Source: Terriglobia bacterium (GTDB lineage Bacteria; Acidobacteriota; Terriglobia; Terriglobales; Acidobacteriaceae). Taken from it: DNA of 48,656 nt. The translations under genes were made by a program, and so were the position numbers. The notes under the pieces were generated by a model. The model was given only the letters and a program-made list of their open reading frames with translations, had not been told where the DNA came from and did no database searches. Shown here piece by piece: positions 1-48,656 of the stretch; the first letter of the stretch is position 1; each line of letters begins with the position of its first letter. The DNA lies in assembly GCA_020073015.1 (NCBI GenBank), contig JAIQFZ010000018.1, forward strand, positions 1 to 48,656, given 5' to 3'.

Positions 1-117
1 ACAGGCTTGTACATGACCCTGCATTGTAAGCTTCTTAAAATGATTGGCGAAACCAGGCGATTACACTCAGAACCCCCACCGGGCCGAGTTGTGAGTGAAA
101 TGGGGATTTTTCGCCAG

Positions 118-390
118 TTACGTTCGGCGAAGACCTTCCTTGCGTTTATCCGCAAGGATTTGAGAGGTCCTTGACCACATCCACAACGACACCAAATACC
201 AGCACGCGATCCAGAAGACGAGTACACCGAGTCCACGAACAACGAAGTAGAAATCGAATCCGAAATGCCAGCCGAAATGGCTGTGGTACACGGAAAGAAT
301 CCCCAGCAGGGACGACAAGCCCCCGAAGATGAGTACTTGGCGAACGATGAACCGCCTCTTCGCTACATCGGCCCGCTGCCTACTCGACAT
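118..390 (-). CDS. Small two-helix membrane protein, unknown function
   Basis: 90 residues. A basic N-terminus (MSSRQRADVAKRR) is followed by a hydrophobic segment at about residues 18-36 and a second one at about 48-72, then a basic tail (ADKRKEGLRRT). This is the pattern of a small inner-membrane protein with two helices and both ends in the cytoplasm. The ATG start lies about 11 bases after a weak purine-rich stretch. I recognise no family. It stands alone: the next gene on the same strand would be off the window, and 391-781 is empty. The copies of CAGGCGATTAC at 54-64 and 446-456 flank it, but this may be chance. It could be a spurious ORF, although the clean hydrophobic pattern argues for a real gene. 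Confidence 0.55.
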   Translation of the reverse strand: MSSRQRADVAKRRFIVRQVLIFGGLSSLLGILSVYHSHFGWHFGFDFYFVVRGLGVLVFWIACWYLVSLWMWSRTSQILADKRKEGLRRT

Positions 391-781
391 TTGCGAATCT
401 TACCCTTCGTCGCAATCCGCTGCAAATCAAGTCAACTGTTCAGAACAGGCGATTACGCTTATTGACCCTACGCCCCGCTGCCCACTCCCGGCATTCGCGC
501 CCCACTCACCCCGCTAGCGCGCGGGCCCCCGGCCTCTGGGTCCAAATCCGTGGTAGAGGGGGGTCGACAATTTTTCCCGAAGTGTACTACCCCGTCAAGG
601 ATGGGTCGGGGTTAGCTATACGAACGGGAAAGTTCACCCCCCACCACCAGACTTGGACCCAGGGGCCGGGTGCGCTGTCTAGCGAGGCGGTCGCTCTGCC
701 TGGAACGGAGAAGCGAGAGGGCGAGGGGCGAGATCGTTAAACGCAAAAACTTACGGGACCGAAACCCGACTGGCTACTTGC
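391..781. other. Intergenic stretch without a supported gene
   Basis: About 390 bases between the small membrane protein and the end of the DUF3857 gene. The middle (500-720) is very GC-rich with runs of G and C. One forward reading frame stays open (462-740), but its product is arginine-, proline- and glycine-rich with no hydrophobic core or recognisable domain, and it has no ribosome binding site. I treat it as non-coding. No RNA gene or clear terminator was recognised. Confidence 0.5.
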
Positions 782-3700
782 CTACTGGTTCTTGGTATTG
801 GCCATGCGCTGGATTGCCCGCTGTGCCAGCATGTACGTAGAATTCGGTCTCGGTTCACCTTCACTGTCTTTTTCAACTTTTCGGTAAGTAGTCAGAGCGG
901 CGTCCAAGCGACCGTACTGCTCGGCAATTCGTCCGAACACATACCAGACTGCTGAGTTCGGCTCCTCCATGCCGCTTTGATCCATTGCTTGGATAAGCAA
1001 TTGGTGCGCCTCGCCTACACGGCCTACCTCGGCATAGACCGACGACAAGGTGTGTGTAACTCCGAAGTTCTTGTTTTCTGTCAGACGAGCCGCTCGTTGT
1101 GCCGTTTCGATAGCGTCATTGGGCAAGTGTTCAAGGAATAGTGCGTTCCATGCGTAGTTGTTTAGAAGTGACGCGCGTGGCTCTCCCTTTTTTAGAGCGT
1201 CGCGCAGAATACTGAGCGATTCATCTATCTTACCTTGACGTTCGGCTGCATCGGAAAGAACCTCAACTGCATCAGCATCTTTGGGGCTACGGTCGAGCCG
1301 TTTCTTGGCAGCGTTTTCGATAGCTTTCCAATCCTTCAACTCCACGCATGCGTACACAAAAGACTTGAATGCAGTGGGTGAATCTAAGGAACTGCGGAGC
1401 AAACGTTCCGACGTGGAGCGCGCCTCGTTCCAGCGTTTCAGTGTGGCATACGCGCTGGAGAGCGCCAAATCATATGCAGCGCGCTGTGTATCATCAGTGG
1501 CTTGTTCGCGGCCAGCGACCAAAGTCGGAAGAAGGGGTGCTATCTCATCGGAATCAATCAACAATATTACTGCAGCACGTTCGATGGTGGACTTGCCCCC
1601 GTTCTGTCCCTTGCGCCAGAGTCGCGGAAATATGGGCCCATCGAGCGGATCATCGCCGCCTGAGACGCTCTGCTCTTCGCGTGCCCAATCAAGCCATTTT
1701 CGCGCAGCTGCCACGTCTCCCTTCTGCAGCCTAGCAAGAGCAGTTCGTCCCATAAAACGCATCTCCCCGACTGGAAGAATGTGGTAATGCTCTCCGTCTT
1801 TGGAAACGTAAAGAGAAAGATCGCTTAGACCTAAACAACGGACCGTGACTCGGTAACCCGTGGTGTCGTCACCCTCAGCGGAGGTCTTCATATTGCTAAG
1901 GAACACGTCGCCGCGCGCTTCTTGTGCAAGATCCGCAACTGCTGTATTGCGAATGTAATTTGCGAGACCACGCAACGAATCCACGGTTACCTCTTCTTCC
2001 TGCAAGGCACCTTTCTTTTTGGCTGCGGGAGCTTTAGCGAACATGTCCACGGCGCGTGGATCAGGGCTGTCCGGTCCTACGACCAGGGTCAGCATTTTTT
2101 GGACAAAAGCAATGGGGTCTTTCTCTGAGGTGACAAGGGATTCATGTGGCTGTGTCGTCGCAAGCGCGTTGATGAGCTCTAGACTGGAATCCCCTGTGTT
2201 GACCTTTGAAAGTAGATCGGCGGCCTGCTTATAGTAACGAAGGTTCAGCAGTCGGTTTGCCGCAGTGGTTAGCGCCTCCATTCGAGCTTTTTCATCGCTT
2301 GTGAGCTCAAAGGATTTCTTCAATCCTGCTTCCGAGCCCTGTGTAGCCGTGCGGCTAGCCACGACCAAAGCAATTCTTGTGGCATCAGGCTCCAGTTGCG
2401 TCGCCAGTTCCTCCACATCCTTGAACTGACGGGAATAGAAAAGGGCAAATAGCAAATTGTTATCAAGTGCCTTCCACGTGGATTTTCGTTTCTTCAATTC
2501 CCGGTATTGCTCAACCGCTCCTTTGATATCCGCCTTGTCTGAATAACGTTCTCCGTTACTGTCGTACTCCAACATAATGGCGAAGTCGATGCGAGCATCG
2601 TCGTCATCAGGATCCAGGTCCAACGACTTGCGATACTGCTCCGCGGCGGCGGTCAAGTCACATCCTTTCTTGAACCGTCGACCGATAAGATCGTGCTCCA
2701 GAATCCAGCCGTATGTCTTGTGAGCCAATGCAGAACTCGGCTCTAGCCGGACTGCCTCTTTCGCCTCCGTGCGGGCTGCTTCGCCCAATCCGGCCTCTAG
2801 CAAGCCATCTGCAATCTGGACGTGGTGGAGAGCCTCAGTGGGATGCACCTTCACTAGGCCGTCGAAGGCGGCAATCGCCTCACGCGTTTTTCCTGCCGAA
2901 AGCAAAGCGTATCCAACCTGGTCGAAGGCAACCGCGATAGCGTTAGACTTCCGCAACTCAACTACCGCCCTGCGCAACGCCTCGCCTTCCGCTGCCGTAT
3001 AGCGAGACTTCACCGTGTCGAATCGGAACGTGGCATTCACGATTCCATTTGGGTCAACACTATACTCCTGCGAGAGTTTCGCTGGTCCCAAGTCCTGCGT
3101 CCGGTTGTCTGGAACCGCCCGCAGCTTGAACCCTGGCGGCGTAATAATCTTGTATCTCCACTCGGTGATGAAGCCTGCTGGCAAGACGTAGTCAACCGAC
3201 CTCGGGGGAAGCGGCTTCTCGATTTTTGCCCTCTCTTTGGCTAAGTCCTCATCGTTTTTCTTGAAGTAATCCGGCAGACGACCGACGATGCCAGACAATG
3301 GGATGGCCATCCGCGCGTCATGGAGCGATGTCCATCCTCGTTTTGCTTTCACTGCTTCGATTCGAAAAAGAAACGGCTCCGTCAAATTTGTCCCATCGCC
3401 CCGCTCGACCTTTGGAGGCTCTTCGGACAGATAGGCACTTTTTACGTAGTCCTCCATTTCTTTCTCGACCTTTTTCGAATCACGGTCGGTGCCGTAATAG
3501 GCGCGATAGCGACGATCAATGTACCCGTGCGATTCCGAGCTCTCCACAACACGAGCCGGACCGAATTCCGCGAGGTGAAATTCTCTCGTCTCAAGCAGCA
3601 AGTTGTCGGCAGGAGCAGAGATTGGCGTTTGCACAGGCGAGGCACTTCCGTCCCTTATTACGAGCGCTTGCTTACCCTGGTCGCTGGGGGCCAACTGTCC

Positions 3701-4918
3701 AGGGGGAGAGAACTCATCGGTCGCGTCGATCCAGATGTCCGGTTTCCCAGGCACAAAAACGATGGCATGATTGAAGAGATTGTCACCGGGAAGGGACGGC
3801 GACACATCCTGTCCATCCCCAGCCTTAAGAAGTGCTAAGTAGGCGTCAATGCCAGAAGCGCGAAGCATCGCCACTAAGGTGGCAGCCTTGTCTTTGCAAT
3901 CGCCATACTTCCTCTGTAGCACCTCACTCGGGGGCTGCGGCACCAAGCTGGACTCGCCAAACTCCACGCCGGTGTATCGCACCAATTGATGAAGCTTGGC
4001 CGTAAGCTTGCGAATCTTATCAGTTCGGGAATCGCTTGCCGAAATGCTCTGGCTTACTAAAAGGCGAACATCATCCACTCGAATCTGCGGATCGGCCATC
4101 TGTTGATAGGCGGATGCTGCCTTCTGCCAGGAAGGCACAGTCGAGAATTCAACCTGCGGCCAATTCACGACATCGCTGGGCACGTTCAGTTCGGTCTGCT
4201 CGATAGGTGCAAGCGGACCGTCTTCGATCTTTATGCGCGTAACGCCACTCGTTGAAGTTTTGTCCACGATCGCGGCTGGCAGTAATCGCACTTCATATCT
4301 GAGCATTACCGAGGAAGGCGCTTCCAACAAGATACGCACGCGGCGAACCGGAACTCGCCGGGCGATAAAATATCGCCGGATGATTCCGCCGGGAATAGCA
4401 GGTGAAGTGTCTTGGAGACTTACCTGTACTTCGACCACCGAGCCGGTGGCAACTGCGGGCAGAGGACCACGATAGAGGCGTGTGTCGCTGTACACTTGCG
4501 AGGCGTCCTCTCTCGCGGGGGTATCCGACAATGTTTTTGGGTCGAGCATATGTTCTACTGCATCGCTCGTTATTACACGCGCATGTATCTCAGGCTGCTT
4601 CTGATGCCACGGCTCCCAACGCAAGCCCGTGCTGCCCCAAGACTTGACACCGGCACTGGAGTCCACCCTGTAAACGACGCGGAACTGTTCTCTTGCGGTT
4701 CCTTCTGAGTCGACTGATACTGATCGCTCGTCAAGGAGGACTGTCACATCAAAACCTTTTTCGCTTTCCACTGCGGCTGCTGCCTTTATGATCTCTGCTG
4801 GATTTCCAGTGAAAGCGGGGCCGGTCCAAGGGGCATCAGCACCTGCCGCATTAGTCGAAAGTGGGCCCCCAACCGCGAGGCTCATTACCGCGAAACACAG
4901 TAGGTTGCGAAGTCGCAT
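782..4918 (-). CDS. Exported DUF3857 / transglutaminase-like / TPR protein
   Basis: Start chosen at the ATG at 4918: AGGAAA lies just upstream and the product then begins with a signal peptide (MRLRNLLCFAVMSLAVGG, cleavage near residue 25). An ATG 30 bases further out gives a non-hydrophobic extension. 1378 residues. Residues about 45-240 match the DUF3857 pattern. About 285-400 is a transglutaminase-like domain with a papain-type triad in view: Cys341 (YGDCKDKA), His384 (FNHAIVF) and Asp398 (WIDATDEF). The rest is mostly helical, with TPR-like repeats at about 650-830 and again near the C-terminus (about 1110-1370). In Bacteroidetes and Acidobacteria such proteins are exported and of unknown substrate; the triad suggests a cysteine peptidase or acyltransferase acting in the periplasm. 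The gene is monocistronic here. Its base composition looks less GC-rich than the cyd or mutY regions. Confidence 0.9.
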   Translation of the reverse strand: MRLRNLLCFAVMSLAVGGPLSTNAAGADAPWTGPAFTGNPAEIIKAAAAVESEKGFDVTVLLDERSVSVDSEGTAREQFRVVYRVDSSAGVKSWGSTGLRWEPWHQKQPEIHARVITSDAVEHMLDPKTLSDTPAREDASQVYSDTRLYRGPLPAVATGSVVEVQVSLQDTSPAIPGGIIRRYFIARRVPVRRVRILLEAPSSVMLRYEVRLLPAAIVDKTSTSGVTRIKIEDGPLAPIEQTELNVPSDVVNWPQVEFSTVPSWQKAASAYQQMADPQIRVDDVRLLVSQSISASDSRTDKIRKLTAKLHQLVRYTGVEFGESSLVPQPPSEVLQRKYGDCKDKAATLVAMLRASGIDAYLALLKAGDGQDVSPSLPGDNLFNHAIVFVPGKPDIWIDATDEFSPPGQLAPSDQGKQALVIRDGSASPVQTPISAPADNLLLETREFHLAEFGPARVVESSESHGYIDRRYRAYYGTDRDSKKVEKEMEDYVKSAYLSEEPPKVERGDGTNLTEPFLFRIEAVKAKRGWTSLHDARMAIPLSGIVGRLPDYFKKNDEDLAKERAKIEKPLPPRSVDYVLPAGFITEWRYKIITPPGFKLRAVPDNRTQDLGPAKLSQEYSVDPNGIVNATFRFDTVKSRYTAAEGEALRRAVVELRKSNAIAVAFDQVGYALLSAGKTREAIAAFDGLVKVHPTEALHHVQIADGLLEAGLGEAARTEAKEAVRLEPSSALAHKTYGWILEHDLIGRRFKKGCDLTAAAEQYRKSLDLDPDDDDARIDFAIMLEYDSNGERYSDKADIKGAVEQYRELKKRKSTWKALDNNLLFALFYSRQFKDVEELATQLEPDATRIALVVASRTATQGSEAGLKKSFELTSDEKARMEALTTAANRLLNLRYYKQAADLLSKVNTGDSSLELINALATTQPHESLVTSEKDPIAFVQKMLTLVVGPDSPDPRAVDMFAKAPAAKKKGALQEEEVTVDSLRGLANYIRNTAVADLAQEARGDVFLSNMKTSAEGDDTTGYRVTVRCLGLSDLSLYVSKDGEHYHILPVGEMRFMGRTALARLQKGDVAAARKWLDWAREEQSVSGGDDPLDGPIFPRLWRKGQNGGKSTIERAAVILLIDSDEIAPLLPTLVAGREQATDDTQRAAYDLALSSAYATLKRWNEARSTSERLLRSSLDSPTAFKSFVYACVELKDWKAIENAAKKRLDRSPKDADAVEVLSDAAERQGKIDESLSILRDALKKGEPRASLLNNYAWNALFLEHLPNDAIETAQRAARLTENKNFGVTHTLSSVYAEVGRVGEAHQLLIQAMDQSGMEEPNSAVWYVFGRIAEQYGRLDAALTTYRKVEKDSEGEPRPNSTYMLAQRAIQRMANTKNQ

Positions 4919-5155
4919 GGCATTTTCCTGAGGAGGGTGACGCTGCAAAGTTCTGTCAGTTCCACCCGAGATAAAGTCTATGCCGCTGCCAAGCAGAAGG
5001 ATACCCGACGGCAGATTAGTAATTTTGCATCAAGTTAGAATCGTTGGGAAAGGGCGTTGCTCACTGTCAGCCGTGATGTGAGATGCTTTCAGAAGTCCCG
5101 TAATTCACTGCTAGCAACAGCAGGATTCATCCCTCTAGCGCCCTCTTGAGGACCG

Positions 5156-5701
5156 CTAGGGTAGCGCGACGCACCCCGCTGCACTCGATCTTGAGTCTCC
5201 CAGCCCGAACTGCGCGCCCACCCAGAGACTCGCGCTGATGACTCCGATCAGCCACGCGCGTCCCTCCGTGAATTGCTTCAGGACGATGGGACTGAATGCC
5301 AGGAACACACAATACATCGGTAGAATCCGGGCGAACCCGACTTGATTCCACAGCAAAGCCCCGGAGACAAATGTTTGCAGCGGGTGCGTTGCCCGATGCA
5401 TCCCGGTACCGGGAGAAAGGACAACCAGAATCCCCAGGACCAGCAGCGCGATGTGGGTCAGGTAGATCGTCCCGGTGCGCCGGAAGACTTTCGACACCAT
5501 CGCGGAGTTTCCGCTTCTCTGCCTCAGCGGAAGGTAAACCCAGCTGGAGACTAGTCCCGACAGAAAAACGAAGCCGTCCGGAGCCGAGGCGTAGCCGAAC
5601 GTGTACTCGGTGAAGCGTGCCAGGGGGTTGGGAAAGTGCCCCAATGACATCGCAACCAGGAAGTACCCACGCAACGTATCGACGCGCCAATCCCGCTGCA
5701 T
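5156..5701 (-). pseudogene. Truncated OpgC-like membrane acyltransferase fragment
   Basis: The frame begins MQRDWRVDTLRGYFLVAMSL and continues through a segment reading GYASAPDGFVFLSGLVSSW, which is typical of the N-terminal half of OpgC-family proteins (multi-pass membrane proteins related to glucan succinylation). About five hydrophobic helices are visible. The frame stops after about 182 residues with an unrelated polar tail (GDSRSSAAGCVALP). Family members usually have about 370-400 residues and ten helices, so roughly half is missing. I found no continuation in the other frames down to the DUF3857 gene. The start at the inner ATG is preferred because homology begins there; the upstream 14 residues are polar. 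Most likely a decayed gene. Confidence 0.6.
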
Positions 5702-5922
5702 GATAACTCTGGGGCAATCAGCATTCCGCCGGGAAGGCGGCATCCAGTGGCTCCTGGTGCTCGTTTAGCGCATACATGCGCAAAACCTTGCACGATCTGT
5801 GGAAAACCCTCCGTCCACCTAATATCGTTTCCCCGGCATGAAAGACGCCGCCCCCGGGCGGGCGTCTGTACCAAATCGGGAATCGGCATCCAGCGACTCA
5901 CGCAGATGGCTCGAAAGGCCGA

Positions 5923-5951
5923 TTGACAGCCGGAACCAAGGGGACTAGTTG
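5923..5951 (+). promoter_or_regulatory. Possible sigma-70-type promoter of the NHL gene
   Basis: A perfect TTGACA at 5923-5928 is followed after 17 bases by TAGTTG (5946-5951), a poor match to the -10 box. It would give a leader of about 70 bases before the ATG at 6032. Only the -35 box and the spacing are convincing. Confidence 0.25.
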
Positions 5952-6031
5952 TGGAGTGTACTGAGCCACAGACTCTCCGTTATCTGTAGCCCAGAAGACA
6001 GCCCGTTTCTGCGCCAACGAGGGGCACTTCC

Positions 6032-7342
6032 ATGAAGGCTTCTTCGGTTGGCCGTTTCCCCCGCGGCTCGTTCTTGATCTGGATCGTTATCGGCGCTGTT
6101 CCCATCACCCTCGCCCAGCCTCGCGGTACTTGGGCCATACATGATACAGCCGTTCCCGCGTGTGGGGCCGCGTGTGACAGCCAACCGCCCGCGCTCCCGA
6201 CGGCTGAGCAGATTGACTATCTAGGGACCTATTCTCCCGACGGAAAATATAGAACGAGGGTGCGAGCCGGGAGCGGCAACGTCCTTGGCTCGGCATCGTC
6301 GTCTCGCTCCTCCCGGGGTTGGTCGCGGCCCAGCGAGGTTCCCGGTTCCATCAATCTTCATCCCAGAGAGCGTGTGGAAGAGAACTATGAAGTTCCCGCC
6401 CACGCTGTGAAACCTGTAAAAGGTCAATCCATCCTGGCGTCACTTCGGGACAGCATTGTCACGTTTGTCTACGGACGGGAACGAATTCTGCTGGCGCCCC
6501 ATCACGTTACGGTTGACTCCCGCGGACGCATGCTCATTGTTGACCCGGACGCCCGCGCCGTTCACGTCCTCGGGGGCGGGGACTCCTTCCGCATCGCCGG
6601 GGGTCCGCAACGCCGCCTGCGGTTGCCGAATGGAATTGCGGTCGACGCAGCCGACAACATTTACGTCGCCGACTCCGAGCGCGGACTCGTCTTGGTGTAC
6701 GCCCCCGACGGGAAGTTTCTCCGCTACCTCGGCAAACGCGGAGACGAGACCCTGTTTCACTACCCGACCGCCATTGCCATTGACCAAAACAGCGGCCGCC
6801 TGTTTCTGCTCGATTCGCCTCGTCACCTTCTGTTTGTACTCGATCTCGAAGGCAACGTCCTCCAACGCATCGGGCGGCGCAGCCCCCATGCCATCGGAAG
6901 ATTCAGTGGCGATACCATTCCCATGGACCTTGACTATCCTACCGAGATCGCGATCGGGAACAACGAACTGGTGGTGGTGGACTCGGGAAATTCGCGCATC
7001 CGCATCATGGATCTGCAGTGCAAGCCTACGGCGCAATTCAGGATTCCCGCCACCCCAGGCCCGCCCATCCTTGACGAGGTAGGCCTCGGCGTGGACCTGA
7101 CCGGCAATATCTATATCAGCACCATCCGAGACTCACAGATCAGAATTTACGGCCGCGATGGCTCCCTGCTGGGTTCGTTTGGCCACACCGGCACGGAAAT
7201 TGGAGAGTTCAATTCTCCCGCCGGCTTGTGGATTGATGGGACGAACCGGCTCTACGTTGCCGACACGAACAATGGCCGGGTCCAGGTGTTTCAACTCAGT
7301 CACGATTCTGAAAGTGAAACCGATCCGGAAGCAACCAGGTAA
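6032..7342 (+). CDS. Secreted NHL-repeat beta-propeller protein
   Basis: 436 residues. GAGGGG sits about 9 bases before the ATG. The N-terminus has a basic region and a hydrophobic segment (FLIWIVIGAVPITLAQ), consistent with a signal peptide cleaved near residue 29. After a low-complexity linker (about 80-125), six NHL-type repeats follow (about 155-430), each with a pattern like IAVDAADNIYVADSERG or LWIDGTNRLYVADTNNGRV. Six repeats fit a closed six-bladed propeller. NHL propellers usually bind proteins, peptides or glycans; no catalytic residues for a lyase are obvious, so a binding role outside the cytoplasm is inferred. It is transcribed alone and converges on mrp with no clear terminator between them. 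Confidence 0.85.
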   Translation: MKASSVGRFPRGSFLIWIVIGAVPITLAQPRGTWAIHDTAVPACGAACDSQPPALPTAEQIDYLGTYSPDGKYRTRVRAGSGNVLGSASSSRSSRGWSRPSEVPGSINLHPRERVEENYEVPAHAVKPVKGQSILASLRDSIVTFVYGRERILLAPHHVTVDSRGRMLIVDPDARAVHVLGGGDSFRIAGGPQRRLRLPNGIAVDAADNIYVADSERGLVLVYAPDGKFLRYLGKRGDETLFHYPTAIAIDQNSGRLFLLDSPRHLLFVLDLEGNVLQRIGRRSPHAIGRFSGDTIPMDLDYPTEIAIGNNELVVVDSGNSRIRIMDLQCKPTAQFRIPATPGPPILDEVGLGVDLTGNIYISTIRDSQIRIYGRDGSLLGSFGHTGTEIGEFNSPAGLWIDGTNRLYVADTNNGRVQVFQLSHDSESETDPEATR

Positions 7343-7432
7343 CCCACTCTGAAATCTGCCGCGCACAATCCTGGCGGTCCTGGATATTGGTGCGGGCCCC
7401 CGTGAACCGGGTTCAAGAACTGGAGCCTTGCC

Positions 7433-8281
7433 CTACTGGATTTGGATCACGCCCTCAGAACTGCTCGACTTGATCTCCTCCACGCGCGCCACCACCTTGC
7501 GGGCAAATTCGTACAGCGATTTCGCGTGCGGCGAGTCTTCGCCCTGGAGCACGGCCGGCGATCCGCTGTCGCCCGACTTGCGGATCTCGGGGTCCAGTTC
7601 CACGCCTCCCAGAAAAGCCGTATCGAACTGCTTCGCCATCTTCTCGGCGCCACCACGCGAAAAGATATCGATCTCGTGGCTGCAATGCGGACAGATGAAG
7701 TAGCTCATGTTCTCGACGACACCCACGATGTCCACCTTCATCTGCCGGAACATCTCGATCGCCTTGCGCGCATCCTGCAGCGAAACGTCGGACGGAGTAG
7801 AGACCACAATCGATCCTGTCAACGGTACCGTCTGAATCAGCGAAAGCGCCACATCTCCCGTTCCCGGCGGAAGATCAACCACCAGGTAGTCGAGCTGCCC
7901 CCACTCCACCGACCCCAGAAACTGCCGGATGATCGAATGCAGCATCGGCCCGCGCCAGATCAGCGGCTTGTCTCCGGGATTGAGGAAGCCGACCGAGATG
8001 ACCTTGAGACCATGTGCTTGGATCGGCGAGATGTGATTCTCGCCCATCACCTTGGGCTGTTCGCTGGTGCCGAGCATGAGCGGAACATTCGGCCCGTACA
8101 CGTCGCCGTCCAGCAATCCCACTTTGTGCCCCATCCTGCTCAGCGCGATGGCCAGGTTTACTGCCAGCGTGGTCTTACCGACTCCACCTTTGCCGGAACC
8201 AACCGCGATAATGGCGTTGACGCCGGGAAGAGGTTGCGGAGTTGGTTGCTGCTGACCAGGATGATGGGAATGAGCGCTCAC
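7433..8281 (-). CDS. mrp: Mrp/NBP35-family iron-sulfur cluster carrier ATPase
   Basis: 282 residues. The deviant Walker A motif GSGKGGVGKTT is at residues 28-38, the following LLDGDVYGPN is typical of the family, and Walker B is DYLVVDLPPGTGD (about 131-143). The CPHC pair (Cys197 and Cys200) is the conserved motif that bridges an Fe-S cluster across the dimer. Known role of the family: a cytosolic scaffold or carrier that delivers Fe-S clusters to apoproteins. The N-terminal MIP18/DUF59 domain found in many bacterial Mrp proteins is absent; only a short His-, Gln- and Pro-rich tail precedes the ATPase. It may serve Fe-S enzymes such as the MutY encoded in this window, but nothing in the sequence shows this. 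Confidence 0.95.
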   Translation of the reverse strand: MSAHSHHPGQQQPTPQPLPGVNAIIAVGSGKGGVGKTTLAVNLAIALSRMGHKVGLLDGDVYGPNVPLMLGTSEQPKVMGENHISPIQAHGLKVISVGFLNPGDKPLIWRGPMLHSIIRQFLGSVEWGQLDYLVVDLPPGTGDVALSLIQTVPLTGSIVVSTPSDVSLQDARKAIEMFRQMKVDIVGVVENMSYFICPHCSHEIDIFSRGGAEKMAKQFDTAFLGGVELDPEIRKSGDSGSPAVLQGEDSPHAKSLYEFARKVVARVEEIKSSSSEGVIQIQ

Positions 8282-8391
8282 GGGAACCCCTTTCAGAATC
8301 AGCCACGAGTAGGCGGAATCTTTTGATTATACGGGAGCGAAGGGGTTGAACTCTCCCGCGGCGTCCAGTGATCACTCCGAATCACCCGACC

Positions 8392-8425
8392 TGAAGACTG
8401 ATGGCTGATAGCTGACGGCTGAGAG
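8392..8425. repeat. Short degenerate tandem repeat at the end of cydB
   Basis: Imperfect repeats of about 7-11 bases of the type CTGATRGCTGA (CTGAAGACTGATGGCTGATA and onward) directly follow the cydB stop. Similar low-complexity strings occur at 37621-37730 and 12113-12130. Confidence 0.5.
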
Positions 8426-9469
8426 CTAGTAGTGCCCTTCCCCCACTTCCACCTTGCCGCTAAACTTGCGATAGACAAACACGAAGTATCCGACCGCCAG
8501 CACTGCGCCCAGGGTCCACCAGGCCAGGCCCACCGTCAGGCCGTGACTGCCGGCCGCGGTGTTGTAGATCGTCAGATCATTTTGCCGGTCGCGCGCAGGC
8601 AGCACCACGGGATAAAGGGCAAAGGCCGCCCCCACCAGCATCCCCACGATGTACAGGCTGGAGGCAGCGAACGCAAGTTTCTCCCTGCCACTGGGGTTAG
8701 CCCACAGCATCAAGGCCAGGCTTGCGAAAACAACAATCGGCACCAGTATCCCGACGCCATGCTTTCCGTAGTTCGTCATGATTTCTGGCCGTATGAAGTA
8801 CGTCGCCACCAGCGCGGAGCAAGTGAGAAAAAACTGCAGCGGCCAGCACAGCAGCGCGGAGCCCCGCGCGCGACGGCCAAGATCTGCGTCCGTCTTCAGG
8901 GCAACATAATAGGAGCCGTGCGCCGTCAACGTGACCAGGGAGACCGCCCCGATCAGCACCGTGTACCAATCCAGAATGCCCGTCTGCGGTCCGAGTTTGA
9001 AGTTAGTCCAGAGTGGTTCGAAGAAGTAGCCGGTCGAATCGAGCGGCACGCCGCGCACCACGTTGCCCAGCGCCACCCCGAAAAACAGGGCCAGCAGGAT
9101 GCTCGAAACACTGAATACCACATCGAAGAAATCCTGCCACATCGTGCTTGCAACATGGGCGCGAAATTCGATGCCGATGGCGCGCAGAATGAGCAGCCAC
9201 AGCACCATCATCAGCGGCAGATAGAATCCGCTGAAGCTGGACGCGTAGAGCCGCGGAAACGCGAAATAGAGCGTGCCCCCGGCGGCCAGCAGCCAGACTT
9301 CGTTGCCGTCCCAGACCGGGCCGACGGCCCGCAGTACTTTGCGGCGTTCATCAGGTTCTTTGGCCGCGATCAGATAAATCGCGCCCGCGCCCAGATCGAA
9401 TCCGTCGAGCACGGCATACGCCGTGATCATCGCCGCGACAATCCAGTACCAAAGGCTCGCCATGTTCAT
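8426..9469 (-). CDS. cydB: Cytochrome bd ubiquinol oxidase subunit II
   Basis: 347 residues with about eight or nine hydrophobic helices. The N-terminal region reads AVLDGFDLGAGAIYL, and then WDGNEVWLLAAGGTLYFAFP, both hallmarks of CydB. It forms the bd-type quinol oxidase with CydA in the inner membrane, reducing oxygen to water with quinol as donor and without pumping protons. It starts 34 bases after the cydA stop on the same strand, so the two form an operon. Two in-frame ATGs lie six bases apart (9469 and 9463), both close to GGAGGCAGG; the inner one may be the real start. I saw no small cydX-like frame after it. Confidence 0.96.
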   Translation of the reverse strand: MNMASLWYWIVAAMITAYAVLDGFDLGAGAIYLIAAKEPDERRKVLRAVGPVWDGNEVWLLAAGGTLYFAFPRLYASSFSGFYLPLMMVLWLLILRAIGIEFRAHVASTMWQDFFDVVFSVSSILLALFFGVALGNVVRGVPLDSTGYFFEPLWTNFKLGPQTGILDWYTVLIGAVSLVTLTAHGSYYVALKTDADLGRRARGSALLCWPLQFFLTCSALVATYFIRPEIMTNYGKHGVGILVPIVVFASLALMLWANPSGREKLAFAASSLYIVGMLVGAAFALYPVVLPARDRQNDLTIYNTAAGSHGLTVGLAWWTLGAVLAVGYFVFVYRKFSGKVEVGEGHY

Positions 9470-9503
9470 CCTGCCTCCGGCGACGGCCGGAGATTCTTGC
9501 CAC

Positions 9504-10829
9504 CTAGTGCCCCGCGACGGGGCCGGCTTCTATTTCCCTGCGCACCAGAAACAGGAACAAGATGCTCAGAACAGTGTATATGCCCATGAATCCCAGCAGT
9601 GTAAACATCCCATTACCTGCCGAGACCGCCTTGGAGTAGCCGTCCTCGGTGCGCATCAACCCATACACCAGCCACGGCTGCCGTCCCAGTTCGGCCGTCA
9701 TCCATCCCGCCGTGTTGGCGATGTAGGGAAACGGCGCCGACAGCATCAGGATCCAGAGCATCCATTTGGCGTTGAACAGCCATCCGCGCCAGAGCAGGAA
9801 GACCGCTACCACCATCACGGCGACAAAGATCGTTCCCAGGCCGACCATGATGTGGTAGCTGTAGTAGAGCAGCGGAATATTCCCCGGCCAGTCTTGCTTC
9901 GGAAACGCGTCCAGCCCCTGGACATGCGCGTTCCACCGCTTGTAGGTCAGCACGCTCAGCATGCCCGGCACCTCCAGCGGATTGTCAATCTTGCGCTGCT
10001 CGTCGTTGGGTTGTCCCAGGATGACCAGCGGCGCTTTCGTCTGTCCCTGGTACAAGCCCTCCATCGCCGCCAGCGTGACCGGTTGAAGATTTGCCACCAG
10101 TCTGCCTTGTCCGTCACCGGTCGGGAAGATCTGCAGAATGCTGAACAGGCACCCGGCAATCACCCCCGCTTTTAGGAAGACGCGGCCATGTTCCGTGAAC
10201 CGGCCCGAGAGCAAATAGAATGCCCCGACGGCGGCCATGATAAAAGCACCGGTGATGGCTGCCCCACTCATGTTATGGGCGTATTGCCATCCCGCCCATG
10301 GATTCAACACCAGCCCCCAGAAACTCGAAAGCTGCACCGTACCGTCCGCGGCCTGAAAATAGCCCGTCGGGTGCTGCATGAACGCATCCGTCGCGATGAT
10401 GAAGTAGCCCGACAGCCACGACCCGACAAACACGGCGACCGCTGACAGCCAGTGCGCCCGCGGGCTCAGCCGCTTCTCGCCATAGAGAAACAACCCAAGG
10501 AACGCAGATTCGAGAAAAAAGGCGAACATGCCTTCCATGGCCAGCGTCTGCCCGATCACACCGCCGGCGAAAAGCGAGAAGTGCGACCAGTTGGTCCCGA
10601 ACTGAAATTCCATCGGAATCCCGGTGACCACACCCAGCACAAAATTGATCCCGAAGATCTTTCCCCAGAAGCGGGCGGATTCGTTGTACACGGGATTCTT
10701 GTGCCACACTCCGATCGTCTTGAGCACCACGATCAGCAGCGCAAGCCCCATCGTCAGTTGCGGGAACAAATAGTGAAAGGTCGCAGTGAAAGCGAAGTGC
10801 AGGCGGTGAACAAGAAGTGCGCTATCCAT
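9504..10829 (-). CDS. cydA: Cytochrome bd ubiquinol oxidase subunit I
   Basis: 441 residues, multi-pass. Ligands known from Escherichia coli CydA are at almost the same positions: His19 (TATFHYLF), Glu99 (LAMEG) and Glu107 (FFLES), and His185 (WQYAHNMSG) as the likely haem b558 ligand. The GRQPW motif near residue 380 is intact. It carries all three haems and the quinol site. The length is well under the 520 or so residues of the E. coli protein, so it belongs to the class with a short Q-loop (also seen in cyanide-insensitive oxidases). It is the first gene of cydAB. The ribosome binding site is weak (GAGG about 9 bases upstream). A high-affinity oxidase suggests respiration at low oxygen. 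Confidence 0.96.
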   Translation of the reverse strand: MDSALLVHRLHFAFTATFHYLFPQLTMGLALLIVVLKTIGVWHKNPVYNESARFWGKIFGINFVLGVVTGIPMEFQFGTNWSHFSLFAGGVIGQTLAMEGMFAFFLESAFLGLFLYGEKRLSPRAHWLSAVAVFVGSWLSGYFIIATDAFMQHPTGYFQAADGTVQLSSFWGLVLNPWAGWQYAHNMSGAAITGAFIMAAVGAFYLLSGRFTEHGRVFLKAGVIAGCLFSILQIFPTGDGQGRLVANLQPVTLAAMEGLYQGQTKAPLVILGQPNDEQRKIDNPLEVPGMLSVLTYKRWNAHVQGLDAFPKQDWPGNIPLLYYSYHIMVGLGTIFVAVMVVAVFLLWRGWLFNAKWMLWILMLSAPFPYIANTAGWMTAELGRQPWLVYGLMRTEDGYSKAVSAGNGMFTLLGFMGIYTVLSILFLFLVRREIEAGPVAGH

Positions 10830-10873
10830 AAAGGAAGGCCTCAGATGTCAGGTCTCAGCAAAACCTCCAACCC

Positions 10874-10919
10874 AGCCCCAGAGGGGCGAGCCAACATAGC
10901 CCAGCGCTTCAGCGCTGGG
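10874..10919. repeat. Dispersed palindromic repeat upstream of cydA
   Basis: Contains the perfect inverted repeat CCCAGCGCT-TC-AGCGCTGGG (10900-10919), preceded by CCCCAGAGGGG. This type of element (AGCGCTTCAGCGCT core) recurs in modified form at 30965-31070. It lies in the 247-base gap between cydA and the thioesterase; nothing else was found in that gap. Confidence 0.7.
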
Positions 10920-11076
10920 AAAAACCGAAAATGGCTCCAATTCACGGGGGGACGGCCCAAGTCCTCATGCCACCTTTCACCCGCAAGAACGGCGTGCTAT
11001 CTCGCGACATGCTTCCTACACCTTTCACAAATTCCTTCGGGGCGGCTGCACCGGTCAACTTTCTTCTCAAAATCCT

Positions 11077-11586
11077 CTAGCTCCGCACCTGCTTCCTGCG
11101 CACCGACTCCGATCGCCGGATCTCGCGGCGCCGCGACGCATCCTCGTAGCGTCTCTTCTCGTCATCGGACTCCGGAATCACCAGCGGCACCGCCAGCCGG
11201 TTCCCTGCCTCGTCGATTGCCACAAATGTCAGATACGCCGAGCTCACATGCTGGTTCTGCTCCGAACGATAATTTTCCACCCAAACCTTGACTCCGACTT
11301 CCATCGAGGTATGAAACACGCGATTCACCGACGACCGCAGAATGACCAGATCGCCCACCCGTACCGGCACCAGAAAGTCCATATGATCAATCGAGGCTGT
11401 CACCACCCGCTGCCGCGAGTGCCGGTGGGCGGCCATCGCGCCGGCCAGATCGATCCAGTGCATCAACCGCCCGCCCACCAGCGCATTCAGTGGATTGGCA
11501 TCGTTGGGCATAACAATCTCAGCCATTTCGGAAATCGAGTCTCGGACGGGCCGGGCACGTGTGAGTCTTTCTTTGTCGTCGTTCAT
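11077..11586 (-). CDS. Acyl-CoA thioesterase, hotdog fold (YciA/BACH type)
   Basis: 169 residues. The core reads MPNDANPLNALVGGRLMHWI followed by DLAGAMAA, then SIDHMDFLVPVRVGD, which is the characteristic sequence of hexameric hotdog-fold acyl-CoA thioesterases that hydrolyse short- to long-chain acyl-CoA to fatty acid and CoA in the cytosol. In this family an Asn or Asp near NANPL and an acidic residue on the central helix (WIDLAGA) take part in catalysis. The C-terminal 25 residues are highly charged (RRYEDASRRREIRRSESVRR) and extend past the fold. The next gene on the strand (11599-12105) ends 12 bases before this start, so the two are probably co-transcribed. Confidence 0.9.
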   Translation of the reverse strand: MNDDKERLTRARPVRDSISEMAEIVMPNDANPLNALVGGRLMHWIDLAGAMAAHRHSRQRVVTASIDHMDFLVPVRVGDLVILRSSVNRVFHTSMEVGVKVWVENYRSEQNQHVSSAYLTFVAIDEAGNRLAVPLVIPESDDEKRRYEDASRRREIRRSESVRRKQVRS

Positions 11587-11598
11587 AGATCGGCTTGT

Positions 11599-12105
11599 TT
11601 ATTCGATGAAGGCATGCGTCTGCCGGGCACGATATGTTTCGAGATAGCATTCTGCCAGCCGTTGCACGCGGGTGTCCGAGTGTACGTTCACCCAGGTCTC
11701 GCGCCTCAGATCAAAAGCCAGCTTCCCCTGCTCGACGGGAGCGTGACCCAACTCGCAAACATAGCAGAACGTAACCTGCTCGCACCCAGCGGAGGTCACC
11801 GAAAACCGCACCGCGTCCCAATCTCGCTCAGGCGGAAGATGCGGACAGGCAGCCGCGTATCCCAGATTGCAGAACTCGCGAAGTTGCCTATCAGAAGCCG
11901 CGATTTCCAGTCCCGAAGCGCAACACGCGCCGGTCCATCCTGCGCCCAACGGCAACCGCGAAGGATGCGGCCACGAACCATCGTTCAAGATCTCGCGCGG
12001 GGCAAAATAAGGACAAGCCAAACCGTCTTCCTCGGAGAAAAGCCATTGTATCGCGGGCCGTGATATGAATGGATGAACGTCAATCAGTGTCCAGGTTTGG
12101 CGCAC
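11599..12105 (-). CDS. Cysteine-rich protein of unknown function
   Basis: 168 residues with a GTG start, AAAGG a few bases upstream. Five cysteines lie in the N-terminal half: Cys31 (ACPYFAPRE), Cys61 and Cys62 (TGACCASGLE), Cys79 and Cys87 (EFCNLGYAAACPHLP). Three more follow (Cys108, Cys114, Cys117). The segments ACPYFAPRE, WPHPSRLPLGAGWTGAC and FCNLGYAAACPHLP look like conserved blocks and suggest a zinc site or Fe-S cluster held by four of these cysteines. I know no function for it. It is probably co-transcribed with the downstream thioesterase (12-base gap) and starts 29 bases from the divergent TPR gene, so the two share a very short regulatory region. Confidence 0.75.
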   Translation of the reverse strand: MRQTWTLIDVHPFISRPAIQWLFSEEDGLACPYFAPREILNDGSWPHPSRLPLGAGWTGACCASGLEIAASDRQLREFCNLGYAAACPHLPPERDWDAVRFSVTSAGCEQVTFCYVCELGHAPVEQGKLAFDLRRETWVNVHSDTRVQRLAECYLETYRARQTHAFIE

Positions 12106-12134
12106 TGGCCTTTCTGAGAACTGAGAACTTCGTT

Positions 12135-12443
12135 ATGGACCGCATCGCACTACTCACCGAGATTCTCACCGCCAATCCCGACGACGCTTTCGCACGCTAC
12201 GGCCTGGCTTTGGAATACTCCAAAACCGGACAAACTGATCAGGCGCTCGGGGAATTCAAAACCCTGATCGAGAAGAATCCCGACTACACGCCCGCCTACT
12301 TTATGGCTGCACAAACCCTGGCCACCGCAAACCGAATCGACGAAGCGAAAAGAATGCTGGTCGACGGCATAGCCTCAGCCCGACGCACCAGCAACACCCA
12401 CGCCCAATCCGAAATGACCGCCATGCTGGAGGAACTCACGTAG
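12135..12443 (+). CDS. Small tetratricopeptide-repeat protein
   Basis: 102 residues from the ATG at 12135; an earlier frame start would overlap the divergent neighbour and adds non-TPR sequence. Two to three TPR units are visible: AFARYGLALEYSKTGQTDQA, then YTPAYFMAAQTLATANRIDE, then a C-terminal helix pair. No signal peptide, so cytosolic. TPR proteins of this size bind partner proteins; no partner is evident. The stop is immediately followed by a palindromic repeat. Confidence 0.8.
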   Translation: MDRIALLTEILTANPDDAFARYGLALEYSKTGQTDQALGEFKTLIEKNPDYTPAYFMAAQTLATANRIDEAKRMLVDGIASARRTSNTHAQSEMTAMLEELT

Positions 12444-12483
12444 CGACAGCCGCCCTCGGCTGTCCAGCGGAGCGAAGCTCCGC
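12441..12483 (+). repeat. Palindromic repeat family A, copy 1
   Basis: GACAGCCG-CCCT-CGGCTGTC (12445-12464) with 8-base arms, followed by a second small palindrome CGGAGC-GAA-GCTCCG (12468-12482). It lies right at the stop of the TPR gene. Copy 2 is the same element inverted, about 110 bases on. Confidence 0.85.
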
Positions 12484-12557
12484 AGCGTACAAGCATCACG
12501 GCCATCCCTATCCCCTTATCACCCTGCTTCATGCGGGGGCGGAGGCACCATAGAACT

Positions 12558-12602
12558 AGCCGAGCTTCGCTCGGCCGGACAGCCGAGGGCGGCTGTCCCT
12601 AC
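12558..12602 (-). repeat. Palindromic repeat family A, copy 2 (inverted)
   Basis: Read on the minus strand: GTAGGGACAGCCGCCCTCGG, then CTGTCC and the satellite palindrome GCCGAGC-GAA-GCTCGGC. Same architecture as copies 1 and 3, opposite orientation, and located 56 bases before the start of the S9 peptidase gene. Confidence 0.85.
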
Positions 12603-12657
12603 GCAGACCTTGCTGACGGCTAGAGTGCTACACTCTCCTGTTCTGCGGAGGCACGTC

Positions 12658-14856
12658 ATGCGCCGTCTGGTTTTTCTTCTCGTTCTTCTTTTCTCTCTTC
12701 CCGCCTTCTCGCAAGCCAAACATCCTTTCACCTTCGAAGACATGATGAAGTTGAAGCGCGTTGGCGAACCGGTGCCTTCGCCCGACGGCAAGTGGGTCCT
12801 CTTCAGCGCGGTCGATGTCGATCTCGCCACCAACAAGAAGACGCCGCACATCTGGATCGTCCCACTAAGCAGTGTGGGGACGGGCGACTCGCCCGTCCAG
12901 GCCGAGCATATCCTCATCCCCGATCAAGACGGCGACCGCCCGCGCTGGGCGCCGGATGGCAAGCGCTTCGCATTCCTCTCAACCAAAGAAGGCGGCTCGC
13001 AGATTTGGATCGCTGACTTTGACAGCGCACCAGGCACCGTGAGCGCTGTGCACCGGCTCACTTCAATTGCGACTGAGCCAGGTGGTGAGCTGTGGTCACC
13101 GGATGGGAAAAATATCCTTTTTACGTCCGATGTGTATCCGGAATGTGATGGCGCTTCCGATGCGGAAGCCGCCTGTAATGCGAGGAAGGTGAAGGAAGCA
13201 GAGGACTCCAAGGTAAAGGCAATCATCTTCGACCGACTGCTCTATCGACACTGGAACGCTTACAAGCGCGGCATGCGCACTCACATTTTCGTGGTGCCGG
13301 CACCCACCCTTCCCAAAGGCGGGGAAGGGTGGGGCACCCTCATTTCGGTGGCCCGCGACCTTACCCCAGGCGATTACGACTCGCCCGTGTTCTCGCTCGG
13401 CGGACAGGACAATTACGCCTTCTCGCCCGACGGGCAGGAGATTTGCTACACCTCGAACCACGACAAGGTCGAGGCCACTTCCACCAACAACGATCTCTGG
13501 ATCGTCCCGGTGAATGGAGGAGCGGCCAAGAACATCACCGCCGACAACCCGGCGAGCGACTCGACGCCGCTCTATTCGCCCGATGGCAAGTACATCGCCT
13601 ACCGCGCCCAGCAGCGTCCGGGATACGAGAGTGACCGCTTCCGGCTGATGCTGTACGACCGCAAGACGGGGGAGAAGAAGAATCTGACGGAGAAATTTGA
13701 CAGTTGGATCGGGACCTACACGTGGGCTCCAGATTCCAAGAAGATTTATCTCAGTGCAGAAGACCAAGGTGAACAGCCAATTTATTCGCTAGTGCTCACT
13801 CCTGGACCGGCATCTCCGGTTTGCGGTGCGGTTAAGCTACTGTCGGGGTTTAGCGACGACCTAGCACTCAGCGTTGACGGCAAGACGCTTTTATTTACAC
13901 GCATGTCACTTGCTAGTCCGAACGAGATCTACAAGGCTGCATCCGATTACGGTCCGTGTGAGGATATGACACCAAAGGTTTCCGGAGGGGTAGCCGTCCC
14001 CGCCAAGAAGTGCCAGCCCCCGACATCGGAGCCTCTTGCGCACATTAACGACTCCGTCCTCTCCCAAGTCGCCATGTCCCCGCTCGAATCCTTCTGGTTC
14101 GAAGGAGCCAAGGGTGACAAGGTCCAGGGCTTCATCGTCAAGCCGCCGAACTTCGATGCCAGCAAGAAATATCCCGTGAAGTTCCTCATCCACGGCGGGC
14201 CGCAGGGGGCCTGGGGAGACGACTGGTCGTATCGCTGGAATCCCGAACTCTTTGCCGCTAACGGATACGTCGTCATCATGATCAACTTTCACGGCTCGAC
14301 TGGCTACGGGCAGAAGTTTATTGACGCCATCAATGGCGACTGGGGCGGCGCTCCGTTTGAAGACCTGATGAAGGGGCTCGACTACGCGGAGAAGACTTAT
14401 CCGTTCATCGACAAAGACCGCGAGTGCGCGCTGGGCGCGAGCTACGGTGGATACATGGCCAACTGGGTGCTCGGCCACACCAACCGCTTCAAGTGCATCG
14501 TCTCGCACGACGGCATGTTCAACGCCGACTCCGCCTGGGGCACAACCGAAGAACTCTGGTTCAACGAATGGGAGTTCAAAGGCACGCCCTGGACGAACCG
14601 TGACATGTACCGCAAATGGTCTCCGCACCTGAGCGCGACGAATTTCAAGACGCCGACGCTGGTGGTTCATAGCCAGCTCGACTATCGACTCGATGTGAGC
14701 GAAGGCTTTCAGCTCTTCACCACGCTGCAGCGCCTGGGCGTGCCGTCGAAGATGCTCTACTTCCCCGACGAAGGCCACTGGGTGCTGAAGCCGCAGAATT
14801 CGCAGCTCTGGTGGAAGACGGTGAACGACTGGGTAGACCAATGGACAAAGAAATAA
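12658..14856 (+). CDS. Secreted S9-family peptidase (prolyl oligopeptidase clan)
   Basis: 732 residues. The start at 12658 has GGAGG about 7 bases upstream and gives a clear signal peptide (MRRLVFLLVLLFSLPAFSQA). Residues about 30-440 form the WD40/PD40-like beta-propeller (repeats such as SPDGKWVLFSA, SPDGKNILFTS, SPDGKYIAYRA). The C-terminal alpha/beta-hydrolase domain has the triad Ser595 (GASYGGY), Asp675 (SQLDYRLDV) and His707 (DEGHWV), and HGGPQG supplies the oxyanion hole. Family members remove dipeptides or acylated residues from short peptides. The export signal places it in the periplasm or outside. The gene is bracketed by inverted copies of the family A repeat (12558-12602 and 14861-14905) and has no operon partner. 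Confidence 0.95.
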   Translation: MRRLVFLLVLLFSLPAFSQAKHPFTFEDMMKLKRVGEPVPSPDGKWVLFSAVDVDLATNKKTPHIWIVPLSSVGTGDSPVQAEHILIPDQDGDRPRWAPDGKRFAFLSTKEGGSQIWIADFDSAPGTVSAVHRLTSIATEPGGELWSPDGKNILFTSDVYPECDGASDAEAACNARKVKEAEDSKVKAIIFDRLLYRHWNAYKRGMRTHIFVVPAPTLPKGGEGWGTLISVARDLTPGDYDSPVFSLGGQDNYAFSPDGQEICYTSNHDKVEATSTNNDLWIVPVNGGAAKNITADNPASDSTPLYSPDGKYIAYRAQQRPGYESDRFRLMLYDRKTGEKKNLTEKFDSWIGTYTWAPDSKKIYLSAEDQGEQPIYSLVLTPGPASPVCGAVKLLSGFSDDLALSVDGKTLLFTRMSLASPNEIYKAASDYGPCEDMTPKVSGGVAVPAKKCQPPTSEPLAHINDSVLSQVAMSPLESFWFEGAKGDKVQGFIVKPPNFDASKKYPVKFLIHGGPQGAWGDDWSYRWNPELFAANGYVVIMINFHGSTGYGQKFIDAINGDWGGAPFEDLMKGLDYAEKTYPFIDKDRECALGASYGGYMANWVLGHTNRFKCIVSHDGMFNADSAWGTTEELWFNEWEFKGTPWTNRDMYRKWSPHLSATNFKTPTLVVHSQLDYRLDVSEGFQLFTTLQRLGVPSKMLYFPDEGHWVLKPQNSQLWWKTVNDWVDQWTKK

Positions 14857-14860
14857 GCAC

Positions 14861-14905
14861 GTAGGGACAGCCGCCCTCGGCTGTCCAGCCGGGCAAAGCC
14901 CGGCT
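14861..14905 (+). repeat. Palindromic repeat family A, copy 3
   Basis: Begins 4 bases after the S9 stop: GTAGGGACAGCCGCCCTCGG, CTGTCC, then the satellite palindrome AGCCGGGC-AAA-GCCCGGCT. Its position and hairpin could also make it an mRNA 3' end, though no T-run follows. Confidence 0.85.
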
Positions 14906-14910
14906 ATGCC

Positions 14911-14937
14911 TGTGTGGCGCGGACACTCCTGTCCGCG
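14911..14937 (+). repeat. Palindromic repeat family B, copy 1
   Basis: TGTGTGGCGCGGACACTCCT then GTCCGCG, with arms GCGGAC/GTCCGC. It matches the reverse complement of 15062-15088 at 24 of 27 bases by eye. Confidence 0.8.
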
Positions 14938-15061
14938 TAAAACGTAAGGCTCATCAGCTCCGGTGGCGGAGAGAGGCAGGTCGAGTCCCTACAATTAGAA
15001 CTCAACCGAACCGCCAGCAACAGGCCCAAGCAAACATGCCCTTTCCTCAATCGCGGCGTTG

Positions 15062-15088
15062 CGCGGACAAGAGTGTCCGCGCTACACG
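15062..15088 (-). repeat. Palindromic repeat family B, copy 2 (inverted)
   Basis: CGCGGACAAGAGTGTCCGCG then CTACACG. Inverted relative to copy 1, ending 2 bases short of the stop codon of the minus-strand gene at 15091. A third, diverged member lies at 22526-22553. Confidence 0.8.
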
Positions 15089-15090
15089 CA

Positions 15091-18000
15091 TCATGGCAGG
15101 GTTCCATCCCCGGCCAGCACGCGGCAACTTCGTTTGTCCTCAGGAAGCTGGCTCCTTGGAGCCGTATGAGTCTGGGTCTCCGCCGGAGCGGGAGCGGGAG
15201 CGGTTGTGGGGGCAACGCCGCTCCCAATTGGCACCACGGGTCTCTGCCGACCTTTGGCTTTGGCCGGCTTGGATCTCGCACATGGTTGAGCAATGGAGTC
15301 TGCACTGTCCTCAGACGAATCCGAACAAGCGCTCACGGGCAAATCGACTACCGGTTCGCCGCTCGAAACGCCTTCCGGCACAGCAACCAATAAAGCGCCC
15401 GCAACCCCCGATGATTGCAGCCCGCCAAGCCGGGCGCCCTGCATAAACCGTTCGCTTCTTCGCAAGTCCTCTCTCGCCGCCGCCACGATCTGCAGATCAA
15501 ACTGCGCGACCGCCGGTCCGGCGTTGACGGTAATGAACAGATCGCACGGCCCTCTGGCCGCCCCCGGTGTAGGCACGATCGAGGCAATCCCGTCCTCCGT
15601 GGTCACTGCCTGGGTCGAAGATGATCCCAGAATGATCGTCATGCCGGTTCCCCCAACGATCATGTCGCCCTCCGTTCGCAGTCCCGAACCTGGAGGCACG
15701 CGGGCCACCGTGGTAGTGAAAGCGACGTTCACTCCCATGACCGGGTTGGCAGCCACGGAGCTGTCCGTAACCCGCAGGATGAGCGGCTGGAACGAATCTC
15801 CATCCCTTACGACCTGCGTCGATCCGCTAATGGTCACCAGCATCCACAATGACGCTGGCGTGGCATATAAGGTAAATGTCTGGCAAGGCGCATTGTTCGG
15901 AGCAACGCAAGCACTGACCTGCACATCGGCACTGTGATTCGCCAGGTGCACGCTGACGGTCGCGTATCCCGAAGTGTTCGTGGTCGCGCTGCCCCCTGCC
16001 AGCGTAGCCGTACCCTTGGTCAGTGTGTAATTCACAACCACGTTGGACTGCGGCACGCCTGCGTTCAGCGCCTCCACGGTCAGCGGCACATCGAGCGTAG
16101 CGCCCTGACCGACCCATCTGGTTGGCGCCACCGCAGCCAGGTCGAGCGAGGAAGAGGTTGCCAACAAAGCCACCTCCTTCGATGGCGGCGAGGGGTAAGC
16201 GGCCGGGGCAACAGTCGCGGTGATCGTGCTCTGCCCGACCGCCATCGGAGTCACCCACGTGGACGATTCTCCCGTCTGATCACTCAGCACCGAGCAACTG
16301 ATCCCCCCGCTGCAGACCGATAGAACCGTGCTATTCGTGGTGCTCCAGGCGACCGTCGCGCCGTTGACCGGCGTCACCCCATCGGACGCGACCACTTGCA
16401 CGCGAATCGGGTTCGCGGCCTGCGATCCGACTGGCGTGGCCGGCTCGGAGCCCTGCAGCAGAAGAAGTTGATCGTCGGCCGCAGCGCCGTAGGTCAACGC
16501 GTCGCCCATGCGGGAGAAACCGCCGCTCGCTGGATCGGTAACCTGAACCGTCGCCGTTCCGTCCAGCGCCGCAGAAGGCACCGCCACTTGGATCTCGGTC
16601 GCCGACGAAGAAAGAAGGTTGGCACGGTTGCCCGCCGCACTCACCTGCAAACCGGAATTGAACCCAATCCCGCTCAGAGTGAGCACGCCCCCCGCCAGGC
16701 TCACGCGGCTGGGCGTGACCGTGTCCGCATACAGCACGCTCGCGACATAGGAATAGTCGGGACGCCCGTCGCCGCGGGAGTCTGCCATGCCTAACCGAAA
16801 CGTGTCGCTCGCCGAAAACTGTGCGTCCAGCCGGCTCATTCCGAAATTGAAGGTATTGAACGCAGACTGCGTGGACGCCGGGGCCGGTCCGCCACTCTGG
16901 TCGCTCAGTGACCAGATCCCGATCACTGGCATCAGCTTCGATTCGGTCGGGTTGCCGGATTCGTCCAGCGCGGTCACCGAGACCGACGCCGTCCGGTCGG
17001 CCCGCGCGGCGAACTGAAACCACTCGGTATCTCCGTACCCTGAGACCCACGACGCCCATCCCCCGCCCTGCGGAAGCGAGGCAGGATTCGCGTAGGTTGC
17101 GCCGCTGCCGGGGTGCGTGCCCTCCACCTCGCTCTGCAGCATCAGGATGTCCCTCTCCACATCTGATGCGGGTTGCACCGTGACCACCACCGGAGCAAAC
17201 TGGCCCGAGGGCGAAACCTGGGGGAAGTCGTACGGTTCAACCCCCGCGGACCAGTTCGCATCCAGCGCTTCCACACTCAGCTGATAGAGCGCAATGTTCT
17301 GTCCGTCGGGAACTACTAGCCCCCGTAGATCAAAGAATCCTTCCAGTGCCGGATCGTCCGAGCCCCAGCGGTCGTAGCGAAGTCCGGTCCCATCGGCGAA
17401 ACCGTTGATGATGTTCCCGGCATTCCCGCGAAACAAAAATCCTGAAACAGACGTAGCCACATATTGCCGCGAAGGTTTGTTCGCCGCATCCAGCAAGCGG
17501 GCCACCACGTTCACTCCCTGCATGGGTTGCACCGCATTCCCCGAGGCATCAGTAAAATACACGCTACCGTGAATTCTGGCGGTGGGCTGCTCCGCCACCA
17601 GAGGCCCGGGGGACTTTTGCGGCTGATGGGGCGTCACCGGATACAGCCGCACCAGCGACGCGGTGTCGTCCATCTTCAGCACTGCCGCATCCGGATAGCA
17701 GGTGCGGATCGGCACGCACGTCACCGGATCAGTAAAGTGCATCAATGGAAATCCCTCATAGTCGGCGCTGGTGGGGGGCGGATTCCCCGTGATCACGTTC
17801 AAGTTGGCCTGCGACCATCCCAGGCCAATCACGCGCCCCAACGTTCGCACCAGCCGGTACTGCACGTCGGGCAGCTGCGAATCGCTGGCCGCGCATACTC
17901 CATTGATCACGATCAGCGCATGCACGATGTTCCCGGCGGTGTTCAGGTTGTCCGGCCCGCCGTACACCGCGTTGGTGAAACAGTAGTCCACTCCTCCCGC

Positions 18001-18429
18001 GCCTGCTCCCAGCAGCGCGTCGGTGACCGCGCCGTCGTAGTCGTAAACAATTCCCAGCGGCATCGCCGTCGCCGTCGGCTGAATGTCGATCGGGATCGAA
18101 AAGGTCCCGTTGGGATATCCAATTACGTTGGTTGAGTTCACGTCTTCGGCGAGATGTCCACCTTGCGAGGCGGTAAATGCCGAATCCAGAACGCTGGTCC
18201 ACGGACTGAAGGCGCTGGCCACGAAGGCGTCCGCTTGCACGTTCGTGAGGATCGGGCTCAAGTCTCCCTGGTCGGTGAAATATTGGGCGTAATTCCCCGC
18301 CCAGACAATAGGCTGACCCTTTACGCCCGGATCGTAGCCCGAGCCGGCAATGTAGGCCGGACCTCCGGCGCGAGCCGGAAGAACAACGCAACTAAGAAGA
18401 GCGACAAGGGCGAGAACTCGTCCGCGCAT
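15091..18429 (-). CDS. Secreted multidomain protein: inactive metzincin-like core, IPT/TIG and Ig-like domains
   Basis: 1112 residues from the ATG at 18429, which has AAGGAG 5 bases upstream and is followed by a signal peptide (MRGRVLALVALLSCVVLPARA). The frame is open further upstream only by overlap with the next gene. Residues about 30-265 resemble a matrixin/astacin-like metalloprotease, but at the zinc-binding site the spacing HExxHxxGxxH reads RTLGRVIGLGW (residues 195-205): all three His and the Glu are replaced, while Gly202 stays. A likely Met-turn (LMHF, about 229-232) and a closing helix (DDTASLVRLYP) remain. Residues about 610-690 are an IPT/TIG domain, followed by bacterial Ig-like (Big) domains up to about 1000 and a Pro- and Ala-rich C-terminal tail. 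Likely an extracellular binding or adhesion protein, not a protease. The stop of its upstream neighbour is 2 bases away, so the two are one operon. Confidence 0.85.
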   Translation of the reverse strand: MRGRVLALVALLSCVVLPARAGGPAYIAGSGYDPGVKGQPIVWAGNYAQYFTDQGDLSPILTNVQADAFVASAFSPWTSVLDSAFTASQGGHLAEDVNSTNVIGYPNGTFSIPIDIQPTATAMPLGIVYDYDGAVTDALLGAGAGGVDYCFTNAVYGGPDNLNTAGNIVHALIVINGVCAASDSQLPDVQYRLVRTLGRVIGLGWSQANLNVITGNPPPTSADYEGFPLMHFTDPVTCVPIRTCYPDAAVLKMDDTASLVRLYPVTPHQPQKSPGPLVAEQPTARIHGSVYFTDASGNAVQPMQGVNVVARLLDAANKPSRQYVATSVSGFLFRGNAGNIINGFADGTGLRYDRWGSDDPALEGFFDLRGLVVPDGQNIALYQLSVEALDANWSAGVEPYDFPQVSPSGQFAPVVVTVQPASDVERDILMLQSEVEGTHPGSGATYANPASLPQGGGWASWVSGYGDTEWFQFAARADRTASVSVTALDESGNPTESKLMPVIGIWSLSDQSGGPAPASTQSAFNTFNFGMSRLDAQFSASDTFRLGMADSRGDGRPDYSYVASVLYADTVTPSRVSLAGGVLTLSGIGFNSGLQVSAAGNRANLLSSSATEIQVAVPSAALDGTATVQVTDPASGGFSRMGDALTYGAAADDQLLLLQGSEPATPVGSQAANPIRVQVVASDGVTPVNGATVAWSTTNSTVLSVCSGGISCSVLSDQTGESSTWVTPMAVGQSTITATVAPAAYPSPPSKEVALLATSSSLDLAAVAPTRWVGQGATLDVPLTVEALNAGVPQSNVVVNYTLTKGTATLAGGSATTNTSGYATVSVHLANHSADVQVSACVAPNNAPCQTFTLYATPASLWMLVTISGSTQVVRDGDSFQPLILRVTDSSVAANPVMGVNVAFTTTVARVPPGSGLRTEGDMIVGGTGMTIILGSSSTQAVTTEDGIASIVPTPGAARGPCDLFITVNAGPAVAQFDLQIVAAAREDLRRSERFMQGARLGGLQSSGVAGALLVAVPEGVSSGEPVVDLPVSACSDSSEDSADSIAQPCARSKPAKAKGRQRPVVPIGSGVAPTTAPAPAPAETQTHTAPRSQLPEDKRSCRVLAGDGTLP

Positions 18430-18431
18430 GC

Positions 18432-18929
18432 TTACTCCTTCCGGGCACTCCGAATGGCCCGCTCCAGTTGCAGTACGCTGACGTTTTCCGTGCGCTGGAC
18501 AACCCTGGTCCCGCTCGCATCGAGTGCAATCTGGCCCAGCGCGCCACCCACGGGGCTGGTGAAACCCAGGCGGCTCCGCGGGTATAAAAGGAGCAGCACA
18601 TGCTCGCCGGCGTGCATCGGGCGATGCATCGACCATGCACCCGCCCACTCGCGAATTGTCAGAACCTGTCCCGCCTTAACACCCGCGATCGCGCGATCGA
18701 CCCGCACCTTCAACTCAATCGTGGGCACGGCGTGGTCTTCTGCCGACGAGGCTTCCACCCCCACCACGGTTCCGCTGAAGACCATCCCGGCGGTGCGAGC
18801 CATCTTCTTCCACCCCGGCCCCAACACACGCGCGGCCAGCAATGAATCGGATGGCTGCGCCGCGGCGGCAACACTCCCCAGACACACGAGCGCCCAGGCA
18901 GTCAACTTCCAAGGCAAAGACACACGCAC
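18432..18929 (-). CDS. Small secreted protein, possible OB-fold/NTR-like domain
   Basis: 165 residues with a signal peptide (MRVSLPWKLTAWALVCLGSV, cleaved near AAAAQ). The body is beta-rich with the order VFSGTVVGVEA, IELKVRVDRAIAGVKAGQVL, and a glycine-ended GEHVLLLLYP; this order resembles TIMP/netrin-like OB-fold modules, but no cysteines support that, so the call is tentative. It is directly followed by the IPT/TIG gene (2-base gap), and the two are likely translated together and may work as a secreted pair. A similar short protein next to a big dead-metzincin protein in other genomes would support that. Confidence 0.75.
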   Translation of the reverse strand: MRVSLPWKLTAWALVCLGSVAAAAQPSDSLLAARVLGPGWKKMARTAGMVFSGTVVGVEASSAEDHAVPTIELKVRVDRAIAGVKAGQVLTIREWAGAWSMHRPMHAGEHVLLLLYPRSRLGFTSPVGGALGQIALDASGTRVVQRTENVSVLQLERAIRSARKE

Positions 18930-19042
18930 CTCTTTCTGAAGGGAACCGGACCGGGAGAGGTCCTGAGAGTAGCTTCAGCCTAACGCGCGTCCCATCCCAA
19001 GTATGTGCACTTTGTCACGCGAGAATTGTGATGAATCCGGTT

Positions 19043-22000
19043 TCAGAAAATCAGCTTCAGCGAGAACTGGATCTGGCGCGACGATCCGGCGGTCTTGCTG
19101 ATTTTTCCGAATCCGCTGCCACTCACTATGTTTGACGGTAACCCGAAATTTACCAGGTTGAATAGATTGAAGAATTCGGCGCGGAATTCGAGTGTTCCCA
19201 GTTCACCGTTCCCGCGGTGTCCGAAGGGCGTGTCTTTGACCAGGGCGAGATCAAGATTATGGAAGCCGGGTCCGCGAAAAGTATTGCGGCCGAGCGTTCC
19301 GAAGCGGCCATGGTTCGGCCCGGTGCCGTCTGGAACATTGATCGGGATGGAAAAGAATGTCCAGTTCTCGTTATCGAGTCCGAAGTAGTCGGCCCGATCC
19401 TTGCGGCTGGTCGAGAAGTGCGGCATCTGGACCAGGTCGGGACGGTCGGTTCCCCCCGCGCCTGCTCCGGTCTGCTGCACGCCCGAGAACACGGTGAATG
19501 GAGAGCCGGTTGTCAGCGTCGTGATGTTGAGGAACTGCCAGCCGGCGGTGAGTGGCCGTCCCAGCGGGCGGAGGAAACTCACACGCTCCAGGCGCAGCAG
19601 TTGAATCCAGCTCAGCGTGAACACGTGCGTCACGTCGAACGTGGACGGACCTTTCTCTGCGCGCGGATTCCAGGGGTCCTGGGGCAGGGTTTGCAGGACC
19701 ACGCCCGCGGTTCCGAGCAGGCCGCCCAGCACGGCACTGGTGTCGTCGATCGACTTGGAATACGTATAGCTGGCTTGCAGCCCTATGCCACCACGAGCTG
19801 AGTTCTTGGTCAAGCTCATTTGCAGGGCGTGATACGAGGAGTGGGAGTCACTCGTGATTATGTTCTCTTCTCCGTAGCCGCCTGTTCGCTGTGTGCCGGA
19901 TGAATCGAAGTTTGTGAAAGGTGCAAACGCAGGATCAGCGCCGGTGTAACTGTTCGGCGAAAACACGCTCGGGAGATGAATGCCCGCGGTCGCCACGTAG
20001 GCGGCGCTGGCCTTCACGTCGCCAAAATCATGATCGATGCCAAGGGTGTAGCTGCCGATGTAGCCGTTGCGGAAATTCCGGGCGATGCCGATGATCACCG
20101 GTAACTGGGTTTGATGGCCGGGGGTAAGAGCGGCCACGTCATTCTGATAGCGCGGCAGATCAATCTCGGTGTTCGGACCTACATCGGTGCTTCTGCCGTT
20201 CGGGAAAATCGCCTGGCCGTGAATGTCGTAAGCCGTCGGAAGAACTTCTGGAACAAAGGTGTTTTGAAACGGCACGGGATGGCCGGGCTCGGCTGTGAAG
20301 AAGGGGTTGAAAATGTACGGGATCGACGCCGTAAGAAAATTCTCCTGCCACAAGTTCGAGAGGCGGGTGGCAATCGCTCCGCCTGCGTGCATAACAGTGT
20401 GGTTCGAGAACGCGTAATCCACTCCCAGTCGCGGGCCCCATCCGTTCCAGTCCTTGTTGTATGGCGGCTGCGGATTGATCAGATAGCGTTGCGTCGCGTT
20501 GTGGTCCCAATACGAAGCCGGTTTTCCGTCAGCGCCCAGAAAGACCGGCAGGGATGTGCGCTTGGTGGCTTCATGAATGCGACTGTTCACTTCGTAGCGC
20601 AGTCCATAGGTCAGCGTCAGGTGAGAATTGGCCTTCCATGTGTCCTGGAAATAGAAGTTGTAGGCCTCGCGCCGAACTCCCGCCTCGTCGAACTTGCCGC
20701 CAATCGGCGTGAAATCGGCCGGGGCACTGATGTTATAGGAGTATGGCGTGGCGGTCAGCAGGCCGGTCAAAGAATCGGGCAGCGGATCACCCGGGGCGAT
20801 GTCGTGCTGGCCGCTCGCCGAGGAGATAAAAACCGGAGAGTACGCGGTTCCGCCGCCAAACGAATACGACCCGTTGGGAGCCGTGCCGAAGATCGTGGAG
20901 TCACGATTCACGCGAATCTCGACTCCCCACTTGAAAGTGTGTGCACCTCTTATGCCGGCCATGTCGTGCTTGACCTGGTAGAGATTGGAGTAAGAGCCAA
21001 AGATCGATCCAGCAGGAGCGCCGAAGCTTTGAAACAGCCCGTCGCCAAAGCCAATCGCGGGCTGGGTGTGGTTGGCCGCGGGAAAGAACGGCGTGCTCCG
21101 GATGTAGCCCAGCGACGTTTCCCAGCTTAGGTGTGGACCAACGGTGCGGGTGTACTTCACTCCCGCATTTCGCTGGTGATCGAAGAACTGCACTCCGAAA
21201 CTGGGATCGATCGCCGTTTGATCGGGATTCGTGACCGGCCCAGTGACCTGGTTCAGGCTGAAGCGGGTGAGAAGTTGCGCTTTGTCAGAAATACGATGGT
21301 CGATGCGAACCGAGAACTGATCGGTGCGGGTCGTAACCTTAGAGTACGCAGCGTAAGTGCGCTCCCCAAATTGACCGTTCGGATCATTGGGCAGCGGGTA
21401 TTGGTCCAGCACGGGCTGGATTTTAGGGTCGACGTGAGCCACCGTGAGCGTGTCGTGCGCGCCGTCGGGATAGGTTATCGTGTCGATTCCCTTGCGTTCG
21501 TCGGCGGTCGGCACGGGAAAAACCTGGGTAGTCCCAAGCACCTGCCGGAAGCCCTGATACTCGCCGAAGTAAAAAGTACGATCGCGGCCATCGTAGATGC
21601 CCCGCAGTTTCACTGGGCCGCCAATAGTGCCACCGAACTCATTTCGGATAAACGGAGGAATGCGCCGATTATTAAAACCAACTTTGTCGAAATAGTTGCG
21701 TGCATCCAGCGAAGCATTGCGGAGAAATTCGAATACACTGCCGTGCAGGTCGTTCGTCCCCGAGCGCGTGACGACATTCGTGTAGCTGGCGGCTCCGTGC
21801 CCGATCTCGGCCGGCATTACACCCGAACTGGCCTGCACTTCCTGGATAGCGTCGACATTGAAGTTGGAAAATGTTGCGCCCCCCATTTCCGGGTCGGTAG
21901 TGTCGGCGCCATCCAGCGCGAAGACAGTAGCCGAACCGCGCTGCCCATTCACCGCAAACTGCTGGGTGAAATTCGCGGCACCGTTTGCGTCGGTCATAGT

Positions 22001-22519
22001 ACCCGCCGCGAGCAGCAGCAGTTTGCTGAAGTCCCGCGAGTTCAGAGGGAGGCTGGAAACTTCTCCTCCGGAAAGATGCTCGCCGCCGCTGGCCTGCGGA
22101 GACGAGCCTGCCTCTTCGCTGATCACAACCCGGCCTTTTTCCGGAGATGATAACCTCAACCCGGCCGTGAGCGCGACGCCGTCTTTGACCTCGAACGTAG
22201 TGCTTGCCTTGAACCTGGCCGCACCTGTGCTTACGGAAAGTTCATACTTCCCGGGAGCGATCTCCGAGAACGAAAACGTGCCGTTCGCCGAAGTTCGAGC
22301 CGCGTATCCGGCCCCTCCCGATAAGGAGTGCAGATCGACCGAAGCCCCGGGGACAATGTTTTCCGCAGAGTCGCGCAGCACTCCCTGCCAGGAAGCGCGT
22401 CCAGCCGTTCCAAAGGCTGCACCCGCCAGCAAAACAACCGGCAAAATCGCACGAATCACTCCACGAAAAGAAAGAAGCACGATGCCAGAGATTATATCGA
22501 TCGACTGCAGGCCAGCCAT
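19043..22519 (-). CDS. Oar-type TonB-dependent outer-membrane receptor (first copy)
   Basis: About 1158 residues. Order: N-terminal hydrophobic signal region (IRAILPVVLLAGAAFG), a carboxypeptidase-regulatory-like domain (WQGVLRDSAENIVPGASVDL, then FSFSEIAPGKYELSVS), a plug (SLPLNSRDFSKLLLLAAGT, FALDGADTTDPEMGG, NVVTRSGTNDLHGSVFEFLR), and a long beta-barrel ending in the outer-membrane signature LKLIF. Oar-like proteins are abundant in Acidobacteriota and thought to bind or import large oligomers; the ligand here is unknown. The start is uncertain: the frame is open to 22603, but that extension runs through a palindromic repeat, so the ATG at 22519 is preferred although it has a poor ribosome binding site; GTG codons at 22485 and 22464 are alternatives. 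It faces no co-directional partner within 100 bases except the M28 gene upstream. Confidence 0.92.
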   Translation of the reverse strand: MAGLQSIDIISGIVLLSFRGVIRAILPVVLLAGAAFGTAGRASWQGVLRDSAENIVPGASVDLHSLSGGAGYAARTSANGTFSFSEIAPGKYELSVSTGAARFKASTTFEVKDGVALTAGLRLSSPEKGRVVISEEAGSSPQASGGEHLSGGEVSSLPLNSRDFSKLLLLAAGTMTDANGAANFTQQFAVNGQRGSATVFALDGADTTDPEMGGATFSNFNVDAIQEVQASSGVMPAEIGHGAASYTNVVTRSGTNDLHGSVFEFLRNASLDARNYFDKVGFNNRRIPPFIRNEFGGTIGGPVKLRGIYDGRDRTFYFGEYQGFRQVLGTTQVFPVPTADERKGIDTITYPDGAHDTLTVAHVDPKIQPVLDQYPLPNDPNGQFGERTYAAYSKVTTRTDQFSVRIDHRISDKAQLLTRFSLNQVTGPVTNPDQTAIDPSFGVQFFDHQRNAGVKYTRTVGPHLSWETSLGYIRSTPFFPAANHTQPAIGFGDGLFQSFGAPAGSIFGSYSNLYQVKHDMAGIRGAHTFKWGVEIRVNRDSTIFGTAPNGSYSFGGGTAYSPVFISSASGQHDIAPGDPLPDSLTGLLTATPYSYNISAPADFTPIGGKFDEAGVRREAYNFYFQDTWKANSHLTLTYGLRYEVNSRIHEATKRTSLPVFLGADGKPASYWDHNATQRYLINPQPPYNKDWNGWGPRLGVDYAFSNHTVMHAGGAIATRLSNLWQENFLTASIPYIFNPFFTAEPGHPVPFQNTFVPEVLPTAYDIHGQAIFPNGRSTDVGPNTEIDLPRYQNDVAALTPGHQTQLPVIIGIARNFRNGYIGSYTLGIDHDFGDVKASAAYVATAGIHLPSVFSPNSYTGADPAFAPFTNFDSSGTQRTGGYGEENIITSDSHSSYHALQMSLTKNSARGGIGLQASYTYSKSIDDTSAVLGGLLGTAGVVLQTLPQDPWNPRAEKGPSTFDVTHVFTLSWIQLLRLERVSFLRPLGRPLTAGWQFLNITTLTTGSPFTVFSGVQQTGAGAGGTDRPDLVQMPHFSTSRKDRADYFGLDNENWTFFSIPINVPDGTGPNHGRFGTLGRNTFRGPGFHNLDLALVKDTPFGHRGNGELGTLEFRAEFFNLFNLVNFGLPSNIVSGSGFGKISKTAGSSRQIQFSLKLIF

Positions 22520-22525
22520 GGGACC

Positions 22526-22617
22526 TATGTGGCGCGGGCATTTCCGCCCGCGCACTGGACTCAGCGACTCTGATCGGTGAACAAATCGCGAGAATGCCGG
22601 CAAGATGCCGGCGCTAC
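22526..22617. repeat. Two palindromic repeats between M28 and Oar genes
   Basis: TATGTGGCGCGGGCATTTCC followed by GCCCGCGC (22526-22553) is a diverged family B element with arms GCGCGGGC/GCCCGCGC. A second palindrome, TGCCGGCAAGATGCCGGCG (within 22592-22617), follows and ends next to the M28 stop codon. As with the other elements, both sit at gene ends. Confidence 0.75.
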
Positions 22618-22623
22618 CTCGGG

Positions 22624-24303
22624 TTACTGGCTTGCCAGGCGGGCTTTTTCGAACTCGTCACCTTTTTTCCAACCGACGGAATGTTGCTGGTTGGCGGCTT
22701 CCCATCCAAGCGCGAAGCCGAAGCGGGCCATGGCGGCGTCGGACGTCCAGTCCATTCCGGGGTGGTATTCATCGCTGGGCTGGTGGTAGCGATGCTTGGT
22801 GTAGTCTTCCTCTTGCGCCATGCCCCAGGCTTCGTCGTGGCCTTTGAACTTGACGCCTTCGTTCACGGAAAACGCCGGGATGCCGACCCGCGCCAAACTG
22901 AAGTGATCGGAGCGATAGTAGTATCCGGCTTCGGGAAAGGTATCGGGACGGATGGCGAAACGGAAATCAGCAGCCGTGGCCTGCAGAGTGGGGTAAAACG
23001 TGGTGCGCTCGGCGCCGGATACTTCGACCTGCTCGGGCGAACCGAGCGGTTTCACGTCATCGAAGTTGAGATCGAGCGAAATTCGTCCGGCGGGGATCGG
23101 CGGATGCTTGCCCAAGTATGCGGAGCCAAGCAGACCCTGCTCTTCGGCAGTGACCGACGAAAAGAAGATGGAACGCCGCGGCTTTTGCGGAGCCTGAGCG
23201 TACACACGCGCGATTTCCAAGACGATGGCGCAGCCGGTGGCGTTGTCCATGGCGCCGTTGAAAATGTTGTCGCCCGTCATGTCGGTGCGGACGCCGAAGT
23301 GATCGTAGTGGGCCGTGTAGAGTACGCCCTCGTCTTTCAGCTTCTTGTCGGAACCCGGCAGCACGGCGATCACGTTGTTCGATTCAAAGGGGCGGATTTT
23401 GCTAACCATGTGCGCCGACAAGCGGAAGTGCATCGGGACGGGCTTGAAGGCGCGCGACTGAGCGTCGGCCATCATCTTGTCGAGATCCATGCCGGCGGCG
23501 GAAGCGAGTTTGCGCGCGATGTCGAGATGAATCCAGGCGGCGGACTTGAGCTTGGGAGTGCCGTCGAGCTTGAGGTATGACTTCTCCCCGGAGTTCGAGT
23601 TGCGCACCACTTCCCAGCCGTAGCTGGCCATCTCCGTCTTGTGGATCAGGATGGCGCCGACAGCGCCTTTGCGGGCGGCTTCCTCATACTTGTACACCCA
23701 GCGGCCGTAGTAGGTGAGGGCGCGGCCGGTAAAGAACTTGGGATCGTCCGAGGGCGGCTCGTTGACCAGCATGAGCAGAACTTTGCCTTTGACGTCGACG
23801 CCTTTGTAGTCGTCCCAGTTATATTCGGGCGCTTCGATGCCGTAGCCAACGTAAACGATGTCGGCGTCGATGTTCGATTCGGGCTGCTGCGTCTGATCGT
23901 AAGCCACGTATTCGTCGAGGGGCTTGAGGTCGAGCGGCTGCCCGCTGGCGGGGACCAGCGCGACGCGTGTGTCGGCTCCGGGCGTGATGCCCACCATCGG
24001 AACTTTTTGCATGTAGGTGCCGTGTTCGCCGGCGGGCTTCAGCCCGTAGAGCGCAAACTGCGTGGCGATGTATTCAGCGGCCAGGTCTCCGCCGCGCTGG
24101 CCGGTGCCGCGTCCTTCAAGAAGATCGTGCGAGAGGAATCGCGTCTGCTGCTCGATGTTTTCAGGGCGGATGTTCTGCATCGCGGCAAAAGCGGCGGGCG
24201 CGAGGTGGGTTCCTCCGCGCGATTTGGATGGCTTGTCCTGCGCACAGAGAGCCGTGGTTAGCAACAGGAGGACGGCGGACAGAACGGGCTTGCGAGCAAT
24301 CAT
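22624..24303 (-). CDS. Secreted M28-family zinc aminopeptidase with PA insert
   Basis: 559 residues from the ATG at 24303 (GAGG 6-7 bases upstream; signal peptide MIARKPVLSAVLLLLTTALC, cleaved before QDKPSK). A longer frame to 24384 has no signal sequence at its start. Residues about 130-270 form a protease-associated (PA) domain. The catalytic domain shows the M28 zinc-ligand order: His in YTAHYDHFG, bridging Asp in GAMDNATG, Glu-Glu in TAEEQGLLGS, Asp in LNFDDVKPL, and the last His in the region HRYHQPSDEYH. Two zinc ions are expected and the enzyme should remove N-terminal residues from peptides outside the cytoplasm. Together with the S9, S46 and M1 enzymes it fits a peptide-degrading lifestyle. 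Confidence 0.93.
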   Translation of the reverse strand: MIARKPVLSAVLLLLTTALCAQDKPSKSRGGTHLAPAAFAAMQNIRPENIEQQTRFLSHDLLEGRGTGQRGGDLAAEYIATQFALYGLKPAGEHGTYMQKVPMVGITPGADTRVALVPASGQPLDLKPLDEYVAYDQTQQPESNIDADIVYVGYGIEAPEYNWDDYKGVDVKGKVLLMLVNEPPSDDPKFFTGRALTYYGRWVYKYEEAARKGAVGAILIHKTEMASYGWEVVRNSNSGEKSYLKLDGTPKLKSAAWIHLDIARKLASAAGMDLDKMMADAQSRAFKPVPMHFRLSAHMVSKIRPFESNNVIAVLPGSDKKLKDEGVLYTAHYDHFGVRTDMTGDNIFNGAMDNATGCAIVLEIARVYAQAPQKPRRSIFFSSVTAEEQGLLGSAYLGKHPPIPAGRISLDLNFDDVKPLGSPEQVEVSGAERTTFYPTLQATAADFRFAIRPDTFPEAGYYYRSDHFSLARVGIPAFSVNEGVKFKGHDEAWGMAQEEDYTKHRYHQPSDEYHPGMDWTSDAAMARFGFALGWEAANQQHSVGWKKGDEFEKARLASQ

Positions 24304-24443
24304 CTCGACCCTCGGAAACAGGTGATGGAATGTCGGTTGATTGTAATTTATGCGAAAGCGAAATGGTCTGTTACAAGGGGACAAAGACCTGCCGGGTCAT
24401 GCGGGTGTGATGCGCACGCCAGGTACCCGTTTGGCCATTTCGT

Positions 24444-24470
24444 GAAGTTCCTGCTGCGCTCAGGATGACA
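24444..24470 (-). repeat. Dispersed repeat of the TGTCATCCTGAGCG type
   Basis: On the minus strand it reads TGTCATCCTGAGCGCAGCAG then GAACTTC. Similar strings are common in intergenic DNA of many environmental bacteria (recalled, not searched). It lies in the 270-base gap between the TlpA-like gene and the M28 gene. Confidence 0.5.
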
Positions 24471-24573
24471 AGTTGCATGAGAAGAACGTCTGACTTCAGC
24501 GTAAGCCTTGCCCTTCCAGTTCGTGTCAGTTTTGCCTTTTTGTCCCGCGACCGCGGGATCAGTTTTTGGAGCT

Positions 24574-25110
24574 TCAACCAGCACGGAAATCGGTGACGTC
24601 TTCTCCGGATTGAAAGATCGGAGAGGGCGGTGTTTGCTGCGCGGCGGCGAGCTTGCGGTTGACGTCCTCTACTTCCTGCCTGACCCATCCGACGCTGGTG
24701 ATTTCGATCTGGCCGTTCTGTCCGACCAGAAACAGCGTGGGGACATTGGTCAGGCCGTAGGCATTCGAAACTACGTAGCCGTTCGGATCGTCGAGCAAGT
24801 TGCGGAACGTGACGCCGTACTCTTTCACGAAGGCGGCGGTGTCGCGCTGGCTGTCCTGCGAGATGCCCACGATCGTGATCTTCTTGTCGCCATACACCTT
24901 GTGCAGGCGTTCGAGATAGGGGAACGTGTATTGGCAGACCGGGCAGGAAACTTTGTAGAAGGCGGCAAGGACCGGCCCTTGTTTGAGCGCAGTTTGCAAT
25001 GACAATCTGCTGCCGTCGAGGGAGGGCAGGTTGATCTCGGGTGCTTTGGTTCCGGCTGGCAATGCAGCCATATCGATCGGTCCTCCGAACAGGCGATTGA
25101 GCCACTTCAT
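24574..25110 (-). CDS. TlpA/AhpC-TSA-like thioredoxin-fold protein
   Basis: 178 residues. Thioredoxin fold with the redox pair Cys56-Pro-Val-Cys59 (YKVSCPVCQYTFPYL), a central TIVGISQDSQRDTAAF segment, and the cis-proline loop LTNVPTLFLV. The order fits the peroxiredoxin/TlpA/ResA group; CPVC and the lack of a resolving cysteine elsewhere point to a thiol-disulfide oxidoreductase or a PrxQ-like peroxidase. There is no signal peptide or membrane anchor (N-terminus MKWLNRLFGGPIDMAALPAG), so it is probably cytosolic. It starts 15 bases after mutY ends and is the third gene of the lipoprotein-mutY-thioredoxin operon; a link to oxidative damage is plausible. Confidence 0.88.
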   Translation of the reverse strand: MKWLNRLFGGPIDMAALPAGTKAPEINLPSLDGSRLSLQTALKQGPVLAAFYKVSCPVCQYTFPYLERLHKVYGDKKITIVGISQDSQRDTAAFVKEYGVTFRNLLDDPNGYVVSNAYGLTNVPTLFLVGQNGQIEITSVGWVRQEVEDVNRKLAAAQQTPPSPIFQSGEDVTDFRAG

Positions 25111-25125
25111 GGGTGTCTCTGGATT

Positions 25126-26205
25126 TTAGATGATGGCGGCGGCTTTGAGGATTTTTCGCGTCAGGCCAGTGATGGGAAGACCCACGATGCTGGCGACCGG
25201 AATCCATTTGCCTTTGGCGGCCGCGGCTCGGCCCGCGTGCACGTGGACGGTGAAGTCGGTCCTGGTGATGGAATGGCGGAACGTGCGCCACGGAGCGGAA
25301 GGTGTCGTCCGATGCGGCTTCCGGGACAGTTGTGGCAGTTCCCACATCCCAGGCATGAGCGACGAATCCCTGGGGCGCTGGACGAGCCGGATGTAGCCGT
25401 CGCGCTGATTCAGCACGCACCAGATTTCCTTCTTAACCTGGCGGCTCGAGCTTGGCGTCAGAGTTCCGCCGGGCGAAGACGCCCGGCGCTCCATTGTTAT
25501 TGTCCTGTTTGCGCTGGGACGCGATTGCTCTGTGACGCACCACTTCCGGACAGGACAGGTCGGGCACTTGGGATCGCGCGGCAGGCAAACGGTCGCGCCC
25601 AGTTCCATCATCGACTGATTGAAATCGCCGGGGCGGGACGTGTTTAGAAACGACTGAGCTTGCTGCCAGATTTGCTGGTCCGTAAGATCGCGGCCCTGCA
25701 GTCTTTGGACGACTCTCTCGACGTTGCCATCCACTACGGCGGTGGGTTCCTCGAACACGATGCTGGCGATGGCGGCTGCCGTATAACGTCCAATGCCGGG
25801 CAGAGTTCGCAGAGCTTCGGCCCTGTCTGGGAACCGGCCGCCGTGGTTCTGCACGAGTTCTTGCGCGCATTGGCGCAGCATGCGCGCTCGCCGGTAGTAG
25901 CCTAGTCCGCTCCAGGCAGTGAGGACCGCGTCTTCAGGCGCCGCGGCGAGCGCTTCCACGCTGGGGAAGCGTTCGAGAAAAATGCGGTAGTGCTCCAGCA
26001 CGGCGGCCACGCGCGTCTGCTGCAGCATGATTTCGGAAAGCCAGATGCGGTAGGGATCGCAAGTCTTGCGCCAGGGGAGATCGCGGCGATGGCGGTCGTA
26101 CCAGCGCAGGAGAGCGCGGCGAAAGGCAGCCAGGTTCTTGCCGGTCCGTGGCACTGGAGACGCGGCGAGCCGCTTCTCCGCCGGGATGGCGGCTCGAGCG
26201 CACAT
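25126..26205 (-). CDS. mutY: A/G-specific adenine DNA glycosylase MutY
   Basis: 359 residues. Catalytic Glu58 (LSEIMLQQT), helix-hairpin-helix LPGIGRYTAAAI (about 135-146) and catalytic Asp159 (AVVDGNV). The [4Fe-4S] cluster ligands Cys207, Cys214, Cys217 and Cys223 have the exact C-x6-C-x2-C-x5-C spacing. The C-terminal third is a MutT-like domain (EIWCVLNQRDGYIRLVQRPR) that recognises 8-oxoguanine. The enzyme removes adenine mispaired with 8-oxoguanine, preventing G-to-T changes. The start ATG is contiguous with the stop of the upstream lipoprotein gene (TAG then ATG), which suggests translational coupling, and no ribosome binding site is seen otherwise. Confidence 0.97.
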   Translation of the reverse strand: MCARAAIPAEKRLAASPVPRTGKNLAAFRRALLRWYDRHRRDLPWRKTCDPYRIWLSEIMLQQTRVAAVLEHYRIFLERFPSVEALAAAPEDAVLTAWSGLGYYRRARMLRQCAQELVQNHGGRFPDRAEALRTLPGIGRYTAAAIASIVFEEPTAVVDGNVERVVQRLQGRDLTDQQIWQQAQSFLNTSRPGDFNQSMMELGATVCLPRDPKCPTCPVRKWCVTEQSRPSANRTITMERRASSPGGTLTPSSSRQVKKEIWCVLNQRDGYIRLVQRPRDSSLMPGMWELPQLSRKPHRTTPSAPWRTFRHSITRTDFTVHVHAGRAAAAKGKWIPVASIVGLPITGLTRKILKAAAII

Positions 26206-26652
26206 CTACGGGCTGACGCTGTGGGCGATGGCAACCCAACTGGTTTTTTGTTGCTGCCACACGGTCATCATGTGCTGCGGCGCGGAGGGCAGCGCCTCGG
26301 AACCGGCGGTTCCGTTCAGCGTGAGCGTGTAGGTGACCACGATGGTCGATCCGTTCAGTTCGGTTTTCAGATCGCCGAGCGAGTAATCCTTCAGTTGCCA
26401 TTGCCGATATTGCGCAATCGTGGTGGCGCGATCGAGAGATCCGCCCGGCGCGGTACCCACATAATTGGAAGCGAGCGCGCGCTCGACCTCGGTCCAGTTC
26501 GCGGCTTTCACCTGTTTCCAGAAAACGCGCTCCAAACCTTCGCCGCCGGTGGCCTCGGAAAAAGCGCGGGCGGGGTGTTCGCCGTAAAACGTGCAGGCCG
26601 AAACCAACATCATAGAAATGAGAAGCGGTACCAGGGCCAGCCTCGAGCGCAT
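26206..26652 (-). CDS. Lipoprotein with NTF2/DUF4440-like fold
   Basis: 148 residues from the ATG at 26652; the frame is open to 27024 but the extra part is unrelated, GC-skewed and lies over another gene. The N-terminus is a lipoprotein signal (MRSRLALVPLLISMMLVSAC) with lipobox LVSAC and Cys20 as the lipidated residue. The rest matches a SnoaL/NTF2-like cone: helix VFWKQVKAANWTEVERAL, ASNYVG, then strands ending in HMMTVWQQQKTSWVAIAHS. Such domains bind small molecules or form dimers; the function here is unknown. It is the first gene of the operon and its stop codon touches the start codon of mutY. Confidence 0.82.
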   Translation of the reverse strand: MRSRLALVPLLISMMLVSACTFYGEHPARAFSEATGGEGLERVFWKQVKAANWTEVERALASNYVGTAPGGSLDRATTIAQYRQWQLKDYSLGDLKTELNGSTIVVTYTLTLNGTAGSEALPSAPQHMMTVWQQQKTSWVAIAHSVSP

Positions 26653-26962
26653 GGCGAGATTGTACCGTTTCAAAGACCGGTTTTGGAGTCTGTCCTCCCG
26701 AGCAAAGGGCGCGGGGCCGGGGCCCCCCGACGGGCCCGGTTTTGGCCCGTTGGGGTGGAGGAGCGGAGCGACTAAGCACAAGTCGAGAGCCTGCCCTGAG
26801 CTTGCCGAAGGGGACCTTGCGTCTCGCCGAAGAGTGGCAATACTTCTGGGAGTGGCAGATGAGCTACTTCCGGATTGACCTCGCGATGGGAGCACCCGAT
26901 AATGAACGTGCCTGGTACCCGCGACAGACGCGTGACAATCAAGCCGCTCCGGCAGGATGGAT
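26653..26962. other. Intergenic stretch without a gene (divergent promoters)
   Basis: About 310 bases between the divergent lipoprotein and small helical protein genes. It contains GC-rich inverted sequence (GGGGCCGGGGCCCCCC near 26713) and a dispersed repeat (26788-26813). Promoters for both directions must be here, but no convincing boxes were seen. Confidence 0.5.
26788..26813 (+). repeat. Widespread dispersed repeat (CCTGAGC...GAAGGG type)
   Basis: AGCCTGCCCTGAGCTTGCCG then AAGGGG, a variant of the imperfect palindrome often met between genes in many phyla (recalled, not searched). Confidence 0.6.
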
Positions 26963-27187
26963 ATGACGGAATTCGACCGCAAGGTGGAAGATGCTTCCGC
27001 GCGCTTCAATCGCTCGGTGGCCAATATCGCCGAGACTCTCGAAAAGGAGACGGCCGACCTGGTTGTCTATCTGAACGACGAGGTGGTGCCGGCGGTGCGG
27101 ACCCACTCCTCGAAGGCGTTGCGCAAAGCGGCGGAGAAGCTGGCCGAGTTCGCCGATTATCTGGAAACCCAGCGGAAGAATTCCTGA
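26963..27187 (+). CDS. Small helical protein, unknown function
   Basis: 74 residues from the second ATG (26963), which has AGG with 6 bases spacing; an ATG six bases earlier would add two residues. The product (MTEFDRKVEDASARFNRSVA, then a run with heptad-like hydrophobics) is charged and almost entirely helical, with no signal peptide or cysteines, so it may form a coiled coil. I do not recognise a family. Its TGA stop overlaps a CTG that could start rlpA (CTGA overlap at 27184-27187), which suggests that the two are translated together. Confidence 0.7.
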   Translation: MTEFDRKVEDASARFNRSVANIAETLEKETADLVVYLNDEVVPAVRTHSSKALRKAAEKLAEFADYLETQRKNS

Positions 27188-27960
27188 ACTGCTTTTGTAG
27201 TCGCTTCGAACGCCGGCCACCACGGTGGGTAGCGGCTTGTCTTCTCCTATTCCTCACTAGCGTTCTGCTCAGCGGCTGTGGAGGGCATAAACAGACGCCC
27301 GTGCAGGTCCCGCCGCCCCCGCCGATTCCCCAGGAAAAACCCGCTCCGGCTCCTGTTCCTGCAGAAACCACTGCCGAGGACGAGAAGATCGCTGTCCCCT
27401 CCAGCGCTGAACCGATCTTTGAAGAAACCGGGATGGCGAGCTGGTATGGCGCCCCCTACCATAACCGCCGCGGATCGAATGGCGAGGTCTACAACATGCA
27501 TGCCATGACGGCCGCGCACCGTACCCTGCCGCTCGGTTCGATCGCGCGGATCACGAACGTGAAGACCGGAAGCTCGGCCATCGTGCGCATTACGGATCGC
27601 GGACCCTTCGTCGAAGGACGCATCGTTGACCTGTCTCTGGCGGCGGCCCAGGCAGTGGATGTGTATCAACCCGGTACGGCGAAGGTGCGGCTGGAAGTGC
27701 TCGAGGCGCCCGCTCCCCTGGCTACCGGAGGACGCTGGGCCGTACAGATAGGTTCGTTCGCGGAGGAGAAAAGCGCGGGGGAGTTAGCCGAACATCTGCA
27801 GAGACGCTATCAGACGGCGAAGGTGCTGAAATTTGCGAGCCCGGCGGGCGATTGGTGGGTGCGCGTGCGCGTGCGGGACGACGACCGGCAACGGGCGGAA
27901 GCTCTGGCGCATGAAACGGAAACGTCGGAAGGATCGATATTTCTGGTGCGCCTGGATTGA
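27184..27960 (+). CDS. rlpA: RlpA-family septal lytic transglycosylase with SPOR domain
   Basis: About 258 residues. Lipoprotein signal with lipobox LLSGC (Cys32 if started at 27184), a Pro-rich linker (PVQVPPPPPIPQEKPAPAPV), the RlpA double-psi beta-barrel (GMASWYGAPYHNRR, GEVYNMHAMTAAHRTLPLG, VRITDRGPF, GRIVDLSLAAAQ) and a C-terminal SPOR domain (WAVQIGSFAEEKSAGELAE). The family's catalytic Glu, His and Asp are in GEVY, AAHRT and TDRGP. Family role: cuts glycan strands lacking stem peptides at the septum; SPOR binds such strands. There is no ATG, GTG or TTG in this frame between 27061 and the lipoprotein signal. The best candidate is CTG at 27184, overlapping the stop of the upstream gene with GGAAGAA before it. 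A frameshift in the sequence is the other possibility. Confidence 0.88.
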   Translation: MNCFCSRFERRPPRWVAACLLLFLTSVLLSGCGGHKQTPVQVPPPPPIPQEKPAPAPVPAETTAEDEKIAVPSSAEPIFEETGMASWYGAPYHNRRGSNGEVYNMHAMTAAHRTLPLGSIARITNVKTGSSAIVRITDRGPFVEGRIVDLSLAAAQAVDVYQPGTAKVRLEVLEAPAPLATGGRWAVQIGSFAEEKSAGELAEHLQRRYQTAKVLKFASPAGDWWVRVRVRDDDRQRAEALAHETETSEGSIFLVRLD

Positions 27961-28121
27961 GCTCTGGACGGAGAGAGCGAATCTTGTCCTGATTTACGCG
28001 AGAAAATTCCAAGTTGGCCGTTTTCTAACTCGAGTGATATTGTTACCTCGACAGACCTCCACGCTGTCTTCCCAGGGTATTTGCCGGGGGAACGCATCTC
28101 CGGCCAGCGGAATTTACGCTT

Positions 28122-28463
28122 ATGTCCGATTGTCTGTTCTGCCGGATTATGCGCGGCGAAGTGCCGTCGAAAAAAATATATGAAGACGAGCACACTTTTG
28201 CCATCGAGGATATCAACCCGCAAGGTCCGACGCATGTGTTGGTCATCCCCAAGAAACATATCGCCGGGCTGAAGGAGGCAACCGCGGAAGACACGGAATT
28301 GATCGGGCGCTGCCACCTGACGGCGGCGCGCATCGCGAAAGAGCGCTCGATCGAAGATGGTTACCGCACGGTGCTGAATGTTGGTCCGCGCGCGGGTCAA
28401 TCGGTTTTCCATCTGCATGTGCATTTGATCGGCGGGCGCACGCTGCATTGGCCGCCCGGATAA
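28122..28463 (+). CDS. HIT-family nucleotide-binding hydrolase
   Basis: 113 residues, the usual length. Zinc-type CLFC pair (Cys4, Cys7), the segment HVLVIPKKHIAGL, and the histidine triad His97-Leu-His99-Val-His101 in QSVFHLHVHLIGGR, where the middle histidine forms the nucleotidyl intermediate. HinT-like proteins hydrolyse AMP-lysine or aminoacyl-adenylates and related phosphoramidates in the cytosol. It lies 161 bases after rlpA; the gap may hold its own promoter. The following small gene starts 84 bases later on the same strand. Confidence 0.95.
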   Translation: MSDCLFCRIMRGEVPSKKIYEDEHTFAIEDINPQGPTHVLVIPKKHIAGLKEATAEDTELIGRCHLTAARIAKERSIEDGYRTVLNVGPRAGQSVFHLHVHLIGGRTLHWPPG

Positions 28464-28547
28464 ATCCTCAGAACAATCGTCCGGCTCGTGCCCAGATCAT
28501 TGGCGGGTGTTGCGCCCTCCTGTGTCCGGCTGGCTTACAATCGTTGC

Positions 28548-28748
28548 ATGGCAAATCTGACCCTCGTGTACGGTCTGCGCCTGCTGCCTGCGGACGAAGT
28601 GGCGGAAGTCGGCGAGGCGACCGTCAAACTAAAAAACGGGCGCGATGCACACGTCAGGATGCACATTCTCGAGGGTGGCAAGGATGAGATCGAGAAGCAG
28701 CTGAAGACCAGTCTGGACGCGTTTTTCGACATTTATCCAGAGATCTGA
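28548..28748 (+). CDS. Small protein of unknown function (66 residues)
   Basis: Started at the ATG of MANLTLVYGLRLLPADEVAE; an earlier ATG (28488) adds a cysteine- and arginine-rich stretch without conservation features. The composition is acidic with alternating hydrophobic residues (ATVKLKNGRDAHVRMHIL) suggesting a beta-hairpin, and then an amphipathic helix (KDEIEKQLKTSLDAFFDIYP). No motif recognised. It precedes the SpoIIE-type phosphatase gene by 36 bases, so it may be co-transcribed with it. Confidence 0.65.
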   Translation: MANLTLVYGLRLLPADEVAEVGEATVKLKNGRDAHVRMHILEGGKDEIEKQLKTSLDAFFDIYPEI

Positions 28749-28784
28749 CCGCGGTTGGCGGCATCCTGCAAATCAGGCAACGGG

Positions 28785-30926
28785 ATGAGACTCATACCTT
28801 TGGAGATCGAGAGCAAGCTGCGAGACAAAGGTCTCTGGCCGCAGACTTGGACCGCGCGCGCGGCGATCTACGTGCTCGCCGTCGATCTTGTTGTCTTCGC
28901 ACTTCAGTTGCTGCTGAGCCGTTTCAGTCCGGGCACATCTGCCAGCCTGGCAGGATGGGTAAGCTTTCTCAGTTTTCTGGCGGCGACTCTGTACACGGTG
29001 ATCGCATTCCGCTGGTTGCGCTCGCAGTTGTTATGGCGGCTGCGCAACCGGCTGATCGTCACCTACGTCTTTATCGGCGTGATTCCGGTTCTTCTGCTGG
29101 TGATGATCTCTCTCATCACCCTTTATCTTCTGGCCGGACAGTTTGCCAGCTTTGTGGTGACGTCGGAGATCACGACCCGACTGCGCAACATGGAGTCTTC
29201 CAACCGGGCCATCGCACATCAACTTGCAAACCGGTTCGGCCGTGGCCAGACATTCAATGCCGAGGCCGTGGCCGAAATTCGGCCCCAGCATTGGGAATGG
29301 TCGCGGCGGCAGGTGTGCGCGTGGTACCGGAACCAAACCCAGCCCAACTGCGCCGGGCCGGCGGGTGTGGCGCCGTTCGACGCTCCACCCTTCGTGAATG
29401 ACAATTTTCGCGAAATCGTCCGGGACCACGGAATCCTCTACCTGCGCACGGCCACGGTGATTGGACCAGACCCTGAGTCCGTGCGCGTCATTTCAAGCGA
29501 GCCGCTCGACAGATCGCTGGTGGAAGAGATGGCGGCTGACCTCGGCGAAATCACGCTGTTGCAGCCGAAACCTTCCGCTGCCGTCCCGAGCGTGGAAGAC
29601 AAGAACAAGCCAGGGATCACAATCAGTTCAAGTGGTGAGGTTTCCGGAGACGGCCACTGGGAACCGATCCTTACCGCGGGGGCGATTCCAACAGCCAGCA
29701 GTTCGGTGGATCCCGAGATCATTTTCCCAACGCCGCTCTTCGTTGTGGATTGGGCTTCGGCGAAAGGGGAGCGGCAGCGAACCGCAGCTATGGGCGTGCA
29801 TACCCGGCCATCCGTGCTTTACGCGAGACTGTTTGCTGCACTCGGTGAGTATGCCCCATTCGTAGAGTACATCCTGCTGATCATCGCGATCGCGTTCGCA
29901 ATCATCGAACTGCTGGCGCTGTGGATCGGGACCAGGCTCACGCGCAGTATCACGTCGGCGGTCGCCCAGCTTTATGAAGCAACCAAGCACGTCAACCGGG
30001 CGGACTTCAGCCATCGCATCACGGTGAAGTCGAACGACCAGCTGGCCACGCTGGCGAATTCCTTCAACTCGATGACGGCATCGATCGAGGGGCTGATTCA
30101 GGAGCAGAAGGAAAAGCAGCGTCTGGAAGGTGAACTGGCGATTGCGCAGGAAGTGCAGGCGCAGTTGTTTCCGAAAGAGATTGTTCAGCTGGAATCGCTG
30201 GAGGTGCACGGGTTCTGCCGTCCCGCGCGAACCGTGAGCGGAGATTACTACGATTTTCTCTCGTTGAATACCGACAAAATGATCCTGGCGGTGGGCGACG
30301 TCAGCGGGAAAGGGATTTCCGCGGCGCTGCTGATGGCGACCATCCACTCGGCGGTGCGCGCCTACAGCATTGAGGGCATTCCCCTGCTGCGCGAACCGGC
30401 GGCTGTGGGAGCGGCCGCGGGCTCCGGGCTGATGCTGGCTTCCGAGATCAACAACAGCGAGGTTTCGCCGGCGGCACTGCTGGGGCTGCTGAATCATCAA
30501 CTGATTGAGAGCACTCCCGAAGCAAAATACGCGACGCTTTTTCTGGGGATTTACGATGGCTCCACGCGACGGCTTACCTACAGCAACGGTGGGCATCTGC
30601 CGCCGATCCTGATCTCCGAGGATGGATCGTCCCGGCAATTGAGTTGCAGTGGAACGGTGGTGGGACTTCTCGAGAACGTGGACTACCCCGAGGCCACAAT
30701 TCAACTCCAGCGCGGGGACCTGTTCATCGCGTACAGCGACGGAGTGACCGAGCCGGAGAACGACTACGGCGAGTTTGGCGAGGAGCGGCTGATCCAGATT
30801 GTGCGGGAGAACCGGCATCTTCCCCTCACGCGAATTACGGAACTAGTCACCGCGGCGGTGGATGACTGGATTGGCGACAACGAACAGCCCGACGATGTGA
30901 CCCTGGTGCTGGCGCGAGCGCGCTAG
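28785..30926 (+). CDS. Membrane SpoIIE/PP2C-type serine phosphatase with HAMP
   Basis: 713 residues from the ATG at 28785 (AGG about 7 bases upstream; a TTG 30 bases earlier would add ten residues). Three N-terminal hydrophobic segments (about 25-120) are followed by a long extracytoplasmic region (about 125-355), a fourth segment (EYILLIIAIAFAIIELLALW), a HAMP linker (about 380-435) and a short coiled coil (QEQKEKQRLEGELAIAQEVQ). The PP2C/SpoIIE catalytic domain follows: RTVSGDYYDF, VGDVSGKGISAALLMA, YATLFLGIYD, TYSNGGHLPPIL and FIAYSDGVTEP, with the metal-binding Asp residues of GDY, GDVSGKG and SDG all present. RsbU-like phosphatases of this kind dephosphorylate anti-sigma antagonists in response to a stimulus sensed outside. 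No anti-sigma or antagonist gene is adjacent, so its partner must lie elsewhere. Confidence 0.92.
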   Translation: MRLIPLEIESKLRDKGLWPQTWTARAAIYVLAVDLVVFALQLLLSRFSPGTSASLAGWVSFLSFLAATLYTVIAFRWLRSQLLWRLRNRLIVTYVFIGVIPVLLLVMISLITLYLLAGQFASFVVTSEITTRLRNMESSNRAIAHQLANRFGRGQTFNAEAVAEIRPQHWEWSRRQVCAWYRNQTQPNCAGPAGVAPFDAPPFVNDNFREIVRDHGILYLRTATVIGPDPESVRVISSEPLDRSLVEEMAADLGEITLLQPKPSAAVPSVEDKNKPGITISSSGEVSGDGHWEPILTAGAIPTASSSVDPEIIFPTPLFVVDWASAKGERQRTAAMGVHTRPSVLYARLFAALGEYAPFVEYILLIIAIAFAIIELLALWIGTRLTRSITSAVAQLYEATKHVNRADFSHRITVKSNDQLATLANSFNSMTASIEGLIQEQKEKQRLEGELAIAQEVQAQLFPKEIVQLESLEVHGFCRPARTVSGDYYDFLSLNTDKMILAVGDVSGKGISAALLMATIHSAVRAYSIEGIPLLREPAAVGAAAGSGLMLASEINNSEVSPAALLGLLNHQLIESTPEAKYATLFLGIYDGSTRRLTYSNGGHLPPILISEDGSSRQLSCSGTVVGLLENVDYPEATIQLQRGDLFIAYSDGVTEPENDYGEFGEERLIQIVRENRHLPLTRITELVTAAVDDWIGDNEQPDDVTLVLARAR

Positions 30927-30964
30927 GAAAAGTCAGAAGCCGTGGAAAGGGCAAAGCTTCACAG

Positions 30965-31070
30965 GCTGCGTAAAAACTCGGCGTTGCCCTCGATTTTGGG
31001 TGGCGCAGTGCTTCAGCGCTGCGATAACCGGCCTGTCTTCCGTAGACGGCTTCAGCCGCTGAGGTGCTGG
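30965..31070 (+). repeat. About 100-base dispersed repeat, copy 1
   Basis: Starts CTGCGTAAAAACTCGG, continues with GGTGGCGCAGTGCTTCAGCG (palindromic) and CGGCTTCAGCCGCTGAGGT. The same order of blocks occurs at 40746-40850. It lies in the 361-base gap after the phosphatase gene, and the rest of the gap up to 31287 shows nothing further. Confidence 0.6.
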
Positions 31071-31287
31071 TCGCCAAGGCGCTCTTCCGCAACCTCTTGA
31101 GCCGTGTGCCTAAACCTGCCCAGCATGAGGCCTTTAACCGCTCAGGGTCCCCTTTGACAACACACGCACTTGTGAGGCATCTCACCCCGGGGCGTGGCAC
31201 GAGTCACTGTGCGCCGTCATTCCTGGGCGTCTAATCGAGACTGGATCAGATCCTCATCGTGCAATGGAAAGCCTGGGGAATCCCATC

Positions 31288-31530
31288 ATGGTAGAACAGA
31301 CTGACAAGCTGAAGTGCCCGCTCTGCGAAGGGCGGGGAGAACTATTGCGGTCGGAGATGGTCGAGCGGTTTACGAATCCAGAGCTTCGCAAGCGGCTCGA
31401 TGCGCGCATCGCGGAAATTCTGGAAGCGAGCCAGATGGCGGGAGTCGGACCGAAGGTTCGCAATTTTGAGAAGGAAGTACACACCTGGAACCCGACGTTG
31501 CCCATGTGGCAGCGGAGTCCGAAGGAGTAG
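31288..31530 (+). CDS. Small protein with a CxxC motif, unknown function
   Basis: 80 residues from the ATG at 31288 (GGGGA about 8 bases upstream; an ATG 24 bases earlier is possible). The N-terminus carries one zinc-ribbon-like pair, KLKCPLCEGRGELLRSEM, followed by a helical body and a tail with two tryptophans (HTWNPTLPMWQRSP). A single CxxC may pair with that of another molecule. No family recognised. A good rho-independent terminator follows at 31591. Confidence 0.65.
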   Translation: MVEQTDKLKCPLCEGRGELLRSEMVERFTNPELRKRLDARIAEILEASQMAGVGPKVRNFEKEVHTWNPTLPMWQRSPKE

Positions 31531-31590
31531 GGGGCCGCAACGAGAGAGAGATTCTGGCGAGATTGTTCTCTTGAATAATTACGCCAGCCA

Positions 31591-31626
31591 GGCGGAGGGA
31601 TCAAACCAGGTCCTCCGCCTTTTGTT
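31591..31626 (+). terminator. Rho-independent terminator
   Basis: Stem GGCGGAGG (31591-31598) pairs with CCTCCGCC (31612-31619), 13-base loop, then TTTTGTT. It ends the forward transcript of the small CxxC gene. No A-run precedes the stem, so it does not serve the opposite strand. Confidence 0.7.
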
Positions 31627-31680
31627 CCGCAACATTCGGGGCGAGGCCGACTGTTAGTTGCTACCCGTTGGCTCTGCTGC

Positions 31681-33768
31681 CTACCGCCGCCCGGCCTGAA
31701 TTTCCCCAACAATGCGGTCCAGGTGGTACACCTTCTGCAGCCCTTCGAGGAGTGCGCGGCTGTCCACCGCCACCGCACGATTTTTCGCCGCATCGTACCC
31801 GTAGTCGCCCCCCAGAGAAAAAATGTTCCCATCAAAGATCAAGCCGACGACGTTGCCGTCCCGGTCGATGACCGGGCTGCCTGAGTTGCCGCCAATGATG
31901 TCGTTGGTGGTCGACAGATTCATTGGCAGTTTCAAGTCCAGCGACGCTTTCGCAGTGAGCCAAGTTTGCGGCAACGCATACGGAGACGCCCCCGTGGTGC
32001 GCTCGAACAGGCCTCCGATCGTCGTGTATGGGTCTACGAACCGGCCCTCGGCATTTTCGAAACCCTTCACCGTACCGTAGCTCAGCCGGGCCGTAAAGGT
32101 TGCGTCCGGATCGACGCTGGTGCCATAAACCGCAAAGCGCGCATTCGCAATCCGTTCCGCGGCTGCCCGCGTCGGCGCCTCCACCCGGGCCTCGTAATCT
32201 TTGCGCAGGGCGAGACGATCTTCGTTGATGGACGCGGCGAAGCGGATCATCGGATCGGCTGACGCAGCCACTGCACCCTGGCCACCGGCGTACAGTCCCT
32301 CGCGGACTTTCGCGTCTTCCAGATGCGTGCCACTCACCAACCTGTGCGCCAGTTGCTCCGGTGACTCCGCGCCCAGCATTTTCCGCACGAACGAATCGTC
32401 CGCGCCCAAGTCGCGCCGCACGACGGTGAACAGCAGAGTCAGGTTGAGTTCTTCAAGATCTTTGTGAATGGGAATGGGCGCCGTCAGTTCCTGTTGCACG
32501 TTGACGAGAGACTGATCCGTGTACTCCGGCAGGCGCTCCCCGTTGGGTTTGGTGCGCTCGGCGGCCGCACGCACGAGCGTGACGGCATACCCGAGCAGAC
32601 CCGTCTGGAAAAAATAACTTCCAAGGCTGACTCTTCGCGTGAACAACTGCCCGCGCACCCGCTGAATCTGTGCGATCTCGTCCCACGCCGAGGCAAAGGG
32701 GGCCAGCTTGGGGTCAGCCGCCACCGCCGCGCGCAGTTTCTGCTCTTCCTGCTGCTTGCCGCCAAAAAACTGCGTGTCCAGCAGTGCCTGCTGCCGTCCA
32801 AAGCTGGCCTTGAAGTCGTTCTCCACAAAGAACAGATCCTCCCTCGCCGCGCGTGCCTGTTCGGGCCCCCGGGTTATGAACTGTTCCAATTGGCCGCGAT
32901 ACTCCGCCAGTTCCGGCATTTCGAGCGGGAAGGCCGTGTCTCGCGCAAAAGCTAACTGCGAGACCGTCAGTTCACGGCTGGTGCCGCCCGGGTTCCCGGA
33001 CACGAACACCAGGTCGCCGTCCTTCGAACCGTTCACGCCCCAGCGCAAGAACTCAGGACTGGCAGCCGGCTTGTCTCCCTCGTACGCTCGCAACAGGCCG
33101 ATATCGAAGTCGAAGCGCGGGAAATTGAAGTTGTCGGGATCGCCCCCGAACTGCGCGACCGTAAACTCCGGCGCGAACACCAGGCGCACATCGGTGTAGC
33201 GCTTGTAGCGGTACAGATCGTAGACCCCGCCGTGGTACAGAGAAACCACATCGCAGCGGACGCTCGCATCCGAGCCGCAACTCTGCTGCAGTTCTGCTTC
33301 CTTGGCATGCAGCGCCTTGTTCGCTTCATCGCCGGCCTTGCCGGCCAGCACTCCCTGAATATCCGCTGTCACGTCGCGGATCTGCACCAGTTGATCGAGT
33401 TCGAACGCGGGGCACTTGCGCTCCTCGGCAATCGTCTTCGCCGAGAAACCGGTCTCGACGAGGTTCTGCTGCGGCGTCGACAGTTGTTCCACGCATTCGA
33501 CCACGCAGTGGTGATTCGTCATCACCAGCCCTTGCGGAGAAATGAAAGACGCCGAGCAACCGCCGGCGATCCGTAACGATGCCGCGCGCACGTGGTCGAG
33601 CCATGGTTGCGATGGCGTGAAGCCATACTTTGCCGCTACCGCCTTCGACGGAAAATTGTCGAAAGTCCACATGCCTTCCTCGGCTTGCAATGGCTGGATC
33701 AGCGCCAGGCACATCAGCAGTGAGCCCGCAAGGCATGTCACGAGTGTTGATTGGATATTTGTCTTCAT
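31681..33768 (-). CDS. Secreted S46-family dipeptidyl peptidase (DPP7/DPP11 type)
   Basis: 695 residues. Start at 33768 with AAGGAA 6 bases upstream and a signal peptide (MKTNIQSTLVTCLAGSLLMC, cleaved after LQA). S46 signatures: MWTFDNFP, GLVMTNHHCVV (catalytic His at about 86), DNFNFPRFDFDIGLLR (likely catalytic Asp), and GGNSGSPVIDRDGNVVGLIF (catalytic Ser). Length matches the family. These enzymes remove dipeptides from oligopeptides in the periplasm and are typical of peptide-fermenting or proteolytic bacteria. Specificity (Asp/Glu-type DPP11 or broader DPP7) cannot be settled from the sequence by eye. It is followed, on the same strand upstream, by glutamate dehydrogenase, with a terminator between them. 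Confidence 0.95.
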   Translation of the reverse strand: MKTNIQSTLVTCLAGSLLMCLALIQPLQAEEGMWTFDNFPSKAVAAKYGFTPSQPWLDHVRAASLRIAGGCSASFISPQGLVMTNHHCVVECVEQLSTPQQNLVETGFSAKTIAEERKCPAFELDQLVQIRDVTADIQGVLAGKAGDEANKALHAKEAELQQSCGSDASVRCDVVSLYHGGVYDLYRYKRYTDVRLVFAPEFTVAQFGGDPDNFNFPRFDFDIGLLRAYEGDKPAASPEFLRWGVNGSKDGDLVFVSGNPGGTSRELTVSQLAFARDTAFPLEMPELAEYRGQLEQFITRGPEQARAAREDLFFVENDFKASFGRQQALLDTQFFGGKQQEEQKLRAAVAADPKLAPFASAWDEIAQIQRVRGQLFTRRVSLGSYFFQTGLLGYAVTLVRAAAERTKPNGERLPEYTDQSLVNVQQELTAPIPIHKDLEELNLTLLFTVVRRDLGADDSFVRKMLGAESPEQLAHRLVSGTHLEDAKVREGLYAGGQGAVAASADPMIRFAASINEDRLALRKDYEARVEAPTRAAAERIANARFAVYGTSVDPDATFTARLSYGTVKGFENAEGRFVDPYTTIGGLFERTTGASPYALPQTWLTAKASLDLKLPMNLSTTNDIIGGNSGSPVIDRDGNVVGLIFDGNIFSLGGDYGYDAAKNRAVAVDSRALLEGLQKVYHLDRIVGEIQAGRR

Positions 33769-33931
33769 GGAGTTCCTTTTAGATGGACGTATTTCGACCG
33801 TGGTCGTTAGCCGAGGCTGCATCTCCCCGCGCACACCGGTGGGTGAGCTTCACGGGCGACATCATCCTCTGGTGAGGAATCATCGTCAAGGCGTGCGTCG
33901 GGACGGCGGCCGAAGCGGCCCGACCACACAC

Positions 33932-33960
33932 AAAACGCGGGAGGGATTGTCCCTCCCGCA
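33932..33960 (-). terminator. Rho-independent terminator of gdhA
   Basis: Perfect 10-base stem GCGGGAGGGA/TCCCTCCCGC (33937-33946 with 33950-33959), 3-base loop, then GTTTTGTG on the minus strand. It lies 25 bases downstream of the gdhA stop. Confidence 0.85.
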
Positions 33961-33984
33961 TTTCGTACAAATTGTTAGGTCGGC

Positions 33985-35382
33985 TTACACCAGCCCCTGA
34001 TCCAGCATCGAGTTGGCGACCTTCAGGAAGCCGGCGATGTTGGCTCCGTTCACGTAGTTGCCGGGCGTGCCGTACTTCTCGGCTGTTTCGTAGCAGCTCT
34101 GGTGAATGGAAATCATGATTTTGTGCAGGCGCTCGTCGACTTCTTCGCGGGTCCAAGAGAGCCGCATGCTGTTCTGCGACATTTCCAGTCCGGACGTGGC
34201 GACTCCGCCGGCATTGGCGGCTTTGGCCGGTCCGTACAGGATCTTCGCGTCGAGGAACATCTTAGTGGCTTCGAGCGTGCTCGGCATATTGGCGCCTTCG
34301 CTGACGACCTTCACGCCATTCTTGATGAGATTGGCCGCGTCTTTTGCGTTGATCTCATTTTGTGTGGCGCTCGGGAACGCGCAATCAGCCTTGATGTTCC
34401 ACAGCCAGTTGTGGTCGAGCTTCTTGTCGGTCGCCTGATAGACGGCCTTCTTGTATTTGTCCGTGTATTCCTTGATGCGCCCGCGGCGGTTGTTCTTCAG
34501 GTCCATGATGAACGCGAGTTTGTCGCGATCGAATCCGTCGGCGTCGTAGATGGCGCCGTCGGAATCGGACATGGTGACCGGCTTCGCGCGCAGGTCGAGC
34601 AACTTCTCCACCGTGTATTGCGAGACGTTGCCGCTGCCGGAAACCAGACAGACCTTGCCTTCGAGCGTGTCCTTGCGGGTCTTCAGCATTTCCTTGGCGA
34701 AGTACACGCAACCGTAGCCGGTGGCTTCGGGACGAATCAGCGAACCGCCCCAGCCCAGGCCCTTGCCGGTCAGGACACCCGAGAATTCATTCCGCATGCG
34801 CTTGTACTGGCCGAACAAGAAACCGATTTCGCGTCCGCCCACGCCGATGTCGCCCGCGGGCACGTCCGTGTCGGGACCGATGTGACGGCAGAGCTCGGTC
34901 ATGAAGCTCTGGCAGAAGCGCATCACTTCGTTGTCACTCTTGCCCTTGGGATCAAAATCCGATCCGCCCTTGCCGCCGCCCATGGGCAGCGTGGTGAGCG
35001 AGTTCTTGAACACCTGTTCGAACGCCAGGAACTTCAGGATGCCGAGGTTCACCGAGGGGTGGAACCGCAGGCCGCCCTTGTACGGGCCGATCGCGCTGTT
35101 CATCTCAATGCGGAACCCGCGATTGACTTGCACTTTGCCCTTGTCGTCGAACCAGGGCACGCGGAACATCAGAACTCTTTCGGGTTCCGTGATGCGCTCC
35201 AGGATCTTGTTTTCCTGATACTCGGGGTGGCGCTCCAACACGAGCCGCAACGACTCGAGGACTTCCATGACGGCCTGGTGAAATTCCGGTTCGGCCGGGT
35301 TTTTGGCTTTGACGAGGTTGAAAATCTGATTGATGTAGTCCGCCGCGGCGTTCCGCTTGGGCGGTTCCATGACAGCACTCAT
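33985..35382 (-). CDS. gdhA: Glutamate dehydrogenase, hexameric NADP-type
   Basis: 465 residues with a strong GGAGG 7 bases before the ATG. The glutamate-binding region shows NRGFRIEMNSAIGPYKGGLR, the catalytic-lysine loop PMGGGKGGSDFDPKGKSD, and DVPAGDIGVGGREIGFL; the Rossmann part shows VCLVSGSGNVSQYTVEKLL. Catalyses reversible reductive amination of 2-oxoglutarate by ammonia. The sequence resembles the 450-residue enzymes of the NADP-dependent class; cofactor choice is inferred from class, not from tested residues. In context (S46 peptidase downstream on the same strand) it may channel amino-acid nitrogen from imported peptides. Confidence 0.97.
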   Translation of the reverse strand: MSAVMEPPKRNAAADYINQIFNLVKAKNPAEPEFHQAVMEVLESLRLVLERHPEYQENKILERITEPERVLMFRVPWFDDKGKVQVNRGFRIEMNSAIGPYKGGLRFHPSVNLGILKFLAFEQVFKNSLTTLPMGGGKGGSDFDPKGKSDNEVMRFCQSFMTELCRHIGPDTDVPAGDIGVGGREIGFLFGQYKRMRNEFSGVLTGKGLGWGGSLIRPEATGYGCVYFAKEMLKTRKDTLEGKVCLVSGSGNVSQYTVEKLLDLRAKPVTMSDSDGAIYDADGFDRDKLAFIMDLKNNRRGRIKEYTDKYKKAVYQATDKKLDHNWLWNIKADCAFPSATQNEINAKDAANLIKNGVKVVSEGANMPSTLEATKMFLDAKILYGPAKAANAGGVATSGLEMSQNSMRLSWTREEVDERLHKIMISIHQSCYETAEKYGTPGNYVNGANIAGFLKVANSMLDQGLV

Positions 35383-35581
35383 AGGCTTGCCTCCGAATTT
35401 TTAAGGACTGAACGGATTGTCACTAGTAGGATGCCGCGGAAATGCGGCTGTAGCTATTGAATGCCTGGAGGTGACGCCCGGCTGTGATTCGCATCACCCG
35501 AAGCCGTGATGGTTGGGCAAACGTGAGGTGCGTAGGGCACAAGTAACCCCAGTTGTGCCTGTACCTTGGGGCCCCGTAAGG

Positions 35582-36643
35582 TTACTTCCCGGACGCCCCT
35601 TTTACAATTGCCACTTTTGGTGTCACTTGCTGGCCTTTTTCCATCCCGCCCACCAGGATGAGGCCACGGTGGGTGACGAGCAGTCCACGATGATCCATCG
35701 TAGGGTCGGGGGTGTTCTCGCTGACCGTTTCCCACTTGCCGCTGCGGACGTTGAAGGCGAAGGTCACCGGAGAGGGTTCGGAGGGCTGGCCGTTGTAGCC
35801 CATTCCGTTGTAGTTGTAAGGGTTGTCGGTTCCACCGGAGAAGTAGATCCTGTTTTCTTTCTCGGACGCTCCGGCGGCGATGCGATAGCGGGCGTTCCCC
35901 GGGTGGGCAGGAAGTTTGCTCCATTCAATCTTGGTCGGGTCCTTCTTGCTGATCTTGCCCATCCAGCATTCGCTGGATGCGACGTACCTTGGATTTGGCC
36001 CGCTCGGATTCTTGTAGGCTCCGTCGACATACACGATGGTGTCACCAAAGATGGCTCCCGCGTGACCAAACACAGGCGTGCCCGGAATCGGCGTGGCTTC
36101 CATCCATTTGTCTTTGTTGGTGTCGTACACCTGGACGTTGCGCACCGCGTCCGTCTTTGGTCCTGACCATCCGCCGATGAGATAGATGTAGCGGTTGCGG
36201 TAGACGCCCAGTACCGAGTCGTCGACCGGGGTGGGGATGTCGGCGCCCCGGTAGTAACGATTCTCCGCCGGAACATAGACGTTCACGTCGGAGACGGTGG
36301 TCTCGCCCCCTTGTCCATCCACCACGTAGCCGCCGAAGATGAACACCTGTTCGTGAAATGCGGCTGCCGAGGCAGCCAGACGTCCGGCAACTCCGGGGAC
36401 GGGGCGCAGTTCGCTCCACTTCCCGGTGTTGAGATCGAGTCGGTAGGCGCTATTGGTGATCGCGTCCCAGGTTTTTTTCGCGCCGATGCCCATGAACGAA
36501 AAGATCTGAAGATTCTTGTCGTGAGAGATGGCAACGGCGTTATTGGAGACCGGCGACGGCAGCGGGCTGAGTTTGGGTTGTTCGGCGGCGTGGAGCGAGG
36601 CGTGCAAAAGCAGGCACAGCAACACCGGGAGCAGTTTCTTCAT
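35582..36643 (-). CDS. Secreted Kelch-repeat beta-propeller protein
   Basis: 353 residues started at the ATG of MKKLLPVLLCLLLHASLHA, a signal peptide; another ATG 12 bases earlier is possible and neither has a good ribosome binding site. Kelch-type units are visible: AYRLDLNTGKWSELRPVPG, AAFHEQVFIFGGYVVDGQGG, YIYLIGGWSGPKTDAVRNVQ, VYDTNKDKWMEATPIPG, NRIYFSGGTDNP, and LVTHRGLILVGGMEKGQ, making a six-bladed propeller likely. Export and the propeller suggest an extracytoplasmic binding role; no enzymatic residues can be assigned. It follows the membrane-protein gene (36682-37620) by 38 bases and may share its transcript. Confidence 0.85.
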   Translation of the reverse strand: MKKLLPVLLCLLLHASLHAAEQPKLSPLPSPVSNNAVAISHDKNLQIFSFMGIGAKKTWDAITNSAYRLDLNTGKWSELRPVPGVAGRLAASAAAFHEQVFIFGGYVVDGQGGETTVSDVNVYVPAENRYYRGADIPTPVDDSVLGVYRNRYIYLIGGWSGPKTDAVRNVQVYDTNKDKWMEATPIPGTPVFGHAGAIFGDTIVYVDGAYKNPSGPNPRYVASSECWMGKISKKDPTKIEWSKLPAHPGNARYRIAAGASEKENRIYFSGGTDNPYNYNGMGYNGQPSEPSPVTFAFNVRSGKWETVSENTPDPTMDHRGLLVTHRGLILVGGMEKGQQVTPKVAIVKGASGK

Positions 36644-36681
36644 CGCAGGAATCATAGCAGCGAATGACGGGAGACGCGGCT

Positions 36682-37620
36682 CTACGATGCAGGCTCCGCT
36701 GGCGGCGCGATGGTCACCAGCGGATTCGGTGGCGGCGCGACTGGCACTGGGGCTGCAACCGGAGCAAGGAACTTGCGCTGGTACCAGGTCATCTCGCAGG
36801 CTCGCTGCCACACTCGCACGCCAAACCCGCACAGGACTACGATTTCCAAAACGAGAATCGTCCACCCGAACCGGGCTGGCGGCATTTTTGCCCAAATGTA
36901 AAGGCCGGCGCCGAAGACGAGCCATCCCAGAACTGAAATGCGCAGGTACATCCAGAACAGAGGCCCGAAGTTGCTGGTTGTGAGTTTGAAGGCGCGACCT
37001 GCGTTCCGCCACATGCCGGTCTCTTCTTCGACGACGGCACGGACCTGGGCCATGTCGAACCAGAGCCGTACGAACATGGCGAGCAGGCCGACGACGCCCA
37101 TGCCGACGACGAAGAACAGGTAGCCTGTTTTTTCGTGCGCGGCGTTGTCTAAAAGCGTGAAGGACTCTTTTTTTACGAGCGAGGCGAGCGTCACCACGGG
37201 AATCAGGATAATCGCCATCATGATCAAGAGTCGAACCCAGCGCCAGAAATAGCTGCCACAGGCTTCAAAGAATTCGCGCGTGGTGAGCTTGCGGCCGGAA
37301 CGATAGGCCTCGAGAATACCTCCGGTCAGGAACAAGACGACGAAGAAGAACACAATGCCGGACGAGAACGACGCCCCGGCTACCTCGAACAGTTTGACTT
37401 CCGGGTCCGACGATAATGCCGAAAAGCTGCCCACATCGAACATGTTGGAGAGGCGCTGGGCGTGCAGGCTGTGATCGGTGACCCCGTCCAATTTGTGAAT
37501 GATCGGCCCGGCGGCGAAATGCGACAGTGCAAGATTGATGAAAAAGATAAACCACAGTACGCGCTGATAGCGCCATGCTCGGCTAAATCCTTCGCGCAAT
37601 AGTCCAGGTTGATCGGCCAT
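36682..37620 (-). CDS. Polytopic membrane protein, unknown function
   Basis: 312 residues. Hydrophobic segments at about 22-38, 85-103, 128-150, 166-186, 221-243 and 250-270 suggest six membrane helices; the C-terminus is Pro- and Ala-rich (VAAPVPVAPPPNPLVTIAPP). The segment MWRNAGRAFKLTTSNFGPLF recalls polytopic proteins with a repeated glycerophosphoryl-like membrane fold, but this is only a resemblance. Family not recognised. It is the gene upstream of the Kelch protein on the same strand. Confidence 0.8.
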   Translation of the reverse strand: MADQPGLLREGFSRAWRYQRVLWFIFFINLALSHFAAGPIIHKLDGVTDHSLHAQRLSNMFDVGSFSALSSDPEVKLFEVAGASFSSGIVFFFVVLFLTGGILEAYRSGRKLTTREFFEACGSYFWRWVRLLIMMAIILIPVVTLASLVKKESFTLLDNAAHEKTGYLFFVVGMGVVGLLAMFVRLWFDMAQVRAVVEEETGMWRNAGRAFKLTTSNFGPLFWMYLRISVLGWLVFGAGLYIWAKMPPARFGWTILVLEIVVLCGFGVRVWQRACEMTWYQRKFLAPVAAPVPVAPPPNPLVTIAPPAEPAS

Positions 37621-37726
37621 AGTTCTCAGTTCTCAGTTGAGCTGCGGGCTGCGAGCTTCGAGCATGCACAAGCAGCCGCCACTTGGCTGGCTTGCTCGCG
37701 GCTCGTAGCTCCTAGCTCGTGGCTTT
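37621..37726. repeat. Low-complexity tandem repeats between membrane protein and M1 genes
   Basis: AGTTCTCAGTTCTCAGTTGA, then degenerate GCTGCGAGCTTCGAG and GGCTCGTAGCTCCTAGCTCG units. Their 7-10-base periodicity resembles that of the string after cydB (8392-8425). Confidence 0.5.
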
Positions 37727-39688
37727 TCACGCCAGCCAAGCCAGGCACTGCGACAGCATCTGCGTGATCCACGTCCAGTAGCTGACAATTTTCCATCTCG
37801 CCCGTGTGTCTTCTTCCTGGACGTAGCTGTTGTTGAAGAAATTTCGGTCGAGAAGCACCGCGGTTCCGGGATCGATCTGCGCCGATACCAGCTTGGCTTT
37901 CTTTTCGTAGGTGTAGCGCGCCCAGCGATCCCTGCCGTCCCAGTGCTCGGTAACCGACTCGCCGTTGTCGAACTTGATCACGACATCCACCGGGAAAATG
38001 AAGTCTCCCTTGCGGTGGACCTGGACCTGAGTGCGATAAACGGTCTCGCCCTTCTTTTCCTTGGGCGGATCTTTCACGTACCAGTCGATGCGGTCGGAGT
38101 TGGCGCGGCGAATTTCGTAATCCAAGACCGGCGTTCCATACACGGCCTGATCAAAGTACCCGCGAAGATCCCGACCGCTGACTTCCTCGACCGTCTTCAG
38201 GAAATCTTCCTGGGTCGGATGGGTAAACCGATACCGCATGAAATATGTGTGGATGGCCCGCTTGAGTGTTTCTTCTCCGACGATTCTTTCCAGCGTCAAC
38301 AGGACCGTCGCCGTCTTGCCGTAGGTAATGTCGGCGTAGGAACCGCCGCTGATGTACTGGTAGCCGAAGCGCGACATGGGATCGAGGTCGGCGGCCGAAA
38401 GATAACTGTTGCGCTGGCTGGCGTCTTCGCCCTCGGTCAATCCCCAGAGATCCATCACCGACTTGTCTTTGCCAAAAATGTCGTCCAGAATCTTGCACTC
38501 GGTGTAGCTGTTGATTCCTTCGTCCAGCCAGGCATCCTCGAACTCGTTGGTCGCCACCATCCCGTACCAGTACTGGTGGCCAAATTCGTGTTCGACGACC
38601 ACCTCCGTCAAACGAAGGCCCTCGGGCATCCACCAGGTGGTGTCGCCGGTAAACAGCGTCGGATATTCCATGCCACCAGCGCGGATGTCGGCGGGATCGA
38701 CAACGGTGATCTGCTTGTAAGGATAGGGACCATACCACTGGTCAAAGCGCTGCAGAGTTTCCTGCATGATGCGCAGGTGGCGCCCGGCCTGATCGACGTG
38801 ATCCGGTTGCAGCAGCAAGCGGATCTTCACGCTGCCCATGCTGCCATGGAACGTATCTTCGACCACGTGGTACGTGGGCTGGGCGGTCCAGGCAAAGTCG
38901 TGAATATCTTCGCCGCGAAAGGTCAGGGTCTTGGTGCCGTCGGCGTTCTTGACTTCATGCAGCTGCACCCCACTCGCTCCCACAACTTCATTTTGCGGCA
39001 GCGTGAGCTTCACGTCGAAGGTGCCAAAGTCGGCGAAGAATTCTGTCGTCGAATGAAATTGGTGGCAATTCCACGCGCCCTGCCACCAGACTCCGACCTT
39101 CGGAAACCATTGCGCGCCCATGATGAAATCGCGCTTGTAGCCGGTGCGGGCGAAGACCTGGCCGAACTGGTCGTGGAAGGCGATCTTGAACTGGACCGAT
39201 TCACCGGGCGCCACCGGGCGCGGAAGCTTGACCTGGAACACGGTGCGATCGTCGGGATTGCCGTCGTCAGGCGCAATGAACTTGATGTGCGAGGTCAGGT
39301 CGCCCATCCCGGCCACCTCCAGCGACTTCACTTCGGCCGACGCCTTGTACTTATCTTTCAGTTCGAAGTCGGTGTGATCGCGGCGTTCTTCTTTCATGAA
39401 GGTCGAGGTCGGCTGGAAGGCGTTCAAGTAAAGATGAAAAGGGAACGTATCTTGCGGCTTCCCGGTAAGATTGCGGTAGGTCAGAACCTCGGTGGCGTCG
39501 AGGGTGCGCTTGTTGGCGTCAAAGCGGGCGTCGATCTGGTAGGCAACGACGCGCTCCGAGAGAGGCTTATCCGCGAGCGTTGCCATGGGTGGCGGAGAGG
39601 TTTGAGCCGGAGCCGCGCTCGACGCCGCCACGCAGGCGCCGGCGGCGGCAAAAAGTAACGCGAGCAACACTGCAAGTCTGGAGCGCAT
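37727..39688 (-). CDS. Secreted M1-family zinc aminopeptidase
   Basis: 653 residues from the ATG at 39688 (signal peptide MRSRLAVLLALLFAAAGACV; a TTG seven codons earlier is less likely). The zinc site is complete: His367-Glu-Phe-Gly-His371 and Glu390, that is HExxH-x18-E, with the exact spacing of the family. The GxMEN-type exopeptidase motif appears as GGMEYP. The length is short for an M1 enzyme (no large C-terminal helical domain), like the group that ends soon after the catalytic domain. It removes N-terminal residues from peptides, here in the periplasm. It stands apart from the methyltransferase-like gene by 80 bases. Confidence 0.94.
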   Translation of the reverse strand: MRSRLAVLLALLFAAAGACVAASSAAPAQTSPPPMATLADKPLSERVVAYQIDARFDANKRTLDATEVLTYRNLTGKPQDTFPFHLYLNAFQPTSTFMKEERRDHTDFELKDKYKASAEVKSLEVAGMGDLTSHIKFIAPDDGNPDDRTVFQVKLPRPVAPGESVQFKIAFHDQFGQVFARTGYKRDFIMGAQWFPKVGVWWQGAWNCHQFHSTTEFFADFGTFDVKLTLPQNEVVGASGVQLHEVKNADGTKTLTFRGEDIHDFAWTAQPTYHVVEDTFHGSMGSVKIRLLLQPDHVDQAGRHLRIMQETLQRFDQWYGPYPYKQITVVDPADIRAGGMEYPTLFTGDTTWWMPEGLRLTEVVVEHEFGHQYWYGMVATNEFEDAWLDEGINSYTECKILDDIFGKDKSVMDLWGLTEGEDASQRNSYLSAADLDPMSRFGYQYISGGSYADITYGKTATVLLTLERIVGEETLKRAIHTYFMRYRFTHPTQEDFLKTVEEVSGRDLRGYFDQAVYGTPVLDYEIRRANSDRIDWYVKDPPKEKKGETVYRTQVQVHRKGDFIFPVDVVIKFDNGESVTEHWDGRDRWARYTYEKKAKLVSAQIDPGTAVLLDRNFFNNSYVQEEDTRARWKIVSYWTWITQMLSQCLAWLA

Positions 39689-39768
39689 GTTGGGAGATCG
39701 TCCTTCCAAACAGCAAGCCGAATTGCGAAGCTTACACTGCCTGAGGCGTGATTGAAAAGGTGCGTCTT

Positions 39769-40194
39769 CTAGAACCAGGTGCGTTCCCGGTATTCGCGAT
39801 ACGCGTCACCGAACTTGGCCTCCAGAACTCGAGCTTCGCGCCGGGCGCGGATGATCTGCATTGGAACAATGATGACCAGGACGAGCGCGAGGACGGGGCG
39901 TCGCATCATCACCATCAGGCCGAGAATGAAAATCACTGATGACACATAAATCGGATTGCGAATCCGGGAATAAATGCCGGTGGTCACGAGTGCGACGGCT
40001 TTAGCAGTGATCGAGAAGGATCGTCCGAGCGTGTAGCGGGCAAGAATCACTCCGTTCAAGCCGACGAGGCACAACGTAAGCCCGACCCACCGCACCGCCT
40101 CGTGCGGACCAGGTCCATACACAAAAACGAAGTAGAGAGCGCACAGGCCGAGCGCCAAGGGGAGCCAGACCCGAAGTAGGCTTCCGAGATCCAT
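39769..40194 (-). CDS. Isoprenylcysteine carboxylmethyltransferase-like membrane protein
   Basis: 141 residues from the ATG at 40194; the longer frame to 40380 lies over the dinB gene. Three or four hydrophobic helices (LLRVWLPLALGLCALYFVFV, VGLTLCLVGLNGVILA, VSSVIFILGLMVM, LALVLVIIVPMQII) and the family's C-terminal pattern: GIYSRIRNPIYVS and EAKFGDAYREYRERTWF. The family (ICMT/PEMT-like) transfers methyl groups from S-adenosylmethionine at the membrane; bacterial members have unknown substrates. The start lies 7 bases after the dinB stop, and GGAG overlapping the end of dinB may serve as ribosome binding site. Confidence 0.85.
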   Translation of the reverse strand: MDLGSLLRVWLPLALGLCALYFVFVYGPGPHEAVRWVGLTLCLVGLNGVILARYTLGRSFSITAKAVALVTTGIYSRIRNPIYVSSVIFILGLMVMMRRPVLALVLVIIVPMQIIRARREARVLEAKFGDAYREYRERTWF

Positions 40195-40201
40195 CGCAGT
40201 A

Positions 40202-40672
40202 TTACTCCACAAACCCTTGTCGCACCGCGTGGATGAAATCCGTGTAGGCAGACTCCAGGCCCGCCGCCCGCATCTCGAGTGCGATCTGTCCGCGATGATA
40301 CGCCGAGTGCATGAGCACATGGGTGAGGACATCGTCCACGCGGCTCGACCAAGCCTCGCCTTTGCTGTTGCGATATTCAATTTTCGCGCTGAAGGCGTCA
40401 GGTGGAAGCAGCGTCAAGTAGTCTCGCCACCGGTTGGCCATTTCATCCGCAAGCGCCCGGCAGTCTTGAATGCTCACAGCAGGCCATACCGGCAGGCTTT
40501 GGCGCTCGCCGCGCAGGCGTTCCAGCCACAACTTTTCCGCCGCCAGGATGTGCGCCATCCGGCCCACCGTACCCGGGGAAACGAGCCGCGCGGCTTGCAT
40601 GGCAGAAAGGGTTTGGCGGTTCGCCCAGGAGTCGTAGGCAAACATGCGGAGGAAATGCTCGCTTGTATTCAT
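40202..40672 (-). CDS. DinB/YfiT-family metal-binding four-helix protein
   Basis: 156 residues, typical size. Metal-ligand histidines are where the family has them: His in MAHILAAEKLWLERLRG, and the pair in VLTHVLMHSAYHRGQIALEM. DinB-like proteins are cytosolic four-helix bundles that bind a divalent metal; many act in thiol transfer (bacillithiol or mycothiol) or have unknown roles. It is the first gene of the two-gene unit with the methyltransferase-like gene. Confidence 0.92.
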   Translation of the reverse strand: MNTSEHFLRMFAYDSWANRQTLSAMQAARLVSPGTVGRMAHILAAEKLWLERLRGERQSLPVWPAVSIQDCRALADEMANRWRDYLTLLPPDAFSAKIEYRNSKGEAWSSRVDDVLTHVLMHSAYHRGQIALEMRAAGLESAYTDFIHAVRQGFVE

Positions 40673-40745
40673 CAGTGATTCCTTGTGCGGCGGCCGATTG
40701 CGTTGCGACCCACTGCGCCCAGACAGTACGATGGCGGTTAGCCGC

Positions 40746-40850
40746 CTGCTGAAAAACTCGATCGCGCGCTGGATCCCGGGCGGCGCAGCGTTGTCACGCT
40801 GCGGTCACTGGTTCGCTTTCAGCGCCGGCTTTAGCCGCTGCGGTCCGTAT
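40746..40850 (+). repeat. About 100-base dispersed repeat, copy 2
   Basis: Starts CTGCTGAAAAACTCG, then GGCGGCGCAGCGTTGTCACG and GGCTTTAGCCGCTGCGGT: same block order as 30965-31070, though individual bases differ. It lies in the divergent region between dinB and the TPR gene. Confidence 0.6.
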
Positions 40851-40895
40851 GCTCCGCGGAAAATACTTTTTGCGCAAGACTGTCAAGCAACGCGT

Positions 40896-41861
40896 ATGAC
40901 TGCACTCATCCGGCGCACTGCACGGTCGCTCGCAACGCTGCCTCCGCCGCGTTGGGTTCCCATCATTTTACTGTGTCTGGCGTGCCTCTCCGCCCATGCG
41001 CAGACGCAAACCGGGTCCCACCGGCGGTTGTTGCAGTACCTGGAATCAGGACAGCTGCGCGATGCCGTCCTGCTGGGCCAGCAAGCCGTGTCGCGCTGGC
41101 CGCGCGATCCGCTCTTCCGGCACTATCTGGGTGTCGCCTATTTCAAATCAGGAGATGCCAAGCAGGCGCGGGAGCAACTCCTTCGGGCCCGCGATCTGGA
41201 CCCGCAAGATTTCGCCACGCACTTCGATCTGGCGCTCGTGTTATTCAGCGAGCACGACTACGCGGCCGCCGCCACTGCACTTGAAGCCGCGATCCAGATC
41301 ACGCCTTCGAGCGCGCTCGCCCATGTGCTGCTGGGACGGGCGTATCTGAACTCCAACCGCGACCTGCCGGCGATCGACGAGTTCAAGACCGCGCTCACCC
41401 TCGATCCAGCGGTTCGGCTGGGCCATTACCATCTTGGATTTGCCTTCGCCAGCCTCGGGCGCAATGACCAAGCGATCGCCGAGTACAAGACCGAGTTGCA
41501 GCGTTCGGGCGAGCATCCGGAGGTCGTCTACCAACTCGGGCATTCCCTGCTCGAGTCGGGCAAGAATGACGAAGCGATCACATATTTGCAGCGCGCCGCC
41601 CAGTTGGATCCGAAGAATTCGAATGTCTGGTACAACCTGGGCAAGGCGCAGTTCTTGGGCGGGTATGCCGAGCAGGCCGAGCCTGCGCTGAAGAAATCCA
41701 TTCAACTGAACCCGAACGATCCAAGCCCTCATTATCAATTGGCGCGCGCACTGGAGAAGCTGGGCAGGGCCGACGAAGCTCGCCTCGAACGGGAACGTTT
41801 CGCTGAACTCAAGAAGGCACAACCGGCCACCGCGGGGATGGCGACCGCCCGCGACCAGTGA
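40896..41861 (+). CDS. Secreted tetratricopeptide-repeat protein
   Basis: 321 residues from the ATG at 40896; the open frame extends to 40644 but that part runs through the dispersed repeat. Signal-like N-terminus with a basic region, then VPIILLCLACLSAHAQ. Seven or so TPR units follow from residue 45 (for example FRHYLGVAYFKSGDAKQARE, LAHVLLGRAYLNSNRDLPAI, VWYNLGKAQFLGGYAEQAEP). Likely a periplasmic protein-binding scaffold; no partner is evident. Confidence 0.85.
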   Translation: MTALIRRTARSLATLPPPRWVPIILLCLACLSAHAQTQTGSHRRLLQYLESGQLRDAVLLGQQAVSRWPRDPLFRHYLGVAYFKSGDAKQAREQLLRARDLDPQDFATHFDLALVLFSEHDYAAAATALEAAIQITPSSALAHVLLGRAYLNSNRDLPAIDEFKTALTLDPAVRLGHYHLGFAFASLGRNDQAIAEYKTELQRSGEHPEVVYQLGHSLLESGKNDEAITYLQRAAQLDPKNSNVWYNLGKAQFLGGYAEQAEPALKKSIQLNPNDPSPHYQLARALEKLGRADEARLERERFAELKKAQPATAGMATARDQ

Positions 41862-42242
41862 TCATGAGAACATAGCTCTGCCCTCTTCTAACAGTCGCCT
41901 GCCTGATCGCAGGTGCGGCCCACGCAGGCTGTCTCTACGCCGAAGCCCTCCCGTTTTAGCCAAAAGCTCAGAACGTTCCAGCGAAAACTAGAATCGGGCA
42001 TGCAACGGCCTCTGGATGGAACCGCCCCTTTAGCTATGATAATTCGTAAATATAAACCCAGATTTCTGTGATTTTCTGGATATTGTCAGTCCAAACCGCC
42101 GCTATCTCAAGACTTTCCATAGCTTTACGATCTCTCGCCTTTGGGTCAAGGCTTGCTACAAAACATTAACGGACTAGAGAGTGAGACAGATACCTGTCTG
42201 CCCTAGGCCTTGCTACTTCTCTTAGGTTTCAAAAGGAGCTAC
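41862..42242. other. Intergenic and leader region before the second Oar gene
   Basis: 381 bases, clearly A/T-richer than the flanking genes in 42020-42170, as expected for promoter DNA, but no single pair of boxes is convincing. 41895-41940 (GCAGGCTGTCTCTACG end) looks like a diverged family A repeat. An inverted repeat lies at 42184-42199. Confidence 0.5.
42184..42199. promoter_or_regulatory. Inverted repeat AGACAG-N4-CTGTCT before the Oar gene
   Basis: Perfect 6-base arms with a 4-base centre (ATAC), 44 bases before the ATG at 42243. It could be an operator or a small 5'-leader hairpin; the sequence alone does not decide. Confidence 0.35.
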
Positions 42243-45200
42243 ATGAAGCGATCTATCAACACGCATATTGCGCTTTGCCTCCTGGTTCTGTTCGCACTTG
42301 CTCTTTGTGTGCCTGTCGCGATGGCGCAAGAGACCACCGCCGGCATTCAGGGCATTGTGAAGGACCCGACTGGCGCCGTCGTGTCGAACGCGGCCGTCGA
42401 AGTTTCCGGCCCCGCTCTCATCGGCACCAAGAAAGCGACCACCGATTCAAGCGGTTTCTATCGTTTTACCAATCTCCCCGCCGGCCCCAGCTACACCATC
42501 ACCGTCACCGCCCGGGGCTTCAAAGTTGCGAAGCGAAGCGGCATTGACCTCGAAGCGGGCCGCCTTCCTAACATGGATGTCCCGCTGGAGTTGGGTCAGG
42601 CCTCCGAAATCATGGAGGTCACTGGACTTGCGCCCATCGTGGACGTCACCCAGAGCAAAGTGGCAGTGACCATCACCCAAGACGTCCTGGAAAACATCCC
42701 CAAGGGACGTTCCTTCCAGTCCGTGATTCCTTTTGCTCCCGGCGCACGGCAGGAGCCGATGCAAAGCAGCCGCACCGACTCGGGCCGGATGAACGGCTTC
42801 CAGATCGATGGTGCTTCGGACGCCGAGAATGTGTACATGACCGAAGGCCTGAACACCACCGCCATCTATGGCGGCGGCGTCGGCGCCCAGGTCCCCATGG
42901 AGTTCGTGCAGGAAGTTCAGGTCAAGAGCTCCAGCTTCGAAGCTGAATTCGGCGGCGCCACCGGTGGCGTAGTGAACGTCATTCAGCGGCGCGGCGGGCC
43001 CAAGTGGCACGGCAGCGTCTTTACCTACTATCAGGGCGATCCAATCTCTGCCAACAATCTTTGCGCCAATCGAGCCATCCTCTCGACTCAGGCAGCTAAC
43101 TGCTTCCTCCGCCTTCAGCCCGGCACCGCCCTCAATAACGGCACGCCGGGTAACTTGTGGGCCGATCGCTTGGATGGTACGGTGCAGCAGTACGTCCAGA
43201 AGCAGGACAAGTGGAGCACTGTGGAGCCCGGATACGAAATCGGGGGACCTCTGCTTGGCACGCGTTTGTGGCTCTTCAGCAGCTACGTTCCCACGCTCTC
43301 GTGGGTTACCCGCACCGTCGACTTCACGGGCGACAACCCCGGCCCCCGCGACCTTAAGCAGAGCAACATGATTCATAACTTCATGAATCGGCTGGATTAT
43401 CGCCTCACCAATTCGGTGCAACTATTCGCGTCGTGGCAGAGCGCCTACCAACGCGTCGTTGGTAATGTCAACATGCCCACCCCGGACTCCGCCCTCGGAC
43501 AGGTAAACCTGAGTGCCGGAACCGATCCGCAAACCTTGCGCCCGGACACCGGGTACGTGAGCCCGACAACCATTCTCAACTTCGGCGGTGACGTTTCGCT
43601 TGGTTCGAAGGCCGTGATTACCGCGCGTTACGGTTCTTACTACACCAACTCCGAGGATCGCGGGAAGCTTACCGGTACCCGCTATTTCTGGCAGCTTGAC
43701 ACCACCACCTGCGACCCGGACAATCCCGACCCGGTCATCTGTGATCCCAATTTTCCTGCGTCGGACAAACACACTGCAAACTTTAGCAACATCGGCAACA
43801 ACCAGCAGTCGGCGTTTGACGTCTTCGAACGCCGCCAGTTCACCACCGACTTTTCATACTTCGTCGGGCACTTCGCGGGAACCCACAACTTCAAGACCGG
43901 GTACTCCGTCATGCGCCAGGCGGAAAACGTGGCCAACACTTTCAACACTTCGTTCGTCCAGATCTTCATGAGCGGCACCCAGGAATACAGCACTGTGACC
44001 GGTGCTACGACGGAGGTTTGCGCTGCGGTCATTGCGCAGTATGGCAAGTGTGCCGGCCCCTACGGCTACTACAACCTGCAGGACGGAGTCCTTACCAACG
44101 GTAAGGTCTCCGCGCTCAACCACTCCATCTATTTCCAGGACGGCTGGACGATTAAGGGCCTCACCATCAATGCCGGGGTTCGCTTGGATAAGGAATTCCT
44201 GCCCCCGTATCGTCCGGGCGCGTCGTCCATTTCCTTCGGCTTCGGTCAGAAGATCGCGCCGCGCATCGGCGGAGCGTACGACCTTCTCCACAACGGAAAG
44301 GTCAAGCTGTACGCTTCCTACGGCAAGTTCTACGACATTATGAAGTATTCCTTGCCGCGCGGTTCCTTCGGTGGGGATCGTTGGCACGATTGTGTTTACG
44401 CCCTCACGACTCTCGACTTCACCCAGATTGTCCCCGATAACATCGGCGGTAAGTTCTGTCCCGATTCCGGTCCGGCGAGCGGCGCCTTACCGGGCACTTT
44501 CATCGAGAACCAGAACTGGCGCGCCAGCGCTCCGGGCAATCCGTTAGATCCGGTCGTGGATCCGAATATGCATCCCATGTCCACGCACGAATACGTGTTT
44601 GGCGCGAATGTGGAAATCGCCCACAACTGGGGACTTGAATCCCGTTACGCGCGCAAGCGCCTCGACTGGACCATCGAGGATATGTCCCTCGATGACGGCC
44701 AGTACTACATCGGCAATCCGGGATCGGAGTACAGCCAGTTGCTGCATCGCGGTCTTCCGAGCGCCGCAGCCTCGGAGGATAACCCGGGCCTCCTTAACCC
44801 CGTTTGTCCCACTTGCCCGAACCTTCCCAAGGCCATCCGCAACTATGACGGCTTGGAATTCCGTCTCGTCCACCGCAGCACTGAGAAATGGTTCGGACAG
44901 GTGCAATACGCCTACAGCCGGCTCTACGGCAATTATGCCGGTCTGAACAACACCTACTTCATAGATGGCAACGGAGGCCGTCACGAGCCCAACAACGGTC
45001 GCGCCTTCGATCTGCCGGAGATGCTGTATGACGGCCAGGGCCATACGGTGGGTGGGCCGCTTCCAACCGACCGCCCGCACGTGGTCTCCGGAGTCGGCTA
45101 TTACCGCTTGAAATGGTTTGGCATGGAAACGATGATTGGCGCCAACCAGTCATTCGCTTCCGGTGCGCCCCAGAGCACGTGCCTGCCGACCGTGGATAGC

Positions 45201-45692
45201 GCGTCGAGCTGCATGTTCGTCGCAGGCCAGGGAAACTGGATCAACTTCCACCAGGACGCGGCCACCGGCGACATCGTTCAGGACAGCATCACCAAGGGCA
45301 AGCGTACCCCCTGGTTGATACAGAGCGACCTTAGCCTCACGCACGAACTCAAGGTCAGCAAGTCCAACGAAGCATTGCGCCTCGGCTTCACCCTCAATGT
45401 CTTCAACGTGTTCAATCAACGCGCCCCGATCACGCTGAACAATTCCCCGCTGGCAGCCGGCTATACGACACCGACCATCGCAACTGAATCCGCGCTCAGC
45501 TGGGATTATCTGGCGTTGATGAACAACTTCAACTACATGTCGATCATGAACGATAAGACCGTGGACGAGAGCGGCGCCTATGCCGGTCCAAACACCAACG
45601 GCCGGCCGAATACCTTGGCTTCACGGTATGGTCACCCTGTCTTCTATCAGGATGCGCGTGCCATGCGCTTCCAAGTCAAGTTCACCTTCTAA
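42243..45692 (+). CDS. Oar-type TonB-dependent outer-membrane receptor (second copy)
   Basis: 1149 residues. Start at 42243: AAAAGGAG sits 5 bases upstream and the product begins with a signal peptide (MKRSINTHIALCLLVLFALA, cleaved after AMA). Order: carboxypeptidase-regulatory-like domain (about 28-115; GIQGIVKDPTGAVVSNAAVE, FYRFTNLPAGPSYTITV), plug (about 120-260; GRSFQSVIPFAPGARQ, EFGGATGGVVNVIQRRGG), then the beta-barrel ending RFQVKFTF, a normal outer-membrane C-terminus with final Phe. Unlike the first copy, it has several paired cysteines in extracellular-loop regions (for example TTCDPDNPDPVICDPNF, NPVCPTCPNL), which suggests disulfide-stabilised loops. Ligand unknown. It is transcribed alone and ends in a strong terminator. 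Confidence 0.94.
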   Translation: MKRSINTHIALCLLVLFALALCVPVAMAQETTAGIQGIVKDPTGAVVSNAAVEVSGPALIGTKKATTDSSGFYRFTNLPAGPSYTITVTARGFKVAKRSGIDLEAGRLPNMDVPLELGQASEIMEVTGLAPIVDVTQSKVAVTITQDVLENIPKGRSFQSVIPFAPGARQEPMQSSRTDSGRMNGFQIDGASDAENVYMTEGLNTTAIYGGGVGAQVPMEFVQEVQVKSSSFEAEFGGATGGVVNVIQRRGGPKWHGSVFTYYQGDPISANNLCANRAILSTQAANCFLRLQPGTALNNGTPGNLWADRLDGTVQQYVQKQDKWSTVEPGYEIGGPLLGTRLWLFSSYVPTLSWVTRTVDFTGDNPGPRDLKQSNMIHNFMNRLDYRLTNSVQLFASWQSAYQRVVGNVNMPTPDSALGQVNLSAGTDPQTLRPDTGYVSPTTILNFGGDVSLGSKAVITARYGSYYTNSEDRGKLTGTRYFWQLDTTTCDPDNPDPVICDPNFPASDKHTANFSNIGNNQQSAFDVFERRQFTTDFSYFVGHFAGTHNFKTGYSVMRQAENVANTFNTSFVQIFMSGTQEYSTVTGATTEVCAAVIAQYGKCAGPYGYYNLQDGVLTNGKVSALNHSIYFQDGWTIKGLTINAGVRLDKEFLPPYRPGASSISFGFGQKIAPRIGGAYDLLHNGKVKLYASYGKFYDIMKYSLPRGSFGGDRWHDCVYALTTLDFTQIVPDNIGGKFCPDSGPASGALPGTFIENQNWRASAPGNPLDPVVDPNMHPMSTHEYVFGANVEIAHNWGLESRYARKRLDWTIEDMSLDDGQYYIGNPGSEYSQLLHRGLPSAAASEDNPGLLNPVCPTCPNLPKAIRNYDGLEFRLVHRSTEKWFGQVQYAYSRLYGNYAGLNNTYFIDGNGGRHEPNNGRAFDLPEMLYDGQGHTVGGPLPTDRPHVVSGVGYYRLKWFGMETMIGANQSFASGAPQSTCLPTVDSASSCMFVAGQGNWINFHQDAATGDIVQDSITKGKRTPWLIQSDLSLTHELKVSKSNEALRLGFTLNVFNVFNQRAPITLNNSPLAAGYTTPTIATESALSWDYLALMNNFNYMSIMNDKTVDESGAYAGPNTNGRPNTLASRYGHPVFYQDARAMRFQVKFTF

Positions 45693-45712
45693 ACGCTAGA
45701 CTTCAACCTTCC

Positions 45713-45744
45713 GGGGCCGGAGAAATCCGGCCCCGTTCTTTTTC
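45713..45744 (+). terminator. Strong rho-independent terminator of the Oar gene
   Basis: Stem GGGGCCGGA/TCCGGCCCC (45713-45721 with 45726-45734), GAAA tetraloop, then GTTCTTTTTC. Located 20 bases after the stop. Confidence 0.92.
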
Positions 45745-46326
45745 TGTTCGTATTTTCGGCGGATTTCGGCTCGACTGTAGAAGGCATGCCTCCGCCACGA
45801 CCGTCCCGCCGGTTCGTAGGCTTGACTCCCCTGTTACAATAAGTTATTGCGATGCAATGAAGTGTTTGCTCTTTGATAACAGAATGCGCGCTTCAGTTTT
45901 ACGGTAGACCGGGAACCGGGTGGAGCCGGCCTTCAGTGTGTGCGTAAGAACTAGCACTGCCGGCGACACGGTCGAACAGAGCTCTACGATCTTAGCCGCG
46001 AAGCGGCGTAAGAATGCAGCCCACGGCGCAAGCCGTGGCGAAAAGCGTGTGAATCAGTCAAGCCCCAGCGGGGCGAAAGACAACGTCTCACGCAATCTCT
46101 TTTTATGCCTGCAGATTAAGGTGTCAACCGACCCTCGGGCTTCAGCCCCAGCGGTCCCTCGGTAGGCGTGGCCTGCATGGACGGTGAAGCCACGATAACC
46201 CCAATGTTCTCTAGATTTTGGATGGGTAATTATCCCTTGACAGTAGGTATACATTTCGGGCAGCTTGTTGATTACAGGTTTGGCGACGGTCCACGCTATT
46301 ATCTGACCGAGCCAAAGGACATCAAT
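45745..46326. other. Long spacer marking the edge of the accessory region
   Basis: About 580 bases without a supported gene. 45745-45993 shows nothing recognisable; 45994-46157 holds the repeat cluster listed separately. A forward frame at 45920-46165 is the translation of that cluster and is rejected. 46168-46326 is in frame with the protease downstream but has no ribosome binding site at its GTG. Confidence 0.55.
45994..46157 (+). repeat. Cluster of short palindromic repeats
   Basis: AGCCGCGAAGCGGC (45994-46007), CCACGGCGCAAGCCGTGG (46021-46038), GCCCCAGCGGGGC (46062-46074) and GGGCTTCAGCCCC (46138-46150) follow one another. Each is a small hairpin with a GAA-, CAA- or TTCA-type centre. 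Same general class as 10874-10919. Confidence 0.75.
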
Positions 46327-47271
46327 ATGCGCGTGCCCGATCAGGTTCTTAAGACCGTGGTCTTTGTCGGTCTACCGGAAATTCCGGACCCGGAATACCG
46401 TGGAACCGCATTCATCGTGACCGCCCCCGGAACCCAGAGTAATCATTTTGCGTTCATGGTGACTGCCCGCCACGTTGCTGAAAAGCTAGAAGGGAATGAC
46501 TTCTATATTCGAGCCAATAAAAAGCGCGGTGGTATGGCAGAGCTGCGCGGCTTTGCTGACAACCCGTGGTGGTACCACCCCACTGAGCGCGAGTATGTGG
46601 ATTGTGCGGTCACCCTGTTCTCGCCTGCCCGCCTAGCCGAGTTGGACGTAGAGCATATCCCCATCGGGCTCTTTGCGGATAAAGAGAAAATCAAGGCACA
46701 CAATATTGGGATTGGGGACGAGGTTTTCATCGCGGGCCTGTTCACTAAGATCACCGAGACTTCCCAGAACATCCCGATTGTCCGAAGTGGTAACGTCGCG
46801 ATGATGCCCGATGAGAGAATCCCGTTTCATGGTGGCATGTATGATGCGCATTTGATCGAGTCGCGCTCTATCGGCGGACTGAGCGGATCACCCGTTTTCG
46901 TCAGGCCGACACTCCAATTGCAAATTGGCACCGAAAACGATGAACCCGTCATTCTAAACGGCCCCGGCAAGATATTGTTTTTTGGTTCGGTGGTTGGTCA
47001 CTGGGAAGTTCCAGAAGGATTCACGCCCACCCAGGCCGAGGCCGTTAACATGGGGATCGCACCAATGGTTCCGGCGCTGAAGATCAAAGAGGTAATCTTG
47101 CAACCAAGGTTGGTAGAGATGATGAAAAAGATTAACGATGAGATGCGTGCCAAGAATCAGAAAGGCGCGAAGCTGGATTTTGCCCCGAGCGAAAAGAAGC
47201 CATTCACGCAAGAGGAGTTTGAGACCGCGCTAAAGAAGGCCAGCCGCAAGATCGGATCACCTAAGAAGTAG
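46327..47271 (+). CDS. Trypsin-fold serine protease, stand-alone
   Basis: 314 residues from the ATG at 46327, which has AAGGA 7 bases upstream; the frame is open to a GTG at 46168 but that codon has no ribosome binding site and lies at the repeat cluster. A chymotrypsin-like triad is visible in order: His49 (FMVTARHVAEKL), Asp92 (EYVDCAVTLF) and Ser186 (GGLSGSPVF, the GxSGSP form seen in S1-like bacterial proteases). The C-terminal 60 residues (about 255-314) are charged and helical with many lysines. No signal peptide, so it should act in the cytoplasm, where trypsin-fold proteases are often parts of conflict or stress systems. It converges on the small membrane-protein gene with only 8 bases between the stops. 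Substrate unknown. Confidence 0.85.
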   Translation: MRVPDQVLKTVVFVGLPEIPDPEYRGTAFIVTAPGTQSNHFAFMVTARHVAEKLEGNDFYIRANKKRGGMAELRGFADNPWWYHPTEREYVDCAVTLFSPARLAELDVEHIPIGLFADKEKIKAHNIGIGDEVFIAGLFTKITETSQNIPIVRSGNVAMMPDERIPFHGGMYDAHLIESRSIGGLSGSPVFVRPTLQLQIGTENDEPVILNGPGKILFFGSVVGHWEVPEGFTPTQAEAVNMGIAPMVPALKIKEVILQPRLVEMMKKINDEMRAKNQKGAKLDFAPSEKKPFTQEEFETALKKASRKIGSPKK

Positions 47272-47279
47272 GGGATCAG

Positions 47280-47507
47280 TCAAAAAACGTGGGATCGGCC
47301 CGCACGATGAAATAGGCGAAGGGTTTTGGCAAGGGCCATGCGAAGACACGGAAAGACCACTAGAACGAGCACGAGGACCACAAGCCCACGCCACAGGCCA
47401 AACCACCAAAAGCCACCAATCGCGGCTGCCACTTGCAACAGATAGGTCACAAAACTCGTGACGGTCGAGATTAAGAACAGTCGGTCAGCGGTAAACAATT
47501 TGATCAC
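47280..47507 (-). CDS. Small membrane protein, unknown function
   Basis: 75 residues with a GTG start and only a distant GAGGG as ribosome binding site. Two hydrophobic segments (about 12-35 and 39-55; VVLVLVLVVFPCL) and a basic C-terminus (RLFHRAGRSHVF). No family recognised. It begins 25 bases after the stop of the proteasome-like gene, so it probably sits at the end of the same transcript; this linkage is the main reason to keep it. Confidence 0.55.
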   Translation of the reverse strand: MIKLFTADRLFLISTVTSFVTYLLQVAAAIGGFWWFGLWRGLVVLVLVLVVFPCLRMALAKTLRLFHRAGRSHVF

Positions 47508-47532
47508 TCAGAGTCTTGAGCCCTCTCCGTTT

Positions 47533-48297
47533 TCACTTACTGTACGACATGACTACAACAGGCTTGCCATGCTGAAGGGTAGCAATACTAAACGGAGGCC
47601 CGACCGTTTCAGGATTAGCTTTGGCTTCCAGTGCAATGACAGATCTGGCTATGTTTCGCAGTTCATCCAGACCGACTTTTTCCCCTCCGAGCAGCCTTCC
47701 GAAGCTTCCATCCGTGCGAACGAGCATATCCTCGTAAGTGTCACCGTTCCCACTGAAAGCTTTTTTGATCTCGCCGATCCTCCCTACCTCGTGGTGCAAG
47801 AACGAATTAATTGGGGATGGCCGGTCCAAGTGAACGGTTGTCTTGAAGACAATTTTCCAATTCATACCATCCACGGATGCTCGCACTGTCACCACGGAGA
47901 ATCTTTCGGCCACAATGGAAACGACAAGAAATTCTGCAAGATAACCTTTCCCTTTCTGATACTCGTAGAGGCTATAGGCTTGCCGTTCCACCTTGAAAAT
48001 ATCGACGAATGGGTGGGTCGCTTCAATAAGGCTAGCGATTGTACGAGCATCAGTAGCGAACTGGAAGTTTTGTTCAACTTTAGCCATCCACTCATCAGCC
48101 CGATAGTAGATGACTCCCGTTTCCATCTTGTAAAGTGCTCCCAATCCTTCGCAAGCGATTATGCAGTTATGAATCGGCCTAAGTTTGGTCATGCTGTCGA
48201 TTGGGCAATTCTTACTGCCAGCCATGCTGTCTGCACCAATGACGATGCAGTCACCTGCAATGAGGCAAAAAATGGTAGTGCCACAATAACTTTTCAT
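47533..48297 (-). CDS. Stand-alone proteasome-beta-like Ntn hydrolase
   Basis: 254 residues from the ATG at 48297 (GGGAG just upstream; the frame is open to 48363 but that lies over the insertion sequence). The start MKSYCGTTIF gives a six-residue propeptide ending in Gly, then Thr-Thr: cleavage would expose Thr7 as the N-terminal nucleophile. With Thr7 as Thr1, Asp23 (VIGADSMAG) falls at position 17 and Lys38 (SMTKLRP) at position 32, against Asp17 and Lys33 of the proteasome beta subunit. The following CIIACEGLGALY matches the GTMAGGAAD loop region. The fold and active site therefore look intact. It is longer than HslV (about 175 residues), has no neighbouring ATPase, alpha subunit or HslU, and no Mpa/ARC genes are in view. 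It is probably a peptidase or amidase acting without a canonical unfoldase; its substrate is unknown. Confidence 0.82.
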   Translation of the reverse strand: MKSYCGTTIFCLIAGDCIVIGADSMAGSKNCPIDSMTKLRPIHNCIIACEGLGALYKMETGVIYYRADEWMAKVEQNFQFATDARTIASLIEATHPFVDIFKVERQAYSLYEYQKGKGYLAEFLVVSIVAERFSVVTVRASVDGMNWKIVFKTTVHLDRPSPINSFLHHEVGRIGEIKKAFSGNGDTYEDMLVRTDGSFGRLLGGEKVGLDELRNIARSVIALEAKANPETVGPPFSIATLQHGKPVVVMSYSK

Positions 48298-48656
48298 CGA
48301 ACTCCCGCCAAAGAATTGGGCGGCTGCGCTCGTAACGACGAAACCATAGTCAAAAAGGTTCAATCATCACCGACTCACGACGTATAACCGCATCCCGCTT
48401 CTCTACTTGCCGCAAGAAGCTGAGAAACATCGGCTGCACGTCGAAACGCCGGTTGTAGCGGAAGCTGTACTCATTTAAGTAGGTTTGCAGATAGTGCCGA
48501 CCAACCGAATGATAGACGCCCCGAATCCCGGTTTTTACAAGCGCCCAGAATCCGTCAATGGTGTTCGTGTGAACGTCGCCCATCACGTAGATTTTTTCGC
48601 TGTGATTTATGCGCCGATGAACGTACTCGTTGTAGTGTCGATCCATCACATCATAG
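48298..48656 (-). mobile_element. IS1595-family insertion sequence, right end, partial
   Basis: Holds the end of the transposase gene and, somewhere between 48298 and 48349, the terminal inverted repeat. The other end is outside the window, so the repeat and target-site duplication cannot be defined. The left boundary given here is the largest possible extent. Confidence 0.6.
48350..48655 (-). CDS. IS1595-family (ISXO2-like) transposase, C-terminal part
   Basis: About 102 residues; the frame stays open to the window edge (reading ...YDVMDRHYNEYVHRR), so the N-terminal part lies outside. The segment GDVHTNTIDGFWALVKTG, followed by YHSVGRHYLQTYLNEYSFRY and NRR, is the signature of the DDE/DDN catalytic domain of ISXO2-like transposases. 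The stop is 52 bases from the start of the proteasome-like gene on the same strand, so the end of the element falls within this gap. Confidence 0.88.
   Translation of the reverse strand, partial: YDVMDRHYNEYVHRRINHSEKIYVMGDVHTNTIDGFWALVKTGIRGVYHSVGRHYLQTYLNEYSFRYNRRFDVQPMFLSFLRQVEKRDAVIRRESVMIEPF

What the first reader, a model, noticed from the sequence alone, without database searches (positions are those of the whole stretch)
47533..48297. Stand-alone proteasome-beta-like hydrolase with an intact active site
The protein has Thr-Thr after a six-residue propeptide, Asp at position 17 and Lys at position 32 relative to the first Thr, which matches proteasome beta subunits. There is no alpha subunit, HslU, ClpX or Mpa gene in the neighbourhood, and at 254 residues it is bigger than HslV. 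Bacterial Ntn hydrolases outside the known proteasome, HslV and Anbu groups are poorly understood. Its presence in an A/T-richer patch beside a transposase suggests an accessory role.
Basis: partly seen in the sequence, partly recalled or inferred. Interest (0 to 1): 0.8.

Follow-up and report, generated by a model that had tools for sequence, protein, structure and literature searches.

The report
Proteasome-like hydrolase carried by a transposon
A jumping gene of a soil bacterium carries a relative of the cell's protein-shredding machine, an offshoot of a little-known family whose other members seem to be exported from the cell, which gives a new test case for how such enzymes work alone.

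Summary
The gene (47533-48297, minus) encodes 254 aa beginning MKSYCG|TT, with Thr1, Asp17, Lys32, Gly45; Pfam Proteasome scores 17.4 bits (cut-off 22.4), NCBIfam nothing. (1) It is a passenger inside an IS1595-type transposon: terminal inverted repeat at 46225-46249, trypsin-like protease gene, small membrane ORF, this gene, transposase. The contig breaks in the transposase; contig C164 carries the matching end with the same 8-bp target duplication. Of 34 other loci of the trypsin-like gene fetched, 24 have the same convergent pair, 15 of these with other ORFs between (ClpP-like and dCTP deaminase-like in one each). (2) Its relatives form an Acidobacteriota family of proteasome-like proteins with predicted signal peptides right before the nucleophile; the window protein and one 47%-identical orthologue (MTANCG|TT) lack them and probably act in the cytosol. 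A profile of 31 signal-bearing members scores the window protein 49 bits, own HslV 19, shuffles at most 8.5. AlphaFold gave no usable model. Substrate, assembly and role are unknown; best guess a stand-alone threonine hydrolase. New variant of a known kind.

The parts
46217..46224 (.). 8-bp target-site duplication TTTGGATG; the same 8 bp follow the terminal repeat on contig C164 of the same genome
46225..46249 (+). left terminal inverted repeat of the transposon, GGTAATTATCCCTTGACAGTAGGTA
46327..47271 (+). trypsin-like serine protease gene, 314 aa from the conserved MRVPD start (the 46168 GTG start of the mechanical ORF lies outside the repeat); His102, Asp145, Ser239 in the numbering of the 367-aa ORF are invariant in 12 of 12 rows; no signal peptide by eye; PADLOC candidate PDC-S45
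47280..47507 (-). possible small membrane protein, 75 aa, GTG start, 25 bp downstream of the hydrolase gene on the same strand; not confirmed as a gene
47533..48297 (-). proteasome-like Ntn hydrolase, 254 aa; nucleophile Thr7 (=Thr1), Asp23 (=17), Lys38 (=32), Gly51 (=45)
48280..48297 (-). codons of the six-residue leader MKSYCG, expected to be removed to free Thr1 (orthologue: MTANCG)
   Evidence: removal is inference
48350..48656 (-). 3' part of the IS1595-family transposase gene, cut by the contig end; 87% nucleotide identity over 271 bp to the copy on contig C20

Best explanation
The protein belongs to a divergent family of proteasome-like N-terminal-nucleophile hydrolases of Acidobacteriota whose other members carry predicted signal peptides; it and one orthologue have none. 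SHOWN by sequence: homology to that family and through it to HslV; Asp17, Lys32 and Gly45 conserved around a Thr-Thr; a six-residue leader ending Cys-Gly; location as cargo inside an IS1595-type transposon that also carries a trypsin-like protease without visible signal peptide. INFERRED: the leader is cut at Gly6-Thr7 (by the protein itself, as in HslV and proteasome beta, or by another protease, possibly the transposon's own), the freed Thr acts with Asp17 and Lys32, Gly45 supplies the oxyanion hole, and the enzyme works in the cytosol without an ATP-driven unfoldase on small or unfolded substrates, alone or as a homo-oligomer. In the signal-bearing relatives the signal-peptidase cut would bare the nucleophile directly or nearly so. 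As transposon cargo it is an accessory function, most likely of use to the element or its host in conflicts with other mobile elements; the target is unknown.
For: Pfam Proteasome 17.4 bits over residues 6-71. First family profile (12 proteins, without the window protein): 21.3 bits, E 8.8e-6 for 1000 sequences. Profile of 31 signal-bearing members, without the window protein and its orthologue: 49.0 bits for it, 40.5 for the orthologue, 19.3 for own HslV; best shuffles 6.7, 4.8, 8.5; best trypsin-like control -1.7. PDB search with family profile A1: the first 14 of 53 hits are proteasome chains, best E 0.0024, N-terminal part only. Untrimmed 12-row alignment: Ser18 and Lys32 invariant, Asp17 and Gly45 nearly so; 33 rows: Lys32 33 of 33, Gly45 32 of 33. 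Orthologue 47% identical over the full length with the same CG-TT. Hydrophobic segment before the nucleophile in 33 of 34 signal-bearing rows by script, the 34th by eye. Transposon: repeat pair in 10 of 10 loci tested; exact 8-bp duplication in 14 of 17 two-ended elements against 1 of 272 cross-pairs with at most one mismatch; transposase convergent with the trypsin-like gene in 24 of 34 other loci.
Against: No usable AlphaFold model (pLDDT 32.3 alone, 34.0 with two relatives); Foldseek with the second model found nothing at E 0.001. Direct Pfam score below cut-off. The 31-member set was gathered partly with an alignment that held the window protein (A6), so the 49 bits are not fully independent; one search is the freer test, though one of its 12 proteins (P0002) was itself found with the window protein. 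Profile-profile comparison put the family first (E 0.0021; HslV 0.025, Anbu 0.13, trypsin 0.42), but its positive control, Anbu against HslV, failed. Signal peptides were judged by hydropathy, without a predictor or control. Only one orthologue was found; no transposon was seen around it, but its contig ends about 1.5 kb upstream. Proteasome-like cargo is in 1 of 25 elements. No activity, processing or partner is shown.
Confidence: 0.6

Rival explanations
1. A degenerate passenger: the gene was captured by the transposon and is no longer expressed or active; the intact residues are history.
For: One proteasome-like cargo among 25 elements; 9 of 25 elements have no or almost no room for cargo. 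Promoters were not examined.
Against: Full-length ORF with the catalytic residues, GGAG before the start; differences from the orthologue fall mostly at third codon positions (102/69/143) and length differences are whole codons.
Confidence: 0.15
2. A specific ligase, transpeptidase or amidase rather than a general protease, like archaeal connectase, a monomeric proteasome-like protein ligase (PMC8665760, parts read).
For: Stand-alone gene, no unfoldase seen, longer than HslV (254 aa against a 200-aa frame), found in few genomes.
Against: Connectase's two-helix insertion could not be looked for without a structure; no substrate or partner is known.
Confidence: 0.2
3. An effector of a mobile anti-phage module: the trypsin-like protein senses or triggers, and the swappable cargo (proteasome-like, ClpP-like, dCTP deaminase-like, 2TM proteins) acts on cell or phage.
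For: PADLOC candidate PDC-S45 matched by 4 of 4 trypsin-like proteins scanned, E 4.9e-14 to 5.4e-9; ClpP cargo PF00574 E 1e-17; dCTP deaminase-like cargo PF22769 E 4.6e-19, hydrophobic C-terminus by eye; weak 2TM effector match E 0.0029.
Against: PDC-S45 is a candidate model; the ClpP-like, dCTP deaminase-like and window cargo have no PADLOC match; 9 of 25 elements have no cargo; other cargo ORFs are zinc-ribbon-like, lipoprotein-like or unnamed; the orthologue was not seen in a transposon.
Confidence: 0.25

Closest known systems
HslV (ClpQ)
   Same: Thr-Thr nucleophile after a short leader, Asp17, Lys, oxyanion Gly; the family profile scores the own-genome HslV 19.3 bits
   Different: 254 aa against a 200-aa frame; Lys at 32; no HslV model match in NCBIfam; a separate HslV gene lies on contig C118 of the same genome
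20S proteasome beta subunit (Pfam PF00227)
   Same: Same catalytic residues, Gly before Thr1
   Different: Below Pfam's cut-off (17.4 against 22.4 bits); the genome's only other PF00227 matches are HslV and one signal-bearing relative
Anbu, BPH, connectase and the 22 proteasome-like families of Fuchs et al. 2021 (PMC8665760, parts 1-4 of 6 and a word search seen)
   Same: Prokaryotic proteasome-like proteins without known unfoldase, some mobile (PPH and AAH in phages)
   Different: [quoted passage not shown] the words for Acidobacteria, signal peptide, secretion and periplasm do not occur in its main text. Its alignments were not available, so membership of one of its clusters is not excluded
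IS1595-family elements
   Same: IS1595 transposase, terminal inverted repeats, 8-bp duplications (as in ISApl4, PMC12561309, passages seen)
   Different: Constant trypsin-like passenger convergent with the transposase and a variable slot between. That IS1595 elements can carry passenger genes is recalled (Siguier 2009; only its title was seen, in a reference list)

Membership tests
Proteasome-like Ntn hydrolases (broad sense) | Thr/Ser1, Asp17, Lys33-equivalent, Gly47-equivalent | tested here: met
   T7, D23, K38, G51
Proteasome-like Ntn hydrolases (broad sense) | Significant sequence link to a known member | tested here: met
   Indirect: family profile to own HslV 19.3 bits against a shuffle maximum of 8.5, profile A1 to PDB proteasome beta E 0.0024. 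The direct Pfam hit is below cut-off
Proteasome-like Ntn hydrolases (broad sense) | alpha-beta-beta-alpha fold | tested here: inconclusive
   AlphaFold pLDDT 32.3 and 34.0; Foldseek best E 0.37
Proteasome-like Ntn hydrolases (broad sense) | Mature N-terminal threonine and hydrolase activity | not testable with these tools
   needs protein
HslV | HslV or proteasome model above cut-off | tested here: not met
HslV | HslU gene beside it | tested here: not met
   none among the transposon's ORFs; whole window by Walker A regex only
20S proteasome beta subunit | PF00227 above cut-off and an alpha subunit in the genome | tested here: not met
   17.4 against 22.4 bits; three PF00227 matches at E 1 in the genome: HslV, one signal-bearing relative, this protein
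Anbu | Similarity to Anbu proteins | tested here: inconclusive
   hhalign E 0.13, in a test whose positive control failed; starts MKSYCGTT, not MTYC.GIK as L058, L060, L061, whose Anbu label is recalled
Fuchs 2021 clusters (WPH, PHI, PMI, AAH, PPH and others) | Membership of a published cluster | not testable with these tools
   alignments not held
Acidobacteriota signal-bearing proteasome-like family (this report) | Profile match, conserved Asp17, Lys32, Gly45 and C-terminal V-G-x-P motif | tested here: met
   21.3 bits, 49.0 bits, VGPPFSIATL
Acidobacteriota signal-bearing proteasome-like family (this report) | Signal peptide before the nucleophile | tested here: not met
   leader of six residues only, in it and in its orthologue
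IS1595-type transposon (the surrounding element) | IS1595 transposase, terminal inverted repeats, 8-bp target duplication | tested here: met
   the middle of the window copy's transposase is not assembled and the right end lies on another contig

The most novel reading that the evidence does not exclude
Acidobacteriota hold two linked novelties: an exported branch of the proteasome family whose catalytic threonine is bared by signal peptidase rather than by self-cleavage, and a family of IS1595 transposons that carry a constant trypsin-like protease plus a swappable effector slot (proteasome-like, ClpP-like, dCTP deaminase-like) and act as mobile conflict modules; the window protein is where the two meet.
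Probability: 0.25. Interest if true: 0.85.

Novelty: new variant of a known kind. Interest (0 to 1): 0.6.

Why it matters
It points to a branch of the proteasome family that seems to leave the cytosol, in which export machinery may free the N-terminal nucleophile, and gives a small, apparently unfoldase-free cytosolic member for testing what such enzymes do alone. A transposon with one constant protease passenger and one variable slot makes the role of both testable.

Tried and rejected
Rejected: the start at the upstream TTG (48363), which overlaps the transposase and is not matched in the orthologue. Rejected: a signal peptide cut off by the IS insertion; I held this early (note) until the orthologue with the same short leader turned up. 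Rejected: the antisense ORF as the gene.

Led nowhere: phmmer against PDB (two unrelated chains at E 0.59); genome contigs with the protein and viral contigs with the protein, P0002, the trypsin-like protein and the pair P0001 plus orthologue: no relative each time; genome contigs with A2 gave only two loci, which match rows already in A2; tblastn against plasmids and phages: two records each at E 1 or worse, short; orthologue against plasmids: none. Draw of 396 genomes of the phylum: the own genome and one short match at E 0.00999. Single-protein search of 200 relatives: 35 genomes with E up to 1, mostly short matches; at least L007 and the G470 match later proved relatives. Both AlphaFold jobs gave no usable model. 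hhalign with small alignments failed its positive control.

Literature: 7 searches, lists capped (for example 10 of 1,283). No title or abstract start in these lists reports exported bacterial proteasome homologues or this transposon; many subscription papers are not held. PMC8665760: parts 1-4 of 6 and a word search. PMC12561309: passages. All others: listing only.

Rows dropped: one C-terminal fragment (L073_966) before the counts; three short members (133-177-aa frames or a replaced C-terminus) left out of the tree; 15 of 35 further trypsin-like matches not fetched.

Full report
CHECK OF THE OBSERVATION. The ORF at 47533-48297 minus is as described: 254 aa, MKSYCG|TTIFCLIAGDCIVIGADSMAG...SMTKL. 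Pfam gives only the Proteasome family, E 0.0037, 17.4 bits against a cut-off of 22.4, over residues 6-71; NCBIfam, PHROGs and PADLOC give nothing for it. The genome (5.5 Mb, 245 contigs) holds three PF00227 matches at E 1: a normal HslV on C118, a divergent protein on C114 (22.9 bits, just over the cut-off), and this one.

RELATIVES. In 200 relatives the protein alone finds weak matches. One of them, in the same genus (L007/L064, protein P0002), aligns at E 1e-6 in a two-sequence comparison over residues 62-241; it begins with a signal-peptide-like stretch ending CCYS|TTVVF. Starting from the C114 protein (P0003), which has a signal-like stretch before HG|TIVV, 20 of 200 relatives had matches at E 0.01; about half of the matching places are only a C-terminal stretch shared with unrelated frames, the others are a family with signal-like N-terminus, then G/A-T/S, D17 and K. 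With an alignment of 12 (A6) 36 of 398 genomes of the bacterial family match at E 0.001. From the loci held I took 36 proteins, window protein and orthologue included, plus one C-terminal fragment that I dropped; their reading frames are 263-443 aa, short fragments aside. NCBIfam matches 0 of the 12 members of A6; Pfam at E 0.05 only the window protein, below cut-off. Two members have named records, Acidobacteriaceae MAGs from bog and palsa (L120, L121); they equal proteins of genomes marked as the window's own genus, so the window is Acidobacteriota (inference).

ORTHOLOGUE. L163 (G754 contig C111) is a real orthologue: 268 aa, 126 of 268 identical (47%), E 5e-83, beginning MTANCG|TTIFG. It has no signal peptide; its upstream DNA looks unlike that of the window gene (by eye). 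It lies near a small gene pair that looks like ribbon-helix-helix/PIN (names from recall). No IS1595 transposase, trypsin-like gene or terminal repeat was found in the 11.4 kb fetched, but the contig ends about 1.5 kb upstream of it. In 45 genomes of its genus only G754 has the full protein; three others have partial matches, two of them in the genomes of the signal-bearing relatives L158 and L162.

IS IT REALLY PROTEASOME-LIKE? A first profile of 12 proteins without the window protein gives it 21.3 bits (E 8.8e-6 for 1000 sequences, two collinear pieces). A profile of 31 signal-bearing members, without the window protein and L163, gives 49.0 and 40.5 bits for these and 19.3 for own HslV; of 1000 shuffles each, those that HMMER reported (661, 591, 882) reach at most 6.7, 4.8 and 8.5; trypsin-like controls -1.7 at best. 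Many of the 31 were gathered with A6, which held the window protein, so its own 49 bits are not fully independent; the HslV score does not suffer from this. PDB search with family profile A1 finds proteasome chains as the first 14 of 53 hits, best E 0.0024, over the N-terminal part only; weaker hits include unrelated proteins. In the untrimmed alignment A6, Ser18 and Lys32 are invariant and Asp17, Gly45 and Gly227 nearly so. In 33 rows Lys32 is 33 of 33 and Gly45 32 of 33; Thr/Ser1 (25 T, 6 S) and Asp17 (32 D, 1 E) are near-constant too, but I had trimmed on that pattern. Profile-profile comparison ranks the family first (E 0.0021), then HslV 0.025, Anbu 0.13, trypsin 0.42, but its positive control failed. 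Structure prediction failed (pLDDT 32.3 and 34.0). Foldseek with the second model had no hit at E 0.001; its top three are 20S proteasome chains at E 0.37-0.42; I give that no weight.

SIGNAL PEPTIDE AND NUCLEOPHILE. In 33 of 34 signal-bearing rows a 12-residue window of mean hydropathy 1.57 or more lies within 32 residues before the nucleophile; for L083 the script took a wrong nucleophile, and a hydrophobic stretch is visible by eye. No predictor and no control was run. By eye, in 11 of 34 the nucleophile directly follows a small residue, as in AKAHA|TTIVIGYSK or PVWA|TTVIALID, so a signal-peptidase cut there would bare it; in others a short linker, mostly ending in Gly, remains. In the tree the window protein and L163 (100/99) join the signal-bearing L064, L158 and L162 (96/81), which suggests loss of the signal in this branch; branches are long and the root is arbitrary.

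THE TRANSPOSON. The own genome has a second transposase copy on C20, beside a homologue of the window's trypsin-like gene. Relatives of that gene were found in 13 of 200 genomes, own included, and with an alignment in 45 of 398. I fetched all 14 other matches of the first list and 20 of the 35 further matches of the second. In 12 of 14 and 12 of 20 the transposase lies convergent with the trypsin-like gene; in L115 it is a distant one (39% identity) and, as in L116, no repeat was found. The repeat GGTAATTATCCCTTGACAGTAGGTA flanks the pair in 10 of 10 loci tested. Both ends are readable in 17 loci: 14 of 17 have exact 8-bp duplications, L128 has one if shifted by a base, L125 has one mismatch, L106 none; cross-pairs 1 of 272 with at most one mismatch. 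The window's left repeat is at 46225-46249, preceded by TTTGGATG; the repeat on C164 is followed by TTTGGATG. The first 139 bases of C164 are identical to the C20 copy, so that C164 holds the window element's end rests on the 8-bp match; C20's known flank (TTTGGAGT) does not pair with C164 as a direct repeat.

CARGO. Of 25 elements (24 plus the window) 9 have no or almost no room between transposase and trypsin-like gene, 16 have further ORFs (ORFs are mechanical, not all need be genes). Named by Pfam: ClpP in L113 (E 1e-17) and dCTP deaminase-like in L126 (E 4.6e-19; that element is cut by its contig). Proteasome-like cargo is in 1 of 25, the window's. The trypsin-like proteins keep His, Asp and Ser in 12 of 12 rows and share a tail of the type FTK.DFE.AL.K.SRK in 11 of 12. 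Four of four scanned match PADLOC's candidate PDC-S45.

WHAT IT DOES. My reading: a cytosolic threonine hydrolase, freed by removal of MKSYCG, working without an unfoldase, brought in as accessory cargo. The chemistry follows from the family; substrate, oligomer and benefit are inference. A role in conflict with phages or other elements is attractive because of the cargo company, but untested.

KNOWN OR NEW. [quoted passage not shown] their main text has no mention of Acidobacteria, signal peptides or secretion. I could not compare with their alignments, so I do not claim a family new to science; it is one for which NCBIfam has no model, Pfam catches at most stray members (P0003 over the cut-off), and my seven literature searches show no description.

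Noticed in passing
window 45994-46039, minus: Acido-Lenti-1 RNA (RF01687), 44.5 bits against a gathering score of 37, about 190 bp left of the transposon end.
   Followed up: no
L113 (G410:C10) 5440-6027 +: ClpP-like protease (PF00574 E 1e-17) as cargo between IS1595 transposase and trypsin-like gene, in an element with an exact 8-bp duplication.
   Followed up: partly
L126 (G642:C185) 2121-2777 -: dCTP deaminase-like protein (PF22769) with a hydrophobic C-terminus (by eye) as cargo in the same kind of element.
   Followed up: no
trypsin-like genes, e.g. window 47203-47271, alignment A5: C-terminal tail of the type FTK.DFE.AL.K.SRK in 11 of 12 rows, beyond the protease domain; purpose unknown.
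   Followed up: no
L055, L056, L057, L059, L062, L063: Another group of stand-alone PF00227 proteins in the same bacterial class with (M/V)-T-(I/V)-A at the likely start, 233-353-aa reading frames.
   Followed up: no
L053 (G000:C114): A signal-bearing proteasome-like protein of the own genome whose C-terminal part looks replaced by a sequence shared with many unrelated frames (PPIFSPGIMRLSPGLGS), perhaps a frameshift or pseudogene.
   Followed up: partly
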